Shown one piece after another: positions 1-64,000 of a stretch of DNA of 64,000 nucleotides. The position numbers and the translations under genes are program-made. The notes under the pieces are model-generated. The model was not told where the DNA came from and ran no database searches. It saw only the letters and a program-made list of their open reading frames with translations. Location of the stretch: the NCBI GenBank assembly GCA_947492375.1, contig CANLMI010000001.1, forward strand, positions 558,001 to 622,000, read 5' to 3'. This stretch comes from an uncultured Kordiimonas sp. Lineage in GTDB: Bacteria; Pseudomonadota; Alphaproteobacteria; Sphingomonadales; Kordiimonadaceae. Within the stretch, counting starts at the first letter, position 1. Each line of letters begins with the position of its first letter.

Positions 1-354
1 AACACCGCGCGCCGCCTCGACGCCGTTTGCAGCGCCCCATATGGCAAATAAAATAGAGCCCGTTAGAATTTCGGCGCCTGTATTTTTGATAATCCCTTGT
101 ACAGGGCCGCGTATTACTGTCGATACTTCGGGTGGTAGAACTTCGAACATAAAGTTAATAACTTCAAGGCCGCGTTCGGTTTGCCCTAAAAAACCAGATA
201 CAGCGATCAGAAAAATTATGAAAGGAAACATGGATAGCATAGCAAGAAACGCCATGTTGCCTGCGGCTGCCATCCCGCCATTATCGAAATATTGTGAAAT
301 GGCGTATTTAAATATTTTGAAGTGTTTTTTTAAGATTTCCATGCCGATAGCCAT
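1..354 (-). CDS. YihY/BrkB family inner-membrane protein (5' part, cut by window edge)
   Basis: The minus strand encodes 118 codons from an ATG at 354 to the window edge with no stop. The start MAIGMEILKKHFKIF is followed by a segment with NGGMAAAGNMAFLAMLSMFPFIIFLIAVSGFLG, here paraphrased as a glycine/alanine-rich stretch running into the first hydrophobic helix, and later by GILFAIWGAANGVEAAR-like residues. This pattern is typical of the YihY/BrkB (formerly ribonuclease BN) polytopic membrane family, whose function is not established. It lies about 90 bases downstream of the dnaJ-like gene on the same strand, so it may be co-transcribed. No strong Shine-Dalgarno is seen, because the upstream DNA is a tandem repeat. 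The C-terminal part is missing. Confidence 0.75.
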   Translation of the reverse strand, partial: MAIGMEILKKHFKIFKYAISQYFDNGGMAAAGNMAFLAMLSMFPFIIFLIAVSGFLGQTERGLEVINFMFEVLPPEVSTVIRGPVQGIIKNTGAEILTGSILFAIWGAANGVEAARGV

Positions 355-370
355 GTATGGTCAATTACGT

Positions 371-425
371 TTAAGTCAGATTTAAGTCAGATTTAAGCCA
401 GACTTAAGCCAGACTTAAGTCAAAG
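371..425. repeat. 11-bp tandem repeat, five units
   Basis: Five head-to-tail units start at 371, 382, 393, 404 and 415. Two are TTAAGTCAGAT, two are TTAAGCCAGAC and the last is TTAAGTCAAAG. Related AT-rich text continues to about 450. The array fills the gap between the dnaJ-like gene (ending at 447) and the YihY gene (starting at 354). The 11-bp period is close to one DNA helical turn, so a bent or protein-phased site is possible. A plain slippage microsatellite is equally possible. Confidence 0.85.
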
Positions 426-446
426 CTGATTTAAATCTGATTTGAT

Positions 447-1415
447 TTAAGTAAGGCCAGATTTTTTGCGTAAATCAGAGCCATTCCCGCCTTTCCAGTT
501 TTTTAAAGCCTTTTCCAGTTCCAAGTCTCTGGTTTTAGGTAACATCACTTTAAGGCTGACGTACATATTGCCCAACTGATCACGTTTTTTGACGCCTTTG
601 CCTTTTAGCCGTAACCTTTTGCCGCTAGATGAATTTCTGGGAACTCGAATAGTTAGGCGCCCTTTCGGAGTAGGCACCTCAATATCGCCGCCAAGAACAG
701 CTTCATCAAGGGATATGGGTAATTCGAGGTGAATATCGAGGCCATCTCGTTTGTAATAGGTGTGATCACTAACATGTACCTCGACCAGTGCGTCGCCTTT
801 TTCACCGCCAGCGATGCTTGGGCCGCCCTGACCGGAGAGCCTGACAACCTGACCGTCCTGAATGCCTTCAGGGATTTTAATGTCAATCGTACGCCCGTCG
901 TTTAGCTTTAGCCTGCGTGTACCGCCAGTGATCGATTCTTCAAAACCAACTGTAACAGTATAATTGATATCGAGCCCTTTACGGCGGCCAGCCTCCTTGT
1001 AAGGGTTGGTTTTTTGTTTTGTTTCAGATTTTTTGGTGTTGCCACGTTTCTTTTTAAAGCCGCCGAAGTTGAAGAAATCTGAAAAAATATCTTCTGCTTC
1101 TTCGAAATCAAATGGGTTTTTGCTACGGGCGCGGTGCGCTGATGCGCGTTGATTACGGGCATTTTGGGCCGCTGCGTCAAATGCTGATTGCTGATTACCA
1201 TCAGCATCAATTTCACCGCGGTCATATTTATCCCTCAGGCTTTTGTCACCGAGTATATTGTAAGCTGCCGTTACTTCCTTGAAGCGTTCTGTAACCCGCT
1301 TGTCATCTTTGTTTGTGTCCGGGTGAAGTTTTTTCGCAAGCGTTCGGTATGCTTTCTTAACGTCAGCGTCCGAAGCTCCTTTTCTTACACCCAAAATATT
1401 ATAAAGATCGTGCAT
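447..1415 (-). CDS. DnaJ/CbpA-type J-domain co-chaperone
   Basis: This 322-residue protein has an N-terminal J domain (about residues 3-67) with the HPD motif at about 31-33, which stimulates DnaK ATPase activity. A charged and glutamine-rich linker leads to an FDFEEAEDIFSDFFNFGGF segment, and two C-terminal substrate-binding beta domains follow (about 145-305). The four CXXCXGXG zinc repeats of classical DnaJ are absent, which makes it a class B protein like CbpA. It probably acts in the cytosol with Hsp70 on misfolded clients. It is divergent from pdxH across 187 bases. A short AAGAG lies upstream of the ATG. Confidence 0.85.
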   Translation of the reverse strand: MHDLYNILGVRKGASDADVKKAYRTLAKKLHPDTNKDDKRVTERFKEVTAAYNILGDKSLRDKYDRGEIDADGNQQSAFDAAAQNARNQRASAHRARSKNPFDFEEAEDIFSDFFNFGGFKKKRGNTKKSETKQKTNPYKEAGRRKGLDINYTVTVGFEESITGGTRRLKLNDGRTIDIKIPEGIQDGQVVRLSGQGGPSIAGGEKGDALVEVHVSDHTYYKRDGLDIHLELPISLDEAVLGGDIEVPTPKGRLTIRVPRNSSSGKRLRLKGKGVKKRDQLGNMYVSLKVMLPKTRDLELEKALKNWKGGNGSDLRKKSGLT

Positions 1416-1448
1416 CTACTCTTTTAAACTCTCAAAGTAACTATATTG

Positions 1449-1461
1449 ACTGCAATGCAGT
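1449..1461. promoter_or_regulatory. 13-bp palindrome in the dnaJ-like/pdxH divergent intergenic region
   Basis: ACTGCAATGCAGT reads as a perfect inverted repeat with a single central base. It lies 34 bases upstream of the dnaJ-like start codon in the AT-rich divergent spacer 1416-1602. It could be an operator for the minus-strand gene. No canonical heat-shock promoter was recognised nearby. The call rests on symmetry alone. Confidence 0.25.
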
Positions 1462-1602
1462 ATATTGGTTTTTTCCTGTCTTGATAGATATTTTCTTATA
1501 TATCTATTTTCAATGTGATCTGACACTTACCATTTAATGTATTAAAAGCAAGTTGACGAAAATAAACGGGTTTATAAAGCTTCTTAGGTAACAGGATATA
1601 AT

Positions 1603-2205
1603 ATGGCTGAAAAAATAGTGGATTTTGGTGTGCCGTTTGAAACTTTTGGCGAATGGCTTGAGGAAGCGAAAGCAAGCGAGATTAACGACCCGACAGGTAT
1701 GGCACTTGCGACAACAACGCCTGATGGCCGCCCAAGTCTTCGTATGGTGCTTTTGAAAGGATGGGATGAGCGCGGATTTGTCTTTTATACCAACCTTGAT
1801 AGCCGTAAAGGGGGTGAGTTAAGCCAAAACGCAAATGTTGCCTTGTTATTTCATTGGAAATCATTGCGTCGTCAAATTAGAATTGAAGGGGCAGTCAGCC
1901 CTGTTAGCGAAGAAGAGGCAGACGAATATTTCGCTTCCCGCCCGCGCGGTAGCCGTATCGGGGCATGGGCGTCAAGGCAATCATCGCCGATGGAAGGGCG
2001 GTTTGAATTTGAAGCTGAAATCGCAAAATACACAACTAAATTCGGTGTTGGTGATATTTCACGCCCGGAAAACTGGTCTGGTTTTCGTGTAAAGCCACAA
2101 GCGCTTGAATTTTGGCGCGACCGAAAGTTCAGGCTGCATGAAAGGCTTCAATACGGTCTTTCCGACACTGAAAACCAGTGGAAACTGACTGAATTATATC
2201 CTTGA
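1603..2205 (+). CDS. pdxH: Pyridoxamine/pyridoxine 5'-phosphate oxidase
   Basis: PdxH is an FMN enzyme that oxidises pyridoxamine or pyridoxine 5'-phosphate to pyridoxal 5'-phosphate in the B6 salvage and synthesis route. The 200-residue length is usual. Visible family blocks are DPTGMALATTTPDGRPS and RMVLLKGWDERGFVFYTN in the FMN-binding barrel, SRKGGEL, SRPRGSRIGAWASRQS, and the C-terminal EFWRDRKFRLHER-type substrate signature ending in LYP. It is monocistronic and is followed by a 126-base gap. PLP is needed by several gene products in this window (cysteine synthase, threonine dehydratase). Confidence 0.96.
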   Translation: MAEKIVDFGVPFETFGEWLEEAKASEINDPTGMALATTTPDGRPSLRMVLLKGWDERGFVFYTNLDSRKGGELSQNANVALLFHWKSLRRQIRIEGAVSPVSEEEADEYFASRPRGSRIGAWASRQSSPMEGRFEFEAEIAKYTTKFGVGDISRPENWSGFRVKPQALEFWRDRKFRLHERLQYGLSDTENQWKLTELYP

Positions 2206-2331
2206 TTATACCCCCGATTATTTGTTTGTTTTGCTACAGCGCCTTTTTGTCTTGGCATAATCATATTCTCTGATTAATCTCTGTCATTAACTTGCTGAAC
2301 TGGGAAGTGACGCGAGGAAAGGGAGAGGATT

Positions 2332-3783
2332 ATGGATGATGTGCAATCAAGTGCAATAAGCGGGGATATTGCTGCGGTTTTGCAAGCGCAGCGAAGTGCC
2401 TATATAGCGGAAGGACACATTAGTGCCGAAGTGCGCATTGATCGCCTGAAACGGGCCTTGAATATTGTTCTTGAGCATCAGGATGATTTTATTTGTCTCA
2501 TCAGCGAAGATTTTGGAAACCGGTCGGCGGGGACAACGCTGTTCGCGGATGTCGCTGCAAGTGTTAGTGCCCTGAAGGATGCGATCAAGCATGTCAGAAA
2601 GTGGATGAAACCATCAAAGCGTTCGCTTGCGTTCCCATTTGGTTTGATGGGGGCAAAGGGGCGTGTGGTTCCACAGCCAAAAGGTGTAGTTGGCCTTATC
2701 ACGCCTTGGAATTTCCCGATGACTATGGTGTTTGTCCCACTTGCGCAGATGTTGGCAGCGGGCAACCGTGTGATGATCAAACCATCTGAACACACATCAA
2801 AAACGTCTGCTTTCTATAAACAGGTTTTTGAGCAGGCATTTGATACGTCTGAGGTTGCGGTCATTAACGGCGGCGTTGAAACCAGTCAGGTATTTTCAAG
2901 CCAACCGTTTGATCACTTGATGTTCACAGGTGCCCCTTCAATCGGTAAACTTATTATGCGATCCGCGAGTGAAAATCTTGTGCCAGTAACGCTTGAACTT
3001 GGTGGTAAGAGCCCGGTGATTGTTGGCGACAGTGCAGACCTTGATATGACCGTAAAGCGGGTTGCCATGTGGAAAAACGCCAATGCAGGCCAAATCTGCC
3101 TCGCACCAGATTATATTAATATTCAAAAGGGGCGTGAGGAAGAGTTTGTGCAGAAATACACTGATGCAGTTACTTCCATGTTTCCGAATATGTTGGCGAA
3201 TGATGACTATACATCAATTATTTCCAAGCGGCATAAGGAACGCTTGGAAGGATATTTGGATGATGCTCGAGACAAGGGTGCTGATGTGCGGATCATTAAT
3301 CCTTTGAACGAGGACTTTGCAGGGCAAAATCACTCAAACAAAATGCCCCCTGCGTTAATTCTTAACCCAACCGACGATATGAAGGTCATGCAAGAGGAAA
3401 TTTTCGGGCCAATTTTACCTGTTAGAACTGTTGATACTGTTAAAGGCGCTGTTGATTATGTGAATAGCCGGGAGCGCCCGCTTGCGCTTTATTATTTCGG
3501 TGACGATAGTGCTGAAGAGCAAAGCGTTATTGAAAATACAATATCAGGCAGCGTTTGCATAAATGATCTTGTTTGGCAGGGGGGGCATGAGAATTTACCC
3601 TTTGGCGGCGTTGGTAATAGCGGCATGGGTCACTATCATGGCTATGACGGGTTTCTTGAGTTTTCCCATCAAAAATCTGTTCTAAAGCATCCAAAGCTCG
3701 ATTTGAACAAACTCGCAGCGCTTATTCCACCTTATAGTGACGGTAAGCTTGAAAAAAGCATGAAAAGCCGGATTGGTAAATAA
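2332..3783 (+). CDS. Aldehyde dehydrogenase, coniferyl-aldehyde dehydrogenase type
   Basis: This 483-residue NAD(P)-dependent aldehyde dehydrogenase oxidises an aldehyde to the acid. The Rossmann and catalytic signatures are intact: PWNFP with Asn127, ELGGK with general base Glu222, and catalytic Cys256 in NAGQICLAPD. The C-terminal GGVGNSGMGHYHGYDGF block and overall sequence resemble the coniferyl aldehyde dehydrogenase (CalB) branch, which also includes fatty-aldehyde oxidisers. A strong purine-rich ribosome site (AGGAAAGGGAGAGG) precedes the ATG. It is the first gene of an operon and the next start lies only 9 bases after its stop. The true substrate cannot be read from sequence. Confidence 0.88.
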   Translation: MDDVQSSAISGDIAAVLQAQRSAYIAEGHISAEVRIDRLKRALNIVLEHQDDFICLISEDFGNRSAGTTLFADVAASVSALKDAIKHVRKWMKPSKRSLAFPFGLMGAKGRVVPQPKGVVGLITPWNFPMTMVFVPLAQMLAAGNRVMIKPSEHTSKTSAFYKQVFEQAFDTSEVAVINGGVETSQVFSSQPFDHLMFTGAPSIGKLIMRSASENLVPVTLELGGKSPVIVGDSADLDMTVKRVAMWKNANAGQICLAPDYINIQKGREEEFVQKYTDAVTSMFPNMLANDDYTSIISKRHKERLEGYLDDARDKGADVRIINPLNEDFAGQNHSNKMPPALILNPTDDMKVMQEEIFGPILPVRTVDTVKGAVDYVNSRERPLALYYFGDDSAEEQSVIENTISGSVCINDLVWQGGHENLPFGGVGNSGMGHYHGYDGFLEFSHQKSVLKHPKLDLNKLAALIPPYSDGKLEKSMKSRIGK

Positions 3784-3792
3784 GGTGTAATC

Positions 3793-4941
3793 ATGAACTT
3801 TTCCTTTGATACCGTTCGCTCAATTCTTGTTGAAGATCATGCGGCTGCCAATTTAGGCGCTATATTGCAGGGCCGTTTCGAACCGTCATGTTGCTTCGTT
3901 GTTACTGATAAATGCCTCAGATCACTTGGTCTTGTTGATGCTGCGATACGGTCGTTAAATGAGCATGGCTTTAATGCTATTGTTTATGATGATGTGGTTG
4001 CTGATCCGCCTGAGGATAGTATTTTAAAAGCTGTTGATGCTGCAAAACAATCAAATTGCCAGATTGTTATTGGTTTTGGCGGCGGTAGCCCGATGGATGT
4101 GGCAAAACTTGTTGCTGTGCTTCTTAAAGGTAAGCAACAACTTGATACCATGTACGGGATTGGTCAGATTACGTCTGATCGTGTTTCACTTATTCAAGTT
4201 CCGACTACGTCTGGTACAGGATCTGAAGTGACGCCGATATCAATTGTAACAACAGGGGAAGCAACAAAAATGGGTGTTGTTGACCCTGTTTTATATGCGG
4301 ACCTGGCGCTATTGGATGCAACATTAACCTTTGATCTTCCAGTGCATGTTACTGCTGCGACTGGTATTGATGCGATGGTTCATGCCTTAGAGGCGTACAC
4401 TACGCGGCATAAGAAAAATCCGGTTTCTGATGCTCTTGCCTGTCAGGCCTTTCATCTTTTGGGGCAGAATATTCTGACAGTATGTAAAGACGGAAAAAAT
4501 TTGAATGCGCGCCGAAATATGCTGGTGGGGGCAATGCTTGCAGGGCAGGCGTTTGCCAATGCACCCGTGGCAGCGGTTCATGCGCTTGCATACCCACTGG
4601 GTGGTCATTTCCATGTGCCGCACGGGCTCTCTAACTCGCTTGTTCTCCCATATGTGATGGAGTTTAATATGGCTGAGGCTGGTAGCGCATACGCTGAGTT
4701 CGCAGCTATTTTAGGTATTAAAGAACGTACAGATACGGCGAGTGCACAGGCCTTGATCAAGTGGTTTCAAAATGTTGCCGTTGAAGCCGGTATTGAGACA
4801 CGCCTCCGCGATGTTGGTGTAAAAGAGAGTGACATCGATATGCTTGCAGATAATGCAATGCTGCAAACCCGCTTGCTTGTTAATAACCCAAGAGAAGTGC
4901 TGCGCGATGATGCTTATAAAATTTACGAGGCAGCATGGTGA
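3793..4941 (+). CDS. Iron-containing (group III) alcohol dehydrogenase
   Basis: This 382-residue enzyme interconverts an alcohol and an aldehyde with NAD(P). The nucleotide-binding GGGSPMD motif is at 96-102, and the likely metal ligands are Asp193, His197, His263 and His277 (the latter two in AVHALAYPLG and HVPHGLSN). The start codon follows the aldehyde dehydrogenase stop by 9 bases and its own stop overlaps the next gene by 7 bases, indicating translational coupling. Paired with the upstream dehydrogenase it would give a two-step alcohol to aldehyde to acid oxidation; that pairing is inferred from position. Confidence 0.88.
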   Translation: MNFSFDTVRSILVEDHAAANLGAILQGRFEPSCCFVVTDKCLRSLGLVDAAIRSLNEHGFNAIVYDDVVADPPEDSILKAVDAAKQSNCQIVIGFGGGSPMDVAKLVAVLLKGKQQLDTMYGIGQITSDRVSLIQVPTTSGTGSEVTPISIVTTGEATKMGVVDPVLYADLALLDATLTFDLPVHVTAATGIDAMVHALEAYTTRHKKNPVSDALACQAFHLLGQNILTVCKDGKNLNARRNMLVGAMLAGQAFANAPVAAVHALAYPLGGHFHVPHGLSNSLVLPYVMEFNMAEAGSAYAEFAAILGIKERTDTASAQALIKWFQNVAVEAGIETRLRDVGVKESDIDMLADNAMLQTRLLVNNPREVLRDDAYKIYEAAW

Positions 4942-5384
4942 AAAAGCAAGCAGGAGCAAGGCCATATGATACCTACAGGCACTTTTCTCTTATTCAGACG
5001 CGCTGGATGGATAATGATATCTATGGGCATGTAAACAACGTTGTTTATTATAGTTATTTCGACACATTGGTGAATGAGTATTTAATCGCGTCGGGTGTTT
5101 TGGATATTCATGAGGGGGATACAATTGGCCTGGTTGTTGAAACATCCTGTAATTATTTCGCACCGATCGAGTTTCCGCAAAAAATAAAAGGCGCTATCGG
5201 TGTTTCTAAAATTGGAACCTCTAGCGTGCGATATGAAATTGGTTTGTTTGATGAGAGTGGGAAGTGTGTAGCCGAGGGGCATTTTATTCATGTATATGTG
5301 GATAGAAAATCAAGAAAACCCAAAGAATTACCAAGTGCTTTTATTAAATCACTTAAAGAAATAAAATTAGCTGAAATTAAGTAG
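4935..5384 (+). CDS. Hot-dog acyl-CoA thioesterase (4-hydroxybenzoyl-CoA thioesterase/YbgC-like)
   Basis: This single hot-dog domain protein of 149 residues hydrolyses acyl-CoA thioesters. The N-terminal WMDNDIYGHVNNVVYYSYF block carries the catalytic Asp of the 4HBT family (DxYGHVNN), and later strands show FIHVYVDRKSRKP. The start ATG lies within the last codons of the alcohol dehydrogenase, a 7-base overlap, so the two are coupled. In this operon it may release free acid or recycle CoA. The substrate is unknown. Confidence 0.82.
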   Translation: MVKKQAGARPYDTYRHFSLIQTRWMDNDIYGHVNNVVYYSYFDTLVNEYLIASGVLDIHEGDTIGLVVETSCNYFAPIEFPQKIKGAIGVSKIGTSSVRYEIGLFDESGKCVAEGHFIHVYVDRKSRKPKELPSAFIKSLKEIKLAEIK

Positions 5385-5399
5385 AAAGGTGTCCATGAA

Positions 5400-6203
5400 A
5401 TGGATGTAAAAGATAAGGTTATCATCATTACCGGCGGTGCTAGCGGGATTGGGAAAGCGCTTGGTGAATTGTTTGCGGCTGAAGGTGCCAAAGGTGTCGC
5501 GCTTGCCGATATGAACGAAGCGGGCGTAGAGGCTGTAGCGGCTTCGATTGGTGATAAGGCAAAAGGATATGCGCTTGATGTAACTGATGAAGCCGCAGTT
5601 CAGGCTGTTGTTGATGATGTCGAGGCGACCATTGGCCCAGTTGATTTATATTTTTCTAACGCAGGTATCATTTTTTCTGATGCACCCGATTGGACAGCAA
5701 TCAGCCAAACCAATGAACAGTGGCAGAAAATCTGGGACGTCAATGTGTTTGCTCATGTATTGGCATGCCGGGCTGTTTTACCTAAAATGCTAAAAAGGGA
5801 AGGGTGTGGTTTCATTATAACGGCGTCTGCTGCCGGCCTTCTTAGCCAAATTGGTGATATATCATACTCTACAACAAAACATGCGGCTGTTGGCTTTGCC
5901 GAAAGTCTTGCGATTACGCATGGTGATGATGGCCTCTATGTTGCTGCACTTTGCCCGCAGGCGGTTGTCTCTAATATGACAAAAGGGGTAGAGGAAAGCT
6001 CTGCGGCTGGCGACGGTGTTATGCCAGCAGAAGAGTTCGCAAGCCGTGTATATGCACAAATGAAGGTTGGCAAATTTATGATACGCCCGCATGAGCAAGT
6101 AGAGGGTTATTTTATGAATAAAGCCAAGGATTATGATCGCTGGGTCGGAGGAATGCGCAAGTTTCGCCGAATGCAAGTGGAGCGAACAGGCAAGCCAATT
6201 TAA
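5400..6203 (+). CDS. Short-chain dehydrogenase/reductase
   Basis: This 267-residue classical SDR has a TGGASGIG nucleotide loop near the N-terminus, an NAG strand motif (YFSNAGI), a catalytic Ser in ITASAAG and the active YSTTK tetrad (Tyr-x-x-x-Lys). Asp at the end of the second strand (LADMNEAG) suggests NAD preference. The ATG at 5400 follows AGAAAGG. It sits between the thioesterase and a second SDR in the operon starting at 2332. The substrate is probably a hydroxyl or keto group of the same pathway, an inference from context. Confidence 0.85.
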   Translation: MDVKDKVIIITGGASGIGKALGELFAAEGAKGVALADMNEAGVEAVAASIGDKAKGYALDVTDEAAVQAVVDDVEATIGPVDLYFSNAGIIFSDAPDWTAISQTNEQWQKIWDVNVFAHVLACRAVLPKMLKREGCGFIITASAAGLLSQIGDISYSTTKHAAVGFAESLAITHGDDGLYVAALCPQAVVSNMTKGVEESSAAGDGVMPAEEFASRVYAQMKVGKFMIRPHEQVEGYFMNKAKDYDRWVGGMRKFRRMQVERTGKPI

Positions 6204-6241
6204 GCAATTCAGCAATATCGTACAGATCAAGGGATAAAATC

Positions 6242-7009
6242 ATGGATTATACAAAATTAATGGACTTTACGGGTAAGGTTGTGTTTGTCAGCGGCTCGTC
6301 ACGAGGGATTGGTGAAGCGATCGTACGCGCATACGCAGCGAACGGCGCTGATGTGATTGTTTCATCACGTGATCAAGGTGCATGCGACGCTGTTGCAGAA
6401 AGTATTCGTGCAGACGGCGGCAAGGCTACAGGAAAGGCATGTCATGCTGGTCGGATGGAAGATATTGGTCGTGTTTTTGACTGGATTAAAGAGACGTATG
6501 GACGGCTTGATGTGCTCGTAAACTGTGGGGGGACTAATCCATTCTACGGCAATATCGGTGAAACACCAGAAGATGCATTTGATAAAACCATTGATGTAAA
6601 CCTTAAGGGACCGTTTTACTTGTCTGCCAAAGCAGTTGAAATGATGCAAAGCCAAGGTGGCGGTGCGATTGTAAATGTTGCTTCGATTAATGGTATAAAA
6701 CCTGGTCACCTGCAGGGTATTTATTCGATGACGAAATCTGCAATGATTAACATGACACAGGCGTTTGCGCGTGAATATGGTAAAGATAAAATCCGTGTTA
6801 ATGCCATTTGCCCAGGATTTATCGATACCAAGATGACCGCAGTGTTTACAGCAAACGATAAGCTTGTTGACCAATATACCAGCAGTTTCCCAATCCAGCG
6901 CGTTGGCAAACCAGAAGATATGGTTGGCGGTGTTCTGTATCTTTCTTCTGATGCAGCAGGCTTTACCACAGGTACGACATTGACAATGGATGGTGGGCAC
7001 TTGGCCTAA
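6242..7009 (+). CDS. Short-chain dehydrogenase/reductase
   Basis: This 255-residue classical SDR has SGSSRGIG as cofactor loop, a NCGG variant of the NAG motif, Ser in NVASING, and YSMTK as the catalytic Tyr/Lys. The C-terminal GFTTGTTLTMDGG ending is typical of FabG-like SDRs. An SSRD at the end of the second beta strand hints at NADPH use. It is separate in sequence from the preceding SDR, so it is a second pathway step rather than a recent duplicate. Spacing to the next gene is about 30 bases. Confidence 0.85.
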   Translation: MDYTKLMDFTGKVVFVSGSSRGIGEAIVRAYAANGADVIVSSRDQGACDAVAESIRADGGKATGKACHAGRMEDIGRVFDWIKETYGRLDVLVNCGGTNPFYGNIGETPEDAFDKTIDVNLKGPFYLSAKAVEMMQSQGGGAIVNVASINGIKPGHLQGIYSMTKSAMINMTQAFAREYGKDKIRVNAICPGFIDTKMTAVFTANDKLVDQYTSSFPIQRVGKPEDMVGGVLYLSSDAAGFTTGTTLTMDGGHLA

Positions 7010-7039
7010 GCATGGCTGTAATTGTTCTGTAAGGATATT

Positions 7040-8116
7040 ATGATGAGCAAAGAATTAAATAAAACCATTGATGTGCGCGACGGTGAAGAACTTGATATAG
7101 CAGTGATCGATAAGCTGATTAAAGAGCATGTCAATGGGATATCCGGCACGCCGGAGGTCAGACAGTTTCAAAGCGGTCAATCAAACCTGACATACTCGAT
7201 TGTGTACGGTGAAAAGCGCTTGGTTTTACGCAGGCCACCTTTTGGCACCAAGCCAAAATCAGGGCACAGCATGATCCGCGAATTTTCTGTTATGAATGCA
7301 CTGCGTCCGGTTTTTCCGGCAGTGCCTGAAACTTTTTTCCATGTGGGAGACGAAGAAAGCCCGTTTGGCGCCGAGTTTTATGTGATGGAACAGGTTGCTG
7401 GTTGGAAATTAGGTCGGAATATTCCATCCGAATGGAATTTTTCAGAAGACGATACGCATAAACTGGGCATCACTTTCTTTGAGAAGCTAATGGACCTCCA
7501 TAAGGTTGACTATAAAGCGATTGGGCTTGGTGATTTCGGCAAACCGGAAGGATATGTTGAGCGGCAAATCAAAGGATGGAATGGCCGTTATCAACGTGCG
7601 CATACCGATGATGTTGAAACATTTGAGGATGTGATGAAATGGCTGGAGGATAACATGCCTTCAACCGAGGCGGGGCACGCTATTGTACACGGCGATTACC
7701 GACTTGATAATGTTATTTTAAATGAAAAAGACCCGTTTAAAATAGACGCCATCCTTGATTGGGAAATTAGTGCGCTTGGTGATCCGTTGATGGATCTTGG
7801 TAATACGCTTGCATACTGGATTGAAGCAACTGATCCACCGGAAAGTATTGCGCTGAACATGCAGCCAAGTGATGCGCCTGGTATGCCAACCCGTGCTGAA
7901 ATCGTTGATTTGTATGCAGAGCGAACAGGTTTCGACCTCAGTAAGTTTGATTATTATCTTGCATATGGCGTGTTCCGTTTGGCGGTAATCCTACAACAGA
8001 TTTATTATCGTTATTATCATGGCCAGACCAAGAATAAGAATTTTGCGGGCTTTGGTATGCAGGTTAATGCGCTTGGTAATCGTGCCCGTCAGTTAATTGA
8101 AAAGGCGAACTTGTAA
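7040..8116 (+). CDS. Phosphotransferase of the APH fold, ACAD10/11 N-terminal-like acyl-CoA kinase candidate
   Basis: This aminoglycoside-phosphotransferase-fold protein has about 358 residues. The kinase signatures are HGDYRLDNVI (catalytic loop with Asp) and DWEISALGDPLMDLG (metal-binding Asp). The substrate-side blocks QSNLTYSI, LVLRRPPFG and GAEFYVMEQ match the APH domain fused to acyl-CoA dehydrogenases in ACAD10/ACAD11 and found alone in LvaA-type 4-hydroxyacyl-CoA kinases. The start is set at ATG 7040 (or 7043) behind AAGGA; an upstream TTG at 7022 has no better ribosome site. In an acyl-CoA setting a 4-hydroxyacyl-CoA kinase role is a reasonable inference, not proven. Antibiotic resistance is unlikely. 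Confidence 0.8.
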   Translation: MMSKELNKTIDVRDGEELDIAVIDKLIKEHVNGISGTPEVRQFQSGQSNLTYSIVYGEKRLVLRRPPFGTKPKSGHSMIREFSVMNALRPVFPAVPETFFHVGDEESPFGAEFYVMEQVAGWKLGRNIPSEWNFSEDDTHKLGITFFEKLMDLHKVDYKAIGLGDFGKPEGYVERQIKGWNGRYQRAHTDDVETFEDVMKWLEDNMPSTEAGHAIVHGDYRLDNVILNEKDPFKIDAILDWEISALGDPLMDLGNTLAYWIEATDPPESIALNMQPSDAPGMPTRAEIVDLYAERTGFDLSKFDYYLAYGVFRLAVILQQIYYRYYHGQTKNKNFAGFGMQVNALGNRARQLIEKANL

Positions 8117-8140
8117 GAATAAGCGAAAACGGGAAGTATC

Positions 8141-8803
8141 ATGAATATCGTATTTGCTATATTTGATATGGTTACACAGTTGGACTTTACTGGCCCTGCT
8201 CAGGTCTTGAGCAGGGTGCCTGGGGCAACAGTTTACGTTGCTGCAAAAAATGTTCAACCGATACAAACAGACTGCGGGTTTTCGATTAATCCGACAGTTT
8301 CTTTTGACGAATGCCCGCAAGCGGATATTTTGTGTGTGCCGGGTGGTTTCGGTGTTCCTGAGGCCATTAATGAGGGCAGCATTATAGACTTTTGTAAACA
8401 GCAGTCTTTAGGCACCAAATATATCACATCTGTTTGCACTGGGGCTTTTATTTTGGGAGCAGCAGGCCTTTTGAAAGGCAGAAAGGCAACTACTCACTGG
8501 GCTTACACCAGCCTTTTGCCAGCGGTTGGTGCTATATATCAGGAAGGCAGAGTTGTTGTTGATGGCAATATATATACAGGCGGCGGCGTAACCGCAGGTA
8601 TTGATTTTGCTCTTATGCTTGCGAATGATTTGGCCGGTGCTCAGGTTTCAGCAAGTTTGGAATTAGGGTTTGAATATAATCCTGCACCTCCCAATGGCTC
8701 GGGGCATCCCAGTATTGCGCCAGCAGAGATAACTGCCGCAATAAAACCCAGATATATTGATAACCTTAAAAATATGTCTAAGGCTGTATCTGAAGCCATT
8801 TAG
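8141..8803 (+). CDS. DJ-1/PfpI family protein, isonitrile-hydratase-like
   Basis: The 220-residue protein has the DJ-1/PfpI glutaminase-like fold. The nucleophile elbow SVCTGAFILGAAGLL contains Cys99-Thr100, followed by a KGRKATTHW block. Asp15 in LDFTGP corresponds to the catalytic Asp of isonitrile hydratase (InhA), which turns isonitriles into N-formamides. Many family members lack proven substrates. It closes the plus-strand operon and its last 4 bases overlap the 3' end of the convergent tesB gene. No terminator is visible between them. Confidence 0.78.
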   Translation: MNIVFAIFDMVTQLDFTGPAQVLSRVPGATVYVAAKNVQPIQTDCGFSINPTVSFDECPQADILCVPGGFGVPEAINEGSIIDFCKQQSLGTKYITSVCTGAFILGAAGLLKGRKATTHWAYTSLLPAVGAIYQEGRVVVDGNIYTGGGVTAGIDFALMLANDLAGAQVSASLELGFEYNPAPPNGSGHPSIAPAEITAAIKPRYIDNLKNMSKAVSEAI

Positions 8804-9663
8804 TCTTCAGGTTTTAGTCTCAAGAGGCATTCCTGAGCTGTAGAGGCAATCAGGCGACCGTCGCGCGTATATAATGCACCACGAGCAAGGCCGCGACCCT
8901 TGCCAGTCCAGTAGCCTTCGGTTTTATAGTAAATCCAGTCATCTACACGGAAATTATCACGGTGGAACCACATGCTATGATCAAGACTTGCAACAGTTTT
9001 AAGCCTTGGATCGCGCGGTATCATCGCGTGCGGGCGCAGGTTGCTCGACAGAAAGGCAAAATCAGATGCATAAGCGAGTAAACGCCTGTGAAGGTTATTA
9101 TCGCCTTCTATTGTATCCTTCCAGCGGACCCAGTATCCGGTTATCGGGTCTTTTGGTTGTGGGTTTTCCAAGTCTATTCGGTCGATTGAGCGCATTTCAG
9201 TTGGCATATAGGTACGTTTTTTCGGATCAGAGCCGATAGCGCGTAAAATACGGGCATAATAGGCTTCATCGTCGTCTAGTGTTTCGGGCATGGGTACATC
9301 TGGCATATCGATTTGATGGGATACACCGTCTTCACCAACGTGAAAGGAAACTGCGACATTAAAAATCGCTTCACCGTCCTGAATGGCAACAACGCGGCGG
9401 GTTACAAAGCTGCGACCATCGCGGATGGGGTCTACGTCATAGATGATTGGTCTGTCGGCCTTGCCGGGACGCAGGAAATTACAATGCAGCGAATGAGGCT
9501 TGAATTCATCGGTTACGGTCAGGCATGCAGCCTCCATCGCTTGGGCCACAACATGGCCACCAAAAACGTGGCGGTTCGGCCATTGGTTAGGCTCGCCGCG
9601 AAATAAAAGCCGATCTAACTGCTCGACCTTTAAGCCGTCGAGAATTTCTGCCACACTGGTCAT
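8800..9663 (-). CDS. tesB: Acyl-CoA thioesterase II
   Basis: This double hot-dog thioesterase of 287 residues cleaves medium- and long-chain acyl-CoA. Visible features are HVFGGHVVAQA in the first half, HSLHCNFLRPG and GRSFVTRRV, then SLDHSMWFHR (catalytic Asp) and STAQECLLRL (catalytic Gln) in the second half. The length matches E. coli TesB. It is convergent with the DJ-1 gene with a 4-base overlap and lies 33 bases downstream of the class II aldolase gene on the same strand, so those two are probably co-transcribed. Confidence 0.92.
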   Translation of the reverse strand: MTSVAEILDGLKVEQLDRLLFRGEPNQWPNRHVFGGHVVAQAMEAACLTVTDEFKPHSLHCNFLRPGKADRPIIYDVDPIRDGRSFVTRRVVAIQDGEAIFNVAVSFHVGEDGVSHQIDMPDVPMPETLDDDEAYYARILRAIGSDPKKRTYMPTEMRSIDRIDLENPQPKDPITGYWVRWKDTIEGDNNLHRRLLAYASDFAFLSSNLRPHAMIPRDPRLKTVASLDHSMWFHRDNFRVDDWIYYKTEGYWTGKGRGLARGALYTRDGRLIASTAQECLLRLKPED

Positions 9664-9696
9664 AAAGTTTCCTGCGTTTGAAGTTAGTGATATGAT

Positions 9697-10476
9697 TTAG
9701 TCGCGGAAGCTGCTGTCCATCCGGTCCAGCTTGCGAAGAAGGGCAGGCCATACAAGTAAGTCTGCACCATTTGCCCCGGCAACAGCCTGTAGATCATTTA
9801 CTGTATTCTGGATTGATTCTTCGCTCGGGTGCTGGATCTCTGCGCCTGCAGTTTGGGTCAAGATCTGAATTTTGCAGGCTTTTTCAAGGAAATACATCAA
9901 CTCGAAGGCCTGTGCGATAGATTTGCCAGCAGTGAGGGTGCCGTGATTGCGAAGCATAAGTGCATTCTTATCACCCATATCTGCAACGAGGCGCTCTTTT
10001 TCATCATCGCGGACAGCCAAGCCCTCAAAATCATGATACGCAATCGATACCCAGCCGGGGATTGAACTTTGGGCAAGGGGCAGAATGCCTTGTTTCTGGT
10101 TGGATACAGCAATTCCGTAATCGGTATGGAGATGAATAACACACTGTGCGTCTTCACGTGCAGCGTGGACAGCACTATGAATTACAAAGCCTGCTTTGTT
10201 AGCAATATACGGGCTGTCGTTTAATTTGTTACCCTCTAAATCAACCTTGATAAGGCTGGACGCGGTGATTTCTTCAAACATTAAACCGAGAGGGTTGATG
10301 AGGAAATGGTGGTCGCCGCCCGGAACACGCGCTGAAATATGGGTGTAAATAAGATCATCCCAGCCAAAATGGGCGACGAGGCGGTATGCAGCAGCCAGGT
10401 TCACACGTGTTTCCCATTCTTCTGCTGAAACCTGGTCCTTGATTGATGGTACGCCTGCGAGTTGTGCATTTGCCAT
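9697..10476 (-). CDS. Class II aldolase/adducin family protein
   Basis: This 259-residue protein has the metal-dependent aldolase/adducin fold. Likely metal-binding histidines are in CVIHLHTDYG and MLRNHGTLTAG, and an early YTHISARVPG block is conserved in the family. Family members include fuculose-phosphate aldolase and ribulose-5-phosphate epimerase, but many in proteobacteria are uncharacterised and often sit beside acyl-CoA or aromatic pathways. The start is supported by GGAGAGATC upstream of the ATG at 10476. It precedes tesB on the minus strand. The substrate is unknown. Confidence 0.8.
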   Translation of the reverse strand: MANAQLAGVPSIKDQVSAEEWETRVNLAAAYRLVAHFGWDDLIYTHISARVPGGDHHFLINPLGLMFEEITASSLIKVDLEGNKLNDSPYIANKAGFVIHSAVHAAREDAQCVIHLHTDYGIAVSNQKQGILPLAQSSIPGWVSIAYHDFEGLAVRDDEKERLVADMGDKNALMLRNHGTLTAGKSIAQAFELMYFLEKACKIQILTQTAGAEIQHPSEESIQNTVNDLQAVAGANGADLLVWPALLRKLDRMDSSFRD

Positions 10477-10588
10477 GATGATCTCTCCTTTCGAGCTGAC
10501 TATCTGTTACTATGTGATAGATATATATTTCACTGTTGTATATCAGGATTTACATATTATTCTTGATTTTGAGCATTGTTTTGATTGT

Positions 10589-12001
10589 TCATTCTGGCTC
10601 CTCATCATGTGTTTGATAGTAGGAGCGAACAGCAACGCGGCTCACACCTGCAACGGACTGAACAGCGGTTGGTACATGACTAAGACCATCACCGACCCAT
10701 TTGTCGCCTCTAAAGCGTAAAATCAAAAGCGTGGTCTTTAATAAATAATCGATAATAATAATACCGTACATGAGCTGGATCGAACCGCCAGCCAAAAATA
10801 CGATATATCCAATGACAAGGCGCCCTAAAATCATGCCGATAAAGCTAATATACAAGGGGTAGCGTGTATCGCCAGCGCCGCGTAATGCACCGCCAATGGC
10901 AAATTCGATCGCCATCAAAGGCTGAATGATCGCGAGAATCAGGATAAAATATTCTGTTAAAGCTTGTGTTTCCGGGTCGGTTGATAATAAGGCAGCCAGA
11001 AAGCCACGTGATAGATAAATTAAGGTGGCAATAACTGCCATTGACGTAATGGCAAGCCGCATTGCTGCCCAGCCACTTGCACGCGCTTCCTCTTCGTTGC
11101 CGGCGCCGAGGCTTTGGCCAGAAAGGGTGGAACTGGCAGCCCCGAAACCAAGGCCTATGACAATGCATACACTTAAGATCGTGATGCCGATGCCGTAGGC
11201 TGCAAATGCAGGTGTGCCATATTCGCTGATCATCACCATAAAAACAATGAAACTAAGTTGAATAATCATTTGTTCAATGGCGGCAGGGGCTCCGATTTTT
11301 AGCAATTGCTTTAAACGCCGCCCATCAAATGCTGCTGCCTTGATCGGAGTTAATTCATATCGCCTAAGTGCCCAGATGCACATAAAATACAATACGATTA
11401 ATACCTGTGCTACGCCAGTGCCAATAGGGATGCCTACAATGCCCATTCCTTCATAGGATAGGGCGCCGCGCGTTAATACGTAAGATAAAGCAATACTTAA
11501 CACGGTGGAGGCTGCCGCAAACCGAAGCGGCCTGATAACATCGCTAATAGCGCGCATGGCCGTGGACATTGTAAGTGTTAATGCAAAGGCAAAATTAAAA
11601 ATGGCGACAGGGCGGATATAATCTACAGCCATGATCTCTGTCTGCTCATCTAGGCCAAAAATACTGACGATTGCTGGTGCAAAAATATATGTAGGTAATG
11701 ACAAGATAAGAGCGATTATAAGGGCGAGTGATAGGGATGAGGTGGTTGCAGCCGAGGCTTCATCTTTTTCATTTGCCCCCCACGCACGAGCGACGACGGC
11801 TGTTGTCGCGATCGAGAGCGCCATTGCTGCTGCCATCAAGAGGAATTGTATTCTGCTACCTGTAACGACAGCAGCGCTTGCCTGCGAACCCAGTGGTGAA
11901 ATAATCCATAAGTGCGCGAATGAAATAGACACAAAAAGAATGTTGCTAATAATATTGGGGCCCGCCAATCGCCAAACGGTCTGATAAGAGAACTGAGCCA
12001 C
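10589..12001 (-). CDS. MATE family multidrug/toxin efflux transporter
   Basis: This 470-residue polytopic inner-membrane protein has about 12 hydrophobic helices arranged as two similar halves. Typical MATE segments include LWIISPLGSQASAAVVTGSR near the start, VVARAWGANEKDEA, and in the second half SGQSLGAGNEEEARASG followed by GALRGAGDTRYPL. Such proteins export drugs or metabolites in exchange for Na+ or H+. It lies upstream of the aldolase gene on the same strand with a 112-base AT-rich gap, so it may have its own transcript. Confidence 0.88.
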   Translation of the reverse strand: MAQFSYQTVWRLAGPNIISNILFVSISFAHLWIISPLGSQASAAVVTGSRIQFLLMAAAMALSIATTAVVARAWGANEKDEASAATTSSLSLALIIALILSLPTYIFAPAIVSIFGLDEQTEIMAVDYIRPVAIFNFAFALTLTMSTAMRAISDVIRPLRFAAASTVLSIALSYVLTRGALSYEGMGIVGIPIGTGVAQVLIVLYFMCIWALRRYELTPIKAAAFDGRRLKQLLKIGAPAAIEQMIIQLSFIVFMVMISEYGTPAFAAYGIGITILSVCIVIGLGFGAASSTLSGQSLGAGNEEEARASGWAAMRLAITSMAVIATLIYLSRGFLAALLSTDPETQALTEYFILILAIIQPLMAIEFAIGGALRGAGDTRYPLYISFIGMILGRLVIGYIVFLAGGSIQLMYGIIIIDYLLKTTLLILRFRGDKWVGDGLSHVPTAVQSVAGVSRVAVRSYYQTHDEEPE

Positions 12002-12374
12002 AATATTCTGCCTTTAATCTTATGTGGGAGCGCACCTTGTCGTAGAGGTGTAATGTTAAAATGATAGTATTTGAATCAGTTTAATCAAAATCATTAGATA
12101 TGAAACCATGTCAGGCGTTGAAGTGCAAGAAATTCTAAAAGTTTAGTCAGGTAATTGTGAATTGATAAAAGAAAATTAATGTCGATAAATATAATAACAA
12201 CAATAGTTTGCTTATGGTTTTATGAGGAAAATATCTATTTTTTTGGTAATTTTAAAAGTAGCTCTTGCCAAGTTTTAAAACCTCATTAATGATAATGATT
12301 ATATTTTCGTTAAAAGACGAATATCAGAAAATTTAATTTTATGAAGCGACGCTAATGATCCGGAGGGGATATAA
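12002..12374. other. AT-rich divergent intergenic region of 373 bases
   Basis: This is the shared upstream region of the MATE gene (minus) and the acyl-CoA dehydrogenase operon (plus). It is strongly AT-rich with many A/T runs. The only site recognised is a Fur-like box at 12290-12304. No open reading frame with a ribosome site, RNA gene or long inverted repeat was seen. The ribosome site of the plus-strand gene is GGAGGGG at about 12361-12367. Confidence 0.7.
12290..12304. promoter_or_regulatory. Possible Fur-like iron box
   Basis: TGATAATGATTATAT matches the 7-1-7 Fur inverted repeat (TGATAAT-N-ATTATCA) at 13 of 15 positions, with the last two bases differing. It is about 70 bases upstream of the first acyl-CoA dehydrogenase gene. 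The whole region is AT-rich, so chance occurrence is a real alternative, and nothing in the operon is obviously iron-related. Confidence 0.3.
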
Positions 12375-13544
12375 ATGAGTGAGCTTGAGACATTTCGCCT
12401 TGAAGTAAGAAATTGGCTGGAAGCTAATTGCCCAGACAGTATGCGAACCCCCACAAAAGGGTTGGAAGATGTTTGTTGGGGCGGCCGTAAATTTGTATTT
12501 GAATCTGATGACCAACGTATATGGCTAAACCGTATGGCTGACAAAGGTTGGACAGTGCCAACTTGGCCTAAAGAGTATGGCGGCGGGGGCCTTTCCAAGG
12601 CAGAGGCAAAGGTATTAGCGAGCGAAATGAAGCGTATTAATGCACGCTCACCATTGAATTCCTTTGGTATTTGGATGCTTGGCCCTGCGCTTTTGGAGTT
12701 TGGCACGCATGAGCAAAAGCTAGAGCATTTACCACCGATTGCGCGCGGTGAAATTCGCTGGTCTCAAGGGTACTCCGAGCCTAACGCGGGGTCTGACTTG
12801 GCGAGCTTGGCAACAAAAGCCGAAGATAAAGGTGATCATTTTATTATTAATGGTCAGAAGGTTTGGACCTCTTATGCGGATAAATCTGATTGGATTTTCT
12901 GTCTTGTTAGAACAGATTTCGACGCGAAAAAGCATGATGGCATAAGCTTTGTTCTGTTTGATATGGATCAAAAGGGAGTAACAACCAAACCAATTCTTTT
13001 GATTTCTGGTAACTCGCCGTTCTGTGAAACATTTTTTGATGATGCTATCGCTGACAAGAAAAACTTGATTGGTGAAGCAGGCAAGGGATGGACAATTGCC
13101 AAATATCTCTTAACGCATGAGCGTACCATGATCGGTGATATTGGTATGCCAGTACCACTTAGTTCTCTTGCTCTTGATAAGATGGAGTTGGAAAATGGAC
13201 AGTTAGATGATGCGATGTTGAGGGGCGATATAGCCGCTCATGAAATTGACGCTGCTTCCTTTATGTTTACGATGGAGCGCGCCAAAGATGAAGCGAAGGC
13301 AGGTGCCAGTTTGGGGGCTTTCTCTTCGATGCTAAAATACTATGGAACAGAACTTAATAAAGATCGCCACGAATTAATTCTGAAAGTCAATGGTTCTGAC
13401 GCCTATGAATGGGAAGGTCAGTTCTCCAATGATGGTGAAATAGCTCGTAATTGGTTGCGGACAAAAGCCAACTCTATCGAGGGTGGTACGAGCGAAGTAC
13501 AGCTTAATATTATTTCAAAAAGAATTATTGGATTACCTGGTTAA
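12375..13544 (+). CDS. Acyl-CoA dehydrogenase, catalytic-type subunit of a probable two-subunit enzyme
   Basis: This 389-residue FAD flavoprotein introduces a 2,3-double bond into an acyl-CoA. The N-terminal WPKEYGGGGLSKAEAKV block, YSEPNAGSDLASLAT (flavin contact) and the C-terminal NSIEGGTSEVQLNIISKRI are present. The Glu before GGTSE sits where the catalytic base of medium-chain acyl-CoA dehydrogenase lies. The gene is followed 92 bases later by a second, shorter dehydrogenase that lacks this Glu, the pattern known for alpha2beta2 FadE pairs in steroid side-chain degradation. It is the first gene of the 12.4-21.3 kb operon. Confidence 0.88.
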   Translation: MSELETFRLEVRNWLEANCPDSMRTPTKGLEDVCWGGRKFVFESDDQRIWLNRMADKGWTVPTWPKEYGGGGLSKAEAKVLASEMKRINARSPLNSFGIWMLGPALLEFGTHEQKLEHLPPIARGEIRWSQGYSEPNAGSDLASLATKAEDKGDHFIINGQKVWTSYADKSDWIFCLVRTDFDAKKHDGISFVLFDMDQKGVTTKPILLISGNSPFCETFFDDAIADKKNLIGEAGKGWTIAKYLLTHERTMIGDIGMPVPLSSLALDKMELENGQLDDAMLRGDIAAHEIDAASFMFTMERAKDEAKAGASLGAFSSMLKYYGTELNKDRHELILKVNGSDAYEWEGQFSNDGEIARNWLRTKANSIEGGTSEVQLNIISKRIIGLPG

Positions 13545-13636
13545 ATAAATAGTTATCAAGCAGACTTAATGTGATGGTTTACAATTTTTGCTTGCTTTAA
13601 CTATATGGAATAGGCCAGGGAAAACAGGATAGAAGA

Positions 13637-14770
13637 ATGGCACTAGTATTAAATGAAGAACAACAACTTTTAAAGGAATCCGCAGAAGGTTTTTTTGCGG
13701 AAAAAGCACCCGTTGTACAGCTTCGTCAACTCCGTGATGACAAAAGCGAAAAAGGGTATAGCGCTGACCTCTGGCAAGAAATGGCAGAAATGGGTTTTGC
13801 TGGCGTTATTGCCGGTGAAGAGCTTGGCGGAACTGGTTTTGGATATGTTGGCGCTGGTATCGTTGCTGAAGCTATGGGAACCACGCTTGCAGCGTCGCCG
13901 TTTATGGCAAGCTCGGTAATTGCGCTTTCGGTTTTAAATGCATTTGATGATGATCACTCTAGAGCCATTGCTCACAAGCTAGCTACGGGAGCTGAGATTG
14001 CAACCTTGGCAATTGATGAAACTAGCCGTCATGCGCCGGAAAAAACGACTTTAAAAGTTAGTGAGACCGAAACAGGGTATGTTTTAAATGGTATGAAAAC
14101 ATTTGTGCCTGACGCTCATGTTGCTGATAAAATTCTTGTTCTCGCAAGAACTGCGGGTGAAGCAGGCGACCCTGATGGGTTAAGCCTGTTTATCGTTGAC
14201 ACTGGTGCCAAAGGTATGATCGTGGATCGTACTGTCATGACGGATAGCCGGAATTGGGCAAAAATTACATTTGAGAATGTATCAGTCAGCTCTGATAACC
14301 TGTTGGGTGATAAGGGAAATGGCTGGAAAACCCTTGAGCCTGCACTTGATAAAGCGCGGCTTGTTATTGCCGCTGAATTATTAGGCGTTTCACAAGAGGC
14401 TTACCGTGTAACGATGGAGTATTTAAAGGAACGCAAACAATTCGATACGATTATCGGATCGTTTCAGGCGCTTCAGCACCGGGCCGCACATTGGTATAGC
14501 GAACTTGAGGTAACGCGCTCTGCTATTTTAAAAGGGCTCCAGGCGGCTGATTCGGGTCAGAATACTGCATGGTTTGCCAGCCTTGCTAAAGCCAAAGCAT
14601 CGAAAACCGCAGAGCTATCAACAAATGAAGCTATCCAGATGCATGGTGGTATCGGCATGACCGACGAGTATGATATAGGATTTTATATTAAACGCGCTCG
14701 TGTACTACAGCATTTGTACGGTGATTTTAATTATCATAGCGACAGGTTCGCAAAATTGTCTGGATATTGA
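13637..14770 (+). CDS. Acyl-CoA dehydrogenase-like partner subunit lacking the canonical catalytic Glu
   Basis: This 377-residue acyl-CoA dehydrogenase-fold protein has the N-terminal GFAGVIAGEELGGTGFGYV block, and the C-terminal IQMHGGIGMTDEYDIG helix is present. At the position of the usual catalytic Glu-Gly-Thr the sequence reads LQHLYGDFNYH, so the standard base and the FAD-binding GTSE turn are missing. Such subunits pair with a complete one (here the gene at 12375) in alpha2beta2 dehydrogenases. The start ATG at 13637 follows GGATAGAAG. The complex is inferred from gene order and residue loss. Confidence 0.85.
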   Translation: MALVLNEEQQLLKESAEGFFAEKAPVVQLRQLRDDKSEKGYSADLWQEMAEMGFAGVIAGEELGGTGFGYVGAGIVAEAMGTTLAASPFMASSVIALSVLNAFDDDHSRAIAHKLATGAEIATLAIDETSRHAPEKTTLKVSETETGYVLNGMKTFVPDAHVADKILVLARTAGEAGDPDGLSLFIVDTGAKGMIVDRTVMTDSRNWAKITFENVSVSSDNLLGDKGNGWKTLEPALDKARLVIAAELLGVSQEAYRVTMEYLKERKQFDTIIGSFQALQHRAAHWYSELEVTRSAILKGLQAADSGQNTAWFASLAKAKASKTAELSTNEAIQMHGGIGMTDEYDIGFYIKRARVLQHLYGDFNYHSDRFAKLSGY

Positions 14771-14855
14771 GAATAATACTATGGGGTGTCGATACTAAAG
14801 TTTCATGGGGAAGAACTGGTTTTCGGGGGAAAACTGATATTTAAGGGAGGGAATT

Positions 14856-16580
14856 ATGTTAGATGGGCTTGAATTACCTGCACTGCCACCTGAAACACCA
14901 ATTCAGGATGCAATGGAGTTGTTGTGTAAGGAAGGAATGCCATTCTCAACGCATGAAATGGAGGTTGACGGCGTAAACCAGCGTGTGTTTACTAATCAGC
15001 CTGCTAACCTTCGTGATGTTCTCATGTTAGTTTTGTCACACGGTGACAAAGAGTTTGTAGTTTATGAAGGCGAGCGTTTCACCTTTGCAGATATTATTAG
15101 TCGCGCTTCTCAGATGGCTCAATGTTTGGTTGATGATTTTGGTGTGAAGAAGGGCGACTGTGTTGCGCTTGCAATGCGCAATTATCCAGAGTGGGTAATT
15201 GCCTATATGGCTATTCTAGCGGCAGGTGGCCGGGCGGTTTTGTTGAATGCCTGGTGGAAAACCGACGAATTAAAATGGGCGATGGAAAACTGTGGGGCTA
15301 GTGTAGTTTTAGCTGATGCCCAGCGGGCAAATTACCTGCGTGATCACCTCGAAAAACTTGGTTTAACAGCAATTATTGCCCGTGATACCTTCGAAGGCCA
15401 CCCAAGAATGCAGTCATTTGACGAGGTCATTGACGGCAAAGAAGCCTTGAAGTGGCCAGAAGTAGAGATTTTACCCGATGATGATGCAATGATGCTTTAT
15501 ACATCAGGTTCGACAGGCTTTCCAAAAGGGGCTGTTTCCAGCCACAGGGCAGTGGTTGCCATGCTCTTTAACTGGGTTGTGATTGCGCTTGCTATGAAAA
15601 TGACAGGCCGAGCCAACCCTGATCCCGATTTTCAGCCGGTTATGCTGGTTGCTGTACCATTTTTTCATGTTACCGGTTTGTTGCCTGTTTTAATGGTTTC
15701 GGCAGTTATAGGTCGCAAGATCATTATTATGCATAAGTGGGATGTTGAAACAGCCTTTGAGCTTATTGAAAAAGAAGGCGTTACCAGCTTTACTGGCGTT
15801 CCCACTATGTCTTATGAGCTTGCAACATCGCCTATGCGTGAGAAATATGATCTCTCTTCGCTTATTGATATTGGCGGGGGCGGTGCAGCCCGTCCGCCGG
15901 AGCACGTGAAGATGATTAGAGAGGTGTTCCAGAAGTCCAGCCCGGGTATTGGCTACGGCCTTACCGAGACAAATTCTTTGGCATCTGTATTATCAGGGCC
16001 TGAATATCTAGAGCGCCCAAATAGTGTCGGTCGGGCCGTCCATCCAATCGTTGATATCAAGATCATGATGGCAGACGGAGTGGAAGAACCGATTTTCTCC
16101 CGGGGTGAAGTTTGTATTAAAAGTGTCGTAAATTTCAAAGGCTACTGGAATAATCCTAAAGCAACGGATGAAGCTTTTTATTCTGATGGTTGGTTCCGGT
16201 CAGGTGATGTTGGGTATCTGGATGATGATGGTTATTTGTTCATTGTAGACCGAATGAAGGAAATCATTATCAGAGGCGGAGAGAATATCAGCTCGCAAGA
16301 GATTGAAGGCGTTCTGCATGCCCACCCCTTAGTTGATGATATTATGGTTTTTGCTCTACCGGACGAGCATCTTGGTGAAATTGTGGGAACAGTAATAGTA
16401 TCCAATGATGAAAGCCTGACTGAAGACGATATTATTCAACATTCTAAAGATCACTTAGCTAATTTTAAAATACCCCAAAAAATATGGTTTACAAAAATGC
16501 CGTTACCTTTGATTGCTTCGGGTAAAATCGACCGCAAAGGTATCAAGCAATATTATCAAAATCTGCATGCTTCTCAGTAA
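14856..16580 (+). CDS. AMP-forming acyl-CoA ligase
   Basis: This 574-residue ANL-superfamily ligase activates a carboxylic acid through acyl-AMP to acyl-CoA. The motifs are in order: YTSGSTGFPKGAVSSH (ATP P-loop), GYGLTETNS, WFRSGDVGYLDDDGYLFIVD, RMKEIIIRGGENISSQEIE hinge, and the C-terminal SGKIDRKG with the catalytic Lys. A strong AAGGGAGGGA site precedes the ATG. In this operon it would supply the CoA ester for the surrounding dehydrogenases. The chain type is not readable; hydrophobic acids such as branched, terpenoid or steroid side chains fit the neighbours. Confidence 0.9.
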   Translation: MLDGLELPALPPETPIQDAMELLCKEGMPFSTHEMEVDGVNQRVFTNQPANLRDVLMLVLSHGDKEFVVYEGERFTFADIISRASQMAQCLVDDFGVKKGDCVALAMRNYPEWVIAYMAILAAGGRAVLLNAWWKTDELKWAMENCGASVVLADAQRANYLRDHLEKLGLTAIIARDTFEGHPRMQSFDEVIDGKEALKWPEVEILPDDDAMMLYTSGSTGFPKGAVSSHRAVVAMLFNWVVIALAMKMTGRANPDPDFQPVMLVAVPFFHVTGLLPVLMVSAVIGRKIIIMHKWDVETAFELIEKEGVTSFTGVPTMSYELATSPMREKYDLSSLIDIGGGGAARPPEHVKMIREVFQKSSPGIGYGLTETNSLASVLSGPEYLERPNSVGRAVHPIVDIKIMMADGVEEPIFSRGEVCIKSVVNFKGYWNNPKATDEAFYSDGWFRSGDVGYLDDDGYLFIVDRMKEIIIRGGENISSQEIEGVLHAHPLVDDIMVFALPDEHLGEIVGTVIVSNDESLTEDDIIQHSKDHLANFKIPQKIWFTKMPLPLIASGKIDRKGIKQYYQNLHASQ

Positions 16581-16633
16581 CATAATACTGAGTAGATGGC
16601 AGTTAAAAGACATTTGAGAGGAAAGGAAAAAGT

Positions 16634-17869
16634 ATGTCAATGGATCTGGGAATGAGCGATCGCATCAAGGAACTGCGTAATCGTGTCAAAACCTTTGTAG
16701 AAGAAAAGGTGATGCCTGTTGAAGATGAATATCATCAGGAAATTGGTAAAGGGGGCGATCGCTGGCAATTTACAGACCGGATGACTGAAATTCTGGAAAA
16801 CCTGAAAGCAGCAGCCCGCGAAGAAGGTCTTTGGAACTTTTTCCTCACGGAAGGCGAGGGTGGTTTTGGCTTAACGACAGTTGAGTACGCTTATCTCGCG
16901 GAAGAAATGGGCCGCTCGCAACTTGCATCAGAGGCCTTTAATTGCAGTGCGCCTGATACAGGTAATATGGAAGTTCTGGCGCGGTATGGTACATCTGCGC
17001 AGCAGGAAAAATGGTTGAAGCCACTTCTCGCAGGCGAAATTCGTTCGGCGTATGTGATGACCGAACCTGATGTGGCATCCTCTGATGCGACTAATATCTC
17101 ATTATCTGCTGAACTTGACGGTGATGAATGGGTGTTAAACGGGGAAAAATACTGGGCATCGGGTGCAGGTGATCCACGCGCCAAAATCTTTATCGTAATG
17201 ACGAAGACAAACTCTGAAGCAAGCCGCCATAATCAGCATAGTATGATTTTAGTGGAGCGCGGCACGCCGGGTGTTGATATTTTACGTCCAATGCATGTTT
17301 TTGGTCATGATGATGCCCCGCACGGCCATATGCATATTCGCTTTACAGATGTTCGTGTTCCGAAAGAGAATTTAATATTGGGCGAAGGCCGTGGGTTTGA
17401 AGTAGCGCAGGGGCGGCTTGGCCCTGGCCGTATACACCACTGCATGCGTTCAATTGGTTCTGCTGAACGTGCGCTTGACCTCTTGTGTAAACGTGCTGTT
17501 AGCCGTGAAGCATTCGGTCGTCCGCTTGCGAAACTTGGGGCTAATTACGACATTATTGCCGAGTGCCGAATTGAGATCGAAATGACACGATTACTGTGCT
17601 TGAAGGCTGCTCATATGATGGATGTTGCGGGAACTGAAGCGGCGCAACCGTTTATTTCCCAAATTAAGGTGGCAGCACCGCGTATGGCGCTTAAGGTGAT
17701 TGACGAGTCTATGCAAATGCACGGCGGTGCCGGTATCAGTCAGGATTTCCCGCTCGCGCAGATGTGGACAGGTATGCGAACACTGCGTTTTGCTGATGGG
17801 CCTGATGCTGTTCACCGGATGGTTATCGCGCGTACTGAACTGAAAAAATATCGCTCAAACAGCGTATAA
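16634..17869 (+). CDS. Acyl-CoA dehydrogenase of the ACAD10/11 type
   Basis: This 411-residue flavoprotein has [14 protein letters not shown] as flavin-binding block, [19 protein letters not shown] in the helical domain, [16 protein letters not shown], and the C-terminal [19 protein letters not shown], which is characteristic of the ACAD10/ACAD11 dehydrogenase domain. In ACAD10/11 and the Pseudomonas LvaC system the dehydrogenase acts with an APH-fold kinase on 4-hydroxyacyl-CoA; the matching kinase-like gene is at 7040 in this window. The start ATG at 16634 has AGAGGAAAGGAA upstream. Confidence 0.88.
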
Positions 17870-17879
17870 GGCAGCAAAA

Positions 17880-18668
17880 ATGGATATAGTTTCACTTTAT
17901 GATATCAAGGGTAAAGTTGCCCTTGTTACTGGTGGCGGTTCCGGCATTGGCACAATGACAACTGAGGCTTTGGTTCGGGCAGGTGCGAAGGTTTATATTG
18001 CGTCGCGCAAGCTTGAAAATTGTCAGGCCGTTGCTGATGAGTTGAACCCCGTTGGTCCGGGCAAGGTTGTGCCGCTTGCCGCTGATCTTTCGAACGGTGA
18101 AGGCACTAAAGCGCTAGTTGAAGCTATATCCAAGCATGAAGATAAAATTGACATTCTGGTTAATAATTCGGGAACAACGTGGGGGGCGCCGCTTGAGGAC
18201 TTTCCTCGTGAAAAATGGGATCAGGTTTTGGGGCTTAATGTAACAGCAGTTGCTGACTTGACCCGCTTGATGTTACCTTTGCTACGCAAATCTGGTAGTG
18301 CAGATGATCCAGCCCGTATTATCAATATCGGTTCTATCGTAGGAACGCGGCCAATCACAAACATGGCATATAGTTACGGTGCCAGTAAGGCGGCAGTTCA
18401 TCATATGACTAGGATGTTTTCGCATGAATTAGCGGGCGAACACATCACGGTAAACGCCATTGCTCCCGGGCCGTTTCCAAGCCGGATGATGGCTTTTGTG
18501 ACCGAGAATGAAAAAATGCGCAAAGCGGCAGAAGAGAATGTGCCGCTTGGACGTCTGGGAAGACCTGAAGATGTTGCGGGTGTTCTTTTGATGCTGACAT
18601 CTAAAGCTGGAAGTTACATTACAGGTGGTATCATACCGCTTGATGGCGGCGGATCAGCGAAACCATAA
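17880..18668 (+). CDS. Short-chain dehydrogenase/reductase
   Basis: This 262-residue classical SDR has the TGGGSGIGTMT cofactor loop, NNSG variant of the NAG motif, Ser in INIGSIVG, YGASK as catalytic Tyr/Lys, and the C-terminal GGIIPLDGGGS. The start is 11 bases after the acyl-CoA dehydrogenase stop, so the two are tightly coupled. An ASRK segment after the second strand suggests NADPH. It resembles the RhlG/FabG-like group. A pathway ketone or hydroxyl substrate is inferred. Confidence 0.85.
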   Translation: MDIVSLYDIKGKVALVTGGGSGIGTMTTEALVRAGAKVYIASRKLENCQAVADELNPVGPGKVVPLAADLSNGEGTKALVEAISKHEDKIDILVNNSGTTWGAPLEDFPREKWDQVLGLNVTAVADLTRLMLPLLRKSGSADDPARIINIGSIVGTRPITNMAYSYGASKAAVHHMTRMFSHELAGEHITVNAIAPGPFPSRMMAFVTENEKMRKAAEENVPLGRLGRPEDVAGVLLMLTSKAGSYITGGIIPLDGGGSAKP

Positions 18669-18705
18669 ATATGCAAGTTTATATTGAATATGATCAAGGA
18701 GAACT

Positions 18706-19170
18706 ATGATGACAACTCTGGTATCTAAGGAAGAATTAGCAGATTATATCGGTAAGGAAACAGGCGTTTCTGACTGGATGAAAATCGATCAAGAGCGGAT
18801 TAACCAATTTGCTGATGTTACAGAAGATCACCAGTTTATTCATATTGATCCAGAGGCTGCTGCCAAAACACCTTTTGGAACAACTATCGCTCATGGCTTT
18901 TTAACGCTCTCGCTTCTAACGCCTCTATCCGCTGGTAGCACGCTTGGTGTTAAAGGAACAATGATGGGCGTCAACTATGGATGTGATAAAGTTCGTTTCA
19001 TGAGCCCTGTAAAGGTTGATAGCGAAATCCGTGCTCGTGTGAAACTTGTTAGCGCAGATGAAAAGCCGGGCAATCGTATTCTGATCAAAAATGAAATTAC
19101 AATTGAAATTAACGGCGAAGAGCGTCCTGCATTAATCGCTGAATGGCTGACGATGGTTTTCCTCGGCTAA
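18706..19170 (+). CDS. MaoC-like (R)-enoyl-CoA hydratase
   Basis: This 154-residue hot-dog hydratase adds water to trans-2-enoyl-CoA to give (3R)-hydroxyacyl-CoA. The hydratase-2 motif is clear: FADVTEDHQFIHIDPEAA carries the catalytic Asp and His, followed by FGTTIAHGFLTLSL. The start is one of two adjacent ATGs (18706 or 18709) behind AAGGAG. The next gene is an MFE-2-like dehydrogenase, so hydratase and (3R)-hydroxyacyl-CoA dehydrogenase are adjacent, as they are fused in peroxisomal multifunctional enzyme 2. Confidence 0.92.
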   Translation: MMTTLVSKEELADYIGKETGVSDWMKIDQERINQFADVTEDHQFIHIDPEAAAKTPFGTTIAHGFLTLSLLTPLSAGSTLGVKGTMMGVNYGCDKVRFMSPVKVDSEIRARVKLVSADEKPGNRILIKNEITIEINGEERPALIAEWLTMVFLG

Positions 19171-19199
19171 AATAAATAAAAAACTAGGAGAATAGTAAA

Positions 19200-20120
19200 G
19201 TGTCTATCAGATTTGATGACCGTGTCGCTATCATTACCGGCGCGGGAAATGGTTTGGGTAAATCTCATGCTCTTGCCATGGCTGCACGCGGCGCAAAGGT
19301 TGTTGTAAACGATTTGGGCGGTGATGTTCACGGTGTTGGCGGCTCAACAAGTGCTGCACAGGCTGTTGTGGACGAGATTGTCGCTGCGGGCGGTGAAGCA
19401 ATCGCGCACGGTGCGAATGTGTGTAAAACCGACGAAGTCGAGGACATGGTTAAAACCACTATCGATAAATGGGGCCGTGTCGATGTTCTCGTTAACAATG
19501 CGGGGGTTTTGCGCGATAAAACATTTTCGAAAATGGAAACCGCTGACTTCGAATTCGTTCTTCAGGTTCATTTGATGGGTTCTGTAAATTGTACGAAAGC
19601 AGTTTGGGAGATCATGAAAGAACAGCAGTATGGCCGTCTTGTTATGACGACATCTTCATCTGGTCTGTATGGCAATTTTGGTCAAACAAACTACGGCGCT
19701 GCAAAACTTGGGTTGGTTGGCTTCATGAATACGCTTTGTATTGAAGGCGCGAAATATAACGTGAAAACAAACTGCCTTTCCCCAACGGCAGCAACACGTA
19801 TGACAGAAGGCTTGATGCCAGATGAGGCACTTGCACTATTAACGCCAGAGTCTGTAACAACGGGCCTTCTGACATTGTGTGATGAAGACGCACCAAATCG
19901 TACGATTTTGTGCGCAGGCGCAGGCGGTTTCGCAAGCGCGATTATCTACGAAACTGATGGTATTTGTTTATCTGGTGACGACATGACACCAGAAAATGTA
20001 AGGGTGCAAATGGCGACAATACGAAACGCTGAAGCCCAGGAGGAATACACTCAAGGTGGTCAACAAACAATGAAATTTGTCAGCAAGGCTGCGGCCGCGG
20101 CTGGCGTAAAAATGGGTTAA
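19200..20120 (+). CDS. SDR of the MFE-2 (3R)-hydroxyacyl-CoA dehydrogenase type
   Basis: This 306-residue SDR resembles the N-terminal domain of peroxisomal multifunctional enzyme type 2. It has [27 protein letters not shown] (NAD-selecting Asp), [14 protein letters not shown], Ser in [13 protein letters not shown], and YGAAK as active Tyr/Lys. The family oxidises (3R)-hydroxyacyl-CoA to 3-ketoacyl-CoA. Translation probably starts at GTG 19200, preceded by CTAGGAG. With the MaoC hydratase before it and the thiolase after it, it completes a beta-oxidation turn. Confidence 0.88.
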
Positions 20121-20131
20121 GGAGAAAGCTA

Positions 20132-21313
20132 ATGCGTGAAGCAGTCATCGTATCAACTGCACGGTCCCCAATCGGGAAAGCATACCGTGGTTCACTAAAT
20201 GCTACATTAGGGCCAACACTTGGTGCACATTCAATTTCACACGCTGTAGAGCGCGCTGGAATTGAAGGCGGTGAAATCGAAGATGTTGTTATGGGATGTA
20301 CCCTTACCCAAGGTACTACTGGCGGTAACATTGGCCGTAACGCAGCCTTGCGTGCAGGCTTGCCAACTACAGTTGCAGGTATGACAATTGATCGTCAATG
20401 CTCAAGCGGTATGATGGCAATCGCCACTGCTGCAAAGCAAATCATCCATGATAATATGGATATAGTTGTAGGGGCAGGTGTTGAAAGTATTTCTGTTGTT
20501 CAAAACGAAAATATGAATCGTTTTCAAGCAAAGGATAAAAGCCTGCTTGCAATGCATGAACATGCATACATGCCTATGCTGCAAACAGCAGAAGTTGTCG
20601 CGAAACGCTATGGTATTACGCGCGAGCAGATGGATGAATATGGCTTACTATCACAGCAGCGAACTGCTGCGGCACAGCAAGCTGGTAAATTCGATGATGA
20701 GATTGTTCCAATTACAACCAACATGGCAGTTGTTGATAAAGAGACCAAGGAAATGTCTTTCCACGAGGTTACTTTATCAAAGGACGAAGGCAATCGCCCG
20801 GAAACAAATGCTGAAGGCCTGGCCGGTCTTAAAGTGGTGATCGAAGGCGGTACAATTACAGCCGGGAACGCAAGTCAGCTTTCCGATGGTTCGGCTGCAA
20901 GTGTATTGATGGAACGTAAAACAGCAGAGAAGAAAGGCCTTGCACCGCTTGGTATTTACCGTGGTATGGCTGTTGCTGGCTGTGAACCTGATGAAATGGG
21001 GATCGGACCTGTTTTTGCTGTGCCAAAATTACTTGAGCGAAATGGCCTGAAAATGGACGACATCGGCCTTTGGGAACTGAATGAAGCCTTTGCTGTTCAG
21101 GTTCTTTATTGCCGGGACAAGCTTGGTATTCCTGATGAGTTGTTGAATGTGAATGGCGGCGCAATTTCGATTGGGCACCCATATGGCATGTCTGGTGCGC
21201 GTATGGTTGGCCATGCGCTCATCGAGGGCAAACGCCGCGGCGCTAAATATGTTGTCTGCACGATGTGTGTTGGCGGCGGCATGGGCGCAGCCGGACTTTT
21301 CGAAGTAGCGTAA
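20132..21313 (+). CDS. Acetyl-CoA acyltransferase (thiolase)
   Basis: This 393-residue thiolase cleaves 3-ketoacyl-CoA with CoA. The catalytic residues are all seen: acylated Cys90 in DRQCSSGM, His349 in [11 protein letters not shown] and Cys379 in CVGGGMGAA. The length is standard. The gene begins 11 bases after the MFE-2-like SDR, with AAGGAGAAAG upstream of the ATG, and is the last gene of the operon before a clear terminator. It may act on medium, long or branched 3-ketoacyl-CoA. Confidence 0.94.
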
Positions 21314-21326
21314 GTAAACTAGATAA

Positions 21327-21354
21327 AAAAGGGGTAGAGTATTCTGCCCCTTTT
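21327..21354 (+). terminator. Rho-independent terminator after the thiolase
   Basis: A 12-base stem (AAAAGGGGTAGA pairing with TCTGCCCCTTTT, one G-T pair) with a 4-base loop starts 13 bases after the thiolase stop and is followed by a T-rich tail. It marks the end of the acyl-CoA degradation operon that starts at 12375. Confidence 0.85.
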
Positions 21355-21399
21355 GTTTGAATAATAAGAATAGTCAGATTTGAATAAGGGAATAGGCAG

Positions 21400-22380
21400 A
21401 TGAAAGCAGTGCTGTGCAAGGAGCTTGGGTTAGCAGATAAGTTGGTAGTCGAGGATGTTGCTGATCCAACACCGGGTAAGGGCATGGTTGTCGTTGATGT
21501 GAAGGCTGCTGGCCTGAATTTTCCTGATACGCTGATCATTCAAGGCAAGTATCAGTTTAAACCTGATTTGCCGTTTACACCGGGCGGTGAGGGGGCGGGT
21601 GTTGTCTCTGCTGTTGGTGAGGGTGTTACCCATTTAAATGTTGGGGACAAGATTATTTTCATGTGCCAAACAGGTGCGTTCGCAGAAAAGGTTATTGTTC
21701 CTGCAATTACGGCCATTCCAATGCCCGAAGGGCTACCCTTTGAAAAAGCAGCAGGTATCACGCTTACATACGGCACGAGCTATCATGCGATTAAGGATAG
21801 GGCGAACCTGCAAGCGGGTGAAACTATCCTTGTTCTCGGCGCGGCTGGCGGGGTTGGTATCGCGACAGTTGAGCTTGCAAAGGCAATGGGCGCAACGGTG
21901 ATTGCGGCTGCCAGCACTGACGAGAAGCTTGAGTTTTGCAAGGCCTCTGGTGCAGACGAATTGATTAATTATGAAACCGAGGATATGAAAGCGCGCCTTA
22001 AGGAAATCACAGGCGGTAAAGGTGTGGATGTAATCTATGATCCTGTTGGTGATCATTATACAGAAACAGCATTCCGTAATATGGCGCCGGGTGGTCGGCA
22101 TCTGGTGGTTGGCTTTGCCGCAGGAGATATTCCCAAGGTTCCGATCAACCTATGCCTGTTAAAGCAAGCATCGCTGGTTGGTGTTTTCTGGGGGGCGTGG
22201 GCTACGGCCAATCCTGCAATGCAAATTCAGAATATGAAAGATATTCTGGGGATGGTTGCAACGGGTGAGGTTAAAGCAAGTGTGAATGATGTTTTCCCAC
22301 TTGCCGATGTGGAAGCAGCCTATGCATGCCTCACAGAGCGCCGCGCAAAAGGTAAGGTGATTTTAACAACACAGAGGTAA
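21400..22380 (+). CDS. NADPH:quinone oxidoreductase-like zinc-independent MDR enzyme
   Basis: This 326-residue medium-chain dehydrogenase/reductase is of the quinone oxidoreductase type. The N-terminal GroES-like domain contains AAGLNFPDTLIIQGKYQ and PFTPGGEGAGVV, but lacks zinc-binding cysteines. The Rossmann domain begins VLVLGAAGGVGIATVELAKA. Such enzymes reduce quinones or enals with NADPH. It follows a terminator, so it has its own promoter, and it is not clearly part of the preceding operon even though the family also includes enoyl reductases. Confidence 0.88.
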   Translation: MKAVLCKELGLADKLVVEDVADPTPGKGMVVVDVKAAGLNFPDTLIIQGKYQFKPDLPFTPGGEGAGVVSAVGEGVTHLNVGDKIIFMCQTGAFAEKVIVPAITAIPMPEGLPFEKAAGITLTYGTSYHAIKDRANLQAGETILVLGAAGGVGIATVELAKAMGATVIAAASTDEKLEFCKASGADELINYETEDMKARLKEITGGKGVDVIYDPVGDHYTETAFRNMAPGGRHLVVGFAAGDIPKVPINLCLLKQASLVGVFWGAWATANPAMQIQNMKDILGMVATGEVKASVNDVFPLADVEAAYACLTERRAKGKVILTTQR

Positions 22381-22400
22381 CTTCAACATAGACTAAATTA

Positions 22401-22420
22401 TCTCTATTTTTCCATAGAGA
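22401..22420. promoter_or_regulatory. Short inverted repeat upstream of the PEP-CTERM gene
   Basis: TCTCTA and TAGAGA form a 6-base inverted repeat around an 8-base spacer, 20 bases after the oxidoreductase stop and 75 bases before the PEP-CTERM start. There is no T-run directly after it, so it is a weak terminator at best and might be an operator. No sigma-54 promoter signature was found in the remaining spacer. Confidence 0.25.
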
Positions 22421-22494
22421 CAAAATATGTTTGAAAATGTTTGATTTACTATGCATAGATTTTTCATAATTAATTAAACGATTGGGAGTTATTT

Positions 22495-23103
22495 ATGCAC
22501 CGGTTTCTGGTTCTATTATCTGTTGTATTTCTTTTTAGTGGTCAACTACACGCAAATTATAGTTTTTCGTTCAAAGGTAACTTTGAAGATGGCGCTTTAG
22601 GACGTAGCGATTTTCTTGCTGAAGTGTTGTTTGACGATCTAGAGGTAGATAACTTTATTTCCAGTGAAAATTTTGAGCAGTCAACTTTTAATATTGCCTC
22701 TTTGGTTTTGACAACAAGAAGAGGGACTGTTGATTTGACCACTGATGAGGCAAGATTTGAATTTGACGAGACAGAAAATGAATTTGGCAACGTAGGGAAT
22801 GGATTTGCTTTGCGAGGAACTCCATTCAGTTTTAATATTTCTTCTAGGGGCGTGTTTCAAGGTACTGATATTTTTAATTTAAATCAGCTCTCTGGATTGA
22901 GTGACCCTGCTAATACGTCTATTGATGGTGGAGGATTTGCTTTTGCCTCAGTTATATCCACCAATTTGGAAGTGGTTACTCCGTTGACAAAAGTTGCACC
23001 AGCTGTTCCTGAACCTGCCACATGGATCATGATGATTTTAGGGTTTGTATTTGTTGGTATCGCTTCTAGTAGGCGGGAAAAGCTAAGATTAAAGGCTAAT
23101 TAG
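22495..23103 (+). CDS. PEP-CTERM sorting-domain secreted protein
   Basis: The 202-residue protein has an N-terminal signal peptide (about 1-20, ending QLHA), a beta-rich extracellular body with no recognised domain, and a C-terminal tripartite sorting signal: VPEPATW, a hydrophobic helix IMMILGFVFVGIA, then a basic tail SSRREK. This is the PEP-CTERM signal read by an exosortase, in its PEPxxW form. The protein is expected to be exported and processed at the inner face of the outer envelope or in extracellular polymer. No exosortase lies in this window. The ribosome site is TTGGGAG. Confidence 0.85.
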   Translation: MHRFLVLLSVVFLFSGQLHANYSFSFKGNFEDGALGRSDFLAEVLFDDLEVDNFISSENFEQSTFNIASLVLTTRRGTVDLTTDEARFEFDETENEFGNVGNGFALRGTPFSFNISSRGVFQGTDIFNLNQLSGLSDPANTSIDGGGFAFASVISTNLEVVTPLTKVAPAVPEPATWIMMILGFVFVGIASSRREKLRLKAN

Positions 23104-23133
23104 TTCCATAATTTCGCCCCATAATTATACCAA

Positions 23134-23181
23134 AAAGAGCAATGATTATTTTATACCGTTTATATATAGTCATTGCTCTTT
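23134..23181 (+). promoter_or_regulatory. Perfect 12-bp inverted repeat enclosing the metallo-beta-lactamase start codon
   Basis: AAAGAGCAATGA (23134-23145) pairs perfectly with TCATTGCTCTTT (23170-23181) across a 24-base loop. The left arm contains the AGAGC ribosome-binding region and the ATG at 23142; the right arm lies in the signal-peptide codons. It may be a terminator of the PEP-CTERM gene (a T-rich GTTTGTTTG follows), a translation-limiting hairpin of the lactamase gene, or both. Confidence 0.6.
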
Positions 23182-24038
23182 GTTTGTTTGGAGCTCTTGC
23201 TGCAACAGCTCAGGAACAGCTTCAACACCAGCAGGCGCAGTGGCGAGAAAAAGTTCCCGACTGGTTTGAATTTATCGAGCCTTTTAAGGTAATCAATAAC
23301 ATCTATTATGTGGGGACGAGGGGGCTGTCGAGTTTTCTGATCGTGTCTATGGAAGGGCATATTCTTATCGATGGGGGTATGTCGCAAAATGCTGACCAGA
23401 TTGTCAGTAATATCAAAGCCCTTGGTTTTGATATCAAGGATGTCAAAATCCTTCTTAACTCCCACGCGCACTTTGATCATTCCGGCGGCCTAAAGGCGCT
23501 GAAGGACATGAGCGGTGCCACGTTTTTCGCGAGCGAGGGCGACAGGTCAGCGCTCGAAGGTGGGTTTTACCTCGGTTTTGAAGATAACCCGGATTATTAC
23601 ACCCCGCCTATAAGGCTTGACCGCGTTATTGATGATAATGATACCGTAACACTCGGGGGTGTAACTTTAACAGCAAAGCTCACACCGGGCCACACCCGTG
23701 GTTGCACCTCATGGACTATGACAACAGAGGCGGGTAACAAAACATACGATATATTGTTTTTCTGCGGTGCATCGGTTGCGGGTAACAAACTTGTCCCTGA
23801 GCAATATGAAGGGATTGTTGACGATTACAGGTTTACCTTTGAGGCAACAAGGAACTGGCAGCCAGATATATTGCTTGTTAATCATCCCTTCTATTTTGAC
23901 ATGCATAAACGGCGCAAAAGGCAAATTGCAGGCGACCCTCTTGCATTTGTAGATAAGGGAGCCTTTAAGACACTCTGGCAGCAATTATTGAATGATTTTA
24001 AGAAGCGGTTGGCTGAGGCAAACAGGAACAGCGATTAG
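23142..24038 (+). CDS. Subclass B3-type metallo-beta-lactamase
   Basis: This 298-residue secreted zinc hydrolase has a short signal peptide ending ALAATA-Q (about residue 23). The zinc ligands follow the B3 pattern: His108, His110, Asp112 and His113 in HAHFDH, His184 in TPGHTRG, and His248 in VNHPFYF, equivalent to H116/H118/D120/H121/H196/H263. The N-terminal QEQLQHQQAQW region and the ILIDGG strand fit B3 enzymes, which act in the periplasm on penicillins, cephalosporins and carbapenems. Actual beta-lactam hydrolysis is inferred; environmental B3 homologues vary in activity. The start codon is inside a hairpin (23134-23181). Confidence 0.85.
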   Translation: MIILYRLYIVIALCLFGALAATAQEQLQHQQAQWREKVPDWFEFIEPFKVINNIYYVGTRGLSSFLIVSMEGHILIDGGMSQNADQIVSNIKALGFDIKDVKILLNSHAHFDHSGGLKALKDMSGATFFASEGDRSALEGGFYLGFEDNPDYYTPPIRLDRVIDDNDTVTLGGVTLTAKLTPGHTRGCTSWTMTTEAGNKTYDILFFCGASVAGNKLVPEQYEGIVDDYRFTFEATRNWQPDILLVNHPFYFDMHKRRKRQIAGDPLAFVDKGAFKTLWQQLLNDFKKRLAEANRNSD

Positions 24039-24105
24039 ACTGCGTGCAATATATCTGCTCTATCACCCGCTTGACTATCAATACCCATAATGTACTCTTC
24101 CCGTT

Positions 24106-26736
24106 ATGGGAGCATCTGAAAAAGACTTAGGGGCAATCGCAAAAATCATGAAAATGGCAAGGCATCCGCTTTCCCTCGCTGCGTTGCTTGCCCTTATTTT
24201 ATATTTTATTTTGCCAAGCAATTTGATTGAAAGCCAGCCTGACTGGGTGAAAACAATAATAATTTTATCGATTGTTGGTGTTTTCATTTTTGCATTTGTT
24301 TGGCTTATTATCTCAAAAAATAGTAGCAAGAGCGATAGAGAGGTTGCTGATAAACCGAAGCCATTGCATTCAAATGGTGGTGGAGGGGCTGAGTTCATGG
24401 AGTTTCTTGCTGAGCGAAACCCTGATCTATTGGCTGAATGGGTTTTAGAGCAAAAGGGTGATAGGGCGGGAAATACTCTGCCCGGTAATGCCGATGGTAA
24501 TAAAGCTGATTTGACTAAAGCAATAGCGGCTATCCCTGCAATTGAGAATGTACCACCTGAGCTTATGCAGCGAGCCCTTCAGAACCTAGAAGAAGGCAAT
24601 ACAGCGGGTGCAGAACGCTTGTTTGAGGTATTACTGGAACGGAATAACCTCTCTGATAATCATAGATTTGAGGCCTTAAAGCACTTGGGGGCGCTTAAAT
24701 ATAATCATGATACTTTCGGGGCTGTGAATGCCTATCAGGCAGCGCTTAAAATCAAACCAGATGATATGCATATCATCAATCAGCTTGGGCATTTATATCT
24801 TCGTTGTGGTGAATTGGTAAAAGCAATTGAATGCTATGAAACAATACTCGTAAAAGGGCAAGATGCTGATGAAATGATGTTGGAGGCGGTTGCGAGCGGT
24901 AATCTGGGCATTATTTATCAAACTCGCGGAGAGTTGGATAAGACAGAAGACTATTATTTAAAATCCTTGGCGCTAAACGAAGACCTTGGTCGTAAGGAAG
25001 GCATGGCAAATCAGTATGGTAATCTGGGGAATGTTTACCAAACTCGCGGAGAGTTGGATAAGGCGGAAGACTATTATTTGAAATCCTTGGCGCTTAACGA
25101 AGACCTCGATCGTAAAGAAGGTATGGCAAATCAGTATGGTAATCTGGGGAATGTTTACCAAACTCGCGGAGAGTTAGATGAGGCAGAAGACTATTATTTG
25201 AAATCCTTGGCGCTTAACGAAGACCTTGGTCGTAAGGAAGGCATGGCAAACCAGTATGGTAATCTGGGCATTGTTTACCGAATTCGCGGAGAGTTGGATA
25301 AGGCAGAAGACTATTATTTAAAATCCTTGGCGCTTAACGAAGACCTTGGTCGTAAGGAAGGCATGGCAAATCAGTATGGTAATCTGGGGAATGTTTACCA
25401 AACTCGCGGAGAGTTGGATGAGGCTGAAGACTATTATTTGAAATCCTTGGCGCTTAACGAAGACCTTGGTCGTAAGGAAGGTATGGCAAACCGGTATAGT
25501 AATCTGGGCATTGTTTACCGAATTCGCGGAGAGTTGGATAAGGCGGAAGATCATTACTTAAAATCCTTAGCATTTAACGAAGACCTTGGTCGTAAGGAAG
25601 GCATGGCAAACCAGTATGGTAATCTGGGCATTGTTTACCGAATTCGCGGAGAGTTGGATAAGGCAGAAGACTATTATTTAAAATCCTTGGCGCTTAACGA
25701 AGACCTTGGTCGTAAGGAAGGCATGGCAAATCAGTATGGTAATCTGGGGAATGTTTACCAAACTCGCGGAGAGTTGGATGAGGCTGAAGACTATTATTTG
25801 AAATCCTTGGCGCTTAACGAAGACCTTGGTCGTAAGGAAGGTATGGCAAACCGGTATAGTAATCTGGGCATTGTTTACCGAATTCGCGGAGAGTTGGATA
25901 AGGCGGAAGATCATTACTTAAAATCCTTAGCATTTAACGAAGAACTTTGTCGTAAGGAAGGTATGGCATACGATTATGGTAATCTGGGGAATGTTTATCA
26001 AACTCGTGGAGAGTTGGATAAGGCAGAAGACTATTATTTGAAAGCCTTGGCGCTTAACGAAGACCTTGGTCGTAAGGAAGGCATGGCAAACCAGTATGGT
26101 AATCTGGGCATTGTTTACCGAATTCGCGGAGAGTTGGATAAGGCAGAAGACTATTATTTAAAATCCTTGGCGCTAAACGAAGACCTTGGTCGTAAGGAAG
26201 GCATGGCAAATCAGTATGGTAATCTGGGGAATGTTTACCAAACTCGCGGAGAGTTGGATAAGGCAGAAGACTATTATTTAAAATCCTTGGCGCTAAACGA
26301 AGACCTTGGTCGTAAGGAAGGCATGGCAAATCAGTATGGTAATCTGGGGAATGTTTACCAAACTCGCGGAGAGTTGGATAAGGCAGAAGACTATTATTTA
26401 AAATCCTTGGCGCTAAACGAAGACCTTGGTCGTAAGGAAGGCATGGCAAATCAGTATGGTAATCTGGGCATTGTTTACCAAACTCGCGGAGAGTTGGATA
26501 AGGCAGAAGACTATTATTTAAAATCCTTGGCGCTAAACGAAGATTTCGGCCGTAAGGAAGGTATGGCAAATCAGTATGGCAATCTGGGGACTATTTATAA
26601 GAAACGCGGCGACCTAGAAAAAGCGAAGGAATACTGGGTGCGAGCCCTTGACTTGTTTGAGGAAATTGGCATGAAATCAGAAATTGAAATGGTTTCAGCG
26701 TGGCTTAAGGAACTGGATGATTCTGAAAGGGAATAA
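24106..26736 (+). CDS. Membrane-anchored giant tetratricopeptide-repeat protein
   Basis: The 876-residue protein has two hydrophobic segments (about 22-38 and 48-69), a charged linker, degenerate TPRs (about 150-265), then 14 almost identical 40-residue TPR units of the NB-ARC-linked/kinesin-light-chain type (about 266-825), each with GNLGNVYQTRGELDKAEDYY-like helix A and SLALNEDLGRKEGMANQY-like helix B, and one diverged closing unit. It probably forms a long superhelical scaffold for protein binding. The start is uncertain: ATG 24106 has no ribosome site and an ATG at 24148 is an alternative. The partner is unknown. Confidence 0.85.
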   Translation: MGASEKDLGAIAKIMKMARHPLSLAALLALILYFILPSNLIESQPDWVKTIIILSIVGVFIFAFVWLIISKNSSKSDREVADKPKPLHSNGGGGAEFMEFLAERNPDLLAEWVLEQKGDRAGNTLPGNADGNKADLTKAIAAIPAIENVPPELMQRALQNLEEGNTAGAERLFEVLLERNNLSDNHRFEALKHLGALKYNHDTFGAVNAYQAALKIKPDDMHIINQLGHLYLRCGELVKAIECYETILVKGQDADEMMLEAVASGNLGIIYQTRGELDKTEDYYLKSLALNEDLGRKEGMANQYGNLGNVYQTRGELDKAEDYYLKSLALNEDLDRKEGMANQYGNLGNVYQTRGELDEAEDYYLKSLALNEDLGRKEGMANQYGNLGIVYRIRGELDKAEDYYLKSLALNEDLGRKEGMANQYGNLGNVYQTRGELDEAEDYYLKSLALNEDLGRKEGMANRYSNLGIVYRIRGELDKAEDHYLKSLAFNEDLGRKEGMANQYGNLGIVYRIRGELDKAEDYYLKSLALNEDLGRKEGMANQYGNLGNVYQTRGELDEAEDYYLKSLALNEDLGRKEGMANRYSNLGIVYRIRGELDKAEDHYLKSLAFNEELCRKEGMAYDYGNLGNVYQTRGELDKAEDYYLKALALNEDLGRKEGMANQYGNLGIVYRIRGELDKAEDYYLKSLALNEDLGRKEGMANQYGNLGNVYQTRGELDKAEDYYLKSLALNEDLGRKEGMANQYGNLGNVYQTRGELDKAEDYYLKSLALNEDLGRKEGMANQYGNLGIVYQTRGELDKAEDYYLKSLALNEDFGRKEGMANQYGNLGTIYKKRGDLEKAKEYWVRALDLFEEIGMKSEIEMVSAWLKELDDSERE
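24901..26580 (+). repeat. 14 tandem 120-bp TPR-coding repeats
   Basis: Units start every 120 bases from 24901 to 26461, nearly identical at the DNA level including synonymous sites. A higher-order repeat is present: about 25215-25583 is repeated without change at about 25575-25943 (period 360). The units at 26161-26460 are again identical tandem copies. The text indicates recent amplification by unequal recombination or gene conversion, and the copy number may vary between strains or be mis-assembled. Confidence 0.95.
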
Positions 26737-26886
26737 TCTTATCGATAGGTTTTATCGACAAAAATGTAAATAAAATACTATCAGGGCTTATTCTACCTTG
26801 CAAAACTAATGCACTTCATTATGATCTTTACCTTAACGTAAACCAGTGGCTGAGGGGCCATGTAAATTCTACGTTTTAGGGAAGTG

Positions 26887-27951
26887 ATGCGCGCTTTACG
26901 TCTGATTGCGGGTGAAACCGCACGAAAGAGAATAGAAGAAAATGGCCTTTCGCCCGAATTGGTGCGGATGGTTGTTGGCGTGTCTGGTGGCCCTAAGTGG
27001 CTGATTTTAAATGGCCTTGATCGATTTGTCTTTGGTGAATGGCTTTTGAATGCGGATCATAAGATTGATCTGATCGGCTCGTCCATCGGTGCGTGGCGTA
27101 TGGCATGCGCGGCTCATCCAAACGCTGATAAGATGTTTGACACTTTCACTGAGGGATATTTTAAATATCGCTATTCCAAAAGCGATACAGCCGAGGATAT
27201 CACCCGTGAAAGTTACCGGATTCTTGATGATGTTTTTAGCGCTGATGACCGGCTTAAAATAACAAACAATCCTATCCGTCCGCTGCATATTGTTGCCGTT
27301 AAGTGTAAGGGCTTGCTCGCTAGCCCAAACAGGGTTTTGGAAGCTGTTGGTTTGCTCGCATCGGCTGGGGCAAATGCCTTGTCACGCGAAAGTTTAGTTA
27401 AGTTTTTTGAGCGCGCTGTTTTTCATTCTGGTGACAATATCGCTTTGTCGGACCAATGGGGCGATTATAACCGCCATGACATCAAACTTTTACCAGAGGC
27501 ATTGGCGGATGCCTTAATGGCATCGGGTTCCATTCCTTTTGTGATATCTGCTGTAAAGGATATCGCAGGCGGACCCAAGGGTGTTTACCGTGACGGCGGT
27601 GTGATCGATTATCATTTTGATATTCCGTGGCGATTGGATGATGGTATCGTCCTCTATCCACATTTCTATGGCCATCTGGTTCCCGGGTGGTTCGATAAAT
27701 CAATTAAAACAAGAAGGGCAACGGCTAATACGCTGGATCATCAACTTTTGCTCGCACCAAGTGATGATTTTGTAGCCAGTTTGCCAAACGGGGCAATACC
27801 CGACCGGAAAAACTTTCAGGACTATTCAGATAAGGACAGGCTGAAAATTTGGGGCGCCGTTATCAGGGAGAGCGAGCGAATGGCACATGAATTTGCAGCG
27901 TTATTGCAAGACCACGGTGCCCTTATGGACCGTCTGGAGGTAGTCGCATGA
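26887..27951 (+). CDS. Patatin-like phospholipase family protein
   Basis: This protein of about 354 residues has the patatin Ser-Asp dyad layout: a glycine-rich oxyanion segment GVSGGPKWL near residue 32, the nucleophile elbow GSSIG with Ser66, and an RDGGVIDYH motif holding the catalytic Asp. Patatins hydrolyse acyl esters of lipids. The ATG at 26887 follows AGGGAAG and is preferred over an adjacent GTG at 26884. The next gene is an acyl-CoA ligase, so released fatty acids could be activated directly; this coupling is inferred from position. Confidence 0.82.
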   Translation: MRALRLIAGETARKRIEENGLSPELVRMVVGVSGGPKWLILNGLDRFVFGEWLLNADHKIDLIGSSIGAWRMACAAHPNADKMFDTFTEGYFKYRYSKSDTAEDITRESYRILDDVFSADDRLKITNNPIRPLHIVAVKCKGLLASPNRVLEAVGLLASAGANALSRESLVKFFERAVFHSGDNIALSDQWGDYNRHDIKLLPEALADALMASGSIPFVISAVKDIAGGPKGVYRDGGVIDYHFDIPWRLDDGIVLYPHFYGHLVPGWFDKSIKTRRATANTLDHQLLLAPSDDFVASLPNGAIPDRKNFQDYSDKDRLKIWGAVIRESERMAHEFAALLQDHGALMDRLEVVA

Positions 27952-28018
27952 CGCCCAAAGATAATAATAATACAAAATTTGTTGGCCCCTTTATTAAGAA
28001 AATAAATGGCCTGAGTAT

Positions 28019-29764
28019 ATGGAAAGAACAGATATGCCCGCTGATAGCTCCCCGATTTTAGATGAGAATTTAATCTACCAGGCTGCCCCGTTTACGGATG
28101 CAGATATGTTAGCTACCCATGTTAGTGGGCTGGTTGACAGTTCTGTAAGCGAATACGGTGATAAACCTGCCTTTAGCTGTGTTTTACCAACGGGACATAG
28201 TGCGACTATTTCCTTTGCCGAACTTGGCAGGTATTCAGATGCGGTTGCTGTTTATTTGCGTGAGGAACTAGGGCTTAAAAAGGGTGATGTTGTTGCAATT
28301 CAATGTTTGAATACACTTGCTTATCCGGTGCTTGCGTTCGGTATTTTAAAGGCAGGTTTAATTGTTACAAATTTAAACCCGTTATACACAGCAGATGAAA
28401 GCCAGCATCAGCTTAAGGATAGCGGCGCTAAAATACTATTTCTTGTAGATGTATTTGGGCACTGTGCGCATGAGGCGACTAAAGGGACTGGTGTTCAGAA
28501 AATATTCAAACTGTCGTTGCTTGATCTGTTTCCGGGCGTTCAGCGCGCGCTTCTTGGTTTTGCATTAAAGTATGTAAAAAAGAGCGTGCCAAACTTTGCC
28601 GTTAAGCCAGCAGGTACGTTTCAGGATGTTTTAAATGCGGGTTTGAAACTGCTTGATAAAGGCCAAAATGTTGATGAGTATCTTGACGGGGTTGAGCCAA
28701 GCGATGCAGCGATCTTTCAATATACAGGGGGGACAACAGGGCGCAGTAAAGGGGCTGAATTAACGCATAATAATGTTGTCGCCAATATATCGCAGGGCAA
28801 TAAGGTTAACGCGAGCAAATATGAGAAGGGCAAAGAGACTATGATGCTCTTGCTACCGCTTTATCATGTTTATGCCCTTGCTGTTGGTGCACTCGCCAGT
28901 ATGCATACGGGAACACATATTGTGCTTGTACCTGTGCCGCGCCCATTATCCAACCTTAAGGTAGTTTTTGAGAAATTCAACATCACTATATTACCCGGTA
29001 TTAATACACTTTATCTTGGGTTGCTTCAGGAAGAATGGTTTATCAATGATCCGGTGAAAACATTGCGTTTCTGTTATTCGGGTGCTGCCCCGCTTCAACC
29101 GGCAACCGCTGAGGCATGGGAAGAGCTAACCGGCGCTAAAATCTATGAAGGGTACGGGCTTACTGAAGGGACTTGTGCTGTATCCACTATGCCGCTTGGT
29201 CAGAAGCGCCGGACGGGATCAGTTGGCTTGCCGCTACCTGGTGTTGAAATTCGAATTGTTCTGGACGGCAAAGATGTTCCTAAAGGGAAAAATGGTGAGG
29301 TCTGGATCAGGGGGCCTCAGGTGATGAAAGGGTATCTGAACAGGCCTGAAGCAACTGCCGAAACTATTGAAAACGGCTGGCTCAAAACCGGTGACGTCGG
29401 ATACGTTGATGATGATGGTTTTCTGTATATCGTTGACCGGATGAAAGATATGGTCATTGTATCTGGATTCAACGTTTACCCGACAGATATCGAAGATGTT
29501 TTAACCCGAATGGGCGGTGTTACAGAGGCAGCAGTTGTTGGCGTGCCAAGCACTGCAACAGGTGAAAAGGTTGTCGCGTACATTGTGCCGGAAACAAGCG
29601 CACTTACGGATAAGAGCGTAATGAACTACTGTAAAGAACATCTGACAAATTATAAATGCCCCAAGATTGTGAAATTTGTTGATGAGTTGCCTAAATCCCC
29701 AGTGGGTAAGGTGTTACGGCGTGAACTTCGCGATATTGCTCATAAAGAGATCGATCATTCCTGA
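28019..29764 (+). CDS. fadD: Long-chain acyl-CoA synthetase
   Basis: This 581-residue AMP-forming ligase activates long-chain fatty acids. The motifs are YTGGTTGRSKGAELTHNN (P-loop), EGYGLTEGT, WLKTGDVGYVDDDGFLYIVD, RMKDMVIVSGFNVYPTDIED and the C-terminal SPVGKVLRREL with the catalytic Lys. The FNVYPTDIEDV hinge is typical of FadD. It is downstream of the patatin gene after a 67-base gap and upstream of an SDR, suggesting a lipid-use group. The assignment to FadD is by motif, without alignment. Confidence 0.9.
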   Translation: MERTDMPADSSPILDENLIYQAAPFTDADMLATHVSGLVDSSVSEYGDKPAFSCVLPTGHSATISFAELGRYSDAVAVYLREELGLKKGDVVAIQCLNTLAYPVLAFGILKAGLIVTNLNPLYTADESQHQLKDSGAKILFLVDVFGHCAHEATKGTGVQKIFKLSLLDLFPGVQRALLGFALKYVKKSVPNFAVKPAGTFQDVLNAGLKLLDKGQNVDEYLDGVEPSDAAIFQYTGGTTGRSKGAELTHNNVVANISQGNKVNASKYEKGKETMMLLLPLYHVYALAVGALASMHTGTHIVLVPVPRPLSNLKVVFEKFNITILPGINTLYLGLLQEEWFINDPVKTLRFCYSGAAPLQPATAEAWEELTGAKIYEGYGLTEGTCAVSTMPLGQKRRTGSVGLPLPGVEIRIVLDGKDVPKGKNGEVWIRGPQVMKGYLNRPEATAETIENGWLKTGDVGYVDDDGFLYIVDRMKDMVIVSGFNVYPTDIEDVLTRMGGVTEAAVVGVPSTATGEKVVAYIVPETSALTDKSVMNYCKEHLTNYKCPKIVKFVDELPKSPVGKVLRRELRDIAHKEIDHS

Positions 29765-29812
29765 TTAAGTTGTTATGGTGCCTTCCTGTTACGTAACTGG
29801 GAGGTACCGATA

Positions 29813-30571
29813 ATGGACTTGGGTTTGAAAGGAAAACGGGTTTTGATCACGGGGGGAACCCGTGGTATTGGCGCCGCTATAGTTGATACTTTCGTTGAAG
29901 AAGGTGCCTTTGTTGGCTTCTGCGCTCGCAGCGAAGCCGAGGTGTCAGAACGTGTCGCATCCTTAAAAGCACAGGGCGCGAACGTATGGGGCAAGGCATG
30001 TGATGTTAGTGATCACCAAGCCTATATTACTTGGCTCGGTGAAGCCGTGGGTGCCCTTGGCGGTGTTGATGTTTTTATTCCAAATGTTAGTGCTGGCGCA
30101 AACGTAGGCGAGGAAGGCTGGCAGGCGGCGTTTAATACTGACTTGATGGCAACAGTTCGTGGCTGTGAGGCTATGCTCGGTGAGTTAGTAAAGGGCGCTG
30201 ATCCTGCTATTGTTGTGATTACCAGTATTGCAGGCCTTGAGATTATGGGGGAGCCGGGCCCTTATAACACTATGAAAGCTGGTTTGATTACATACGCAAG
30301 TCAACTCGGTGATATCGCGGCCCAGCACGGTATTCGGGTAAATTGTGTATCGCCGGGGCCAATCCACGTGGATGATGGCTTTTGGGGTAGCGTTAAGAAT
30401 ACTCAGCCAGAAGCTTATCAACAGGTGGCTGAACGCCATCCTATGAAGCGATTGGGAAATACCTCCGAGGTTGCAAAGGCTGTCGCCTTTTTGAGTAGTC
30501 CGGCCGCCTCGTGGGTTACGCGTACAAATTTAATCGTTGATGGCGGTTTTTCGCGCCGAATTCAATTTTAA
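29813..30571 (+). CDS. Short-chain dehydrogenase/reductase
   Basis: This 252-residue SDR has the TGGTRGIGAAI cofactor loop, a FCARSE segment suggesting NADPH, Ser in ITSIAG, and YNTMK as Tyr/Lys. The usual NAG motif is replaced by PNVSAGA, which is a variation. The C-terminal TNLIVDGGFSRRIQF ends as in FabG-like enzymes. An AACTGGGAGG site precedes the ATG. It is the last gene of the patatin-ligase-SDR group and its substrate is unknown. Confidence 0.85.
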   Translation: MDLGLKGKRVLITGGTRGIGAAIVDTFVEEGAFVGFCARSEAEVSERVASLKAQGANVWGKACDVSDHQAYITWLGEAVGALGGVDVFIPNVSAGANVGEEGWQAAFNTDLMATVRGCEAMLGELVKGADPAIVVITSIAGLEIMGEPGPYNTMKAGLITYASQLGDIAAQHGIRVNCVSPGPIHVDDGFWGSVKNTQPEAYQQVAERHPMKRLGNTSEVAKAVAFLSSPAASWVTRTNLIVDGGFSRRIQF

Positions 30572-30714
30572 AGTACCCTAGATATTCTGCATGCAGTTTG
30601 TTCACAAAATAGTAGTTGAGAAGAGTAATATTGTTGACTTTTCTTTAAGGTTTTAGAGGCTATGTTTGAAATTAAGTTTCCAACCAGTTTAATGTAATAG
30701 TTAAGGCATCCGTG

Positions 30715-32475
30715 ATGAAGATAATCAGATATATTCCGATATTCTTTACGCTCTTGTGCTCGGTAACGTCCGTTATTTCATTTTATCTGGCGACTGGAAA
30801 TTTAATCAGTTACATGCCGTTTTTATCCTCTGCCCTTATCGGCGCCCTGGCTGGTATAACGATCAAATTATTAATTGACACCCGTGAGGTTGTACCCTCG
30901 CAAAAGCTAAATGAAATTCTTCAATCTGTTGCTGAAAATAAAACCGATCGTGCAGCGGAAGCTATGGATAATGTCACATATGATCTTGATCTAAACCGTA
31001 ATGTTCATTCTATTATTGAACAAATGCGCGGCATGGAACAACGATTAAGAGAGTTCGACAGTGTTCGGGCAAACTTAAGCAAGGTTATCAAAGAAAAACA
31101 GAGCAACGAAACTGTTCTTCGTGATCAGCGAGAGGCGTTTGCAAAACTCGCGTCTGAGCTTTCGAAAGCTCGTGATGCGGCTGAGTCAGCAAGCGTTGCC
31201 AAATCAGAGTTTTTGGCAACAATGAGCCATGAAATTAGAACACCACTGAACGGTGTGATCGGGATGATCGATCTTTTGATGGATTCGCGGCTAGATCACG
31301 ATCAATTACACTATGCATCAACTTTGAAGCAATCAGCGCAAGCACTGTTAACCGTTATTAATGACATACTTGATATTTCAAAACTGGAAGCAGGGAAGGT
31401 TGAATTAGAGTCTCAAACACTAAGTTTAAAGTCAATTATTGAACGTTCTATCGAGGTTTTAAAACCAAAAGCAGATGAAAAAGGGCTGCAAATTTCCTGT
31501 GAGATAGCAAGCGATGTTCCTGCTGCTATTATAAGTGACCCAACACGTATCAGGCAGATACTGTTTAACTTAATTGGTAATGCAATTAAATTTACAGATA
31601 TGGGGTCTATTGATATTAGAACGAAGCTTATAGGCCTTGATCAATCTGAGAAACCGCATGTGGAAATCAGTGTAAAAGATACGGGAATAGGAATTTCCAA
31701 GGCAGCACAAGACCGCCTTTTCAATAAATTTTCGCAGGCAGACGCTTCTACAACACGGCGGTACGGCGGCACCGGGTTAGGGCTCGCTATATGCAAGCAG
31801 CTTTCAGAGTTGCTGGGAGGCGCTATTAATCTTGAAAGTGTTGAGGGTGACGGGTCAATTTTTACGTTTCATTTCCCTTTTGAAATTGGTGAAATTACTG
31901 ATGTTGCCCCTGAAGAGGTTCTTACAACTTCAATTAATGCTAATCGACAACCTACCTCGCAGCCGCTTCGAATTTTAGTTGTTGATGATAATGAAATTAA
32001 CATAACAATTTTGAACAATATTCTCGTAAAAATTGGCCATAAAGTCACAAATGCATTTGACGGTGCAATGGCATGTTCGCTTGTTGAAGGGCATGAATTT
32101 GATTTGATATTGATGGATATCCAAATGCCAATTTTGGGCGGGGTAGACGCAACTAAGTGGATACGGGCGATGGATGGCCCCATATCATCAGTACCTATCA
32201 TTGCTTGTACAGCCGATGCTTTCCCCGAGCAAATTGAGCGCTTCAAGCGTGCAGGAATGCAGGATGTTGTTACCAAACCGATCAATAGAGAGCAGCTATT
32301 GACGACGATCAATGTTGTTATGAAAGATACTATTCATAATATTGATGGTGAAGTGCTGAAACCGGTGCAAAATACACAAATGCCAGTGGAGCAAACGGCA
32401 ATAGTGGAAGACGTTGGCGATAATACGGAAGCTGCTATTGATCCGTTGGATGCGCTGCTTGATGAGCTTGGTTGA
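30715..32475 (+). CDS. Hybrid sensor histidine kinase with receiver domain
   Basis: A protein of about 586 residues. Two N-terminal membrane helices (about 8-27 and 33-53) have almost no periplasmic loop between them. A coiled-coil (about 100-160) follows, then HisKA with the phosphorylated His172 in [13 protein letters not shown]. The HATPase domain carries the N box (NLIGNAIKF), DTGIGIS and [11 protein letters not shown]-terminal receiver domain has LVVDDNEIN and phospho-acceptor Asp468 in LILMDIQMP. No Hpt domain or cognate regulator is adjacent, so output goes through an unlinked partner. The start is ATG 30715; a GTG at 30712 precedes it. The signal is unknown. Confidence 0.92.
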
Positions 32476-32586
32476 GGTTTGTTCGCCTGACCGGTGGGCT
32501 CGTTACTGATATAAAAAACTTGGCATCCCTTTGATATTGTATTTAACTGAAACCTGTTTTTCATGTTTTTAATCAAAGGGCTCTAA

Positions 32587-34341
32587 ATGAAGTTTTTTAT
32601 TTGCTTATTACTAATTTTTACAGGGCCCGCATATTTCGTTAAAGCCGATGATGCTGAAAAGGAATTAAAAGCGCTTTTTCAGGAAGAGCGTCAAATGTAT
32701 TACCGGGAGAACCCTGGCACTGGCCCGCTGGGTGAAGTTGCACCAATAGCAACGAAATTTCAGGGAGCGTTGGAAGAAGATTATAAACGTAGAGCTGACT
32801 TTGCTTTAGCTCTTCGGCAAAAGCTATACGCTATTGACCGCGATGCGCTAAGCACTGAAGCCCAACTAAATTATGATATGTTTGATTATCTATTGGGGCG
32901 TACGATTACTTTTGCCAAACATCGCACGTGGCGTATCCCTTTTTATAGTGATAGTGGTTTTCATACGGCGCCAGCACGTGTTTGGCAGAGTATTAGATTT
33001 CGTAGTACCAGCGATTATTATGCATATTTAGAGCTTCTGAAAGATTTACCAAGATATTTTGATGCCCATATTGCGAATATGCAATCTGGTATCAAAGATG
33101 GTTTTACAATGCCCAAAATTGTATTGGACGGACTTTTACCTACCTTTTCAGCGCATGTTGTTTCTGATGCTGAGCAAAGTGCGTTTTGGGGGCCGTTTGC
33201 GGCTCTGCCTGATACAATCGAAGATACGGAAAAAGAAAAAATAAGACTGGCTGCCCGTCAGGCTATTTTAAATAATGTTGTTCCGGCTTATGCACGCCTT
33301 AGTTCTTTTATGACAGAGCAGTATTATCCTGCTGCGCGTGACGAATTAGCGGCAAATACCTTGCCGGGCGGTGATGCCTATTATGCTGACATGGTGAAGT
33401 TTTATACAACATTGGATGTGACTGCTGATGAAGTGCATGCCCTCGGTGTAAGTGAGGTTGCGCGTATCCGTAGTGAAATGGAAACTATTATAGAACAATC
33501 CGGTTTTGAGGGTAGTTTTGCTGATTTTCTTGAGTTTTTGCGCACAGACCAACAATTTTATGCCAAAACTGAAGAAGAGCTTTTGATGCATGCTGCTTTC
33601 ATCGCTAAAGAAATTGATGGGAAAATGCCTTCTTTGTTTGGGAAGTTGCCCCGGCAGTCTTATGGGATTGAAGCTGTACCAGCATCGATTGCGCCTAATT
33701 ATACAACAGGGCGATATTTGGGAGCGCCTCTGGATGCTCCGCGAGGCGGATTTTACTGGGTAAATACTTATGACCTTAAAAATCGCCCTTTATATAATCT
33801 AAGGGCGCTCACTTTGCACGAAGCTGTGCCCGGGCACCACCATCAAAGCGCGCTTTCTAAGGAATTGAAAAATGTACCTGAATTTCGCTTGGGTTTGTAT
33901 CCACATTCTTTCGGCGAAGGGTGGGGGCTTTATAGCGAAAAACTTGGCCTTGATATGGGTATTTATAAAACACCATATGACCATTTTGGCAGGTTAAGCT
34001 ATGAAATGTGGCGTGCATGCCGCTTGGTGATTGATACAGGTATTCATGCCAAGGGCTGGACACGCGAACAGGCAATCCAGTTACTTGAAGAAAATTCAGC
34101 ATTGTCAAAGCTGAATATACGTACTGAAGTGGATCGATATATCTCTTGGCCAGGGCAGGCGCTTGCATATAAAATGGGCGAGTTAAAGTTGCTGGAATTA
34201 AGGGAAAAAGCATCAGTGGCCTTGGGCGATACGTTTGATATTCGTGATTTTCATGATCAGATTTTACCCGCAGGTGGTGTGCCGCTGAATATTTTAGAGC
34301 AAAGAATGAATGCATGGATTGCTGCTGAATTGGCAAAATAA
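32587..34341 (+). CDS. DUF885 family secreted putative metallopeptidase
   Basis: This 584-residue protein has an N-terminal signal peptide (about 1-20). The C-terminal half contains the DUF885 signature LHEAVPGHHHQ, which has the HExxxxHH look of a zinc site, and later SFGEGWGLYSEKLG with a candidate third ligand. Family members are predicted periplasmic peptidases, but function is little characterised. The fully helical sequence and length match the family. It stands alone between the histidine kinase and the PAS proteins, with about 110 bases before and 200 bases after. Confidence 0.82.
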   Translation: MKFFICLLLIFTGPAYFVKADDAEKELKALFQEERQMYYRENPGTGPLGEVAPIATKFQGALEEDYKRRADFALALRQKLYAIDRDALSTEAQLNYDMFDYLLGRTITFAKHRTWRIPFYSDSGFHTAPARVWQSIRFRSTSDYYAYLELLKDLPRYFDAHIANMQSGIKDGFTMPKIVLDGLLPTFSAHVVSDAEQSAFWGPFAALPDTIEDTEKEKIRLAARQAILNNVVPAYARLSSFMTEQYYPAARDELAANTLPGGDAYYADMVKFYTTLDVTADEVHALGVSEVARIRSEMETIIEQSGFEGSFADFLEFLRTDQQFYAKTEEELLMHAAFIAKEIDGKMPSLFGKLPRQSYGIEAVPASIAPNYTTGRYLGAPLDAPRGGFYWVNTYDLKNRPLYNLRALTLHEAVPGHHHQSALSKELKNVPEFRLGLYPHSFGEGWGLYSEKLGLDMGIYKTPYDHFGRLSYEMWRACRLVIDTGIHAKGWTREQAIQLLEENSALSKLNIRTEVDRYISWPGQALAYKMGELKLLELREKASVALGDTFDIRDFHDQILPAGGVPLNILEQRMNAWIAAELAK

Positions 34342-34540
34342 AATATGTGTAAACGGGCTGTGAAAATTGGTCTTTGATTATTTGTGTAGATCTGGCCGTT
34401 GAATGAGGGCGGTTTGATCGAAAATACTACATTATGATATCATGGTTCTTGATCAATGATGACTATGGGGAAAAGTATGATGTTATTGATATGTTACAAT
34501 CGGCTTATAAAATATTAGAGAAGAAAGTTTACAGGATTTT

Positions 34541-35035
34541 ATGATCTCAAAATCTTTCGATGATCTAAAAAATGAAAATAGACCTGCATTTATGTATCGG
34601 TCAGACGAGTTGTTGGAAAATTTGTGGCCGGACGCTTCTGAATTATATCAGTTGTGGGATAGTAAAAAGGCTGGGCGCAAGGCTTGTAGCCGCAAAGATT
34701 TAACGCCGCGCGAGATGATGAAGCAGCTTCCTTTGATCTCAATTCATGATGTTGCTACAGACCCGTTTCGCCTCAAAATTCGTTTGATGGGAACCCAATT
34801 TGTTGATGCTATTGGTATGGATTTGACAGGCTGGTTTGTTGATGAAGTCGATAAAACGCAGCATGTGTTAGAACGAGCGCAATGGGTGGTGTCAATGTGT
34901 GAACCATTTGTTTGTATTGGTTTAAATTTGATTTGGTCTCCGCACGATTATAAACATTATGATAGTTTGGTTTTGCCTTTGACTGATGATCAAGGCGACG
35001 TAAATATGATATTATATCTGAACAAATTTTATTAA
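34541..35035 (+). CDS. PAS_5-domain protein, copy 1
   Basis: This 164-residue protein looks like the alphaproteobacterial single-domain PAS_5 family: a LYQLWDSKKAGRKACSRKD start block, a central PLISIHDV strand, LKIRLMGTQFVDAIGMDLTG, and a final YDSLVLPLTDDQGDVNMIL strand. No output domain is attached, so it may bind a ligand and signal through a partner. It is followed 45 bases later by a paralogue with the same layout. The ribosome site is weak. Function is unknown. Confidence 0.7.
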   Translation: MISKSFDDLKNENRPAFMYRSDELLENLWPDASELYQLWDSKKAGRKACSRKDLTPREMMKQLPLISIHDVATDPFRLKIRLMGTQFVDAIGMDLTGWFVDEVDKTQHVLERAQWVVSMCEPFVCIGLNLIWSPHDYKHYDSLVLPLTDDQGDVNMILYLNKFY

Positions 35036-35080
35036 CTTTGAGAGCGCAGTTTATGGTGAACTGGTTGGCTAGGAATAGTT

Positions 35081-35575
35081 TTGAAAAGTAAGTCGTTAGA
35101 AGAAATTAAAAAAGATCATTCAAGCAGCGAACTCTATACCGAAAATGATATTACGGCTAATATCTGGCCGCTAGGTTTGGAATTATTTCAGTTGTGGGAT
35201 GAACTTAGAAAAGGCAGGCTTGCCTGTAGCCGCCAAGACCTTTCACCTGTTCAGATGAAAAGCCAGCTACCGCTGATTGTGTTGCATGACGTGACAGGAG
35301 AAGAAAGGCGCCTGAAAGTGCGTGTGATGGGAACAGAGTTTGCTAATACAATTGGATTCGATGCAACAGGGCGATTTGTTGATGAAATTCCTGATTCTGA
35401 TCGGTTGCTGGATCGATGTAACTGGTCTGTGTGCAACTGTCAGCCGCTGTTAAGTAAAGGAGTACAGCTTACATATTCACACCGTAGATATAAAGTTTAT
35501 GATTCACTTCTTTTGCCCTTGGTTGATGACAAGAACACAGTCAACATGTTATTGACCTATTCGAACTTTCATTAA
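35081..35575 (+). CDS. PAS_5-domain protein, copy 2
   Basis: This 164-residue paralogue of the preceding gene has the same length: LFQLWDELRKGRLACSRQD, PLIVLHDV, LKVRVMGTEFANTIGFDATGRFVDE and YDSLLLPLVDDKNTVNML. The frame has no ATG or GTG after the previous in-frame stop, so the start is a TTG at 35081 placed 6 bases after AGGA. The pair is a tandem duplication that has since diverged well beyond half its residues. Confidence 0.7.
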   Translation: MKSKSLEEIKKDHSSSELYTENDITANIWPLGLELFQLWDELRKGRLACSRQDLSPVQMKSQLPLIVLHDVTGEERRLKVRVMGTEFANTIGFDATGRFVDEIPDSDRLLDRCNWSVCNCQPLLSKGVQLTYSHRRYKVYDSLLLPLVDDKNTVNMLLTYSNFH

Positions 35576-35606
35576 ATATCCAGCGATAACAAATTAGTGG
35601 TTTGCG

Positions 35607-35628
35607 ATAGGCATGTGGGTATGCCTAT
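35607..35628. promoter_or_regulatory. Inverted repeat upstream of cysK
   Basis: ATAGGCAT and ATGCCTAT are perfect 8-base arms around a 6-base spacer, 27 bases before the cysK ATG. No T-run follows, so it is more like an operator or a 5'-UTR hairpin than a terminator. A sulfur- or redox-responsive regulator could bind, but no regulator is adjacent. Confidence 0.45.
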
Positions 35629-35654
35629 AGAACCGCTATATTTTGGAGGACTAA

Positions 35655-36659
35655 ATGGCAGAATATACAGGAACATTAGGTGCTATTGGTAATACGCCGC
35701 TCATAAAGCTGAAGTATGCTTCTGAATTAACAGGATGTACAATTTTAGGGAAGGCGGAATACGCTAACCCTGGCGGGTCTGTTAAAGACCGCCCCGCGCT
35801 TGGTATTATTGAAGATGCAGAGCGAAAAGGCTTATTAGAGCCGGGTGGTTTGGTTGTTGAAGGTACTGCGGGTAATACTGGAATTGGTCTTACGGTTGTT
35901 GCAAACGCTAAAGGATATAAAACCTTAATCGTTATGCCGGAAACACAGAGTCAGGAAAAAATTGATACGCTTAAAATACTTGGCGCAGAATTAAAGCTTG
36001 TACCTGCTGCACCGTATTCCAACCCAAATAATTTCCAACATGTTGCCCGTAAATTGGCGGAAGATTTATCCTCGTCGTCAGAGCACGGTGCCATATGGGC
36101 TGGTCAGTTTGAAAATGTTGCTAACCGCGAGTCACATATTAAAACGACAGCACGGGAACTTTGGCATGAAACTGACGGTAAGTTAGATGGCTTTATCTGT
36201 GCTGTTGGTACAGGTGGCACACTTGCTGGAACGGGAATTGGCCTGAAAGAGTTTAATAAGGATATCGTTATTGGCCTTGCTGATCCGATGGGGGCATCGC
36301 TTTATAATTATTATAAAAATGGTGAGTTGAAATCTGAAGGTAGCTCAATCGCGGAAGGGATTGGTCAATCGCGTATTACCCCTAATCTGGAAGGGGCACC
36401 CGTTGATGAAGCGTTTCAGATTACCGATAACGAGGCTTTGCCTCTCGCTTTTGATTTGCTTCAAAAAGAAGGCTTGTGTGTTGGTGCCTCTACGGGGGTT
36501 AATCTTGCAGGTGCAATTCGATTGGCGAAGAAAATGGGACCAGGGCATACGATTGCGACCATTATTTGTGATAGCGGCCTTCGGTATCAATCGCGTTTGT
36601 TTAATCCAGATTTCTTGCGAGAGAAGGGGTTACCAGTTCCGGGTTGGCTTAATGCATAA
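35655..36659 (+). CDS. cysK: Cysteine synthase (O-acetylserine sulfhydrylase family)
   Basis: This 334-residue PLP enzyme joins O-acetylserine and sulfide into cysteine. PLP Lys44 is in NPGGSVKDR, GTAGNTGIG holds the substrate carboxylate, and GTGGTLAGTGIG binds the PLP phosphate. The C-terminal FLREKGLPVPGWL is an extension often seen in this CysK subgroup. TTGGAGGAC precedes the ATG. It is convergent with the Lrp gene (7-base gap). A cystathionine beta-synthase-type activity cannot be excluded by sequence alone. Confidence 0.9.
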   Translation: MAEYTGTLGAIGNTPLIKLKYASELTGCTILGKAEYANPGGSVKDRPALGIIEDAERKGLLEPGGLVVEGTAGNTGIGLTVVANAKGYKTLIVMPETQSQEKIDTLKILGAELKLVPAAPYSNPNNFQHVARKLAEDLSSSSEHGAIWAGQFENVANRESHIKTTARELWHETDGKLDGFICAVGTGGTLAGTGIGLKEFNKDIVIGLADPMGASLYNYYKNGELKSEGSSIAEGIGQSRITPNLEGAPVDEAFQITDNEALPLAFDLLQKEGLCVGASTGVNLAGAIRLAKKMGPGHTIATIICDSGLRYQSRLFNPDFLREKGLPVPGWLNA

Positions 36660-36666
36660 TTCCTTT

Positions 36667-37122
36667 TTATACAGGTAAGTTAGTTCGTTTCAATACGGTG
36701 CGAATTGCAAAACTTGTATGAATACGAGCGACCGCAGGCAAGCTGGAAATAATATTATGGATGCGCTCATAATCGGGTGCATCCTTAACTGCAACACGCA
36801 GCATATAATCAACATCACCGCTCATAAGGTAACATTCCATAACCTCGTTTACTTCTTGTACGGCTATTTCAAATTGCGCTAATTTGCTTTTTTTCTGATG
36901 GTCCAGTGATACGCGGACAAAAACCGAGCCAGGGACGCCGATAATATTAGGGTCTAAAAGGGCAACATACTGTTTAATTATTTGCTTTTCATGCAGGCTT
37001 TTGACACGCCGCAAACATGCTGACTCAGATAACCCAACCAGATGGGCCAGCTCTACATTTGACATTTTTCCATCATTTTGCAATGCGCGTAAAATAGAAC
37101 GATCAATCTTATCAAGTTTCAT
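36667..37122 (-). CDS. Lrp/AsnC family transcriptional regulator
   Basis: This regulator has about 151 residues. The N-terminal helix-turn-helix is at about 4-52 (LDKIDRSILRALQNDG to SESACLRRVKSL), followed by a C-terminal RAM/ACT-like ligand-binding domain with VMECYLMSGDVDYML. The ATG at 37122 fits the conserved family start MKLDKIDR; a TTG at 37173 would add 17 residues and lies inside the operator palindrome. It is divergent from alanine dehydrogenase and is probably its alanine-responsive regulator, as in many proteobacteria. Confidence 0.92.
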   Translation of the reverse strand: MKLDKIDRSILRALQNDGKMSNVELAHLVGLSESACLRRVKSLHEKQIIKQYVALLDPNIIGVPGSVFVRVSLDHQKKSKLAQFEIAVQEVNEVMECYLMSGDVDYMLRVAVKDAPDYERIHNIISSLPAVARIHTSFAIRTVLKRTNLPV

Positions 37123-37168
37123 TTGTATAATTTTCTGTTGGAAAAATTTAATATTTTCGCAGATTATA

Positions 37169-37188
37169 CACAAAATTTAAATTTTGTG
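37169..37188. promoter_or_regulatory. 20-bp perfect palindrome, probable Lrp-type operator
   Basis: CACAAAATTTAAATTTTGTG is a perfect 20-base palindrome in the 179-base spacer between the Lrp gene and ald. Lrp-family proteins bind AT-rich inverted repeats of about 15 bases. Its position, 47 bases upstream of the Lrp start and 114 bases upstream of ald, fits control of both genes. Confidence 0.7.
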
Positions 37189-37301
37189 AACATTATTTGC
37201 AAGGACGTGTCGGCTTCTTTTAGCTATAAGTAGCGCATATTTTCTGCTGCTTGTTGGCAGCAAAAGCAATGTAATCAGTGTCTATTATGAGGAGTGAAAA
37301 T

Positions 37302-38420
37302 ATGCTCATTGGTGTTCCTAAAGAAATTAAAAACCGCGAGTACCGGGTTGGTTTAACGCCTGCATCTGTTCGAGAACTTATTGGTCATGGCCATAGTGTT
37401 ATCGTACAAAAGAATGCTGGTGCTGAGATTGGCTTTAGTGATGAGATGTATACGACAGCAGGCGCATCAATAAAAGAAACTGCCTCTGAAATATTTGCCG
37501 CCGCTGATATGATTGTAAAAGTAAAAGAACCTCAACCAATTGAGTGTGAAATGCTTCGTGAAGGTCAGATTCTATATACGTATCTTCACCTTGCGCCGGA
37601 CCCTGTTCAGACACAGGGTTTGATAAAGTCTGGTGCTATTGCAATCGCTTATGAAACAGTAACCGATGACTTTGGCGGTTTACCACTTTTGGCACCAATG
37701 TCTGAAGTTGCCGGTAGAATGTCAATTCAGGCCGGTGCTCATGCCCTTGAAATGAGCCAGGGCGGACGTGGGATGCTTCTAGGCGGTGTGCCCGGTGTAG
37801 CGCCAGCAAAAGTAACGATTATTGGCGGCGGTGTTGTAGGCACTAATGCAGCTAGAATGGCTGTTGGTATGGGGGCGGATGTTGTTATTCTTGATCGTTC
37901 AATACGCCGAATGCAGCAGTTAGACGATATTTTCCAAGGGCGCGTTAAAACCATTTATTCGACACAGGATGCTGTCGATGAACATGTGCTATGTGCTGAT
38001 TTAACGGTAGGCGCTGTTTTAATACCAGGTGCCGCAGCACCAAAGCTTGTAAGCCGTAATATGATTGCGAAAATGCCTCGGGGCTCTGTACTTGTGGATG
38101 TGGCTATTGATCAAGGTGGATGTTTTGAGACCTCGAAGGCTACAACCCATGAGGAACCTACATATATTGTTGATGAGGTTGTTCATTATTGTGTTGCCAA
38201 TATGCCGGGCGGTGTTGCGAGAACATCAACGTTAGCTCTTAATAATGCAACACTACCGCACGCTGTAGCTATTGCGAACAAGGGCTGGAAACAAGCCTTG
38301 CAAGATGACAAGCATTTGCTTCAAGGGTTAAATGTCTGCGAAGGCAAGATCACATATGAAGCAGTTGCCCGCGATCAAAATCTTACTTATGTTGCAGCAC
38401 AGGATGTGCTTGCTGGTTAG
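37302..38420 (+). CDS. ald: Alanine dehydrogenase
   Basis: This enzyme of about 372 residues oxidatively deaminates L-alanine to pyruvate and ammonia with NAD. MLIGVPKEIKNREYRVGLTP is the family start. Lys in VKVKEPQ and His in YTYLHLAPD are the catalytic pair, and GGGVVGTNAARMA is the NAD loop. The ATG at 37302 follows GAGGAGTG and is preferred over a GTG at 37278. Divergent from the Lrp gene, followed 16 bases later by asparaginase, so both are probably one amino-acid catabolic operon. Confidence 0.95.
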   Translation: MLIGVPKEIKNREYRVGLTPASVRELIGHGHSVIVQKNAGAEIGFSDEMYTTAGASIKETASEIFAAADMIVKVKEPQPIECEMLREGQILYTYLHLAPDPVQTQGLIKSGAIAIAYETVTDDFGGLPLLAPMSEVAGRMSIQAGAHALEMSQGGRGMLLGGVPGVAPAKVTIIGGGVVGTNAARMAVGMGADVVILDRSIRRMQQLDDIFQGRVKTIYSTQDAVDEHVLCADLTVGAVLIPGAAAPKLVSRNMIAKMPRGSVLVDVAIDQGGCFETSKATTHEEPTYIVDEVVHYCVANMPGGVARTSTLALNNATLPHAVAIANKGWKQALQDDKHLLQGLNVCEGKITYEAVARDQNLTYVAAQDVLAG

Positions 38421-38436
38421 GTAAAAGGATATACGA

Positions 38437-39444
38437 ATGAATGACTTGCCTTTAATTGACGTTTATGCACTTGGAGGCACGATCGCAATGACACCTGATC
38501 AGTCTTTGGCTGGTCAGGTTGATGCTGTCTCACCGTCGTTAACAGCAGATGATTTAGTTAAATCAATTCCTCAACTTGAAAAAATTGCGCGCATTAGAGC
38601 GGAAACGCTTAGTAATGTTGCAAGCGCAAATCTTGATTTCAGTATTATTAAAAAACTGTGTGATACCGCAGCCAAAAGCGATGCCGATGCAATTGTTGTA
38701 ACACAAGGCACCGACACATTAGAAGAAACATCCTTTTTAGCAAAATTAATTTATAGCGGCGATAAACCTATTATTTTTACAGGGGCTATGCGCGCTCCCA
38801 ATCAGCTTAGTAGTGATGGTGCTGCAAATCTATATACTGCTGTTTTAACAGCAACTAAAGTGCAGTCTGTTAACGTTTTCGTTGTTATGGATAATCAAAT
38901 TCATGATCCTGTATTTGTTGAGAAAACGCACACGTGGGCTCTTGATGCTTTTCGGTCTGAATATGGTAGTGACGGATATATTTCCGAAGACCGTATTTTT
39001 TGGCAGAAACCACCATCTGAACTAAGTGATGGTATTCTTGAAATGTTCCATGAAATAGACGCTGTTGCACCAGTCGTGTGTATTTCGATTTCGCTTGGTG
39101 ATAACGGAGCAATTCTTGATCTTGTGGAAGATAGATATCATGGGCTTGTAGTAGATGCATACGGTGCGGGCCATGTATCAGAACAATGGGCTGAAAAGTT
39201 AAATAATATAGCGCGACGTTTGCCTGTTATCATTGCAAGTCAGACATCTAACGGGCGCGTTTTGGAAGCGACTTATGGCTATAAAGGTGCTGAAATTGAC
39301 TTATTTTCGAATGGTATGATTTCCGCTGGTAATTTGAATGCGAAAAAAGCACGTATATTACTTTCTTTATTAGTCGCGAAAAAAACCGCGGATGTTAAGA
39401 AGTCCTTTACCCATATCATGGATAGATTAATCACAGTGAAGTGA
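38437..39444 (+). CDS. L-asparaginase
   Basis: This 335-residue asparaginase hydrolyses asparagine to aspartate and ammonia. Both catalytic threonine segments are visible: ALGGTIAMT near residue 14 and VVTQGTDTLEETSF near 88, with GAMRAPNQLSSDGAANL in the middle. There is no signal peptide, so a cytoplasmic enzyme is likely even though the sequence also resembles type II forms. A short spacing (16 bases) behind ald suggests joint control by the Lrp regulator. Confidence 0.9.
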   Translation: MNDLPLIDVYALGGTIAMTPDQSLAGQVDAVSPSLTADDLVKSIPQLEKIARIRAETLSNVASANLDFSIIKKLCDTAAKSDADAIVVTQGTDTLEETSFLAKLIYSGDKPIIFTGAMRAPNQLSSDGAANLYTAVLTATKVQSVNVFVVMDNQIHDPVFVEKTHTWALDAFRSEYGSDGYISEDRIFWQKPPSELSDGILEMFHEIDAVAPVVCISISLGDNGAILDLVEDRYHGLVVDAYGAGHVSEQWAEKLNNIARRLPVIIASQTSNGRVLEATYGYKGAEIDLFSNGMISAGNLNAKKARILLSLLVAKKTADVKKSFTHIMDRLITVK

Positions 39445-39474
39445 TAATAATAAAACATGATATGAGGGTTTCGA

Positions 39475-40524
39475 GTGGAAACTTCCAATTCAGCGACAAA
39501 TGAAGATAAGGGATATATATTTTTCTGGTGTAAGAGTCGTGAGCTCTTCAGGAAAATAAATACACGCTTTGACGAAAAATCAAGAGTTCAAACAGACGAT
39601 TTTTTTGCATCTGTTCGTTGTTACGAAGTTGTTGATCATGAAACCAAAATTACCCAGTTAAGCGAAATTTTAAACGAAGAAGAACAAGCGAAAATAAAAA
39701 TCTTGTTCTCTTATTCCTTATCACCAACGATGAATGAATTCGGCTTTATTCGCACAATTGCACAATTCAATATGGAAGCGTCTGCCCGCTGGCTTTGTGA
39801 GTTGTTGGTTGACCGGCGGTATAAGCCTCTTATGCAGCCGATAGTCAGCGCCCGTGATACATCGGATATTATGGGGTATGAGTTTTTGTTTAGAGGGCTT
39901 TACCCTGATGGACGCGTTATCTCTGCGCCTTATATGTTTGGGACAGCAGAAAAACTGGACATGTTGTACCCTCTGGATTTAGCAGCAGGAGAGGTTGCTG
40001 CAACATACGCTAAAAAGTTTGGTGTAAAAGAAAAAGTATTCATCAACGTGCTGCCTGAATCTATCCAGTCTGAAGAAGCCTTTAAAGCGTGGCTTTCCAG
40101 TGTAACACAGAATTTTGAGTATGCAGACAATCAGCTTGTCTTTGAATTGGTGGAGAGCCAGCAAATACCTGACGTTGATATAATGTGTAAAGTTATCGAG
40201 CTTTTACATGAGCATAAAGTTCAATTCGCTCTTGATGATTTTGGTACTGGTTTCAATAACCTGGTAACATTGACAGAAGTCAGACCTGATTACGTAAAGA
40301 TAGATAAATCCTTAACAGACAATATCATGCGCGATCCGTTTAAATGGAATTTGCTTGCTAACATAGTGGATGCTGCGAAGCAGGTGGGTACAAAAGTGAT
40401 TGCAGAAGGTGTTGAAGACGAAGAGACATGTGCAATTTTAAAAGATGTAGACGTTGATTATATGCAGGGATATTTCTTTGGATATCCAAGCGATAAGCCA
40501 GTTGGGTATGATAACGATACATAA
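39475..40524 (+). CDS. EAL-domain cyclic-di-GMP phosphodiesterase
   Basis: This 349-residue protein has an unassigned N-terminal region (about 1-105) and a C-terminal EAL domain (about 110-345). The signature EAL is EFL (Glu136), and the other catalytic residues are conserved: Asn191, Glu224 in FELVES, Asp254-Asp255 in LDDFGTG, Lys275, Glu311 in AEGVE and Gln331 in MQGYFFG. It is therefore probably active in hydrolysing c-di-GMP. No GGDEF or membrane segment is seen. The start is GTG 39475. The EAL-only architecture with a novel N-terminus may sense a cytosolic signal. Confidence 0.85.
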   Translation: METSNSATNEDKGYIFFWCKSRELFRKINTRFDEKSRVQTDDFFASVRCYEVVDHETKITQLSEILNEEEQAKIKILFSYSLSPTMNEFGFIRTIAQFNMEASARWLCELLVDRRYKPLMQPIVSARDTSDIMGYEFLFRGLYPDGRVISAPYMFGTAEKLDMLYPLDLAAGEVAATYAKKFGVKEKVFINVLPESIQSEEAFKAWLSSVTQNFEYADNQLVFELVESQQIPDVDIMCKVIELLHEHKVQFALDDFGTGFNNLVTLTEVRPDYVKIDKSLTDNIMRDPFKWNLLANIVDAAKQVGTKVIAEGVEDEETCAILKDVDVDYMQGYFFGYPSDKPVGYDNDT

Positions 40525-40540
40525 TTCTGTATGGCGTGAT

Positions 40541-40975
40541 TTATAAATTTATTTTTTCTAATTTTCCCAAAAGCTCTTCGAGTAAACTTTGATCATTCAA
40601 GCTTAATTGTTTCATCATCTTGTTTTCATAATCAATCGCGAGCGGCGCAACCTCGTTATAGACCTCGCTACCGCTTTTCGAGAGCGATAGAACCGAGCGC
40701 CTTTTATCCTCATTAGCGAATTTTCTGATCAGTAACCCAGATGTGATAAGTTTGTTCACAGCCCGTGAGACAGCAACTTTATCCATTGCTGTTTTTTGAG
40801 CAACAAAGCCCGCTGACACTTCTGAACTTTCGCCTAAAACCGCAATAACACGCCATTCTGGTAATGAGATTTGGAATTGTTCTTCATAGCGATCGGCAAT
40901 TGCACGGCTTATCCTGTTGGATAAAACCGACAAACGGTAGGGCAGGAACTCTTGTAATTTCAGGGTCGTTTTCAC
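40541..40975 (-). CDS. MarR family transcriptional regulator
   Basis: This 144-residue winged-helix regulator is divergent from hpd. The helix-turn-helix and wing are at about 45-105 ([23 protein letters not shown] recognition region and [17 protein letters not shown] wing). A MarR-type repressor next to hpd and with a perfect 26-base palindrome in the shared spacer points to local control of phenylalanine/tyrosine catabolism. The ligand is unknown; a pathway aromatic intermediate is the natural guess. Confidence 0.88.
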
Positions 40976-41004
40976 AAAATGCTACACCGATGTTTTCTTT
41001 TACC

Positions 41005-41033
41005 TTGATATTAGTTTCACATGAAACTAATAT
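41005..41033 (+). promoter_or_regulatory. Probable hpd sigma-70 promoter
   Basis: TTGATA (41005-41010) and TAATAT (41028-41033) are separated by 17 bases, close to the -35 and -10 consensus. The MarR palindrome covers the spacer and the -10 element, which fits repression by occlusion. A second option is TTGGCA at 41035-41040 with TATAGC at 41058-41063, also spaced by 17 bases, which would place the operator just upstream of the -35. Confidence 0.5.
41008..41033. promoter_or_regulatory. 26-bp perfect palindrome, probable MarR operator
   Basis: Arms ATATTAGTTTCA (41008-41019) and TGAAACTAATAT (41022-41033) are perfect over 12 bases with a 2-base spacer. The site lies between the divergent MarR gene (start 40975) and hpd (start 41101), in the expected position for a dimeric winged-helix repressor that controls both genes. 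Confidence 0.8.
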
Positions 41034-41100
41034 ATTGGCAAGCAGAATAAAATTCCCTATAGCCTCCGTGCTATATTTTGACAAGTTTAAGGAAAATGTG

Positions 41101-42189
41101 ATGGCTGATCTATTTGAAAATCCAATGGGATTATGCGGATTTGAGTTTGTTGAATTTACCGCACCTGAAAAAGGCATTGTTGAACCTGTTTTTGAAGCAA
41201 TGGGTTTTTCCGCAGTTGCGAAGCATCGCTCAAAAGATGCTACATTATGGCGTCAGGGCGGTATCAACTTTATTGTCAATTATGAGCCGAAAAGCCCCGC
41301 AGCTTATTACGCAGAAGAGCACGGCCCCAGCGCATGTGGCCTCGCTTTCCGTGTTAAAGACGCACAGTTTACATACAATAAACTCATTGAAATGGGTGCG
41401 CAGCCGGTTGATGTTCCAACGGGTCCGATGGAACTGCGTTTGCCTGCAATCAAGGGTATCGGCGGAGCTCCGCTTTATCTGATTGATCGCTTTGAAGAAG
41501 GTAGCAGCATCTACGATATCGACTTTGAATGGTTTGAAGGTGTTGACCGCAACCCCGAGGGATGTGGGTTCAACATTATCGATCATCTAACGCACAATGT
41601 ATATCGTGGCCGGATGGATTACTGGGCAGAGTTTTATGAAAAGTTCTTTAACTTCAAGGAAATTCGCTTTTTTGATATTAAGGGTGAGTATACAGGCCTG
41701 AAATCTAAAGCACTTACAGCACCTGACGGCATGATCCGTATCCCGCTTAATGAAGAAGCGCAGGGCGGTAAGGGCCAGATTGAAGAGTTCCTCATGGCGT
41801 ATAACGGCGAAGGTATTCAGCATATTGCCTTCTCTTGTGATGATTTGATTGCATGTTGGGACCGCCTCAAGAAACAAGGTGTTAAGTTTATGACACCACC
41901 GCCAAACACATATTATGATATGCTTGATGAGCGCTTGCCGGGCCACGGCGAGCCTGCTGATGAATTGAAAGCGCGCGGAATTCTACTTGATGGAACTACC
42001 GAAGGTGATGAGCCACGTTTACTTCTTCAGATTTTCTCTGAAAATGCGCTTGGCCCAGTTTTCTTCGAATTCATTCAACGTAAAGAAGATGATGGCTTCG
42101 GTGAAGGTAACTTTAAGGCACTATTTGAATCAATCGAGCGTGACCAGATCGCCCGTGGTGTGTTAGAAGTGGATGAAAGCGCAGCATAA
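41101..42189 (+). CDS. hpd: 4-hydroxyphenylpyruvate dioxygenase
   Basis: This 362-residue Fe(II) enzyme of the VOC superfamily converts 4-hydroxyphenylpyruvate to homogentisate in tyrosine degradation. The iron ligands are His162 (IIDHLTHN), His241 (IQHIAFSC) and Glu323 (FFEFIQRK). The N-terminal GFEFVEF and C-terminal [21 protein letters not shown] blocks are typical. The start is ATG 41101, behind AAGGAAAA; the frame is open further upstream across the operator, but that stretch is not coding. First gene of the aromatic amino-acid operon. Confidence 0.95.
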
Positions 42190-42236
42190 TTTGGGCTTTG
42201 GTAAATTGATTTTGGCGTTTGTAAGAGGATTATCAC

Positions 42237-42779
42237 ATGGAATTAAAACGTATTCATCATGTTGCATATCGGTGTAAGGATGCGAAAGAAACCGTTGAGT
42301 TTTATCAAAAGCATTTGAATATGGATTTCCAGCTTGCAATCGCCGAAGATCATGTGCCGTCAACTGGAGCCTATGACCCGTATATGCATTTATTTCTGGA
42401 TGCAGGCAATGGTAATGTTTTGGCCTTTTTTGAATTGCCAGAGCAGCCGGAGATGGGCCGAGACGGTAATACGCCGGAATGGGTTCAACATATTGCCTTT
42501 GAAGTTGAGAATATGGATGCCTTATTATCAGCAAAGGAAAGCCTGGAAGCGGCCGGCATTGATGTTTTAGGGCCGACTGAACATACAATTTTCAAATCAA
42601 TCTATTTCTTTGACCCTAATGGGCACCGTCTTGAACTGGCTGCAAATACGGCCAAGCCGGGTATGTTAGAAGAATTAAAGCGTGTAGCCCCTGCAATGTT
42701 AGAGGAATGGTCAAAGACCAAAAAGGCACCAAAGCATGCAGATTGGCTCCATGGCAGAGGTGAATTTAAACCGCAATAA
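42237..42779 (+). CDS. VOC family metalloprotein (glyoxalase/one-domain extradiol dioxygenase fold)
   Basis: This 180-residue single-module VOC protein has candidate metal ligands at the expected places: His8 (RIHHVAY), Glu66 (AFFELP), His85 (WVQHIAF) and Glu133 (HRLELA). That is the ligand set of glyoxalase I, and H8/H85/E133 is that of extradiol dioxygenases. The C-terminal tail (about 145-180) is charged. It sits between hpd and fumarylacetoacetase, where homogentisate 1,2-dioxygenase is expected. Whether it is an isomerase, an accessory or an alternative dioxygenase cannot be settled from sequence. Confidence 0.75.
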   Translation: MELKRIHHVAYRCKDAKETVEFYQKHLNMDFQLAIAEDHVPSTGAYDPYMHLFLDAGNGNVLAFFELPEQPEMGRDGNTPEWVQHIAFEVENMDALLSAKESLEAAGIDVLGPTEHTIFKSIYFFDPNGHRLELAANTAKPGMLEELKRVAPAMLEEWSKTKKAPKHADWLHGRGEFKPQ

Positions 42780-42837
42780 ATGTGATTATGCTTCATAGTC
42801 TTCATCATTTTTAAAGTAGAATTTAGGAACACTATCG

Positions 42838-43845
42838 ATGAAATTAGCTTCATTAAACCAAGGCCGTGACGGCAAACTTGTTGTTGTCTCAAAAGACCTG
42901 TCAAAAATGGCGGATGCAAGCAGTGTTGCAGCAACGCTTCAAAATGCGATTGATGACTGGGCAGACTGTGCACCTGCGCTTCAGGCTATGTATGAAAAAC
43001 TAAATGCTGGTAAAATTTCGGGCGAAGCATTTGATGAGGCAAAATGTGCGTCACCGCTTCCTCGCGCATTCCAGTGGGCTGATGGGTCGGCGTACGTTAA
43101 TCATGTTGAGCTTGTTCGAAAAGCCCGTAATGCAGAGATGCCCGAAAGTTTTTGGCACGACCCTTTGATGTATCAAGGCGGTTCCGATGCCTTTCTTGGC
43201 CCGCGTGAAGATATTGTTTTCCCAACTACACAAGGTTGGGGTGTTGACTTTGAAGCCGAAATCGCTGTGATAACGGATGATGTGCCGCTTGGTGTATACT
43301 CTGATGATGCAGGGTCGCATATCAAATTGTTGATGCTTGTGAATGATGTGTCACTGCGCGGTTTGATCCCTGGCGAACTTGCCAAAGGGTTTGGTTTCTT
43401 TCAGGCAAAGCCATCAAGCGCCTTTAGCCCTGTTTGTATTACACCTGACGAACTTGGCGGTGCATGGGCTGAGAACAAGGTACATTTACCGATTGTTTCG
43501 CACTATAATGGCTCTATGTTTGGTAAACCCGAAGCAGGTGTTGATATGACATTTGATTTCGCGACATTAGTGGCACATGCCGCTAAAACACGGCCGCTTT
43601 CGGCTGGTGCAATTATCGGCTCTGGTACTGTATCGAACAAACTTGATGGTGGCCCTGGTAAGCCGGTTTCAGACGGCGGTGTTGGATATAGCTGTATCGC
43701 GGAAATCCGTATGATCGAAACAATCGAAAATGGCGCGCCTTCAACAAACTTTATGCAATTTGGCGATACTATCAAAATTGAAATGTTTGATGGTGATGGG
43801 CAGTCTATTTTCGGTGCTATCGAACAAAGCGTTAAACAAGGATAA
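42838..43845 (+). CDS. Fumarylacetoacetate hydrolase family protein
   Basis: This protein of 335 residues cleaves fumarylacetoacetate to fumarate and acetoacetate, the last step of tyrosine degradation. Metal-binding acids are in VDFEAEIAVI and the glutamate-rich hairpin; KPSSAFSPVCIT, LPIVSHYNGSMFG and GTVSNKLDGG fit the bacterial FAH form that is shorter than the eukaryotic one. It lies 58 bases after the VOC gene and 26 bases before maleylacetoacetate isomerase. The gene order makes the role secure. Confidence 0.9.
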   Translation: MKLASLNQGRDGKLVVVSKDLSKMADASSVAATLQNAIDDWADCAPALQAMYEKLNAGKISGEAFDEAKCASPLPRAFQWADGSAYVNHVELVRKARNAEMPESFWHDPLMYQGGSDAFLGPREDIVFPTTQGWGVDFEAEIAVITDDVPLGVYSDDAGSHIKLLMLVNDVSLRGLIPGELAKGFGFFQAKPSSAFSPVCITPDELGGAWAENKVHLPIVSHYNGSMFGKPEAGVDMTFDFATLVAHAAKTRPLSAGAIIGSGTVSNKLDGGPGKPVSDGGVGYSCIAEIRMIETIENGAPSTNFMQFGDTIKIEMFDGDGQSIFGAIEQSVKQG

Positions 43846-43871
43846 AGCAACATCAGCCCGGAGCTATTATT

Positions 43872-44531
43872 ATGAGCGAGCGTATATTATTTGGATATTA
43901 TCGATCTTCTGCGGCGTTCCGCGTTCGTATTGCGCTTGCTCTTAAGGGGCTGGATTATGAATACCGGGCAGTTGATTTGAAACCGTCCGCAAATGATCAC
44001 AAGGCGCCCGGATATTTGAAGCTAAACCCACAGGGGAGAGTGCCGTACTTTATTGATCATGGATTTGGTATTGCGCAGTCACCGGCTATTCTGGAATATC
44101 TTGATGAAGTCTATCCAGATGCGGCGTTACTGCCTGCAAAGGCACAAGAACGCGCATGGGTACGCCAATTAGTGAATGTTGTTGGCTGTGATATTCACCC
44201 GCTGAATAACCTTTCAGTATTACAAAAATTAAAAGGCCAGTTTGACGCTGATCAAAGTGCGACCAACGAATGGTATGCATACTGGATAATTGAGGGCTTT
44301 AAGGCATTGGAAGCAATGCTGTTGGATAATAATTACCGTGGTGATTTTTGCTTTGGCAATTTACCAGGGATGGCAGATGTATATCTTGTGCCGCAAATTT
44401 GGAATGCACGGCGGTTTAATGTGGCGCTCGATGCATTCCCGACACTTGAGCGCATCTATGCCGCATGTCAGGAACACCCGGCGTTTATGAAGGCGATGCC
44501 GGAAAATCAGCCGGATGCACCGCGGGAATAG
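43872..44531 (+). CDS. maiA: Maleylacetoacetate isomerase (zeta-class GST)
   Basis: This 219-residue glutathione-dependent isomerase converts maleylacetoacetate to fumarylacetoacetate. The zeta-class GST start GYYRSSAAFRVRIALALKG carries the catalytic Ser pair region, followed by LNPQGRVPYF, QSPAILEYLDE, and NNLSVLQKL in the C-terminal helical domain. It overlaps functionally with the preceding FAH gene in the same operon. The start ATG 43872 has GGAGC upstream. Confidence 0.93.
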   Translation: MSERILFGYYRSSAAFRVRIALALKGLDYEYRAVDLKPSANDHKAPGYLKLNPQGRVPYFIDHGFGIAQSPAILEYLDEVYPDAALLPAKAQERAWVRQLVNVVGCDIHPLNNLSVLQKLKGQFDADQSATNEWYAYWIIEGFKALEAMLLDNNYRGDFCFGNLPGMADVYLVPQIWNARRFNVALDAFPTLERIYAACQEHPAFMKAMPENQPDAPRE

Positions 44532-44596
44532 GGCGACTAAGCTTTTGAGTAACTAAGTATTCCATCAAGTGCAGATGGAGAATGAAGAGGCAAGGA

Positions 44597-45475
44597 ATGT
44601 TAATCAAAACACGATTGGGCAGAACAGTTGAGGTCCGTGAAGATTATACCGTTGACCAACACTGGGAAGACTTCACCGCGGAAGAACATGACCGCTGGGA
44701 CCGGCTTTATGCACGTCAGGGTAAAATACTTCAGGGCAGGGCATGTAAGGAGTTCATGGATGGGCTAGAGCTCTTGAGCCTTTCAGATGGTGGCATTCCA
44801 AACTTTGAAAAACTTTCTGAAAAACTGATGAAGGCAACAGGGTGGCAGGTTGTGGCTGTGCCTGATTTAGTGCCGGATGATGTGTTTTTTGAGCACCTTG
44901 CTAATCGTCGCTTTCCTGCCGGGAATTTTATCCGCAGCGAGGCGCAGCTTGACTATCTTCAGGAGCCGGATGTCTTTCATGATGTTTATGGTCATGTACC
45001 CATGCTCGCAAACCCGGTATTCGCTGATTATATGGAAGCGTACGGCAAAGGTGGGCAGGTTGCAGCAGGGCGCGGCGTCTTACCAAACCTTGCTCGGTTA
45101 TATTGGTACACGGTTGAATTTGGCCTCATTAAAACGGATGAAGGTATGCGAATTTACGGCGCAGGTATCGTCAGTTCAAAATCTGAGAGTATTTTTAGCC
45201 TCGAAGATAATAGCCCTCACCGAATTCATTTTGACCTAGAGCGACTAATGAAAACGGATTACCGTATCGATGACTTCCAGCAAACATATTGGGTTATTGA
45301 AAGCTTTGATGAATTATTAGAGGCGACTTATCAAGATTTTGGCCCGTTATATGACCGCTTGGAACAAGCCGGCGATCCCTTTAAACCTGCGGATATTCTG
45401 GACGGTGATATTGTCTATAATAATGGTACACAGGAATATGCCAATAAGGGTGGGCGGCTAGCGGAAGCTAGTTAA
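44597..45475 (+). CDS. phhA: Phenylalanine 4-monooxygenase
   Basis: This pterin-dependent iron hydroxylase has about 292 residues and converts phenylalanine to tyrosine. The iron ligands are the two His in VFHDVYGHVPML (128 and 133) and Glu174 in YWYTVEFGL; the FIRSEAQLDYLQEPD block forms the pterin site. The start is set at ATG 44597 behind GAAGAGG; an ATG at 44582 would add five residues. No pterin-4a-carbinolamine dehydratase (phhB) is in the window. It completes the Phe to Tyr entry to the hpd route. Confidence 0.93.
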   Translation: MLIKTRLGRTVEVREDYTVDQHWEDFTAEEHDRWDRLYARQGKILQGRACKEFMDGLELLSLSDGGIPNFEKLSEKLMKATGWQVVAVPDLVPDDVFFEHLANRRFPAGNFIRSEAQLDYLQEPDVFHDVYGHVPMLANPVFADYMEAYGKGGQVAAGRGVLPNLARLYWYTVEFGLIKTDEGMRIYGAGIVSSKSESIFSLEDNSPHRIHFDLERLMKTDYRIDDFQQTYWVIESFDELLEATYQDFGPLYDRLEQAGDPFKPADILDGDIVYNNGTQEYANKGGRLAEAS

Positions 45476-45550
45476 TTACCCCCCTTTAGGGCGGAAGAAC
45501 AATCCGGTTACTTTTATTGTAATAGAAAAATATTTTAAGGAAGAGCTATA

Positions 45551-45843
45551 GTGACTGATAAGACTTTATTTGTTTTGCGCAAATTAAACCTAAAGCAATT
45601 CACTTCCTTGATGTTAAAAATTCGATCCTTAATATTATTCCTCAGACCTTAAGCGAGGAAGGATGCAAAAGATTTGAGTTGTTTGAGAAAAATGATGAAC
45701 AGAAGTTATGTTTATTCGAAGAATGGATTGATGAACAAGCTTTAGCGACACATTATGCACAGCCATATGTATCTGAAGTTTTTGAACAATATGTGACTTG
45801 GCTTGTTGAGCCAGTTGAGATTGTAAAAATGCATAAGCACTAA
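45551..45843 (+). pseudogene. Frameshifted antibiotic-biosynthesis-monooxygenase (ABM) domain gene
   Basis: A GTG at 45551 with AAGGAAGAG upstream begins MTDKTLFV, then the frame runs into an early stop. From about 45574 the next frame gives FAQIKPKAIHFLDVKNSIL to LSEEGCKRFELFEKNDEQ and ends EPVEIVKMHKH at 45843, the normal profile of a roughly 97-residue ABM (YgiN-like quinol monooxygenase) protein. The second frame has two stops just upstream and no start. One missing T in the TTTT run at 45573-45576 explains everything. This may be a real mutation or a sequencing error. Confidence 0.75.
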
Positions 45844-45900
45844 AACTATTTTAGCTTTAAATACTAAAGTTATAATGCGCACAACTTACACAGCTAATGA

Positions 45901-45934
45901 AAAAGCCCTGTTATCATCTGATAACAGGGCTTTT
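45901..45934. terminator. Strong bidirectional terminator
   Basis: A perfect 16-base stem (AAAAGCCCTGTTATCA with TGATAACAGGGCTTTT) around a 2-base apex is flanked by A and T runs on both sides. It lies between the plus-strand aromatic operon plus ABM gene and the convergent leucine dehydrogenase gene (stop at 45955), so it can end transcription from both directions. Confidence 0.9.
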
Positions 45935-45954
45935 TATTGTTTAAATAAAATATC

Positions 45955-47070
45955 TTACTCAGCAGCGAGCTTTGCTTCGCTGGCTCGTAGAATAATATCT
46001 TCTGCCATTTCGTTTGCGATAATGCCTGTTGGGCGCTCTTCACGGTCGCTGGCTTCAAAAATACGCTTCAACGTATCACCAATGCGAAGAACCTTTGCTT
46101 CACGGGCAGCATCGTCCAGGCGTTCTTTATAAACTTCAGATTCAACAGAAATGATGCCACCAGCATTGATCACATAATCTGGTGCATAAAGAATGCCGCG
46201 TTTACGAAGGTCTTCGTCTTCAACACCTTCACGTTCAAGTTGGTTGTTTGCGGCACCGGCGATGATCGTTGCTTTAATTTCCGGAATAGTTACCGGATTT
46301 AAACCACCACCAAGCGCACAAGGAGCGAACACATCGCAGTCTACAGCGTGGATCGCGTCCGGCTTCACAACAGTTGCAGCACCGCCGTCGAGCACAGCTT
46401 GAATATTTGCATCAACAATATCTGTTACCGTAATTTCAGCACCTGCACTGCGGAGGTGGTTTACGAGATACTGACCAACATGACCAAGGCCCTGAACGGC
46501 AACTTTGATACCATTTAGGTCGTTTTTACCAAGGCGGTGTGCAACCGCGGCTTTGATACCTTCAAATACGCCTAGCGCTGTATGAGGTGACGGATCACCA
46601 GTGCCAAATTCACCCCCTTCAAGTCCGCAAACATAATCGGTTTCAGAAGCAGCAGCCTGAAGCATATCCGGTGATGTGCCAACATCTTCTGCGGCATAGT
46701 ATGAACCGCCAAGACGATTGATGTAACGGCCAAAGGCATGCATTAATTCAGTTGACCCAAGTTTTTTAGGGTTACCAATGATAACAGACTTACCGCCGCC
46801 AAGGCGCAGACCTGCCATAGCGTTTTTGTAACTCATGCCACGTGAGAGTCGAAGCACATCATAAATTGCATCTTCTTCGCCGCGAGAATAGGCGATATCG
46901 CTTGGTGCGCTACTATGCGCAGCCGTATAATCCCAAAAGCGTGTACCGCCAGTTGCAGGGCCCAATGCAGTTGAGTGCACAGCTATTATTGCTTTTAAAC
47001 CTGTCGCTTGGTCACTACAAAATACCACTTGTTCGTGGTTCATGAAGCTACGTGAATCGAATACGGGCAT
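45955..47070 (-). CDS. ldh: Leucine dehydrogenase (Glu/Leu/Phe/Val dehydrogenase family)
   Basis: This 371-residue enzyme oxidatively deaminates leucine and other branched-chain amino acids to 2-oxo acids with NAD. GPATGGTRFWDY, LRLGGGKSVIIGNP (catalytic Lys), AAEDVGTSPDM and the NAD loop VQGLGHVGQYLV are present. It fits as the first step of the leucine route encoded on the same strand just upstream (isovaleryl-CoA dehydrogenase and methylcrotonyl-CoA carboxylase). GAGAGGAAA precedes the ATG. It has its own upstream spacer of 290 bases. Confidence 0.92.
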   Translation of the reverse strand: MPVFDSRSFMNHEQVVFCSDQATGLKAIIAVHSTALGPATGGTRFWDYTAAHSSAPSDIAYSRGEEDAIYDVLRLSRGMSYKNAMAGLRLGGGKSVIIGNPKKLGSTELMHAFGRYINRLGGSYYAAEDVGTSPDMLQAAASETDYVCGLEGGEFGTGDPSPHTALGVFEGIKAAVAHRLGKNDLNGIKVAVQGLGHVGQYLVNHLRSAGAEITVTDIVDANIQAVLDGGAATVVKPDAIHAVDCDVFAPCALGGGLNPVTIPEIKATIIAGAANNQLEREGVEDEDLRKRGILYAPDYVINAGGIISVESEVYKERLDDAAREAKVLRIGDTLKRIFEASDREERPTGIIANEMAEDIILRASEAKLAAE

Positions 47071-47289
47071 GAAATTTCCTCTCTTATTGTCCCGTTGACA
47101 TACGGATCAAACTATACAATCCCCATTTGGTATTCTGTTACCCGAAATTACCATGCTGCATAATTTGATTGTTGCGCGAAGTATCTCAGAAAATGAACGA
47201 AATGAGCTTTCGAATATTGCGCAAATTAGTAATTAAATTACAAAATAAACGCAATAAATCTTGTATAATTATTTCGTGATGTGAAAAGT

Positions 47290-47332
47290 AAGTTTGACGA
47301 GTTGATTTTTGATAAAATTTCTCGTCAAACTT
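47290..47332 (-). terminator. Inverted repeat, possible terminator after isovaleryl-CoA dehydrogenase
   Basis: Arms AAGTTTGACGAG and CTCGTCAAACTT are perfect over 12 bases around a 19-base loop, 29 bases downstream of the isovaleryl-CoA dehydrogenase stop. On the minus strand it is followed by ACTTTTC, a weak T-tract. It may be a terminator for the leucine operon, or a regulatory hairpin upstream of ldh (start at 47070). Confidence 0.5.
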
Positions 47333-47360
47333 GAAGTATTTTTTGTTAGTTTCTGAGTCT

Positions 47361-48527
47361 CTACGCTGTTTCTTTAAAGAGCTCACGGCCAATAAGCATC
47401 CGGCGAATTTCGCTCGTGCCGGCACCGATCTCATAAAGTTTCGCATCACGCCAGAAACGGCCTGTATCATATTCGTTGATATAGCCATTACCGCCGAGTG
47501 TTTGAATAGCTTCTCCGGCCATCCATGTTGCTTTTTCGGCAGAATATAAAATACAGCCTGCTGCATCCTTGCGGGTTGTTTCTCCCCGGTCAGCAGCTTC
47601 AGCAACCGAATAAACATAAGAGCGACAAGCGCCCCATGTGGCATACATATCTGCAAGTTTGCCCTGCATAAGCTGGAAGGTACCAATCGGCTTGCCAAAT
47701 TGTTCGCGCTCATGAACATAAGGGATAACCGTATCAAGGCATGCACGCATAATGCCGAGCGGCCCACCGCATAAAACAAGGCGTTCATAGTCAAGGCCAG
47801 ACATCAAAATCCTGACTCCATCACCTTCTTTACCCATAACGTTCTCAAAGGGTACAAAGCAATCTTCAAAGACAAGCTCGCAAGTGTTTGAGCCGCGCAT
47901 ACCAAGCTTGTCCAGTTTTTGCGCAGTTGAAAAACCAGCCATGCCTTTTTCGATAAGAAAGGCAGTTATGCCGTGCTGGTGCGCTTCCATATCTGTTTTT
48001 GCATAAACCACGAGCACATCGGCGTCAGGCCCGTTCGTGATCCACATCTTGTTACCATTAAGGATAAAGCCATCGTTGCGCTTTTCCGCGCGAAGCTTCA
48101 TCGATACAACATCAGATCCCGCACCGGGTTCTGACATGGCAAGCGCGCCTACATGTTCGCCGTTGATTAGCTTGGGGAGGTATTTCTGTTTTTGTTCATG
48201 GCTCGCGTTGCGAGAAATCTGGTTAACGCAAAGATTTGAGTGTGCACCATAACTCAGCGCAACCGAAGCAGATGCCCGGCTGATTTCCTCAATGGCGATT
48301 GTGTGTGCGAGGTAGCCCATACCTGCGCCGCCGTATTCTTCTGAAACCGTAAGGCCAAGAAGACCCAATTCGCCCATTTTTTGCCAAAGGTCCATGGGGA
48401 ATTGATTAGTTTGATCGATTTCTCCTGCACGCGGCGCAATTTCGTCGGCTGCGAACTTGGAAACCATATCGCGGAGCATATCGATTTCTTCGCTATGATT
48501 AAATTTTAGATGAGGAAATTCCAGCAT
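47361..48527 (-). CDS. liuA: Isovaleryl-CoA dehydrogenase
   Basis: This flavoprotein of about 388 residues oxidises isovaleryl-CoA to 3-methylcrotonyl-CoA. The diagnostic feature is the catalytic Glu in [16 protein letters not shown] on the helix used by isovaleryl-CoA dehydrogenase, instead of the usual C-terminal position. [14 protein letters not shown] binds the flavin and [19 protein letters not shown] closes the protein. ATG 48527 follows GAAAGAGAGAAGA; an upstream start would add 13 residues. It is the last gene of the leucine operon. Confidence 0.95.
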
Positions 48528-48590
48528 TCTTCTCTCTTTCCAATAGGTGCTGCGTATAGTGCCCAAACCAATGCAGCAAATAGTTAGTTT

Positions 48591-50606
48591 TTACTCTTCT
48601 GTGACATCATTAATTGTAAGCAACAGCGCACCGTCGCTTACTTGATCATTGGCTTTGACGCTTAAGCCGGCAATAATACCAGCGCGCGGCGCCTTCAGCG
48701 TTTGTTCCATTTTCATGGCTTCCATAACAATAAGTGCATCGCCTTTTTCAACGGATGCGCCGTTTGTTGTTTTAATTTCCAGAATTTTGCCCGGCATTGG
48801 TGCTGTTATTGCCCCTGGGCCATCTGCGTCGTCAGCGCTGGCAGTTTCAGCGCAGTAACGCTCAATAGTGTGCGTGTAACGGCCAACCAAGGTGACATGG
48901 CTTTCTTGAATATCAGCAAACATAGATGAACGCAGGCCATCAAGCTCGATGGTAAGTTCGTCATCAATATAGCTAACGATTGATGCTGTCACAGATGTGT
49001 TGTCGCATAATAGCGTTAATGTATTCGTATTGGTTTGTACCGAAACATTCTTTATATCGCCGTTTTCAATAAACCGAAATGTCTCAGCAGCATCCAGATT
49101 AACACGGAAATTATCCTGAATTGACCACGGGTCATCTTTAACCACAGGCCGCTGTGCAATAATACCAAGTGCAGCCATGATATAATCATGTGCGTTTGCA
49201 TCCGGCTTTGTCAGGAGTGTATCTGCAAAGTCTTCGATAAAGCCGGTGTATAAATCGCCAGCGCGGAAACTGTCATGATCAAGTGCACTGATCAGGAAAT
49301 CGCGGTTTGTTGTCAGGCCAGTAACCGGTGTTGTATTGATCAATGAAATCAAATTGTTGATTGCGGTTTCACGGTCACCGCCGTAAGCAATCAGTTTTGC
49401 AATCATAGGGTCATAATGAATACTAACGTCATCGCCTGAAATCACACCTGTGTCGATCCGTTGGTCTTCATTTTCAAGCGCATAAGGATCAAATACAGAT
49501 AAGGCGCCAATTGCGGGACTGAAGTTATTGTAGGGATCTTCCGCATAAAGCCGAACTTCTACGGCATGGCCTGATACGAATGAATTGATATCATCCTGAT
49601 CAAATGGAATTTCATGGCCTTCGGCGATACGTATTTGCCAATCAACAAGGTCTTGATGCGTGATCAGTTCGGTTACAGGGTGTTCAACTTGAAGGCGTGT
49701 GTTCATTTCCATAAAATAGAACGGCGCATTATCAAGCCCGTTTGCGACATCAACAATAAATTCAACGGTACCCGCACCAACATAAGTAATCGCTTTTGCG
49801 GCTTTAATGGCAGCTTCGCCCATGGCGCTGCGCATTTCTTCGCTCATACCGGGGGCAGGGGCTTCTTCAACAACCTTTTGGTGGCGGCGTTGTAGTGAGC
49901 AATCACGCTCAAACAAGTGAACAGCATTACCGTGCTTGTCGCCGAAAACCTGCAATTCTATATGGCGTGGTTTCTGGATTAGTTTTTCAATTAATATTTC
50001 AGCGTTGCCGAAAGAGTTTTGGCCTTCACGCTTGGCGGCTTCGATCGCTGCTTCCAGTTCTGATGCCTCATAAACCATCCGCATGCCTTTACCGCCGCCG
50101 CCCGCGACAGCTTTGATCAGAACAGGATAGCCAATGCGCTCAGCCTCAGTGCGCATTGTTTCATACGACTGGTCGGCACCGTGATAGCCCGGAACAACGG
50201 GCACATCGGCGTCTTCCATTAGTTTCTTGGCGGCGCCTTTAAGGGCCATAGCGCGCATGGATGCGGCGGATGGGCCAATAAAGACAATGCCTTCCTTTTC
50301 ACATCGTTCTGCAAATTCCGGGTTTTCTGATAGGAAGCCATAGCCCGGATGGATCGCATCTGCGCCTGTGCGTTTGGCAGCATCGATGATTTTATCCTGA
50401 ACCAGGTAGCTCTCGCTCGCTGCAGCAGCGCCGATAAAGACAGCTTCATCCGCCTGAATTACATGCTGCGCATTTGCGTCAACGTCGGAATATACTGCAA
50501 CCGTTTTGATACCTTGATCATTACATGTACGAATAACGCGGCAGGCGATTTCGCCGCGGTTGGCAATCAGAATTTTACGAATTGTTGTCTTCATACCATT
50601 ACTCAT
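48591..50606 (-). CDS. liuD: Methylcrotonyl-CoA carboxylase biotin-containing alpha subunit
   Basis: This 671-residue subunit has biotin carboxylase (about 7-450: KILIANRGEIACRV, ATP-grasp loop GGGGKGMRMV, EMNTRLQVEHPVTE), a middle BT-like domain, and a C-terminal biotinyl domain with Lys632 in VMEAMKMEQ. It carboxylates biotin for methylcrotonyl-CoA. The ATG overlaps the stop of the preceding hydratase gene (TAATG), so they are coupled. The order liuB-liuC-liuD-liuA supports methylcrotonyl-CoA rather than propionyl-CoA as substrate. Confidence 0.93.
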   Translation of the reverse strand: MSNGMKTTIRKILIANRGEIACRVIRTCNDQGIKTVAVYSDVDANAQHVIQADEAVFIGAAAASESYLVQDKIIDAAKRTGADAIHPGYGFLSENPEFAERCEKEGIVFIGPSAASMRAMALKGAAKKLMEDADVPVVPGYHGADQSYETMRTEAERIGYPVLIKAVAGGGGKGMRMVYEASELEAAIEAAKREGQNSFGNAEILIEKLIQKPRHIELQVFGDKHGNAVHLFERDCSLQRRHQKVVEEAPAPGMSEEMRSAMGEAAIKAAKAITYVGAGTVEFIVDVANGLDNAPFYFMEMNTRLQVEHPVTELITHQDLVDWQIRIAEGHEIPFDQDDINSFVSGHAVEVRLYAEDPYNNFSPAIGALSVFDPYALENEDQRIDTGVISGDDVSIHYDPMIAKLIAYGGDRETAINNLISLINTTPVTGLTTNRDFLISALDHDSFRAGDLYTGFIEDFADTLLTKPDANAHDYIMAALGIIAQRPVVKDDPWSIQDNFRVNLDAAETFRFIENGDIKNVSVQTNTNTLTLLCDNTSVTASIVSYIDDELTIELDGLRSSMFADIQESHVTLVGRYTHTIERYCAETASADDADGPGAITAPMPGKILEIKTTNGASVEKGDALIVMEAMKMEQTLKAPRAGIIAGLSVKANDQVSDGALLLTINDVTEE

Positions 50607-51400
50607 TATTCAGCGCTCCAATTAGGGCGGCGTTTTTCAAGGAATGCGCTCAAGCCTTCTTTTGCCTCAGCGCTTGCGCGGCGCTCGGCAATTCTGCGGG
50701 CTGTATCTGCGCGGAGGTCATCGGTAATTTCTCTGCCTGCAACGGCGTAAATCAAATTCTTGGCTTCTGTTTGTGCTATCGGGGCATTTGCCAGCATTGC
50801 TTCAGTCAGGTCAGCCACGATTATCTCTGCGGCTTCCAGTGTAGCCGCTGTTTCGTGGACAAGGCCAATGCGTTTGGCATCTAAACCATCAAAACGTTCG
50901 GCTGTTAGAAAATAACGGCGTGCAGCGCGCTCACCGATAGCAGCAATTACATAAGGGGATATTGTTGCGGGTGTAAGGCCGAGTTTGACCTCGGAAAGCG
51001 AAAATTTCGCGTTCTCGACTGCAACGGCGATATCACAGCAAGATACCAAACCAACGCCGCCACCAAAGGCTGCACCATTTACAAGTGCAATGGTTGGTTT
51101 TGGGCAAAAATTGAGCGTGGATAGCATACCGGATAGGCCGTTCGCGTCTGCGATGTTTTCGGCTTCGCTAAATTCTGCTGCTGCTTTCATCCAGTTGAGG
51201 TCCGCGCCAGCGGAAAAGCTCTTGCCCGCGCCAGTTATAATAATCACGCGTACTTTTTCATTCTTACCGAGTGATTTGAATGTCTCATCGAGCTTGGTAA
51301 TAACATGCTCGTTAAAGGCATTATGAACATCGGGCCGATTAAGTGTTACAGTTGCAACACCGCGATCATCGATCTCTGTGAGGATAATAGTATTGGTCAT
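50606..51400 (-). CDS. liuC: Methylglutaconyl-CoA hydratase
   Basis: This 264-residue crotonase-fold hydratase converts 3-methylglutaconyl-CoA to HMG-CoA. The oxyanion segment GKSFSAGADLNWMKA and the second loop NGAAFGGGVGLVSCCDIAVA are typical of the AUH/LiuC branch, followed by SLSEVKLGLTPATISPYV. Located between the carboxylase subunits as in liu operons of pseudomonads. Its stop overlaps the liuD start. The following step, HMG-CoA lyase, was not found in the window. Confidence 0.92.
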   Translation of the reverse strand: MTNTIILTEIDDRGVATVTLNRPDVHNAFNEHVITKLDETFKSLGKNEKVRVIIITGAGKSFSAGADLNWMKAAAEFSEAENIADANGLSGMLSTLNFCPKPTIALVNGAAFGGGVGLVSCCDIAVAVENAKFSLSEVKLGLTPATISPYVIAAIGERAARRYFLTAERFDGLDAKRIGLVHETAATLEAAEIIVADLTEAMLANAPIAQTEAKNLIYAVAGREITDDLRADTARRIAERRASAEAKEGLSAFLEKRRPNWSAE

Positions 51401-51412
51401 TCTTATGCCCCT

Positions 51413-53020
51413 CTACATTCTAAAAATGCCGAACTTTGTCGGCTCGATAGGGGCGTTCATGGTTGCAGATAAGGCGAGCCCTAAAATGCGGCGGGTATCA
51501 GCAGGGTCAATAACCCCATCATCCCAAAGCCGTGCACTTGCATAATAAGGGTGGCCTTGATGCTCATACATTTCACGAATTGGCGCTTTGAAATTTTCTT
51601 CCTCGTCGAGACTCCAGTTTTCGCCGCGTGCTTCCATGCCGTCCCGTTTAACGGTGGCTAGAACACCAGCAGCTTGCTCGCCGCCCATTACAGAAATACG
51701 GGCATTTGGCCACATCCACAGAAAACGTGGTTGATAAGCGCGGCCACACATACCGTAGTTGCCAGCACCAAAACTGCCGCCAATCAGGATTGTAAACTTT
51801 GGAACGTTCGCGCACGCAACAGCAGTTACCATCTTGGCCCCGTCACGCGCAATGCCACCGTTCTCATACTTACGACCAACCATGAAACCAGTAATATTCT
51901 GTAGGAACACAAGCGGAATACCGCGTTGGGCACAAAGCTCAACAAAATGAGCCCCTTTAAGCGCGCTTTCAGAAAACAAAACACCGTTATTGGCGACAAT
52001 ACCAACTGGAAAACCGTGAATGTGGGCGAAGCCGCATACAAGCGTTTCACCGTATAGTTTTTTAAATTCTTCGAACTCGCTGCCATCAACAATCCGGGCA
52101 ATGACTTCCCGTATATCATAGGGCTGGCGAACGTCCGCGGGGATAACGCCCGCGATTTCATCCGGTGAATAAAGAGGTTCAATGCTTTCGCGTGTTTTAA
52201 CAGGGACTTTTTTATCGCGGTTTAGGTTTGCAACGATATCCCTCGCGATCGATAGGGCATGTGCGTCATCGCGGGCAAGGTGGTCTACAACGCCAGACGT
52301 ACGGGCATGAACATCGCCGCCACCTAGGTCTTCGGCGCTTACAACTTCGCCTGTTGCAGCCTTTACAAGAGGAGGGCCACCCAAAAAGATAGTCCCTTGA
52401 TTTTGAACGATAATACTTTCGTCTGCCATTGCAGGCACATATGCGCCGCCGGCGGTACAGCTTCCCATTACAACAGCAATTTGCGGAATGCCTTTTGCGG
52501 ACATATTGGCCTGATTATAGAAAATACGGCCGAAATGATCGCGGTCGGGAAATACATCATCCTGATTAGGCAGGTTCGCACCGCCGCTATCGACAAGGTA
52601 AATACAAGGCAGGTTATTTTCTTCTGCTATTTCTTGGGCACGTAGGTGTTTTTTGACTGTTACAGGATAATAGGTGCCGCCTTTAACCGTTGCGTCATTA
52701 CAAACGATCATACATTCAACGCCGGATACGCGGCCAATTCCTGTAATGACACCGCCAGCCGCGATATCGGCATCATACATGCCGTAACCCGCAAGTTGGG
52801 ATAGTTCAAGAAACGCTGTACCCGGATCAAGAAGTTCGGTCACCCGATCACGCGGTAATAATTTGCCGCGGCTCAGATGTTTTTCGCGTGCGCGCTCTGG
52901 CCCACCACGTGAAATATCACGAACTTTTGAATTCAGATCGGCTACAACTGAGTCAATTTCGGCTTTATTTTTTTTAAATTCGTCGCTTGAGGTATCTATA
53001 GATGTTGCAATGCCTGGCAT
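51413..53020 (-). CDS. liuB: Methylcrotonyl-CoA carboxylase carboxyltransferase beta subunit
   Basis: This carboxyltransferase subunit of about 535 residues transfers CO2 from biotin to methylcrotonyl-CoA. [39 protein letters not shown] and the second-half [14 protein letters not shown]-like and [24 protein letters not shown]-like regions match the family. ATG 53020 gives the usual 535-residue length; a GTG at 53032 lies too close to the AAAGG site. First gene of the minus-strand leucine operon, divergent from a LysR gene. Confidence 0.94.
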
Positions 53021-53137
53021 AAAAAACGGCACCTTTCCGTAGCGTTAGACAGCATATTTAAGAATTTGGTCGCATACTATTCTGCAATTTGCTATTGGTA
53101 AAATCGAAGTCAAAAATGGAAACGATAGACAGTATCT

Positions 53138-54010
53138 ATGATAGATTTATATTTACTCCGATATTTTATCGCGGTTGTCGAAACTGGTAATTTTACACGT
53201 GCTGCTGAACGCGCATTTGTAACTCAGCCAACATTATCGGCTGGCATTAAAAAATTAGAAGGCCAATTGGAGCATCAATTATTTGAACGCACCAACCGCC
53301 GTGTTTTTCTAACAGATGCTGGAACAAGGTTTTTACCACGTGCCAAGGCGATTATGCATGAATGTAATCTTGCGATGCAGGCCGTGGAAGGCAGCGAGGA
53401 TAAGTCTGTTTTACGGCTTGGTTTGCTAGTGACGCTTGCACATAGGCCAGTGGGTGAATTTTTATTAGAGTATAAAAAAATTGAGCCAAACATTACTATT
53501 GAGGTCTTTGATGGTACGGAGCAAGAGCTTGTTAATAGGCTTGATGAACGCAGTATTGACTATGCTTTATCGTTAAAACGAAGCGATGACCTAAAAGAGG
53601 CGTTACCATTACGTAATGAAAAATATGTTTTCATCCTTCCCAAAGATCACCGTTTGAATGGCCGTAAGGAATTGTCGGCTATTGACCTGCGCGAAGAAAA
53701 TATGATTGTACGCAGCCGGTGCGAAATATTGAGTGAAACAAGTAGGTATTTTACGGATCATAATGTCAGGCCCAGACTTGTTTATCGAACATCAAACGAT
53801 GCGCGAGCGGTTGCAATGGTTGCAGCAGGGCTAGGGGGAACATTAATTCCTGAGAGTTTGGCTGATGATCGGGTGGCCTCCTTTACATTAACCGGCTTTA
53901 ATAGTACCCGTGACCTTGCTTTGTTAAAGCCGCGTTATCAACTTTCTGAAAAATCACAGCAAGTTGCCAACCGACTTGAAAAATTTACAAGAAGTTTCTG
54001 GGAAAGATGA
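53138..54010 (+). CDS. LysR family transcriptional regulator
   Basis: This 290-residue regulator has the N-terminal winged helix-turn-helix (about 2-60: LRYFIAVVETGNFTRAAER, VTQPTLSAGIKKLEGQL), followed by a periplasmic-binding-like effector domain. It is transcribed away from liuB over a 117-base spacer, which is the classic layout for a local LysR regulator. A 15-base partial palindrome ATAGACAGTATCTAT overlaps its own start codon. In pseudomonads the liu operon is controlled by a MerR-type LiuR, so a LysR here would be a different wiring; a role in leucine catabolism is inferred from position only. Confidence 0.88.
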   Translation: MIDLYLLRYFIAVVETGNFTRAAERAFVTQPTLSAGIKKLEGQLEHQLFERTNRRVFLTDAGTRFLPRAKAIMHECNLAMQAVEGSEDKSVLRLGLLVTLAHRPVGEFLLEYKKIEPNITIEVFDGTEQELVNRLDERSIDYALSLKRSDDLKEALPLRNEKYVFILPKDHRLNGRKELSAIDLREENMIVRSRCEILSETSRYFTDHNVRPRLVYRTSNDARAVAMVAAGLGGTLIPESLADDRVASFTLTGFNSTRDLALLKPRYQLSEKSQQVANRLEKFTRSFWER

Positions 54011-54098
54011 CCTAAACTATTGTTAAGTTGTAATAATAACGAAGGTTTGGGTTAGCAAATTTGTAAATTCTGTAACGAATTTGCTTTTCATGGTTTCT

Positions 54099-54128
54099 GC
54101 GTCACACATTTTTGATCGTATGTGACGC
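54099..54128. promoter_or_regulatory. Inverted repeat upstream of the RND efflux operon
   Basis: GCGTCACA (54099-54106) and TGTGACGC (54121-54128) are perfect 8-base arms separated by 14 bases in the 240-base spacer between the LysR gene and the membrane fusion protein gene. It may be an operator for the pump genes or a weak terminator of the LysR gene; no T-run follows. Confidence 0.4.
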
Positions 54129-54250
54129 ACATTACACCGATTAATGATTGTTTATGAAAGTGTTTTCGGTCAAGAGAGCGCTAATCATAAACGGTTATAA
54201 GAATTACCTATCAATAGACCGTTGTATAATGTTTTGAAGAGGAAAGCCTC

Positions 54251-55342
54251 ATGGGTCGAGGGCGAGTGATTATAATTTTAGTTCTTTTTTTACTGGTTGG
54301 GTCAGCCGCATGGCTGTTGTTCGGCGGTAAAGAAAACTCTGGCCGTTCGGGCCGTTTTGGCCGCGGGGCTGTGACTGTTGGTGTTCAAACCATAGAAACA
54401 CGTGCATTCAGTGATATAGTAGAAGCCTTGGGAACAGCAAATGCCCGGGAGTCAATTATCTTATTATCACCTGTATCAGAAATTGTTCGGGAGGTACATT
54501 TTGACGATGGCCAGAATGTAAAGCGCGGAGATATCCTTGTTACATTAGTAAGTGAGGAAGAAAATGCACAATTACGCGAAGTTGAAGCGAATGTTCTGGA
54601 GGCACAACAACAATATATTCGAACCAGCGAACTGGTTGAACGGGGTAATGCTTCAAGTGCAACACTTGATACCCAGCAGCGCAGAGTTGACGAGGCGCAA
54701 TCACGCCTCGAAGCGCTTCAAGCACGGATCGCTGATCGCTTGATCAGAGCACCTTTCGACGGCGTATTGGGTTTGCGCCAGATAAGCGCCGGATCGTTAA
54801 TTTCTCCGACCACAGAAATTACAACACTGGACGATATTGAAAGTATGAACCTTGATTTTGCTGTTCCAGAACGTTTTGTTGCCACTTTGAAAGTTGGGCA
54901 GTCTGTTACAGCCAGAGTTGAAGCCTATCCTGACCGGATGTTTGAAGGGATAGTGAAGTCGATCGATAGTCGCATAGATCCGGCAACAAGATCAGTTATT
55001 GTACGTGCAGAAGTTCCAAATGGTGATCATGCTATTAAACCCGGAATGTTAATGGAAGTTGAAGTTGTAAGCAGAGAGTGGGAAGCTTTGTCGTTACCCG
55101 AAGAGGCTGTTGTCCCTACAGGTGGACAAAATTATGTTTTCATTATCGAAAACGGCACGTCTGTTCGTAAGACCGTAGAACTTGGTTTGCGCCGACCGGG
55201 GTATGTTGAGGTACTAAGCGGTGTTAATAAAGGTGACAAAGTAGTTACAGAGGGAACGCTTCGTTTGGGGCGGCAAGGTATCAAAGTACGCATTCTTGGA
55301 GACGGCGATAATAGCCAAACTACTGCCGGGAAAGGAAACTAA
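54251..55342 (+). CDS. RND efflux membrane fusion protein
   Basis: This 363-residue periplasmic adaptor has an N-terminal membrane anchor (about 5-22), a lipoyl-like half (ESIILLSPVSEIVREVHFDDGQNVKRGDILVTL), a coiled-coil hairpin (about 95-155), the second lipoyl half (RLIRAPFDGVLGLRQI) and beta-barrel and membrane-proximal domains. It links the RND pump to an outer-membrane channel. The next gene starts 2 bases after its stop. No lipobox is seen. A strong GAAGAGGAAAG site precedes the ATG. Confidence 0.92.
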   Translation: MGRGRVIIILVLFLLVGSAAWLLFGGKENSGRSGRFGRGAVTVGVQTIETRAFSDIVEALGTANARESIILLSPVSEIVREVHFDDGQNVKRGDILVTLVSEEENAQLREVEANVLEAQQQYIRTSELVERGNASSATLDTQQRRVDEAQSRLEALQARIADRLIRAPFDGVLGLRQISAGSLISPTTEITTLDDIESMNLDFAVPERFVATLKVGQSVTARVEAYPDRMFEGIVKSIDSRIDPATRSVIVRAEVPNGDHAIKPGMLMEVEVVSREWEALSLPEEAVVPTGGQNYVFIIENGTSVRKTVELGLRRPGYVEVLSGVNKGDKVVTEGTLRLGRQGIKVRILGDGDNSQTTAGKGN

Positions 55343-55344
55343 GC

Positions 55345-58300
55345 ATGTTATTGTCTGATGTTTCTGTAAAAAGGCCGGTTTTTGCTACGGTTCTGAGTTT
55401 GCTGTTAATTGCATTTGGCCTAATTTCATTTCAAGAATTATCCGTAAGAGAGTTGCCCGATGTAGACCCTCCGGTTGTCTCTATACAAACCAACTACCCC
55501 GGTGCAAATGCCGCGATTGTAGAAACTCGCATCACCCAAATTGTTGAAGGTAGTATCGCTGGTGTTCCCGGAATTAAATCGATTGATTCAACAAGTAGCG
55601 ATGGGCGTTCAAACGTTAATATTGAATTCACATTAGACCGCAATATTGATGCAGCGGCAAATGATGTACGTGACCGCGTTAGCCGGATTTTGAATAACTT
55701 GCCCGATGAAGTTGATCCGCCCGAAGTTTCAAAAGCAGACGGTGACACGCGGCCCATCATGTTCTTTGTTTTGACCAGCCCTGTTATGGACTTGTTGCAA
55801 CTTACAGACTTTGCTGAACGGAATATTGTTGACCGTGTATCTGTGGTTGATGGGGTTGCTGGCGTTCGTATTTTTGGCCGTCAACGGTATGCTATTAGAA
55901 TTCATCTTGACCGTCAGGCAATGGCTGCGCGCGGTGTTGCTGTTGCTGATATCGAGAGATCTCTGCGTGCAGAAAATATTGAATTACCGGCAGGCCGTAT
56001 TGAATCGATCAAACGCGACACGATCGTTCGAGTGAACCGGGAATATACCCAACCGGAAGAATTTACCGAAATTGTTATTCGTGAAGACGGTGATGGTAAT
56101 TTTGTTCGGTTAGGTGATGTTGGCCGGGTTGAACTTGGTGCTGAGCGCGAACAAACCCAATTTCGTGGTAACGGTATTCCCTTAATCGGTATTGGCATTG
56201 TAAAACAATCAACAGCAAATACCCTTTCAGTTGCACAAGGCGCAAAAGCGGAAATCGAAAAAATAAAGCAAACATTGCCCGAAAGTATGACGATTGAGAC
56301 CTCGTTTGACAGCTCAATTTTCATCGAAAAAGCGATTGATGAAGTCTATTATACACTTGCAATTGCAATGGGATTAGTGGTTCTAGTTCTGTATCTTTTC
56401 CTTGGTAATTTGAAAACAGTTCTGGTTCCGGCTGTTACCGTTCCTGTATGTATTATTGCAAGTTTTTGGGTTCTAAACTTGGCGGGTGTTAGTATTAATC
56501 TAATCACGCTTTTGGCTCTTGTTCTGGCAATAGGCTTGGTGGTTGATGATGCGATCGTTGTTCTTGAAAATATCTATCGTCGTGTTGAAGAAGGCGAGCC
56601 TGGATTAGTTGCCGCGTACCGGGGGGCCAAACAGGTTGGATTTGCTGTAGTCGCTACTACATTAGTTTTAATCGGTGTTTTCGTTCCGATTTCATTTCTT
56701 TCAGGAAATATCGGCCGCATTTTTGGCGAGCTTGCCGTAACAATGACTGCCGCTATCGCATTTTCCAGCCTTGTTGCACTTACTCTCAGCCCTATGATGT
56801 GTTCGCTCCTAGTAAGACGGCGGAATAAGAAACCGAAATTTTCTAAGAAACTGGATCAAGGGTTTTTAAGGCTTCAGAATGGATATGGAAGACTGTTGGA
56901 AGTCTGTATTAATAACAAGCTACTAATCACTATATGTTTCATGGTATTTTTTGTTCTCATTTATGGCATTCAGGCAAAAATCCCACAAGAATTGGCACCA
57001 ACAGAAGACAGAAGTAGCTTTATTTTGAGGGTTCAGGGCCCACAAGGAGCAAGCTTTGACTTTATGAGAGAGCAAGCGCTTATTGCTGAAAAACAGGTTC
57101 TGCCGCTTGTAGAGTCCGGTGAAGTACAGCGAGTGCTTTTGCGTGTCGATGGAAGTGGAGGGTTTGGATTTGTTATTCTTCCACCGTGGGAGGAGCGCGA
57201 ACGCTCTGCTGGTGAGATTGCTAGTGAATTGAGAGGTAAATTTTCACAGAATGTGCCGGGCATGCGCGTTATTCCGTTTCAGCGATCTGGCCTTGGGCAA
57301 AGAGGCGGCGGCTCGGAAGCATTTCAATTTGTTATTGGCGGTGACACATACGATGATTTAGGCCGTTATAAACAGGTTATGCTTGAAGAACTCAGAACAT
57401 ATCCCGGTCTTGTAAATGTTGATGCAGATTACAGAGAAACCCAGCCGCAGTTTAATGTTAAAATTGATCGTAAAAGAGCGTCAGACATTGGTGTTTCCAT
57501 TCAAACAATCGGTAGTACCCTTGAGACAATGATGGGGGGGCGCCGTGTTACGACATTTGAGCGCGGCGGTGAAGAGTATGATGTTATTCTGCAAGCAGAA
57601 AAAGAGGATCGCCAGCAACCGCTCGATATGACGAATATTCATGTAACGTCGAGTGTTACTGGTCAACTGATTCCATTGAGCAATTTGGTTTCTGTACAGG
57701 AAGCATCAGGCGCTGGAGCACTTCGTCGCTTTAACAGAGTACGCGCCCTTACCATTAGCGGTAATGTAGCACCTGGTTATACGCTTGGGCAGGTGATCGA
57801 GGATGTTGAGCAAATCGTTCGTGGTAACATTCCTGATGTAACAACTATTGATTATAAAGGGGCAACGCGTGAATTTTTGGAAGCAGGCGATGATATATAT
57901 TTTATTTTCGCTCTTGCTCTTGTGGTTGTCTTCCTGATTTTAGCGGCGCAATTTGAAAGTTTTGTTCATCCGTTTGTTATTATGTTGACTGTTCCGCTTG
58001 CGGTGTTTGGTGGCTTGCTCGGCCTTTATATATGGGGAAGTACGCTCAATATCTACAGCCAGCTAGGGATGATTATGTTAATCGGCCTTGCTGCAAAGAA
58101 TGGAATTCTTATTGTAGAGTTTGCAAACCAGCTGAGAGACGAAGGCAAGGATGTGCGTAGCGCCTTAATGGAGGCATCCAAAACCAGATTACGTCCAATT
58201 ATGATGACAGGTATATCCACTGCAATCGGAGCATTGCCTTTAATGCTTGCATCTGGTGCCGGATCAGCTAGCCGTCAGACAATTGGTGTTGTTGTGTTTG

Positions 58301-58449
58301 GCGGTGTGATTGTTGCGACATTCTTCACGCTGTTTATTGTGCCGGTTTTCTATGACATGTTGGCAAAATATACGAAATCACCGGGGCATGTGGCATCGCA
58401 ACTGGAAGATTTTGAAGAAAAAGAAAAAGCAGGAATTCCAGCGGAATAG
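55345..58449 (+). CDS. RND family (AcrB/MexF-like) efflux transporter
   Basis: The 1034-residue inner-membrane pump starts LLSDVSVKRPVFATVLSLLL, typical of HAE1 transporters. Twelve helices in two repeats flank two large periplasmic loops. The proton relay Asp pair in helix 4 is kept (AIGLVVDDAIVVLEN) and the second half has GLAAKNGILIVEFANQL. It exports hydrophobic compounds with proton antiport. No outer-membrane factor or regulator is in the operon, so a TolC-like channel elsewhere is needed. A terminator follows. Confidence 0.94.
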   Translation: MLLSDVSVKRPVFATVLSLLLIAFGLISFQELSVRELPDVDPPVVSIQTNYPGANAAIVETRITQIVEGSIAGVPGIKSIDSTSSDGRSNVNIEFTLDRNIDAAANDVRDRVSRILNNLPDEVDPPEVSKADGDTRPIMFFVLTSPVMDLLQLTDFAERNIVDRVSVVDGVAGVRIFGRQRYAIRIHLDRQAMAARGVAVADIERSLRAENIELPAGRIESIKRDTIVRVNREYTQPEEFTEIVIREDGDGNFVRLGDVGRVELGAEREQTQFRGNGIPLIGIGIVKQSTANTLSVAQGAKAEIEKIKQTLPESMTIETSFDSSIFIEKAIDEVYYTLAIAMGLVVLVLYLFLGNLKTVLVPAVTVPVCIIASFWVLNLAGVSINLITLLALVLAIGLVVDDAIVVLENIYRRVEEGEPGLVAAYRGAKQVGFAVVATTLVLIGVFVPISFLSGNIGRIFGELAVTMTAAIAFSSLVALTLSPMMCSLLVRRRNKKPKFSKKLDQGFLRLQNGYGRLLEVCINNKLLITICFMVFFVLIYGIQAKIPQELAPTEDRSSFILRVQGPQGASFDFMREQALIAEKQVLPLVESGEVQRVLLRVDGSGGFGFVILPPWEERERSAGEIASELRGKFSQNVPGMRVIPFQRSGLGQRGGGSEAFQFVIGGDTYDDLGRYKQVMLEELRTYPGLVNVDADYRETQPQFNVKIDRKRASDIGVSIQTIGSTLETMMGGRRVTTFERGGEEYDVILQAEKEDRQQPLDMTNIHVTSSVTGQLIPLSNLVSVQEASGAGALRRFNRVRALTISGNVAPGYTLGQVIEDVEQIVRGNIPDVTTIDYKGATREFLEAGDDIYFIFALALVVVFLILAAQFESFVHPFVIMLTVPLAVFGGLLGLYIWGSTLNIYSQLGMIMLIGLAAKNGILIVEFANQLRDEGKDVRSALMEASKTRLRPIMMTGISTAIGALPLMLASGAGSASRQTIGVVVFGGVIVATFFTLFIVPVFYDMLAKYTKSPGHVASQLEDFEEKEKAGIPAE

Positions 58450-58479
58450 CTGAGAAGGTTTCTATAATATCTAACTGAC

Positions 58480-58505
58480 AAAGGCCCTGAGTGTTCGGGG
58501 CCTTT
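58480..58505 (+). terminator. Rho-independent terminator after the RND operon
   Basis: AAAGGCCC (58480-58487) pairs with GGGCCTTT (58498-58505) around a 10-base loop and is followed by TTTCTC. It lies 31 bases after the transporter stop and just before the convergent threonine dehydratase stop at 58529, so it may serve both. Confidence 0.8.
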
Positions 58506-58528
58506 TTCTCTTAATTGAACGGTTAAGG

Positions 58529-59755
58529 TCAGACCGTTTGAGCAAATGAAACTGTAAAGCCGTCTCTCTCTAGGGCATTTAATAATTTGTTTGCATGGTC
58601 TTTGTCTTTGCTTTCTACCACAAGCTCCATTTCGGTCTGCTTTAACGATAGTGCGCCGAACTCTCTTTGGTGACGCATTTCAATAATATTGTTACCCACC
58701 TTGGCAACAATCTCCGTTACTTTGGCTAGGCTACCGGGTACATCAACCATAGAGATACGCAAGCGCGACAGGCGGCCATCCCGGGCCATGCCGCGCATGA
58801 TCGCGGATGCAAGTAAGCGGGAATCAATATTGCCACCTGTAAGAACAATGCCAACCTTCTTGCCCTTGAATTTTTCTGGATATTCTAGCAGAGCGGCTAG
58901 GCTGATAGCAGCAGCACCCTCGATTACTACTTTCTCGACTTCCATCATAAGGACGAGCGCAGACTCGATCCGGCGTTCGCTAACCACAAGAATATCATCG
59001 ACAAGACCTTTTACGATTTCCTGTGTTTTAGTGCCCGGTGTTTTAACCGCGATACCTTCGGCAATGGTTATATTCGAGCCTTCGAGGTTACTGCCATCCA
59101 TGGCTTCTTTCATAGAAGGGAAGGCCTCGGTTTGCAGGCCGACAATTTCAATATCGGGGTTGATGTCTTTGGCAATAGTAGCCATACCGGAAATCAATCC
59201 GCCACCGCCAATTGGTACGACAAGGGTATCGAGATCAGGGACATCTTCCAACATTTCAAGGCCAACAGTACCTTGGCCCGCGATGACTAGGGGGTCGTCA
59301 AATGGGTGTACGAAGGTGAGGGCTTTTTCTGTAGCTAGTTGCAGGGCAGCCGCGGTTGATTCTTCAAGCGTTGTTCCTGTCAGAACAACCTCGGCGCCTA
59401 ATTCTTCTGTTCGCTTCACCTTATTGAAAGGCGTGCCTTCTGGCATAACGATTGTCGCAGGAATGCCGAGCCTGCCTGCATGATAACTGACACCTTGTGC
59501 ATGATTGCCTGCTGACATGGCAATAATACCATTTGTTTCATTCTTGATCGCAAGCAACCGATTGAGCGCGCCGCGCTCTTTATAAGCGGCAGTAAACTGA
59601 AAGATTTCAAATTTCAGATAACATTCTGCGCCTGTGATATCGCTTAAGGTACGCGACATTGTCATCGGTGTTCGAGAGACCGACCCTTCAATATTTTTTG
59701 CGGCCTGCCGAACATCGTCAGGCGTTACAATCGTTTTGTTCTTTTCTACGAGCAC
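58529..59755 (-). CDS. Threonine ammonia-lyase (dehydratase) with C-terminal ACT domain
   Basis: This 408-residue PLP enzyme deaminates threonine (or serine) to 2-oxobutyrate. The PLP Lys59 sits in the unusual FTAAYKERGALN context (SFKxRGA in most relatives). SAGNHAQGV and PIGGGGLISG bind the substrate and the PLP phosphate. The last 75 residues form an ACT domain (VDVPGSLAKVTEIV), suggesting allosteric control. The start is GTG 59755 with a poor ribosome site. It is monocistronic. Biosynthetic (isoleucine) or catabolic use cannot be decided here. Confidence 0.88.
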   Translation of the reverse strand: MLVEKNKTIVTPDDVRQAAKNIEGSVSRTPMTMSRTLSDITGAECYLKFEIFQFTAAYKERGALNRLLAIKNETNGIIAMSAGNHAQGVSYHAGRLGIPATIVMPEGTPFNKVKRTEELGAEVVLTGTTLEESTAAALQLATEKALTFVHPFDDPLVIAGQGTVGLEMLEDVPDLDTLVVPIGGGGLISGMATIAKDINPDIEIVGLQTEAFPSMKEAMDGSNLEGSNITIAEGIAVKTPGTKTQEIVKGLVDDILVVSERRIESALVLMMEVEKVVIEGAAAISLAALLEYPEKFKGKKVGIVLTGGNIDSRLLASAIMRGMARDGRLSRLRISMVDVPGSLAKVTEIVAKVGNNIIEMRHQREFGALSLKQTEMELVVESKDKDHANKLLNALERDGFTVSFAQTV

Positions 59756-59885
59756 GATGTTACCAGAATAATATTATTACCAAAATTTATGCTTATTTGG
59801 CATATAAGAACCATATTGTCTATGTTTCATTTCATATATTATGTAGATATATAAAAATGAGTAATAATATTACTCTAGTGTTTTT

Positions 59886-60761
59886 CTATTTATAGTGTGC
59901 GTTTGCAAATTGGGTAATCGCATCTGCTGCTTCTTGTTCATGAAGCATTGGTGCGTGGCCTGCTTGTGGAACTGTAACACCGGATAAAAGTGAATATTCG
60001 TTTTCCATCCGTTCTAGGGTTGATTTCATTAAGAGATCGGATGTTTCGCCCCTGACGATCAAAACGGGAACAGTTTTAAGGCCTTCAAACACAGGCCACA
60101 TATCCGGCATGGATTGCTCGGCTGATACGCTATTGAAATTCTGTGTGATGGCAGGGTCGTAGTTAGACTTAATCTGATCATTTTCTTCAATATAGGTGAT
60201 ACGGGTAAACCATTTCCAGTCATCGGTATTGAAATATGGGAAGATATGGTTTGCTGTTTTTTCAACATACTTTTCCGCGTCTTCCCATGTTCGTAATTCT
60301 GGTGTGGTTCCGATATTATTCTGAATACGTTTTATGCCTTCGGGGTCAACTTCCGGGCCGATATCATTAATAACCGCAGATTTGATTACACCGGGTTTGG
60401 CTGCCTGCATAAGAATAGTCATCAACCCGCCCATGGACGTACCAATTGCATGAACGCTGTCTAAACCAAGGTGGGCAATCAATTCGAGTGCATCGGTTAC
60501 ATAGCTGCCGGGGTGATAACGGGTTGGGTCACTATCCCACTCTGAGAGGCCTCGGCCGAGCTTGTCGAGACAGATAACGCGGCACCGATCCATCAGGCTT
60601 TCTGCAACATGGATAAAATCTTTCGAGGTGCGGGTTAGCCCCGGCATACATAGTACGACAGGCGCATTATCATTTGCAGTATTGTAATCACGGTAATGCA
60701 GTTTTAACCCGTCGCTGTTGGTGAAATATTCATGAGTAAAGCTGGATGAACTATTCGACAT
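59886..60761 (-). CDS. Alpha/beta hydrolase
   Basis: This 291-residue alpha/beta hydrolase has a nucleophile elbow AIGTSMGGLM with Ser109, an oxyanion-region LCMPGLTRTSKDF, a likely catalytic Asp in VRGETSDLL, and His in QAGHAPMLHE near the C-terminus. Similar proteins cleave esters, lactones or epoxide-like bonds. It lies 17 bases downstream of the DoxX gene on the same strand and is likely co-transcribed. The substrate is unknown. Confidence 0.85.
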   Translation of the reverse strand: MSNSSSSFTHEYFTNSDGLKLHYRDYNTANDNAPVVLCMPGLTRTSKDFIHVAESLMDRCRVICLDKLGRGLSEWDSDPTRYHPGSYVTDALELIAHLGLDSVHAIGTSMGGLMTILMQAAKPGVIKSAVINDIGPEVDPEGIKRIQNNIGTTPELRTWEDAEKYVEKTANHIFPYFNTDDWKWFTRITYIEENDQIKSNYDPAITQNFNSVSAEQSMPDMWPVFEGLKTVPVLIVRGETSDLLMKSTLERMENEYSLLSGVTVPQAGHAPMLHEQEAADAITQFANAHYK

Positions 60762-60777
60762 AAATCTATATTCCTGA

Positions 60778-61182
60778 TTATGATTTTTCTAACACTCGGG
60801 TGTCGTCAGATTTGAAGGCTAGGGTTACAAGGCTTGCAAAAAAGAGGGTGGTTGACGGAAAAAATGTTACCTTTTGTTCACTCGCAATATAAAAGCCGAA
60901 CGGATCGATAATATAAGGGGCGATTGCTGCCAAGCCGACAAGGTAGATGACAGCCTGCAAAGGGTAACTGTATTTTCTGAATAATCCCAGAACAACACAT
61001 ATACCTACCACAATTTCGAGAATGCCAAGGCCGTAGTTTGCAAGGTCACCGTTGATAACACCGTCATAATATTTATTCGAGACACCGATCGCTTTGTCTT
61101 TGGCGGCAACTTTTATGACGCCCCAAATGATCAGATAAAGGCCAGTGGAGGCGCGTAGAAGTAATAAAGACCAGGCTTTCAT
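60778..61182 (-). CDS. DoxX/DoxD-like small membrane protein
   Basis: This 134-residue protein has four hydrophobic helices (about 5-22, 45-65, 70-92 and 105-125), and the LLLLRASTGLYLIIWGVIKV and LGILEIVVGICVVLGLF blocks are typical of the DoxX family. DoxX-like proteins sit in the inner membrane and are linked to quinone or thiosulfate redox in a few cases; the function here is unknown. It is the first gene of a two-gene unit with the alpha/beta hydrolase. Confidence 0.75.
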   Translation of the reverse strand: MKAWSLLLLRASTGLYLIIWGVIKVAAKDKAIGVSNKYYDGVINGDLANYGLGILEIVVGICVVLGLFRKYSYPLQAVIYLVGLAAIAPYIIDPFGFYIASEQKVTFFPSTTLFFASLVTLAFKSDDTRVLEKS

Positions 61183-61359
61183 GATTTTCCCCTAAACCCA
61201 ACTTAATCTTATTAATTAATTTGAACCCTATGGTTTCAACGATGAGGCGTCAATTGTTTAACATAGTTGTGATTTTGCTGATTTTGGTCTAAACACAGCG
61301 CAAATTTGAAAACAGTGTTTTCTGATCATATTCGGAAACAAATTACAGAAGGTGAACCA

Positions 61360-62946
61360 GTGGCTTCCCTCAATGAGCAAATCGATAGACGGCGTACTTT
61401 TGCGATCATTTCGCACCCAGATGCCGGTAAAACAACCCTGACAGAGAAACTGCTTTTATTTGGTGGTGCGATCCAGATGGCAGGAGAGGTTAAAGCGCGC
61501 GGTGATCGTAGGCGTGCACGCTCTGACTGGATGAAGGTGGAGCAGGAACGTGGTATCTCGGTTGCGTCTTCTGTGATGACATTTGATTATGAAGGCAGAA
61601 CCTTTAACCTTTTGGATACGCCGGGCCACGAAGACTTCTCTGAAGATACCTATCGGACGTTATCAGCCGTTGATAGTGCTGTGATGGTGCTTGATGCCGC
61701 CAAAGGTATCGAGACACAAACCCGTAAACTGTTTGAGGTTTGCCGACTTCGTGACATGCCAATCACAACGTTCATTAACAAAATGGACCGCGAAACCAAA
61801 GATCCATTTGAATTGTTGGATGAGGTCGAACAGACGCTTGCCCTTGATGTCTCACCCGCCAGTTGGCCGATTGGTATGGGCCGTAACTTTCTTGGCTGTT
61901 ATGATCTTATTCATGACCAACTTATTCTGTTTGACCGCGGTAAGGGGGATGCGCTTTCTGAAGGCGTAAAATGCTCAGGCCTTGATGACCCCAAGCTTGA
62001 TGAGCTATTGCCTGATTACGCGATAGAGAAGCTGCGTGAAGATGTTGAAATGGTACGTGCACTGTGCCCGGAATTTGATCTTCAAGCGTATCTTGAAGGA
62101 ACGATGACACCAGTGTTTTTTGGTTCTGCGATCAATAATTTTGGTGTGCAGGAGTTATTGGAAGGTGTTGGCACATTTGCACCGAAACCACGTGTTGGTA
62201 AGGCACTGGAACGTGAGGTTGAACCGCTTGAGCCCAAATTGACAGCGCTCGTTTTTAAAATTCAGGCGAACATGGATCCCAAACACCGGGACCGTATTGC
62301 CTTTGTAAGGCTTGTCTCGGGTAAGTTTAAAAAAGGCATCAAGTTAAAGCATGTGCGCAGTGGTAAAACGATGGCGGTTCATAACGCGCAGCTTTTCCTT
62401 GCGCAAGACCGTGAGATTGCCGAAGAAGCGTTTGCAGGTGATATTATTGGTATACCCAACCATGGGAACTTGAGAATTGGTGATACATTGACGGAAGGTG
62501 AAGAAATCCGTTTCACGGGTGTGCCGTCATTTGCGCCTGAAATTCTACAGAAAGTACGTTCAGAAGACCCAATGAAAGCCAAGCATTTGGGCCGTGCGCT
62601 CGGACAACTTGCAGAAGAGGGTGCTGCACGGGTATTTAAACCAAACCTTGGTAGTGATTGGGTTGTGGGTGTAGTGGGGCCACTACAGTTTGATGTTTTG
62701 GCCGACCGGATCAGAACGGAATATCAAATTCCGGCGAACTTTGAACCGACTGCCCTGATGACGGCGGAGTGGATCGAAGGTGATGCGCGTGAAGTGAAGC
62801 AATTTTCTGATCAGAACCGGGCGTCTATGGCACTCGATCATGCAGGTGCACCGGTTTATCTTGCCCGCAATAACTGGCACCTTGATAAAGCCAAGGATGA
62901 CTTCCCAAGTCTTCGCTTTCTCAAGACAAAAGAGGAAGTTGCCTAA
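61360..62946 (+). CDS. prfC: Peptide chain release factor 3
   Basis: RF3 is the ribosome-associated GTPase that recycles RF1/RF2. GTP-binding motifs are seen in order: SHPDAGKTTLTE (G1), RGISVASS (G2), DTPGHEDFSED (G3) and NKMDR (G4), followed by the FVRLVSGKFKKGIKLKHVRS domain 2 block. The GTG at 61360 behind AGAAGG gives 528 residues, matching the 529 of E. coli RF3; a TTG at 61306 would add 18 residues that are not family-like. It overlaps the convergent neighbour by 4 bases. Confidence 0.95.
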   Translation: MASLNEQIDRRRTFAIISHPDAGKTTLTEKLLLFGGAIQMAGEVKARGDRRRARSDWMKVEQERGISVASSVMTFDYEGRTFNLLDTPGHEDFSEDTYRTLSAVDSAVMVLDAAKGIETQTRKLFEVCRLRDMPITTFINKMDRETKDPFELLDEVEQTLALDVSPASWPIGMGRNFLGCYDLIHDQLILFDRGKGDALSEGVKCSGLDDPKLDELLPDYAIEKLREDVEMVRALCPEFDLQAYLEGTMTPVFFGSAINNFGVQELLEGVGTFAPKPRVGKALEREVEPLEPKLTALVFKIQANMDPKHRDRIAFVRLVSGKFKKGIKLKHVRSGKTMAVHNAQLFLAQDREIAEEAFAGDIIGIPNHGNLRIGDTLTEGEEIRFTGVPSFAPEILQKVRSEDPMKAKHLGRALGQLAEEGAARVFKPNLGSDWVVGVVGPLQFDVLADRIRTEYQIPANFEPTALMTAEWIEGDAREVKQFSDQNRASMALDHAGAPVYLARNNWHLDKAKDDFPSLRFLKTKEEVA

Positions 62947-63851
62947 TTGGAAAATAGAGCAAAAGGGTGTGGGCGTAAATTGCCATAAAGTGCTAGTCGT
63001 TCACGCCCTTTTTCTGCAAAGCCCCTTTTGTGAAAACCAAATGTATCAGCGATTACAAGAGTGTTTTCTGGGACTGTAATTGATTTTGGCTTTGTGAGGC
63101 CTATATCCTTGAGGTCATCCTCCTTGATACGAAATGAGCCGTCTTTTTCCTGACAAGGTTTATCAAGAACCGATAGAGCCTTTTTGTATTCCCATTTTCT
63201 GCGGTATTTATTTAACTTATGGCTATATGGAACATAGGTAAATGGCCCATCATCAATGGTGACAGGGCGCAGAAAATACCAGAATTTCATGCTGCTGAAA
63301 AATGTGTCCCGGTGAATATCTTTTTGTAAATCTTCAGCAGTATTTTCACCCCCTTGGACGGTAAGATAAATCCAGAGTGAGGATGGTTTGTGGGCCCGAC
63401 CTGTAATGGTTTTTGAGTATGCGTTTAACCTTTTATCATGGCTGAGGGCATGAATGTTTGGCATCAAAGCGCTATCAATATTTATGAAACGATTAAGTGT
63501 ACTGCCATCAAACCGGTCAAAACCCCAAGGGTATATATGTTTAGCACCAAACCCGGCTTTCTTTCGTTCTGGTATCGGCGTTTCAAGTTTTGAGCGTAGT
63601 ATTGCCTGTTCGGCTTCTTTCTTAATTGCATCAAATAGAGCTGTTTCGAGAAAATCATGAACGGATAAAAAGCCTTGCTCTCTAAGCATTTTGCAGTGCG
63701 GATGATTAGAAATACCAGATTGCATGTATCTAATTTGATTGCAGAGGTTTGCCAATTGTATCCGGAAAGTATGCAGGCCTATTTTATTGAGCTGTTTGTT
63801 GCCAACCCATTTGTCATCAAAATTTTTTTCGCGGCTAAAAAGTGAAACCAT
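62943..63851 (-). CDS. Phytanoyl-CoA dioxygenase (PhyH)-like 2-oxoglutarate/Fe(II) oxygenase
   Basis: This 302-residue protein has a jelly-roll oxygenase core in its second half. The facial triad is His180 and Asp182 (IHRDTFF) and His274 (GFHKRG), with Arg284 placed to hold 2-oxoglutarate. DDGPFTYVPYSHK matches the PhyH block before the second ligand. The N-terminal 100 residues are not recognised. Many such proteins hydroxylate small molecules or lipids; the substrate is unknown. The 3' end overlaps prfC by 4 bases in convergent orientation. Confidence 0.65.
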   Translation of the reverse strand: MVSLFSREKNFDDKWVGNKQLNKIGLHTFRIQLANLCNQIRYMQSGISNHPHCKMLREQGFLSVHDFLETALFDAIKKEAEQAILRSKLETPIPERKKAGFGAKHIYPWGFDRFDGSTLNRFINIDSALMPNIHALSHDKRLNAYSKTITGRAHKPSSLWIYLTVQGGENTAEDLQKDIHRDTFFSSMKFWYFLRPVTIDDGPFTYVPYSHKLNKYRRKWEYKKALSVLDKPCQEKDGSFRIKEDDLKDIGLTKPKSITVPENTLVIADTFGFHKRGFAEKGRERLALYGNLRPHPFALFSN

Positions 63852-63951
63852 AGTCTTAAACGCCGTTATTGCCCTTGATTAAGAAACTTATAAAAGCAAA
63901 CAGGCCATTATGCTATGTTAGATTTTGTAGGGAAGGTTAATGGAGGATTTT

Positions 63952-64000
63952 ATGGCCGACGAAAATCAAGGCAGAATAACGGGACTGGGTGGTGTTTTTG
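63952..64000 (+). CDS. VOC family protein (5' end only, cut by window edge)
   Basis: An ATG at 63952 behind GGAGG opens 16 codons reading MADENQGRITGLGGVF to the edge. The ITGLGGVF start is like bacterial VOC/glyoxalase-like proteins that begin with a metal-binding beta strand. An in-frame-independent upstream ATG at 63941 is less well spaced. Only the N-terminus is visible, so the family call is tentative. Confidence 0.4.
   Translation, partial: MADENQGRITGLGGVF

Follow-up and report, generated by a model that had tools for sequence, protein, structure and literature searches.

A VOC-fold protein as the proposed homogentisate 1,2-dioxygenase of a phenylalanine and tyrosine degradation operon in Kordiimonas

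The operon and its flanks

The window analysed here is a stretch of 64,000 nucleotides from an uncultured Kordiimonas sp. (assembly GCA_947492375.1, contig CANLMI010000001.1, positions 558,001 to 622,000). At window positions 41101–45475 it carries, on the plus strand, an operon for phenylalanine and tyrosine degradation of the form hpd–VOC–FAH–maiA–phhA. The features of the operon and its flanks are:

40541..40975, minus strand: MarR-family regulator gene, divergent from hpd (PF12802, 45 bits)
41101..42189, plus strand: hpd, 4-hydroxyphenylpyruvate dioxygenase, the maker of homogentisate, 362 aa (TIGR01263, 402 bits, cut-off 277)
42237..42779, plus strand: proposed VOC-type homogentisate 1,2-dioxygenase, 180 aa (PF00903, 68.7 bits)
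42576..42635, plus strand: extradiol-signature-like stretch, VOC protein residues 114-133, with His116, Tyr123 and Glu133 (pattern match)
42838..43845, plus strand: FAH, fumarylacetoacetate hydrolase of the short type, 335 aa (PF01557, 108 bits; PF18288, 91 bits; above the curated Pfam cut-offs)
43872..44531, plus strand: maiA, maleylacetoacetate isomerase, 219 aa (TIGR01262, 269 bits, cut-off 171)
44582..45475, plus strand: phhA, phenylalanine 4-monooxygenase, 297 aa (TIGR01267, 351 bits, cut-off 265)
45900..45935, plus strand: terminator-like hairpin of 16 pairs between phhA and a convergent gene at 45955 (pattern scan only)

The open reading frames of the five operon genes lie exactly where a preliminary description of this DNA had placed them and in the same order, with intergenic gaps of 26 to 58 nt in the ORF check. 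The same description had noted that the operon lacks the cupin-type homogentisate 1,2-dioxygenase (HmgA), and family scans indeed detected no HmgA domain among the operon genes. The VOC gene is set within a homogentisate pathway operon, as would be expected of the 9U42-type enzyme considered below. The divergent MarR gene is likely to encode the regulator of the operon. The pattern scan recovered four terminator-like sites against 5.2 expected; the 16-pair stem is the longest and the rest have 5 to 8 pairs, with two of the sites (stems of 8 and 5 pairs) lying within the operon on the plus strand.

Structural kinship of the VOC protein

Sequence comparison with the PDB revealed a sole close relative of the VOC protein, 9U42 (E 2.3e-78); in a profile search of PDB sequences the next match was at E 7.5e-12. 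A structural model built from 28 sequences (pLDDT 81; a single-sequence fold with pLDDT 61 was set aside) also recovered 9U42 as its top structural match, with a Z of 19.8, an rmsd of 2.4 and 70% identity over 165 aligned residues. This entry, released on 2025-07-23, bears the title Homogentisate 1,2-Dioxygenase from Acinetobacter, the source of the function ascribed to it here, and the crystal contains Zn, not Fe. The gene for a VOC protein of Acinetobacter baumannii that by eye is nearly identical to the 9U42 chain sits, like that for the window protein, among tyrosine pathway genes. The structural matches below 9U42, from Z 16.2 downwards, are glyoxalase-type proteins, Fos proteins and a one-domain L-DOPA dioxygenase, and show a shared fold only. 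The last of these (6ON1/6ON3, Z 13.8 to 14.1) is likewise a small VOC-fold ring-cleaver, but it has 15% identity and its substrate is of the catechol type. Para-dihydroxy rings are opened within the VOC superfamily by PcpA and by LinE, a chlorohydroquinone dioxygenase like PcpA; both are two-domain proteins, and neither occurs among the 24 profile matches in PDB sequences at E<=0.001. PcpA is described in PMC3727088 as a non-heme Fe enzyme that opens such rings. A literature search, conducted mostly without subscription journals, had among the matches listed no paper on 9U42 and none on a VOC-type homogentisate dioxygenase.

Gene neighborhoods of VOC relatives

Two kinds of cupin have to be distinguished in the gene neighborhoods. 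Canonical HmgA (TIGR01015, PF04209/PF20510) shares with the VOC protein the predicted reaction and the pathway slot, and has a fold unrelated to the VOC fold. The second kind is a short, divergent HmgA-like protein of about 384 aa that scores 101 bits against TIGR01015 (cut-off 510.75); it is a cupin, unlike the window protein, and a putative HmgA, and it fills the hpd-X-FAH(-maiA) slot in many fetched loci just as the VOC gene does in the window.

A genome scan returned at least 593 VOC relatives, the best 80 of which were kept as loci. At these 80 loci we found, no more than 3 kb from the VOC gene, hpd in 62, FAH in 58, maiA in 33 and a MarR relative in 31, and at least one of hpd and FAH in 77. 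Neither canonical nor short HmgA was seen in any of the best 80 loci within the locus DNA examined, some stretches of which are short. The betaproteobacteria among them include Massilia, Duganella and Hydrogenophaga. At L030 the gap between hpd and the VOC gene has a size that would suit hmgA, but it holds an asparaginase-like ORF (named by eye) and was rejected as a candidate. In several genomes (L120, L121, L122, L127, L128 and L132) neither hpd nor FAH was detected next to VOC. The relative G206 (locus L143) displays the arrangement MarR-hpd-short cupin HmgA-FAH-maiA, which is the window operon with its ring-opener exchanged. The VOC gene also occurs on plasmids: a conjugative plasmid of Enterobacter has the order VOC-MFS transporter-FAH-maiA, and the annotation of the 16.5 kb examined lists no further gene for ring cleavage; a Sphaerotilus plasmid combines VOC and fahA with a flavin aromatic hydroxylase. 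The plasmid records examined label the VOC gene merely "VOC family protein".

The remaining 3 of the 80 loci (L060, L061 and L074, beta/gammaproteobacterial) encode a flavin aromatic hydroxylase beside the VOC gene and yielded no hpd or FAH match in the stretches examined. Such loci lend some color to the view that the VOC protein cleaves another ring, for example that of another hydroxylated product, while homogentisate is excreted as pigment. However, FAH and maiA would then be left without a substrate, and both the title of 9U42 and the Acinetobacter pigment genetics reported in PMC9431530 speak against it; we regard it as very improbable. If the VOC protein is instead a homogentisate dioxygenase, the flavin aromatic hydroxylase may provide a second supply route for homogentisate.

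Conserved residues and family scores

The residues His8, Glu66, His85 and Glu133, to which the preliminary description had drawn attention, are present and invariant in 28/28 sequences of an alignment that joins the window protein to 27 others selected from the 80 kept loci, and are also found in the A. baumannii orthologue. We propose that His8, His85 and Glu133 are the metal ligands; Glu66 occupies the fourth VOC metal position, so that all four positions are filled. The His/Tyr/ligand-Glu pattern at residues 114-133, which we take to be the type I extradiol dioxygenase signature (PROSITE PS00082), is present in 28/28 rows of the alignment; of 20000 shuffled versions of the window protein, one contained it. 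At E<=0.001 the Pfam matches are to glyoxalase families only, and the HgmA_N and HgmA_C domains of cupin HmgA were not encountered. Of the NCBIfam models, 24 match at this threshold and none exceeds its own cut-off. The models for catechol 2,3-dioxygenase (41 bits, cut-off 320), HpaD (30 bits, cut-off 321) and BphC (19 bits, cut-off 366) all fall short, and the protein is therefore none of these three enzymes. The best glyoxalase and Fos models, YaeR-type (38.7 bits, cut-off 140) and FosB (38.1 bits, cut-off 171), likewise stay below cut-off, as does glyoxalase I (26 bits, cut-off 120). The operon gene is the sole match to the VOC protein in the whole genome at E<=0.001.

Pfam and fold thus group the protein with glyoxalase I and FosA/FosB, and this, together with the full set of occupied metal positions, would accommodate a glyoxalase-I-like isomerase or a thiol transferase, such as a second maleylacetoacetate isomerase. 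Against this stand the maiA gene already present in the operon, the pathway step that would remain without an enzyme, the extradiol-like signature in every aligned sequence and the failure of any NCBIfam glyoxalase or Fos model to reach its cut-off (nor, for that matter, does catechol 2,3-dioxygenase). The title of 9U42 points the same way, as does the rarity with which VOC and cupin HmgA are found together, and the isomerase or side-reaction enzyme envisaged in the preliminary description is accordingly hardly credible.

Absence of cupin HmgA from the source genome

The preliminary description had suggested a search of the full genome for HmgA. In the whole 3.94-Mb source genome (23 contigs, completeness score 100%) neither PF04209 nor PF20510 had a match at E<=0.001, and the short divergent cupin had none at E<=0.01; in the positive control for the two Pfam families, 1 of 14 control genomes matched (Caulobacter). 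The lack of HmgA across the genome is the chief advance on the preliminary description. An hmgA gene elsewhere in the genome, with the VOC protein performing a side reaction, is conceivable inasmuch as genomes with both VOC and cupin exist (G195, G141 and Microbulbifer), but it is excluded here at the sensitivity used and is exceedingly unlikely in a genome scored as complete.

VOC orthologues and cupin HmgA across genomes

Among 241 alphaproteobacterial genomes hpd scored over its cut-off in 82, the VOC orthologue was present in 17 (16 with hpd) and PF04209 matched in 58; the corresponding counts among 232 gammaproteobacterial genomes are 35, 8 (7 with hpd) and 27. The 16 alphaproteobacterial carriers of both VOC and hpd are spread over 11 families. 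The sample of 117 hpd-bearing genomes, and with it the exclusion of HmgA, covers these two classes. A cupin HmgA relative is present in 2 of the 23 genomes with VOC (G195 and G141, both with canonical HmgA) versus 86 of the 94 without it, a comparison of uneven checking depth (Fisher p = 1.2e-14, ignoring relatedness). VOC and cupin HmgA hence seldom co-occur in the sampled hpd-bearing genomes. With strong PF04209 matches only, the alphaproteobacterial test gives p = 0.07.

When PF04209 alone was considered, 29 of the 117 genomes had neither enzyme, which would have weakened the case for replacement of HmgA by VOC. The short cupin was found in 21 of the 28 such genomes from which stretches were fetched (17 alpha- and 4 gammaproteobacterial; G175 was left out), and not in the stretches from G054, G181, G183, G291, G323, G326 and G423; short cupins adjoining hpd or FAH in the fetched stretches were added to the table. 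This check went deeper for genomes without VOC than for those with it: among the 23 with VOC, only G000, G092, G110 and G241 were searched genome-wide, and in the others the short cupin was sought around VOC, hpd or FAH in the available stretches, G193 and G025 being judged from coordinates, which left no gap. A single 17-bit short-cupin stretch with two stops in G110 was taken as chance. Of four further VOC carriers (G242, G243, G244 and the A. baumannii record), only G243, Microbulbifer taiwanensis, has the short cupin in addition to VOC. The 220-bit threshold for VOC orthologues was fixed post hoc, once the gap down to the next score of 178 bits had become apparent. Two gammaproteobacterial homologues with 148 and 152 bits, both in genomes with neither enzyme (G423 and G326), were left uncounted, and G212 and G363, with VOC and without hpd, stand outside the table.

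The rest of the pathway does not tell the groups apart: maiA is present in 18/21 genomes with VOC only versus 25/29 with neither enzyme, and short-type FAH in 17/21 versus 26/29. Of the 21 genomes with VOC and no HmgA, maiA was accordingly not detected in 3 and short-type FAH not in 4; three of the latter (G258, G357 and G001) have a long-type fahA in the vicinity, and G029 yielded no FAH. Within the window organism's own order, G009 has canonical HmgA after hpd and no VOC match, G110 has VOC after hpd and no PF04209 match, and G181 shows neither.

The Acinetobacter baumannii locus

In A. baumannii the genes run fahA-maiA-VOC-IclR, hppD lies on the opposite strand and fahA is of the long type, all of which sets the locus apart from the window. 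The A. baumannii VOC orthologue has 126 residues identical to the window protein in a global alignment (180 and 182 residues), and the 3.66-Mb A. baumannii record contains neither a PF04209 match nor the short cupin. In PMC7646211 no hmgA homologue is found in A. baumannii, and a gene flanked by hmgC and hmgR, for a type I ring-cleaving dioxygenase, is called a distant, probably inactive HmgA; this gene fits the VOC gene. In PMC9431530 a Tn2006 insertion in 'hmgA' is reported to lead to pyomelanin and a plasmid copy to abolish the pigment; the target-site duplication is called 11-bp but is printed with nine letters, CATTTTTTT. In another strain, a stretch of 8,516 bp contains these nine bases a single time, on the minus strand (4064-4072) and within the VOC gene (3989-4537); 0.94 occurrences are expected in 8.5 kb, and the chance of falling in the VOC gene is about 0.06. 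In a second strain (14.5 kb) there are two occurrences, one of them within the VOC gene and the other elsewhere. The 'hmgA' of PMC9431530 would, by this nine-base match in another strain, appear to be the VOC gene. The 'hmgA' reference given in PMC11945678 has 633 bp, the size of maiA, which suggests that the name hmgA is used loosely.

Proposed function and implications

Kinship and genomic context together imply that the window VOC protein is very probably the homogentisate 1,2-dioxygenase of the operon. The non-orthologous ring-cleavage enzyme that the preliminary description had raised as a possibility is thereby supported by the 70% identity to 9U42, the lack of a detectable HmgA in the genome and the rarity of VOC and HmgA together. 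Points that weigh against it are the genomes with both VOC and a cupin HmgA, those in which neither hpd nor FAH was detected next to VOC, those with VOC in which maiA or FAH was not detected, and the Zn in the 9U42 crystal. We predict that PhhA and Hpd would supply homogentisate from phenylalanine and tyrosine, and that the VOC protein would bind Fe(II) via His8, His85 and Glu133, take homogentisate and O2, and cut the ring between the carbon bearing the acetate side chain and the adjacent hydroxylated carbon to give maleylacetoacetate. This product would be isomerised by MaiA, and FAH would then split the resulting compound into fumarate and acetoacetate.

This kind of dioxygenase is already known through 9U42, and the window protein is not the first of it; the breadth with which VOC stands in for HmgA was not met in papers among the matches listed. 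It appears likely that the para-diol (non-catecholic) cleavage of homogentisate arose in a one-domain VOC protein separately from the cupins, and that this protein took the place of HmgA, in many cases at the same operon position, in alpha-, beta- and gammaproteobacteria and on plasmids as well. Canonical HmgA, the short HmgA-like cupin and VOC would then represent three interchangeable ring-openers of proteobacterial tyrosine breakdown. The assignment fills a gap left by automatic annotation, as the window protein stays below the cut-off of every NCBIfam model; with labels such as "VOC family protein", such genomes would probably be scored by pathway tools as having an interrupted tyrosine catabolism. 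The system offers a case of non-orthologous displacement in which two unrelated folds alternate in one operon slot, and a VOC-type dioxygenase offers a simple reading of pyomelanin formation in A. baumannii.

Occupants of the interval between hpd and FAH

Many of the fetched alphaproteobacterial loci have, in the hpd-FAH interval, a divergent, short HmgA-like cupin roughly 384 aa long, exemplified by the following:

L143, 5307-6446: short HmgA-like cupin
L145, 4463-5566: short HmgA-like cupin
L119, 2910-4061: short HmgA-like cupin

One of these short proteins scored 101 bits with TIGR01015 as against the cut-off of 510.75, and tblastn recovered a match to the short cupin in 21 genomes where the PF04209 search had given none. 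Canonical HmgA and a VOC orthologue occur together in sampled genomes G195 (locus L120) and G141 (L121), with the VOC orthologue adjoining neither hpd nor FAH. Neither VOC nor cupin HmgA was seen in the hpd-FAH-maiA run of G323 (L167, C43:9400-12126), in which the hpd and FAH matches are spaced by about 85 bp; this run might employ another ring-opener or reflect a loss.

Mobility and gene neighborhoods

A compact VOC-MFS-FAH-maiA module (L090, 7992-11799) is borne on a conjugative IncFII plasmid of Enterobacter. The plasmid collection also includes three entries for Acinetobacter baumannii, noted at L092 (NZ_CP077849.1), whose lengths of 3.7 to 4.1 Mb make them look like chromosomes.

In the window, ORFs at 37278-39444 and 45955-48566 resemble, by eye, alanine dehydrogenase, asparaginase, a leucine/glutamate-type dehydrogenase and acyl-CoA dehydrogenase, and on this reading the operon lies in an amino-acid catabolism neighborhood. 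Upstream of the operon:

39475-40524: EAL-domain protein (PF00563, 166 bits)

Loci L093, L061 and L125 have a PRK08132-type flavin monooxygenase near the VOC gene, accompanied in L093 by genes for a DUF2783 protein and an MBL-fold hydrolase:

L093, 5082-6972: PRK08132-type flavin monooxygenase
L061, about 2077-3795: PRK08132-type flavin monooxygenase

This enzyme is perhaps a 3-hydroxyphenylacetate-type hydroxylase that supplies homogentisate.
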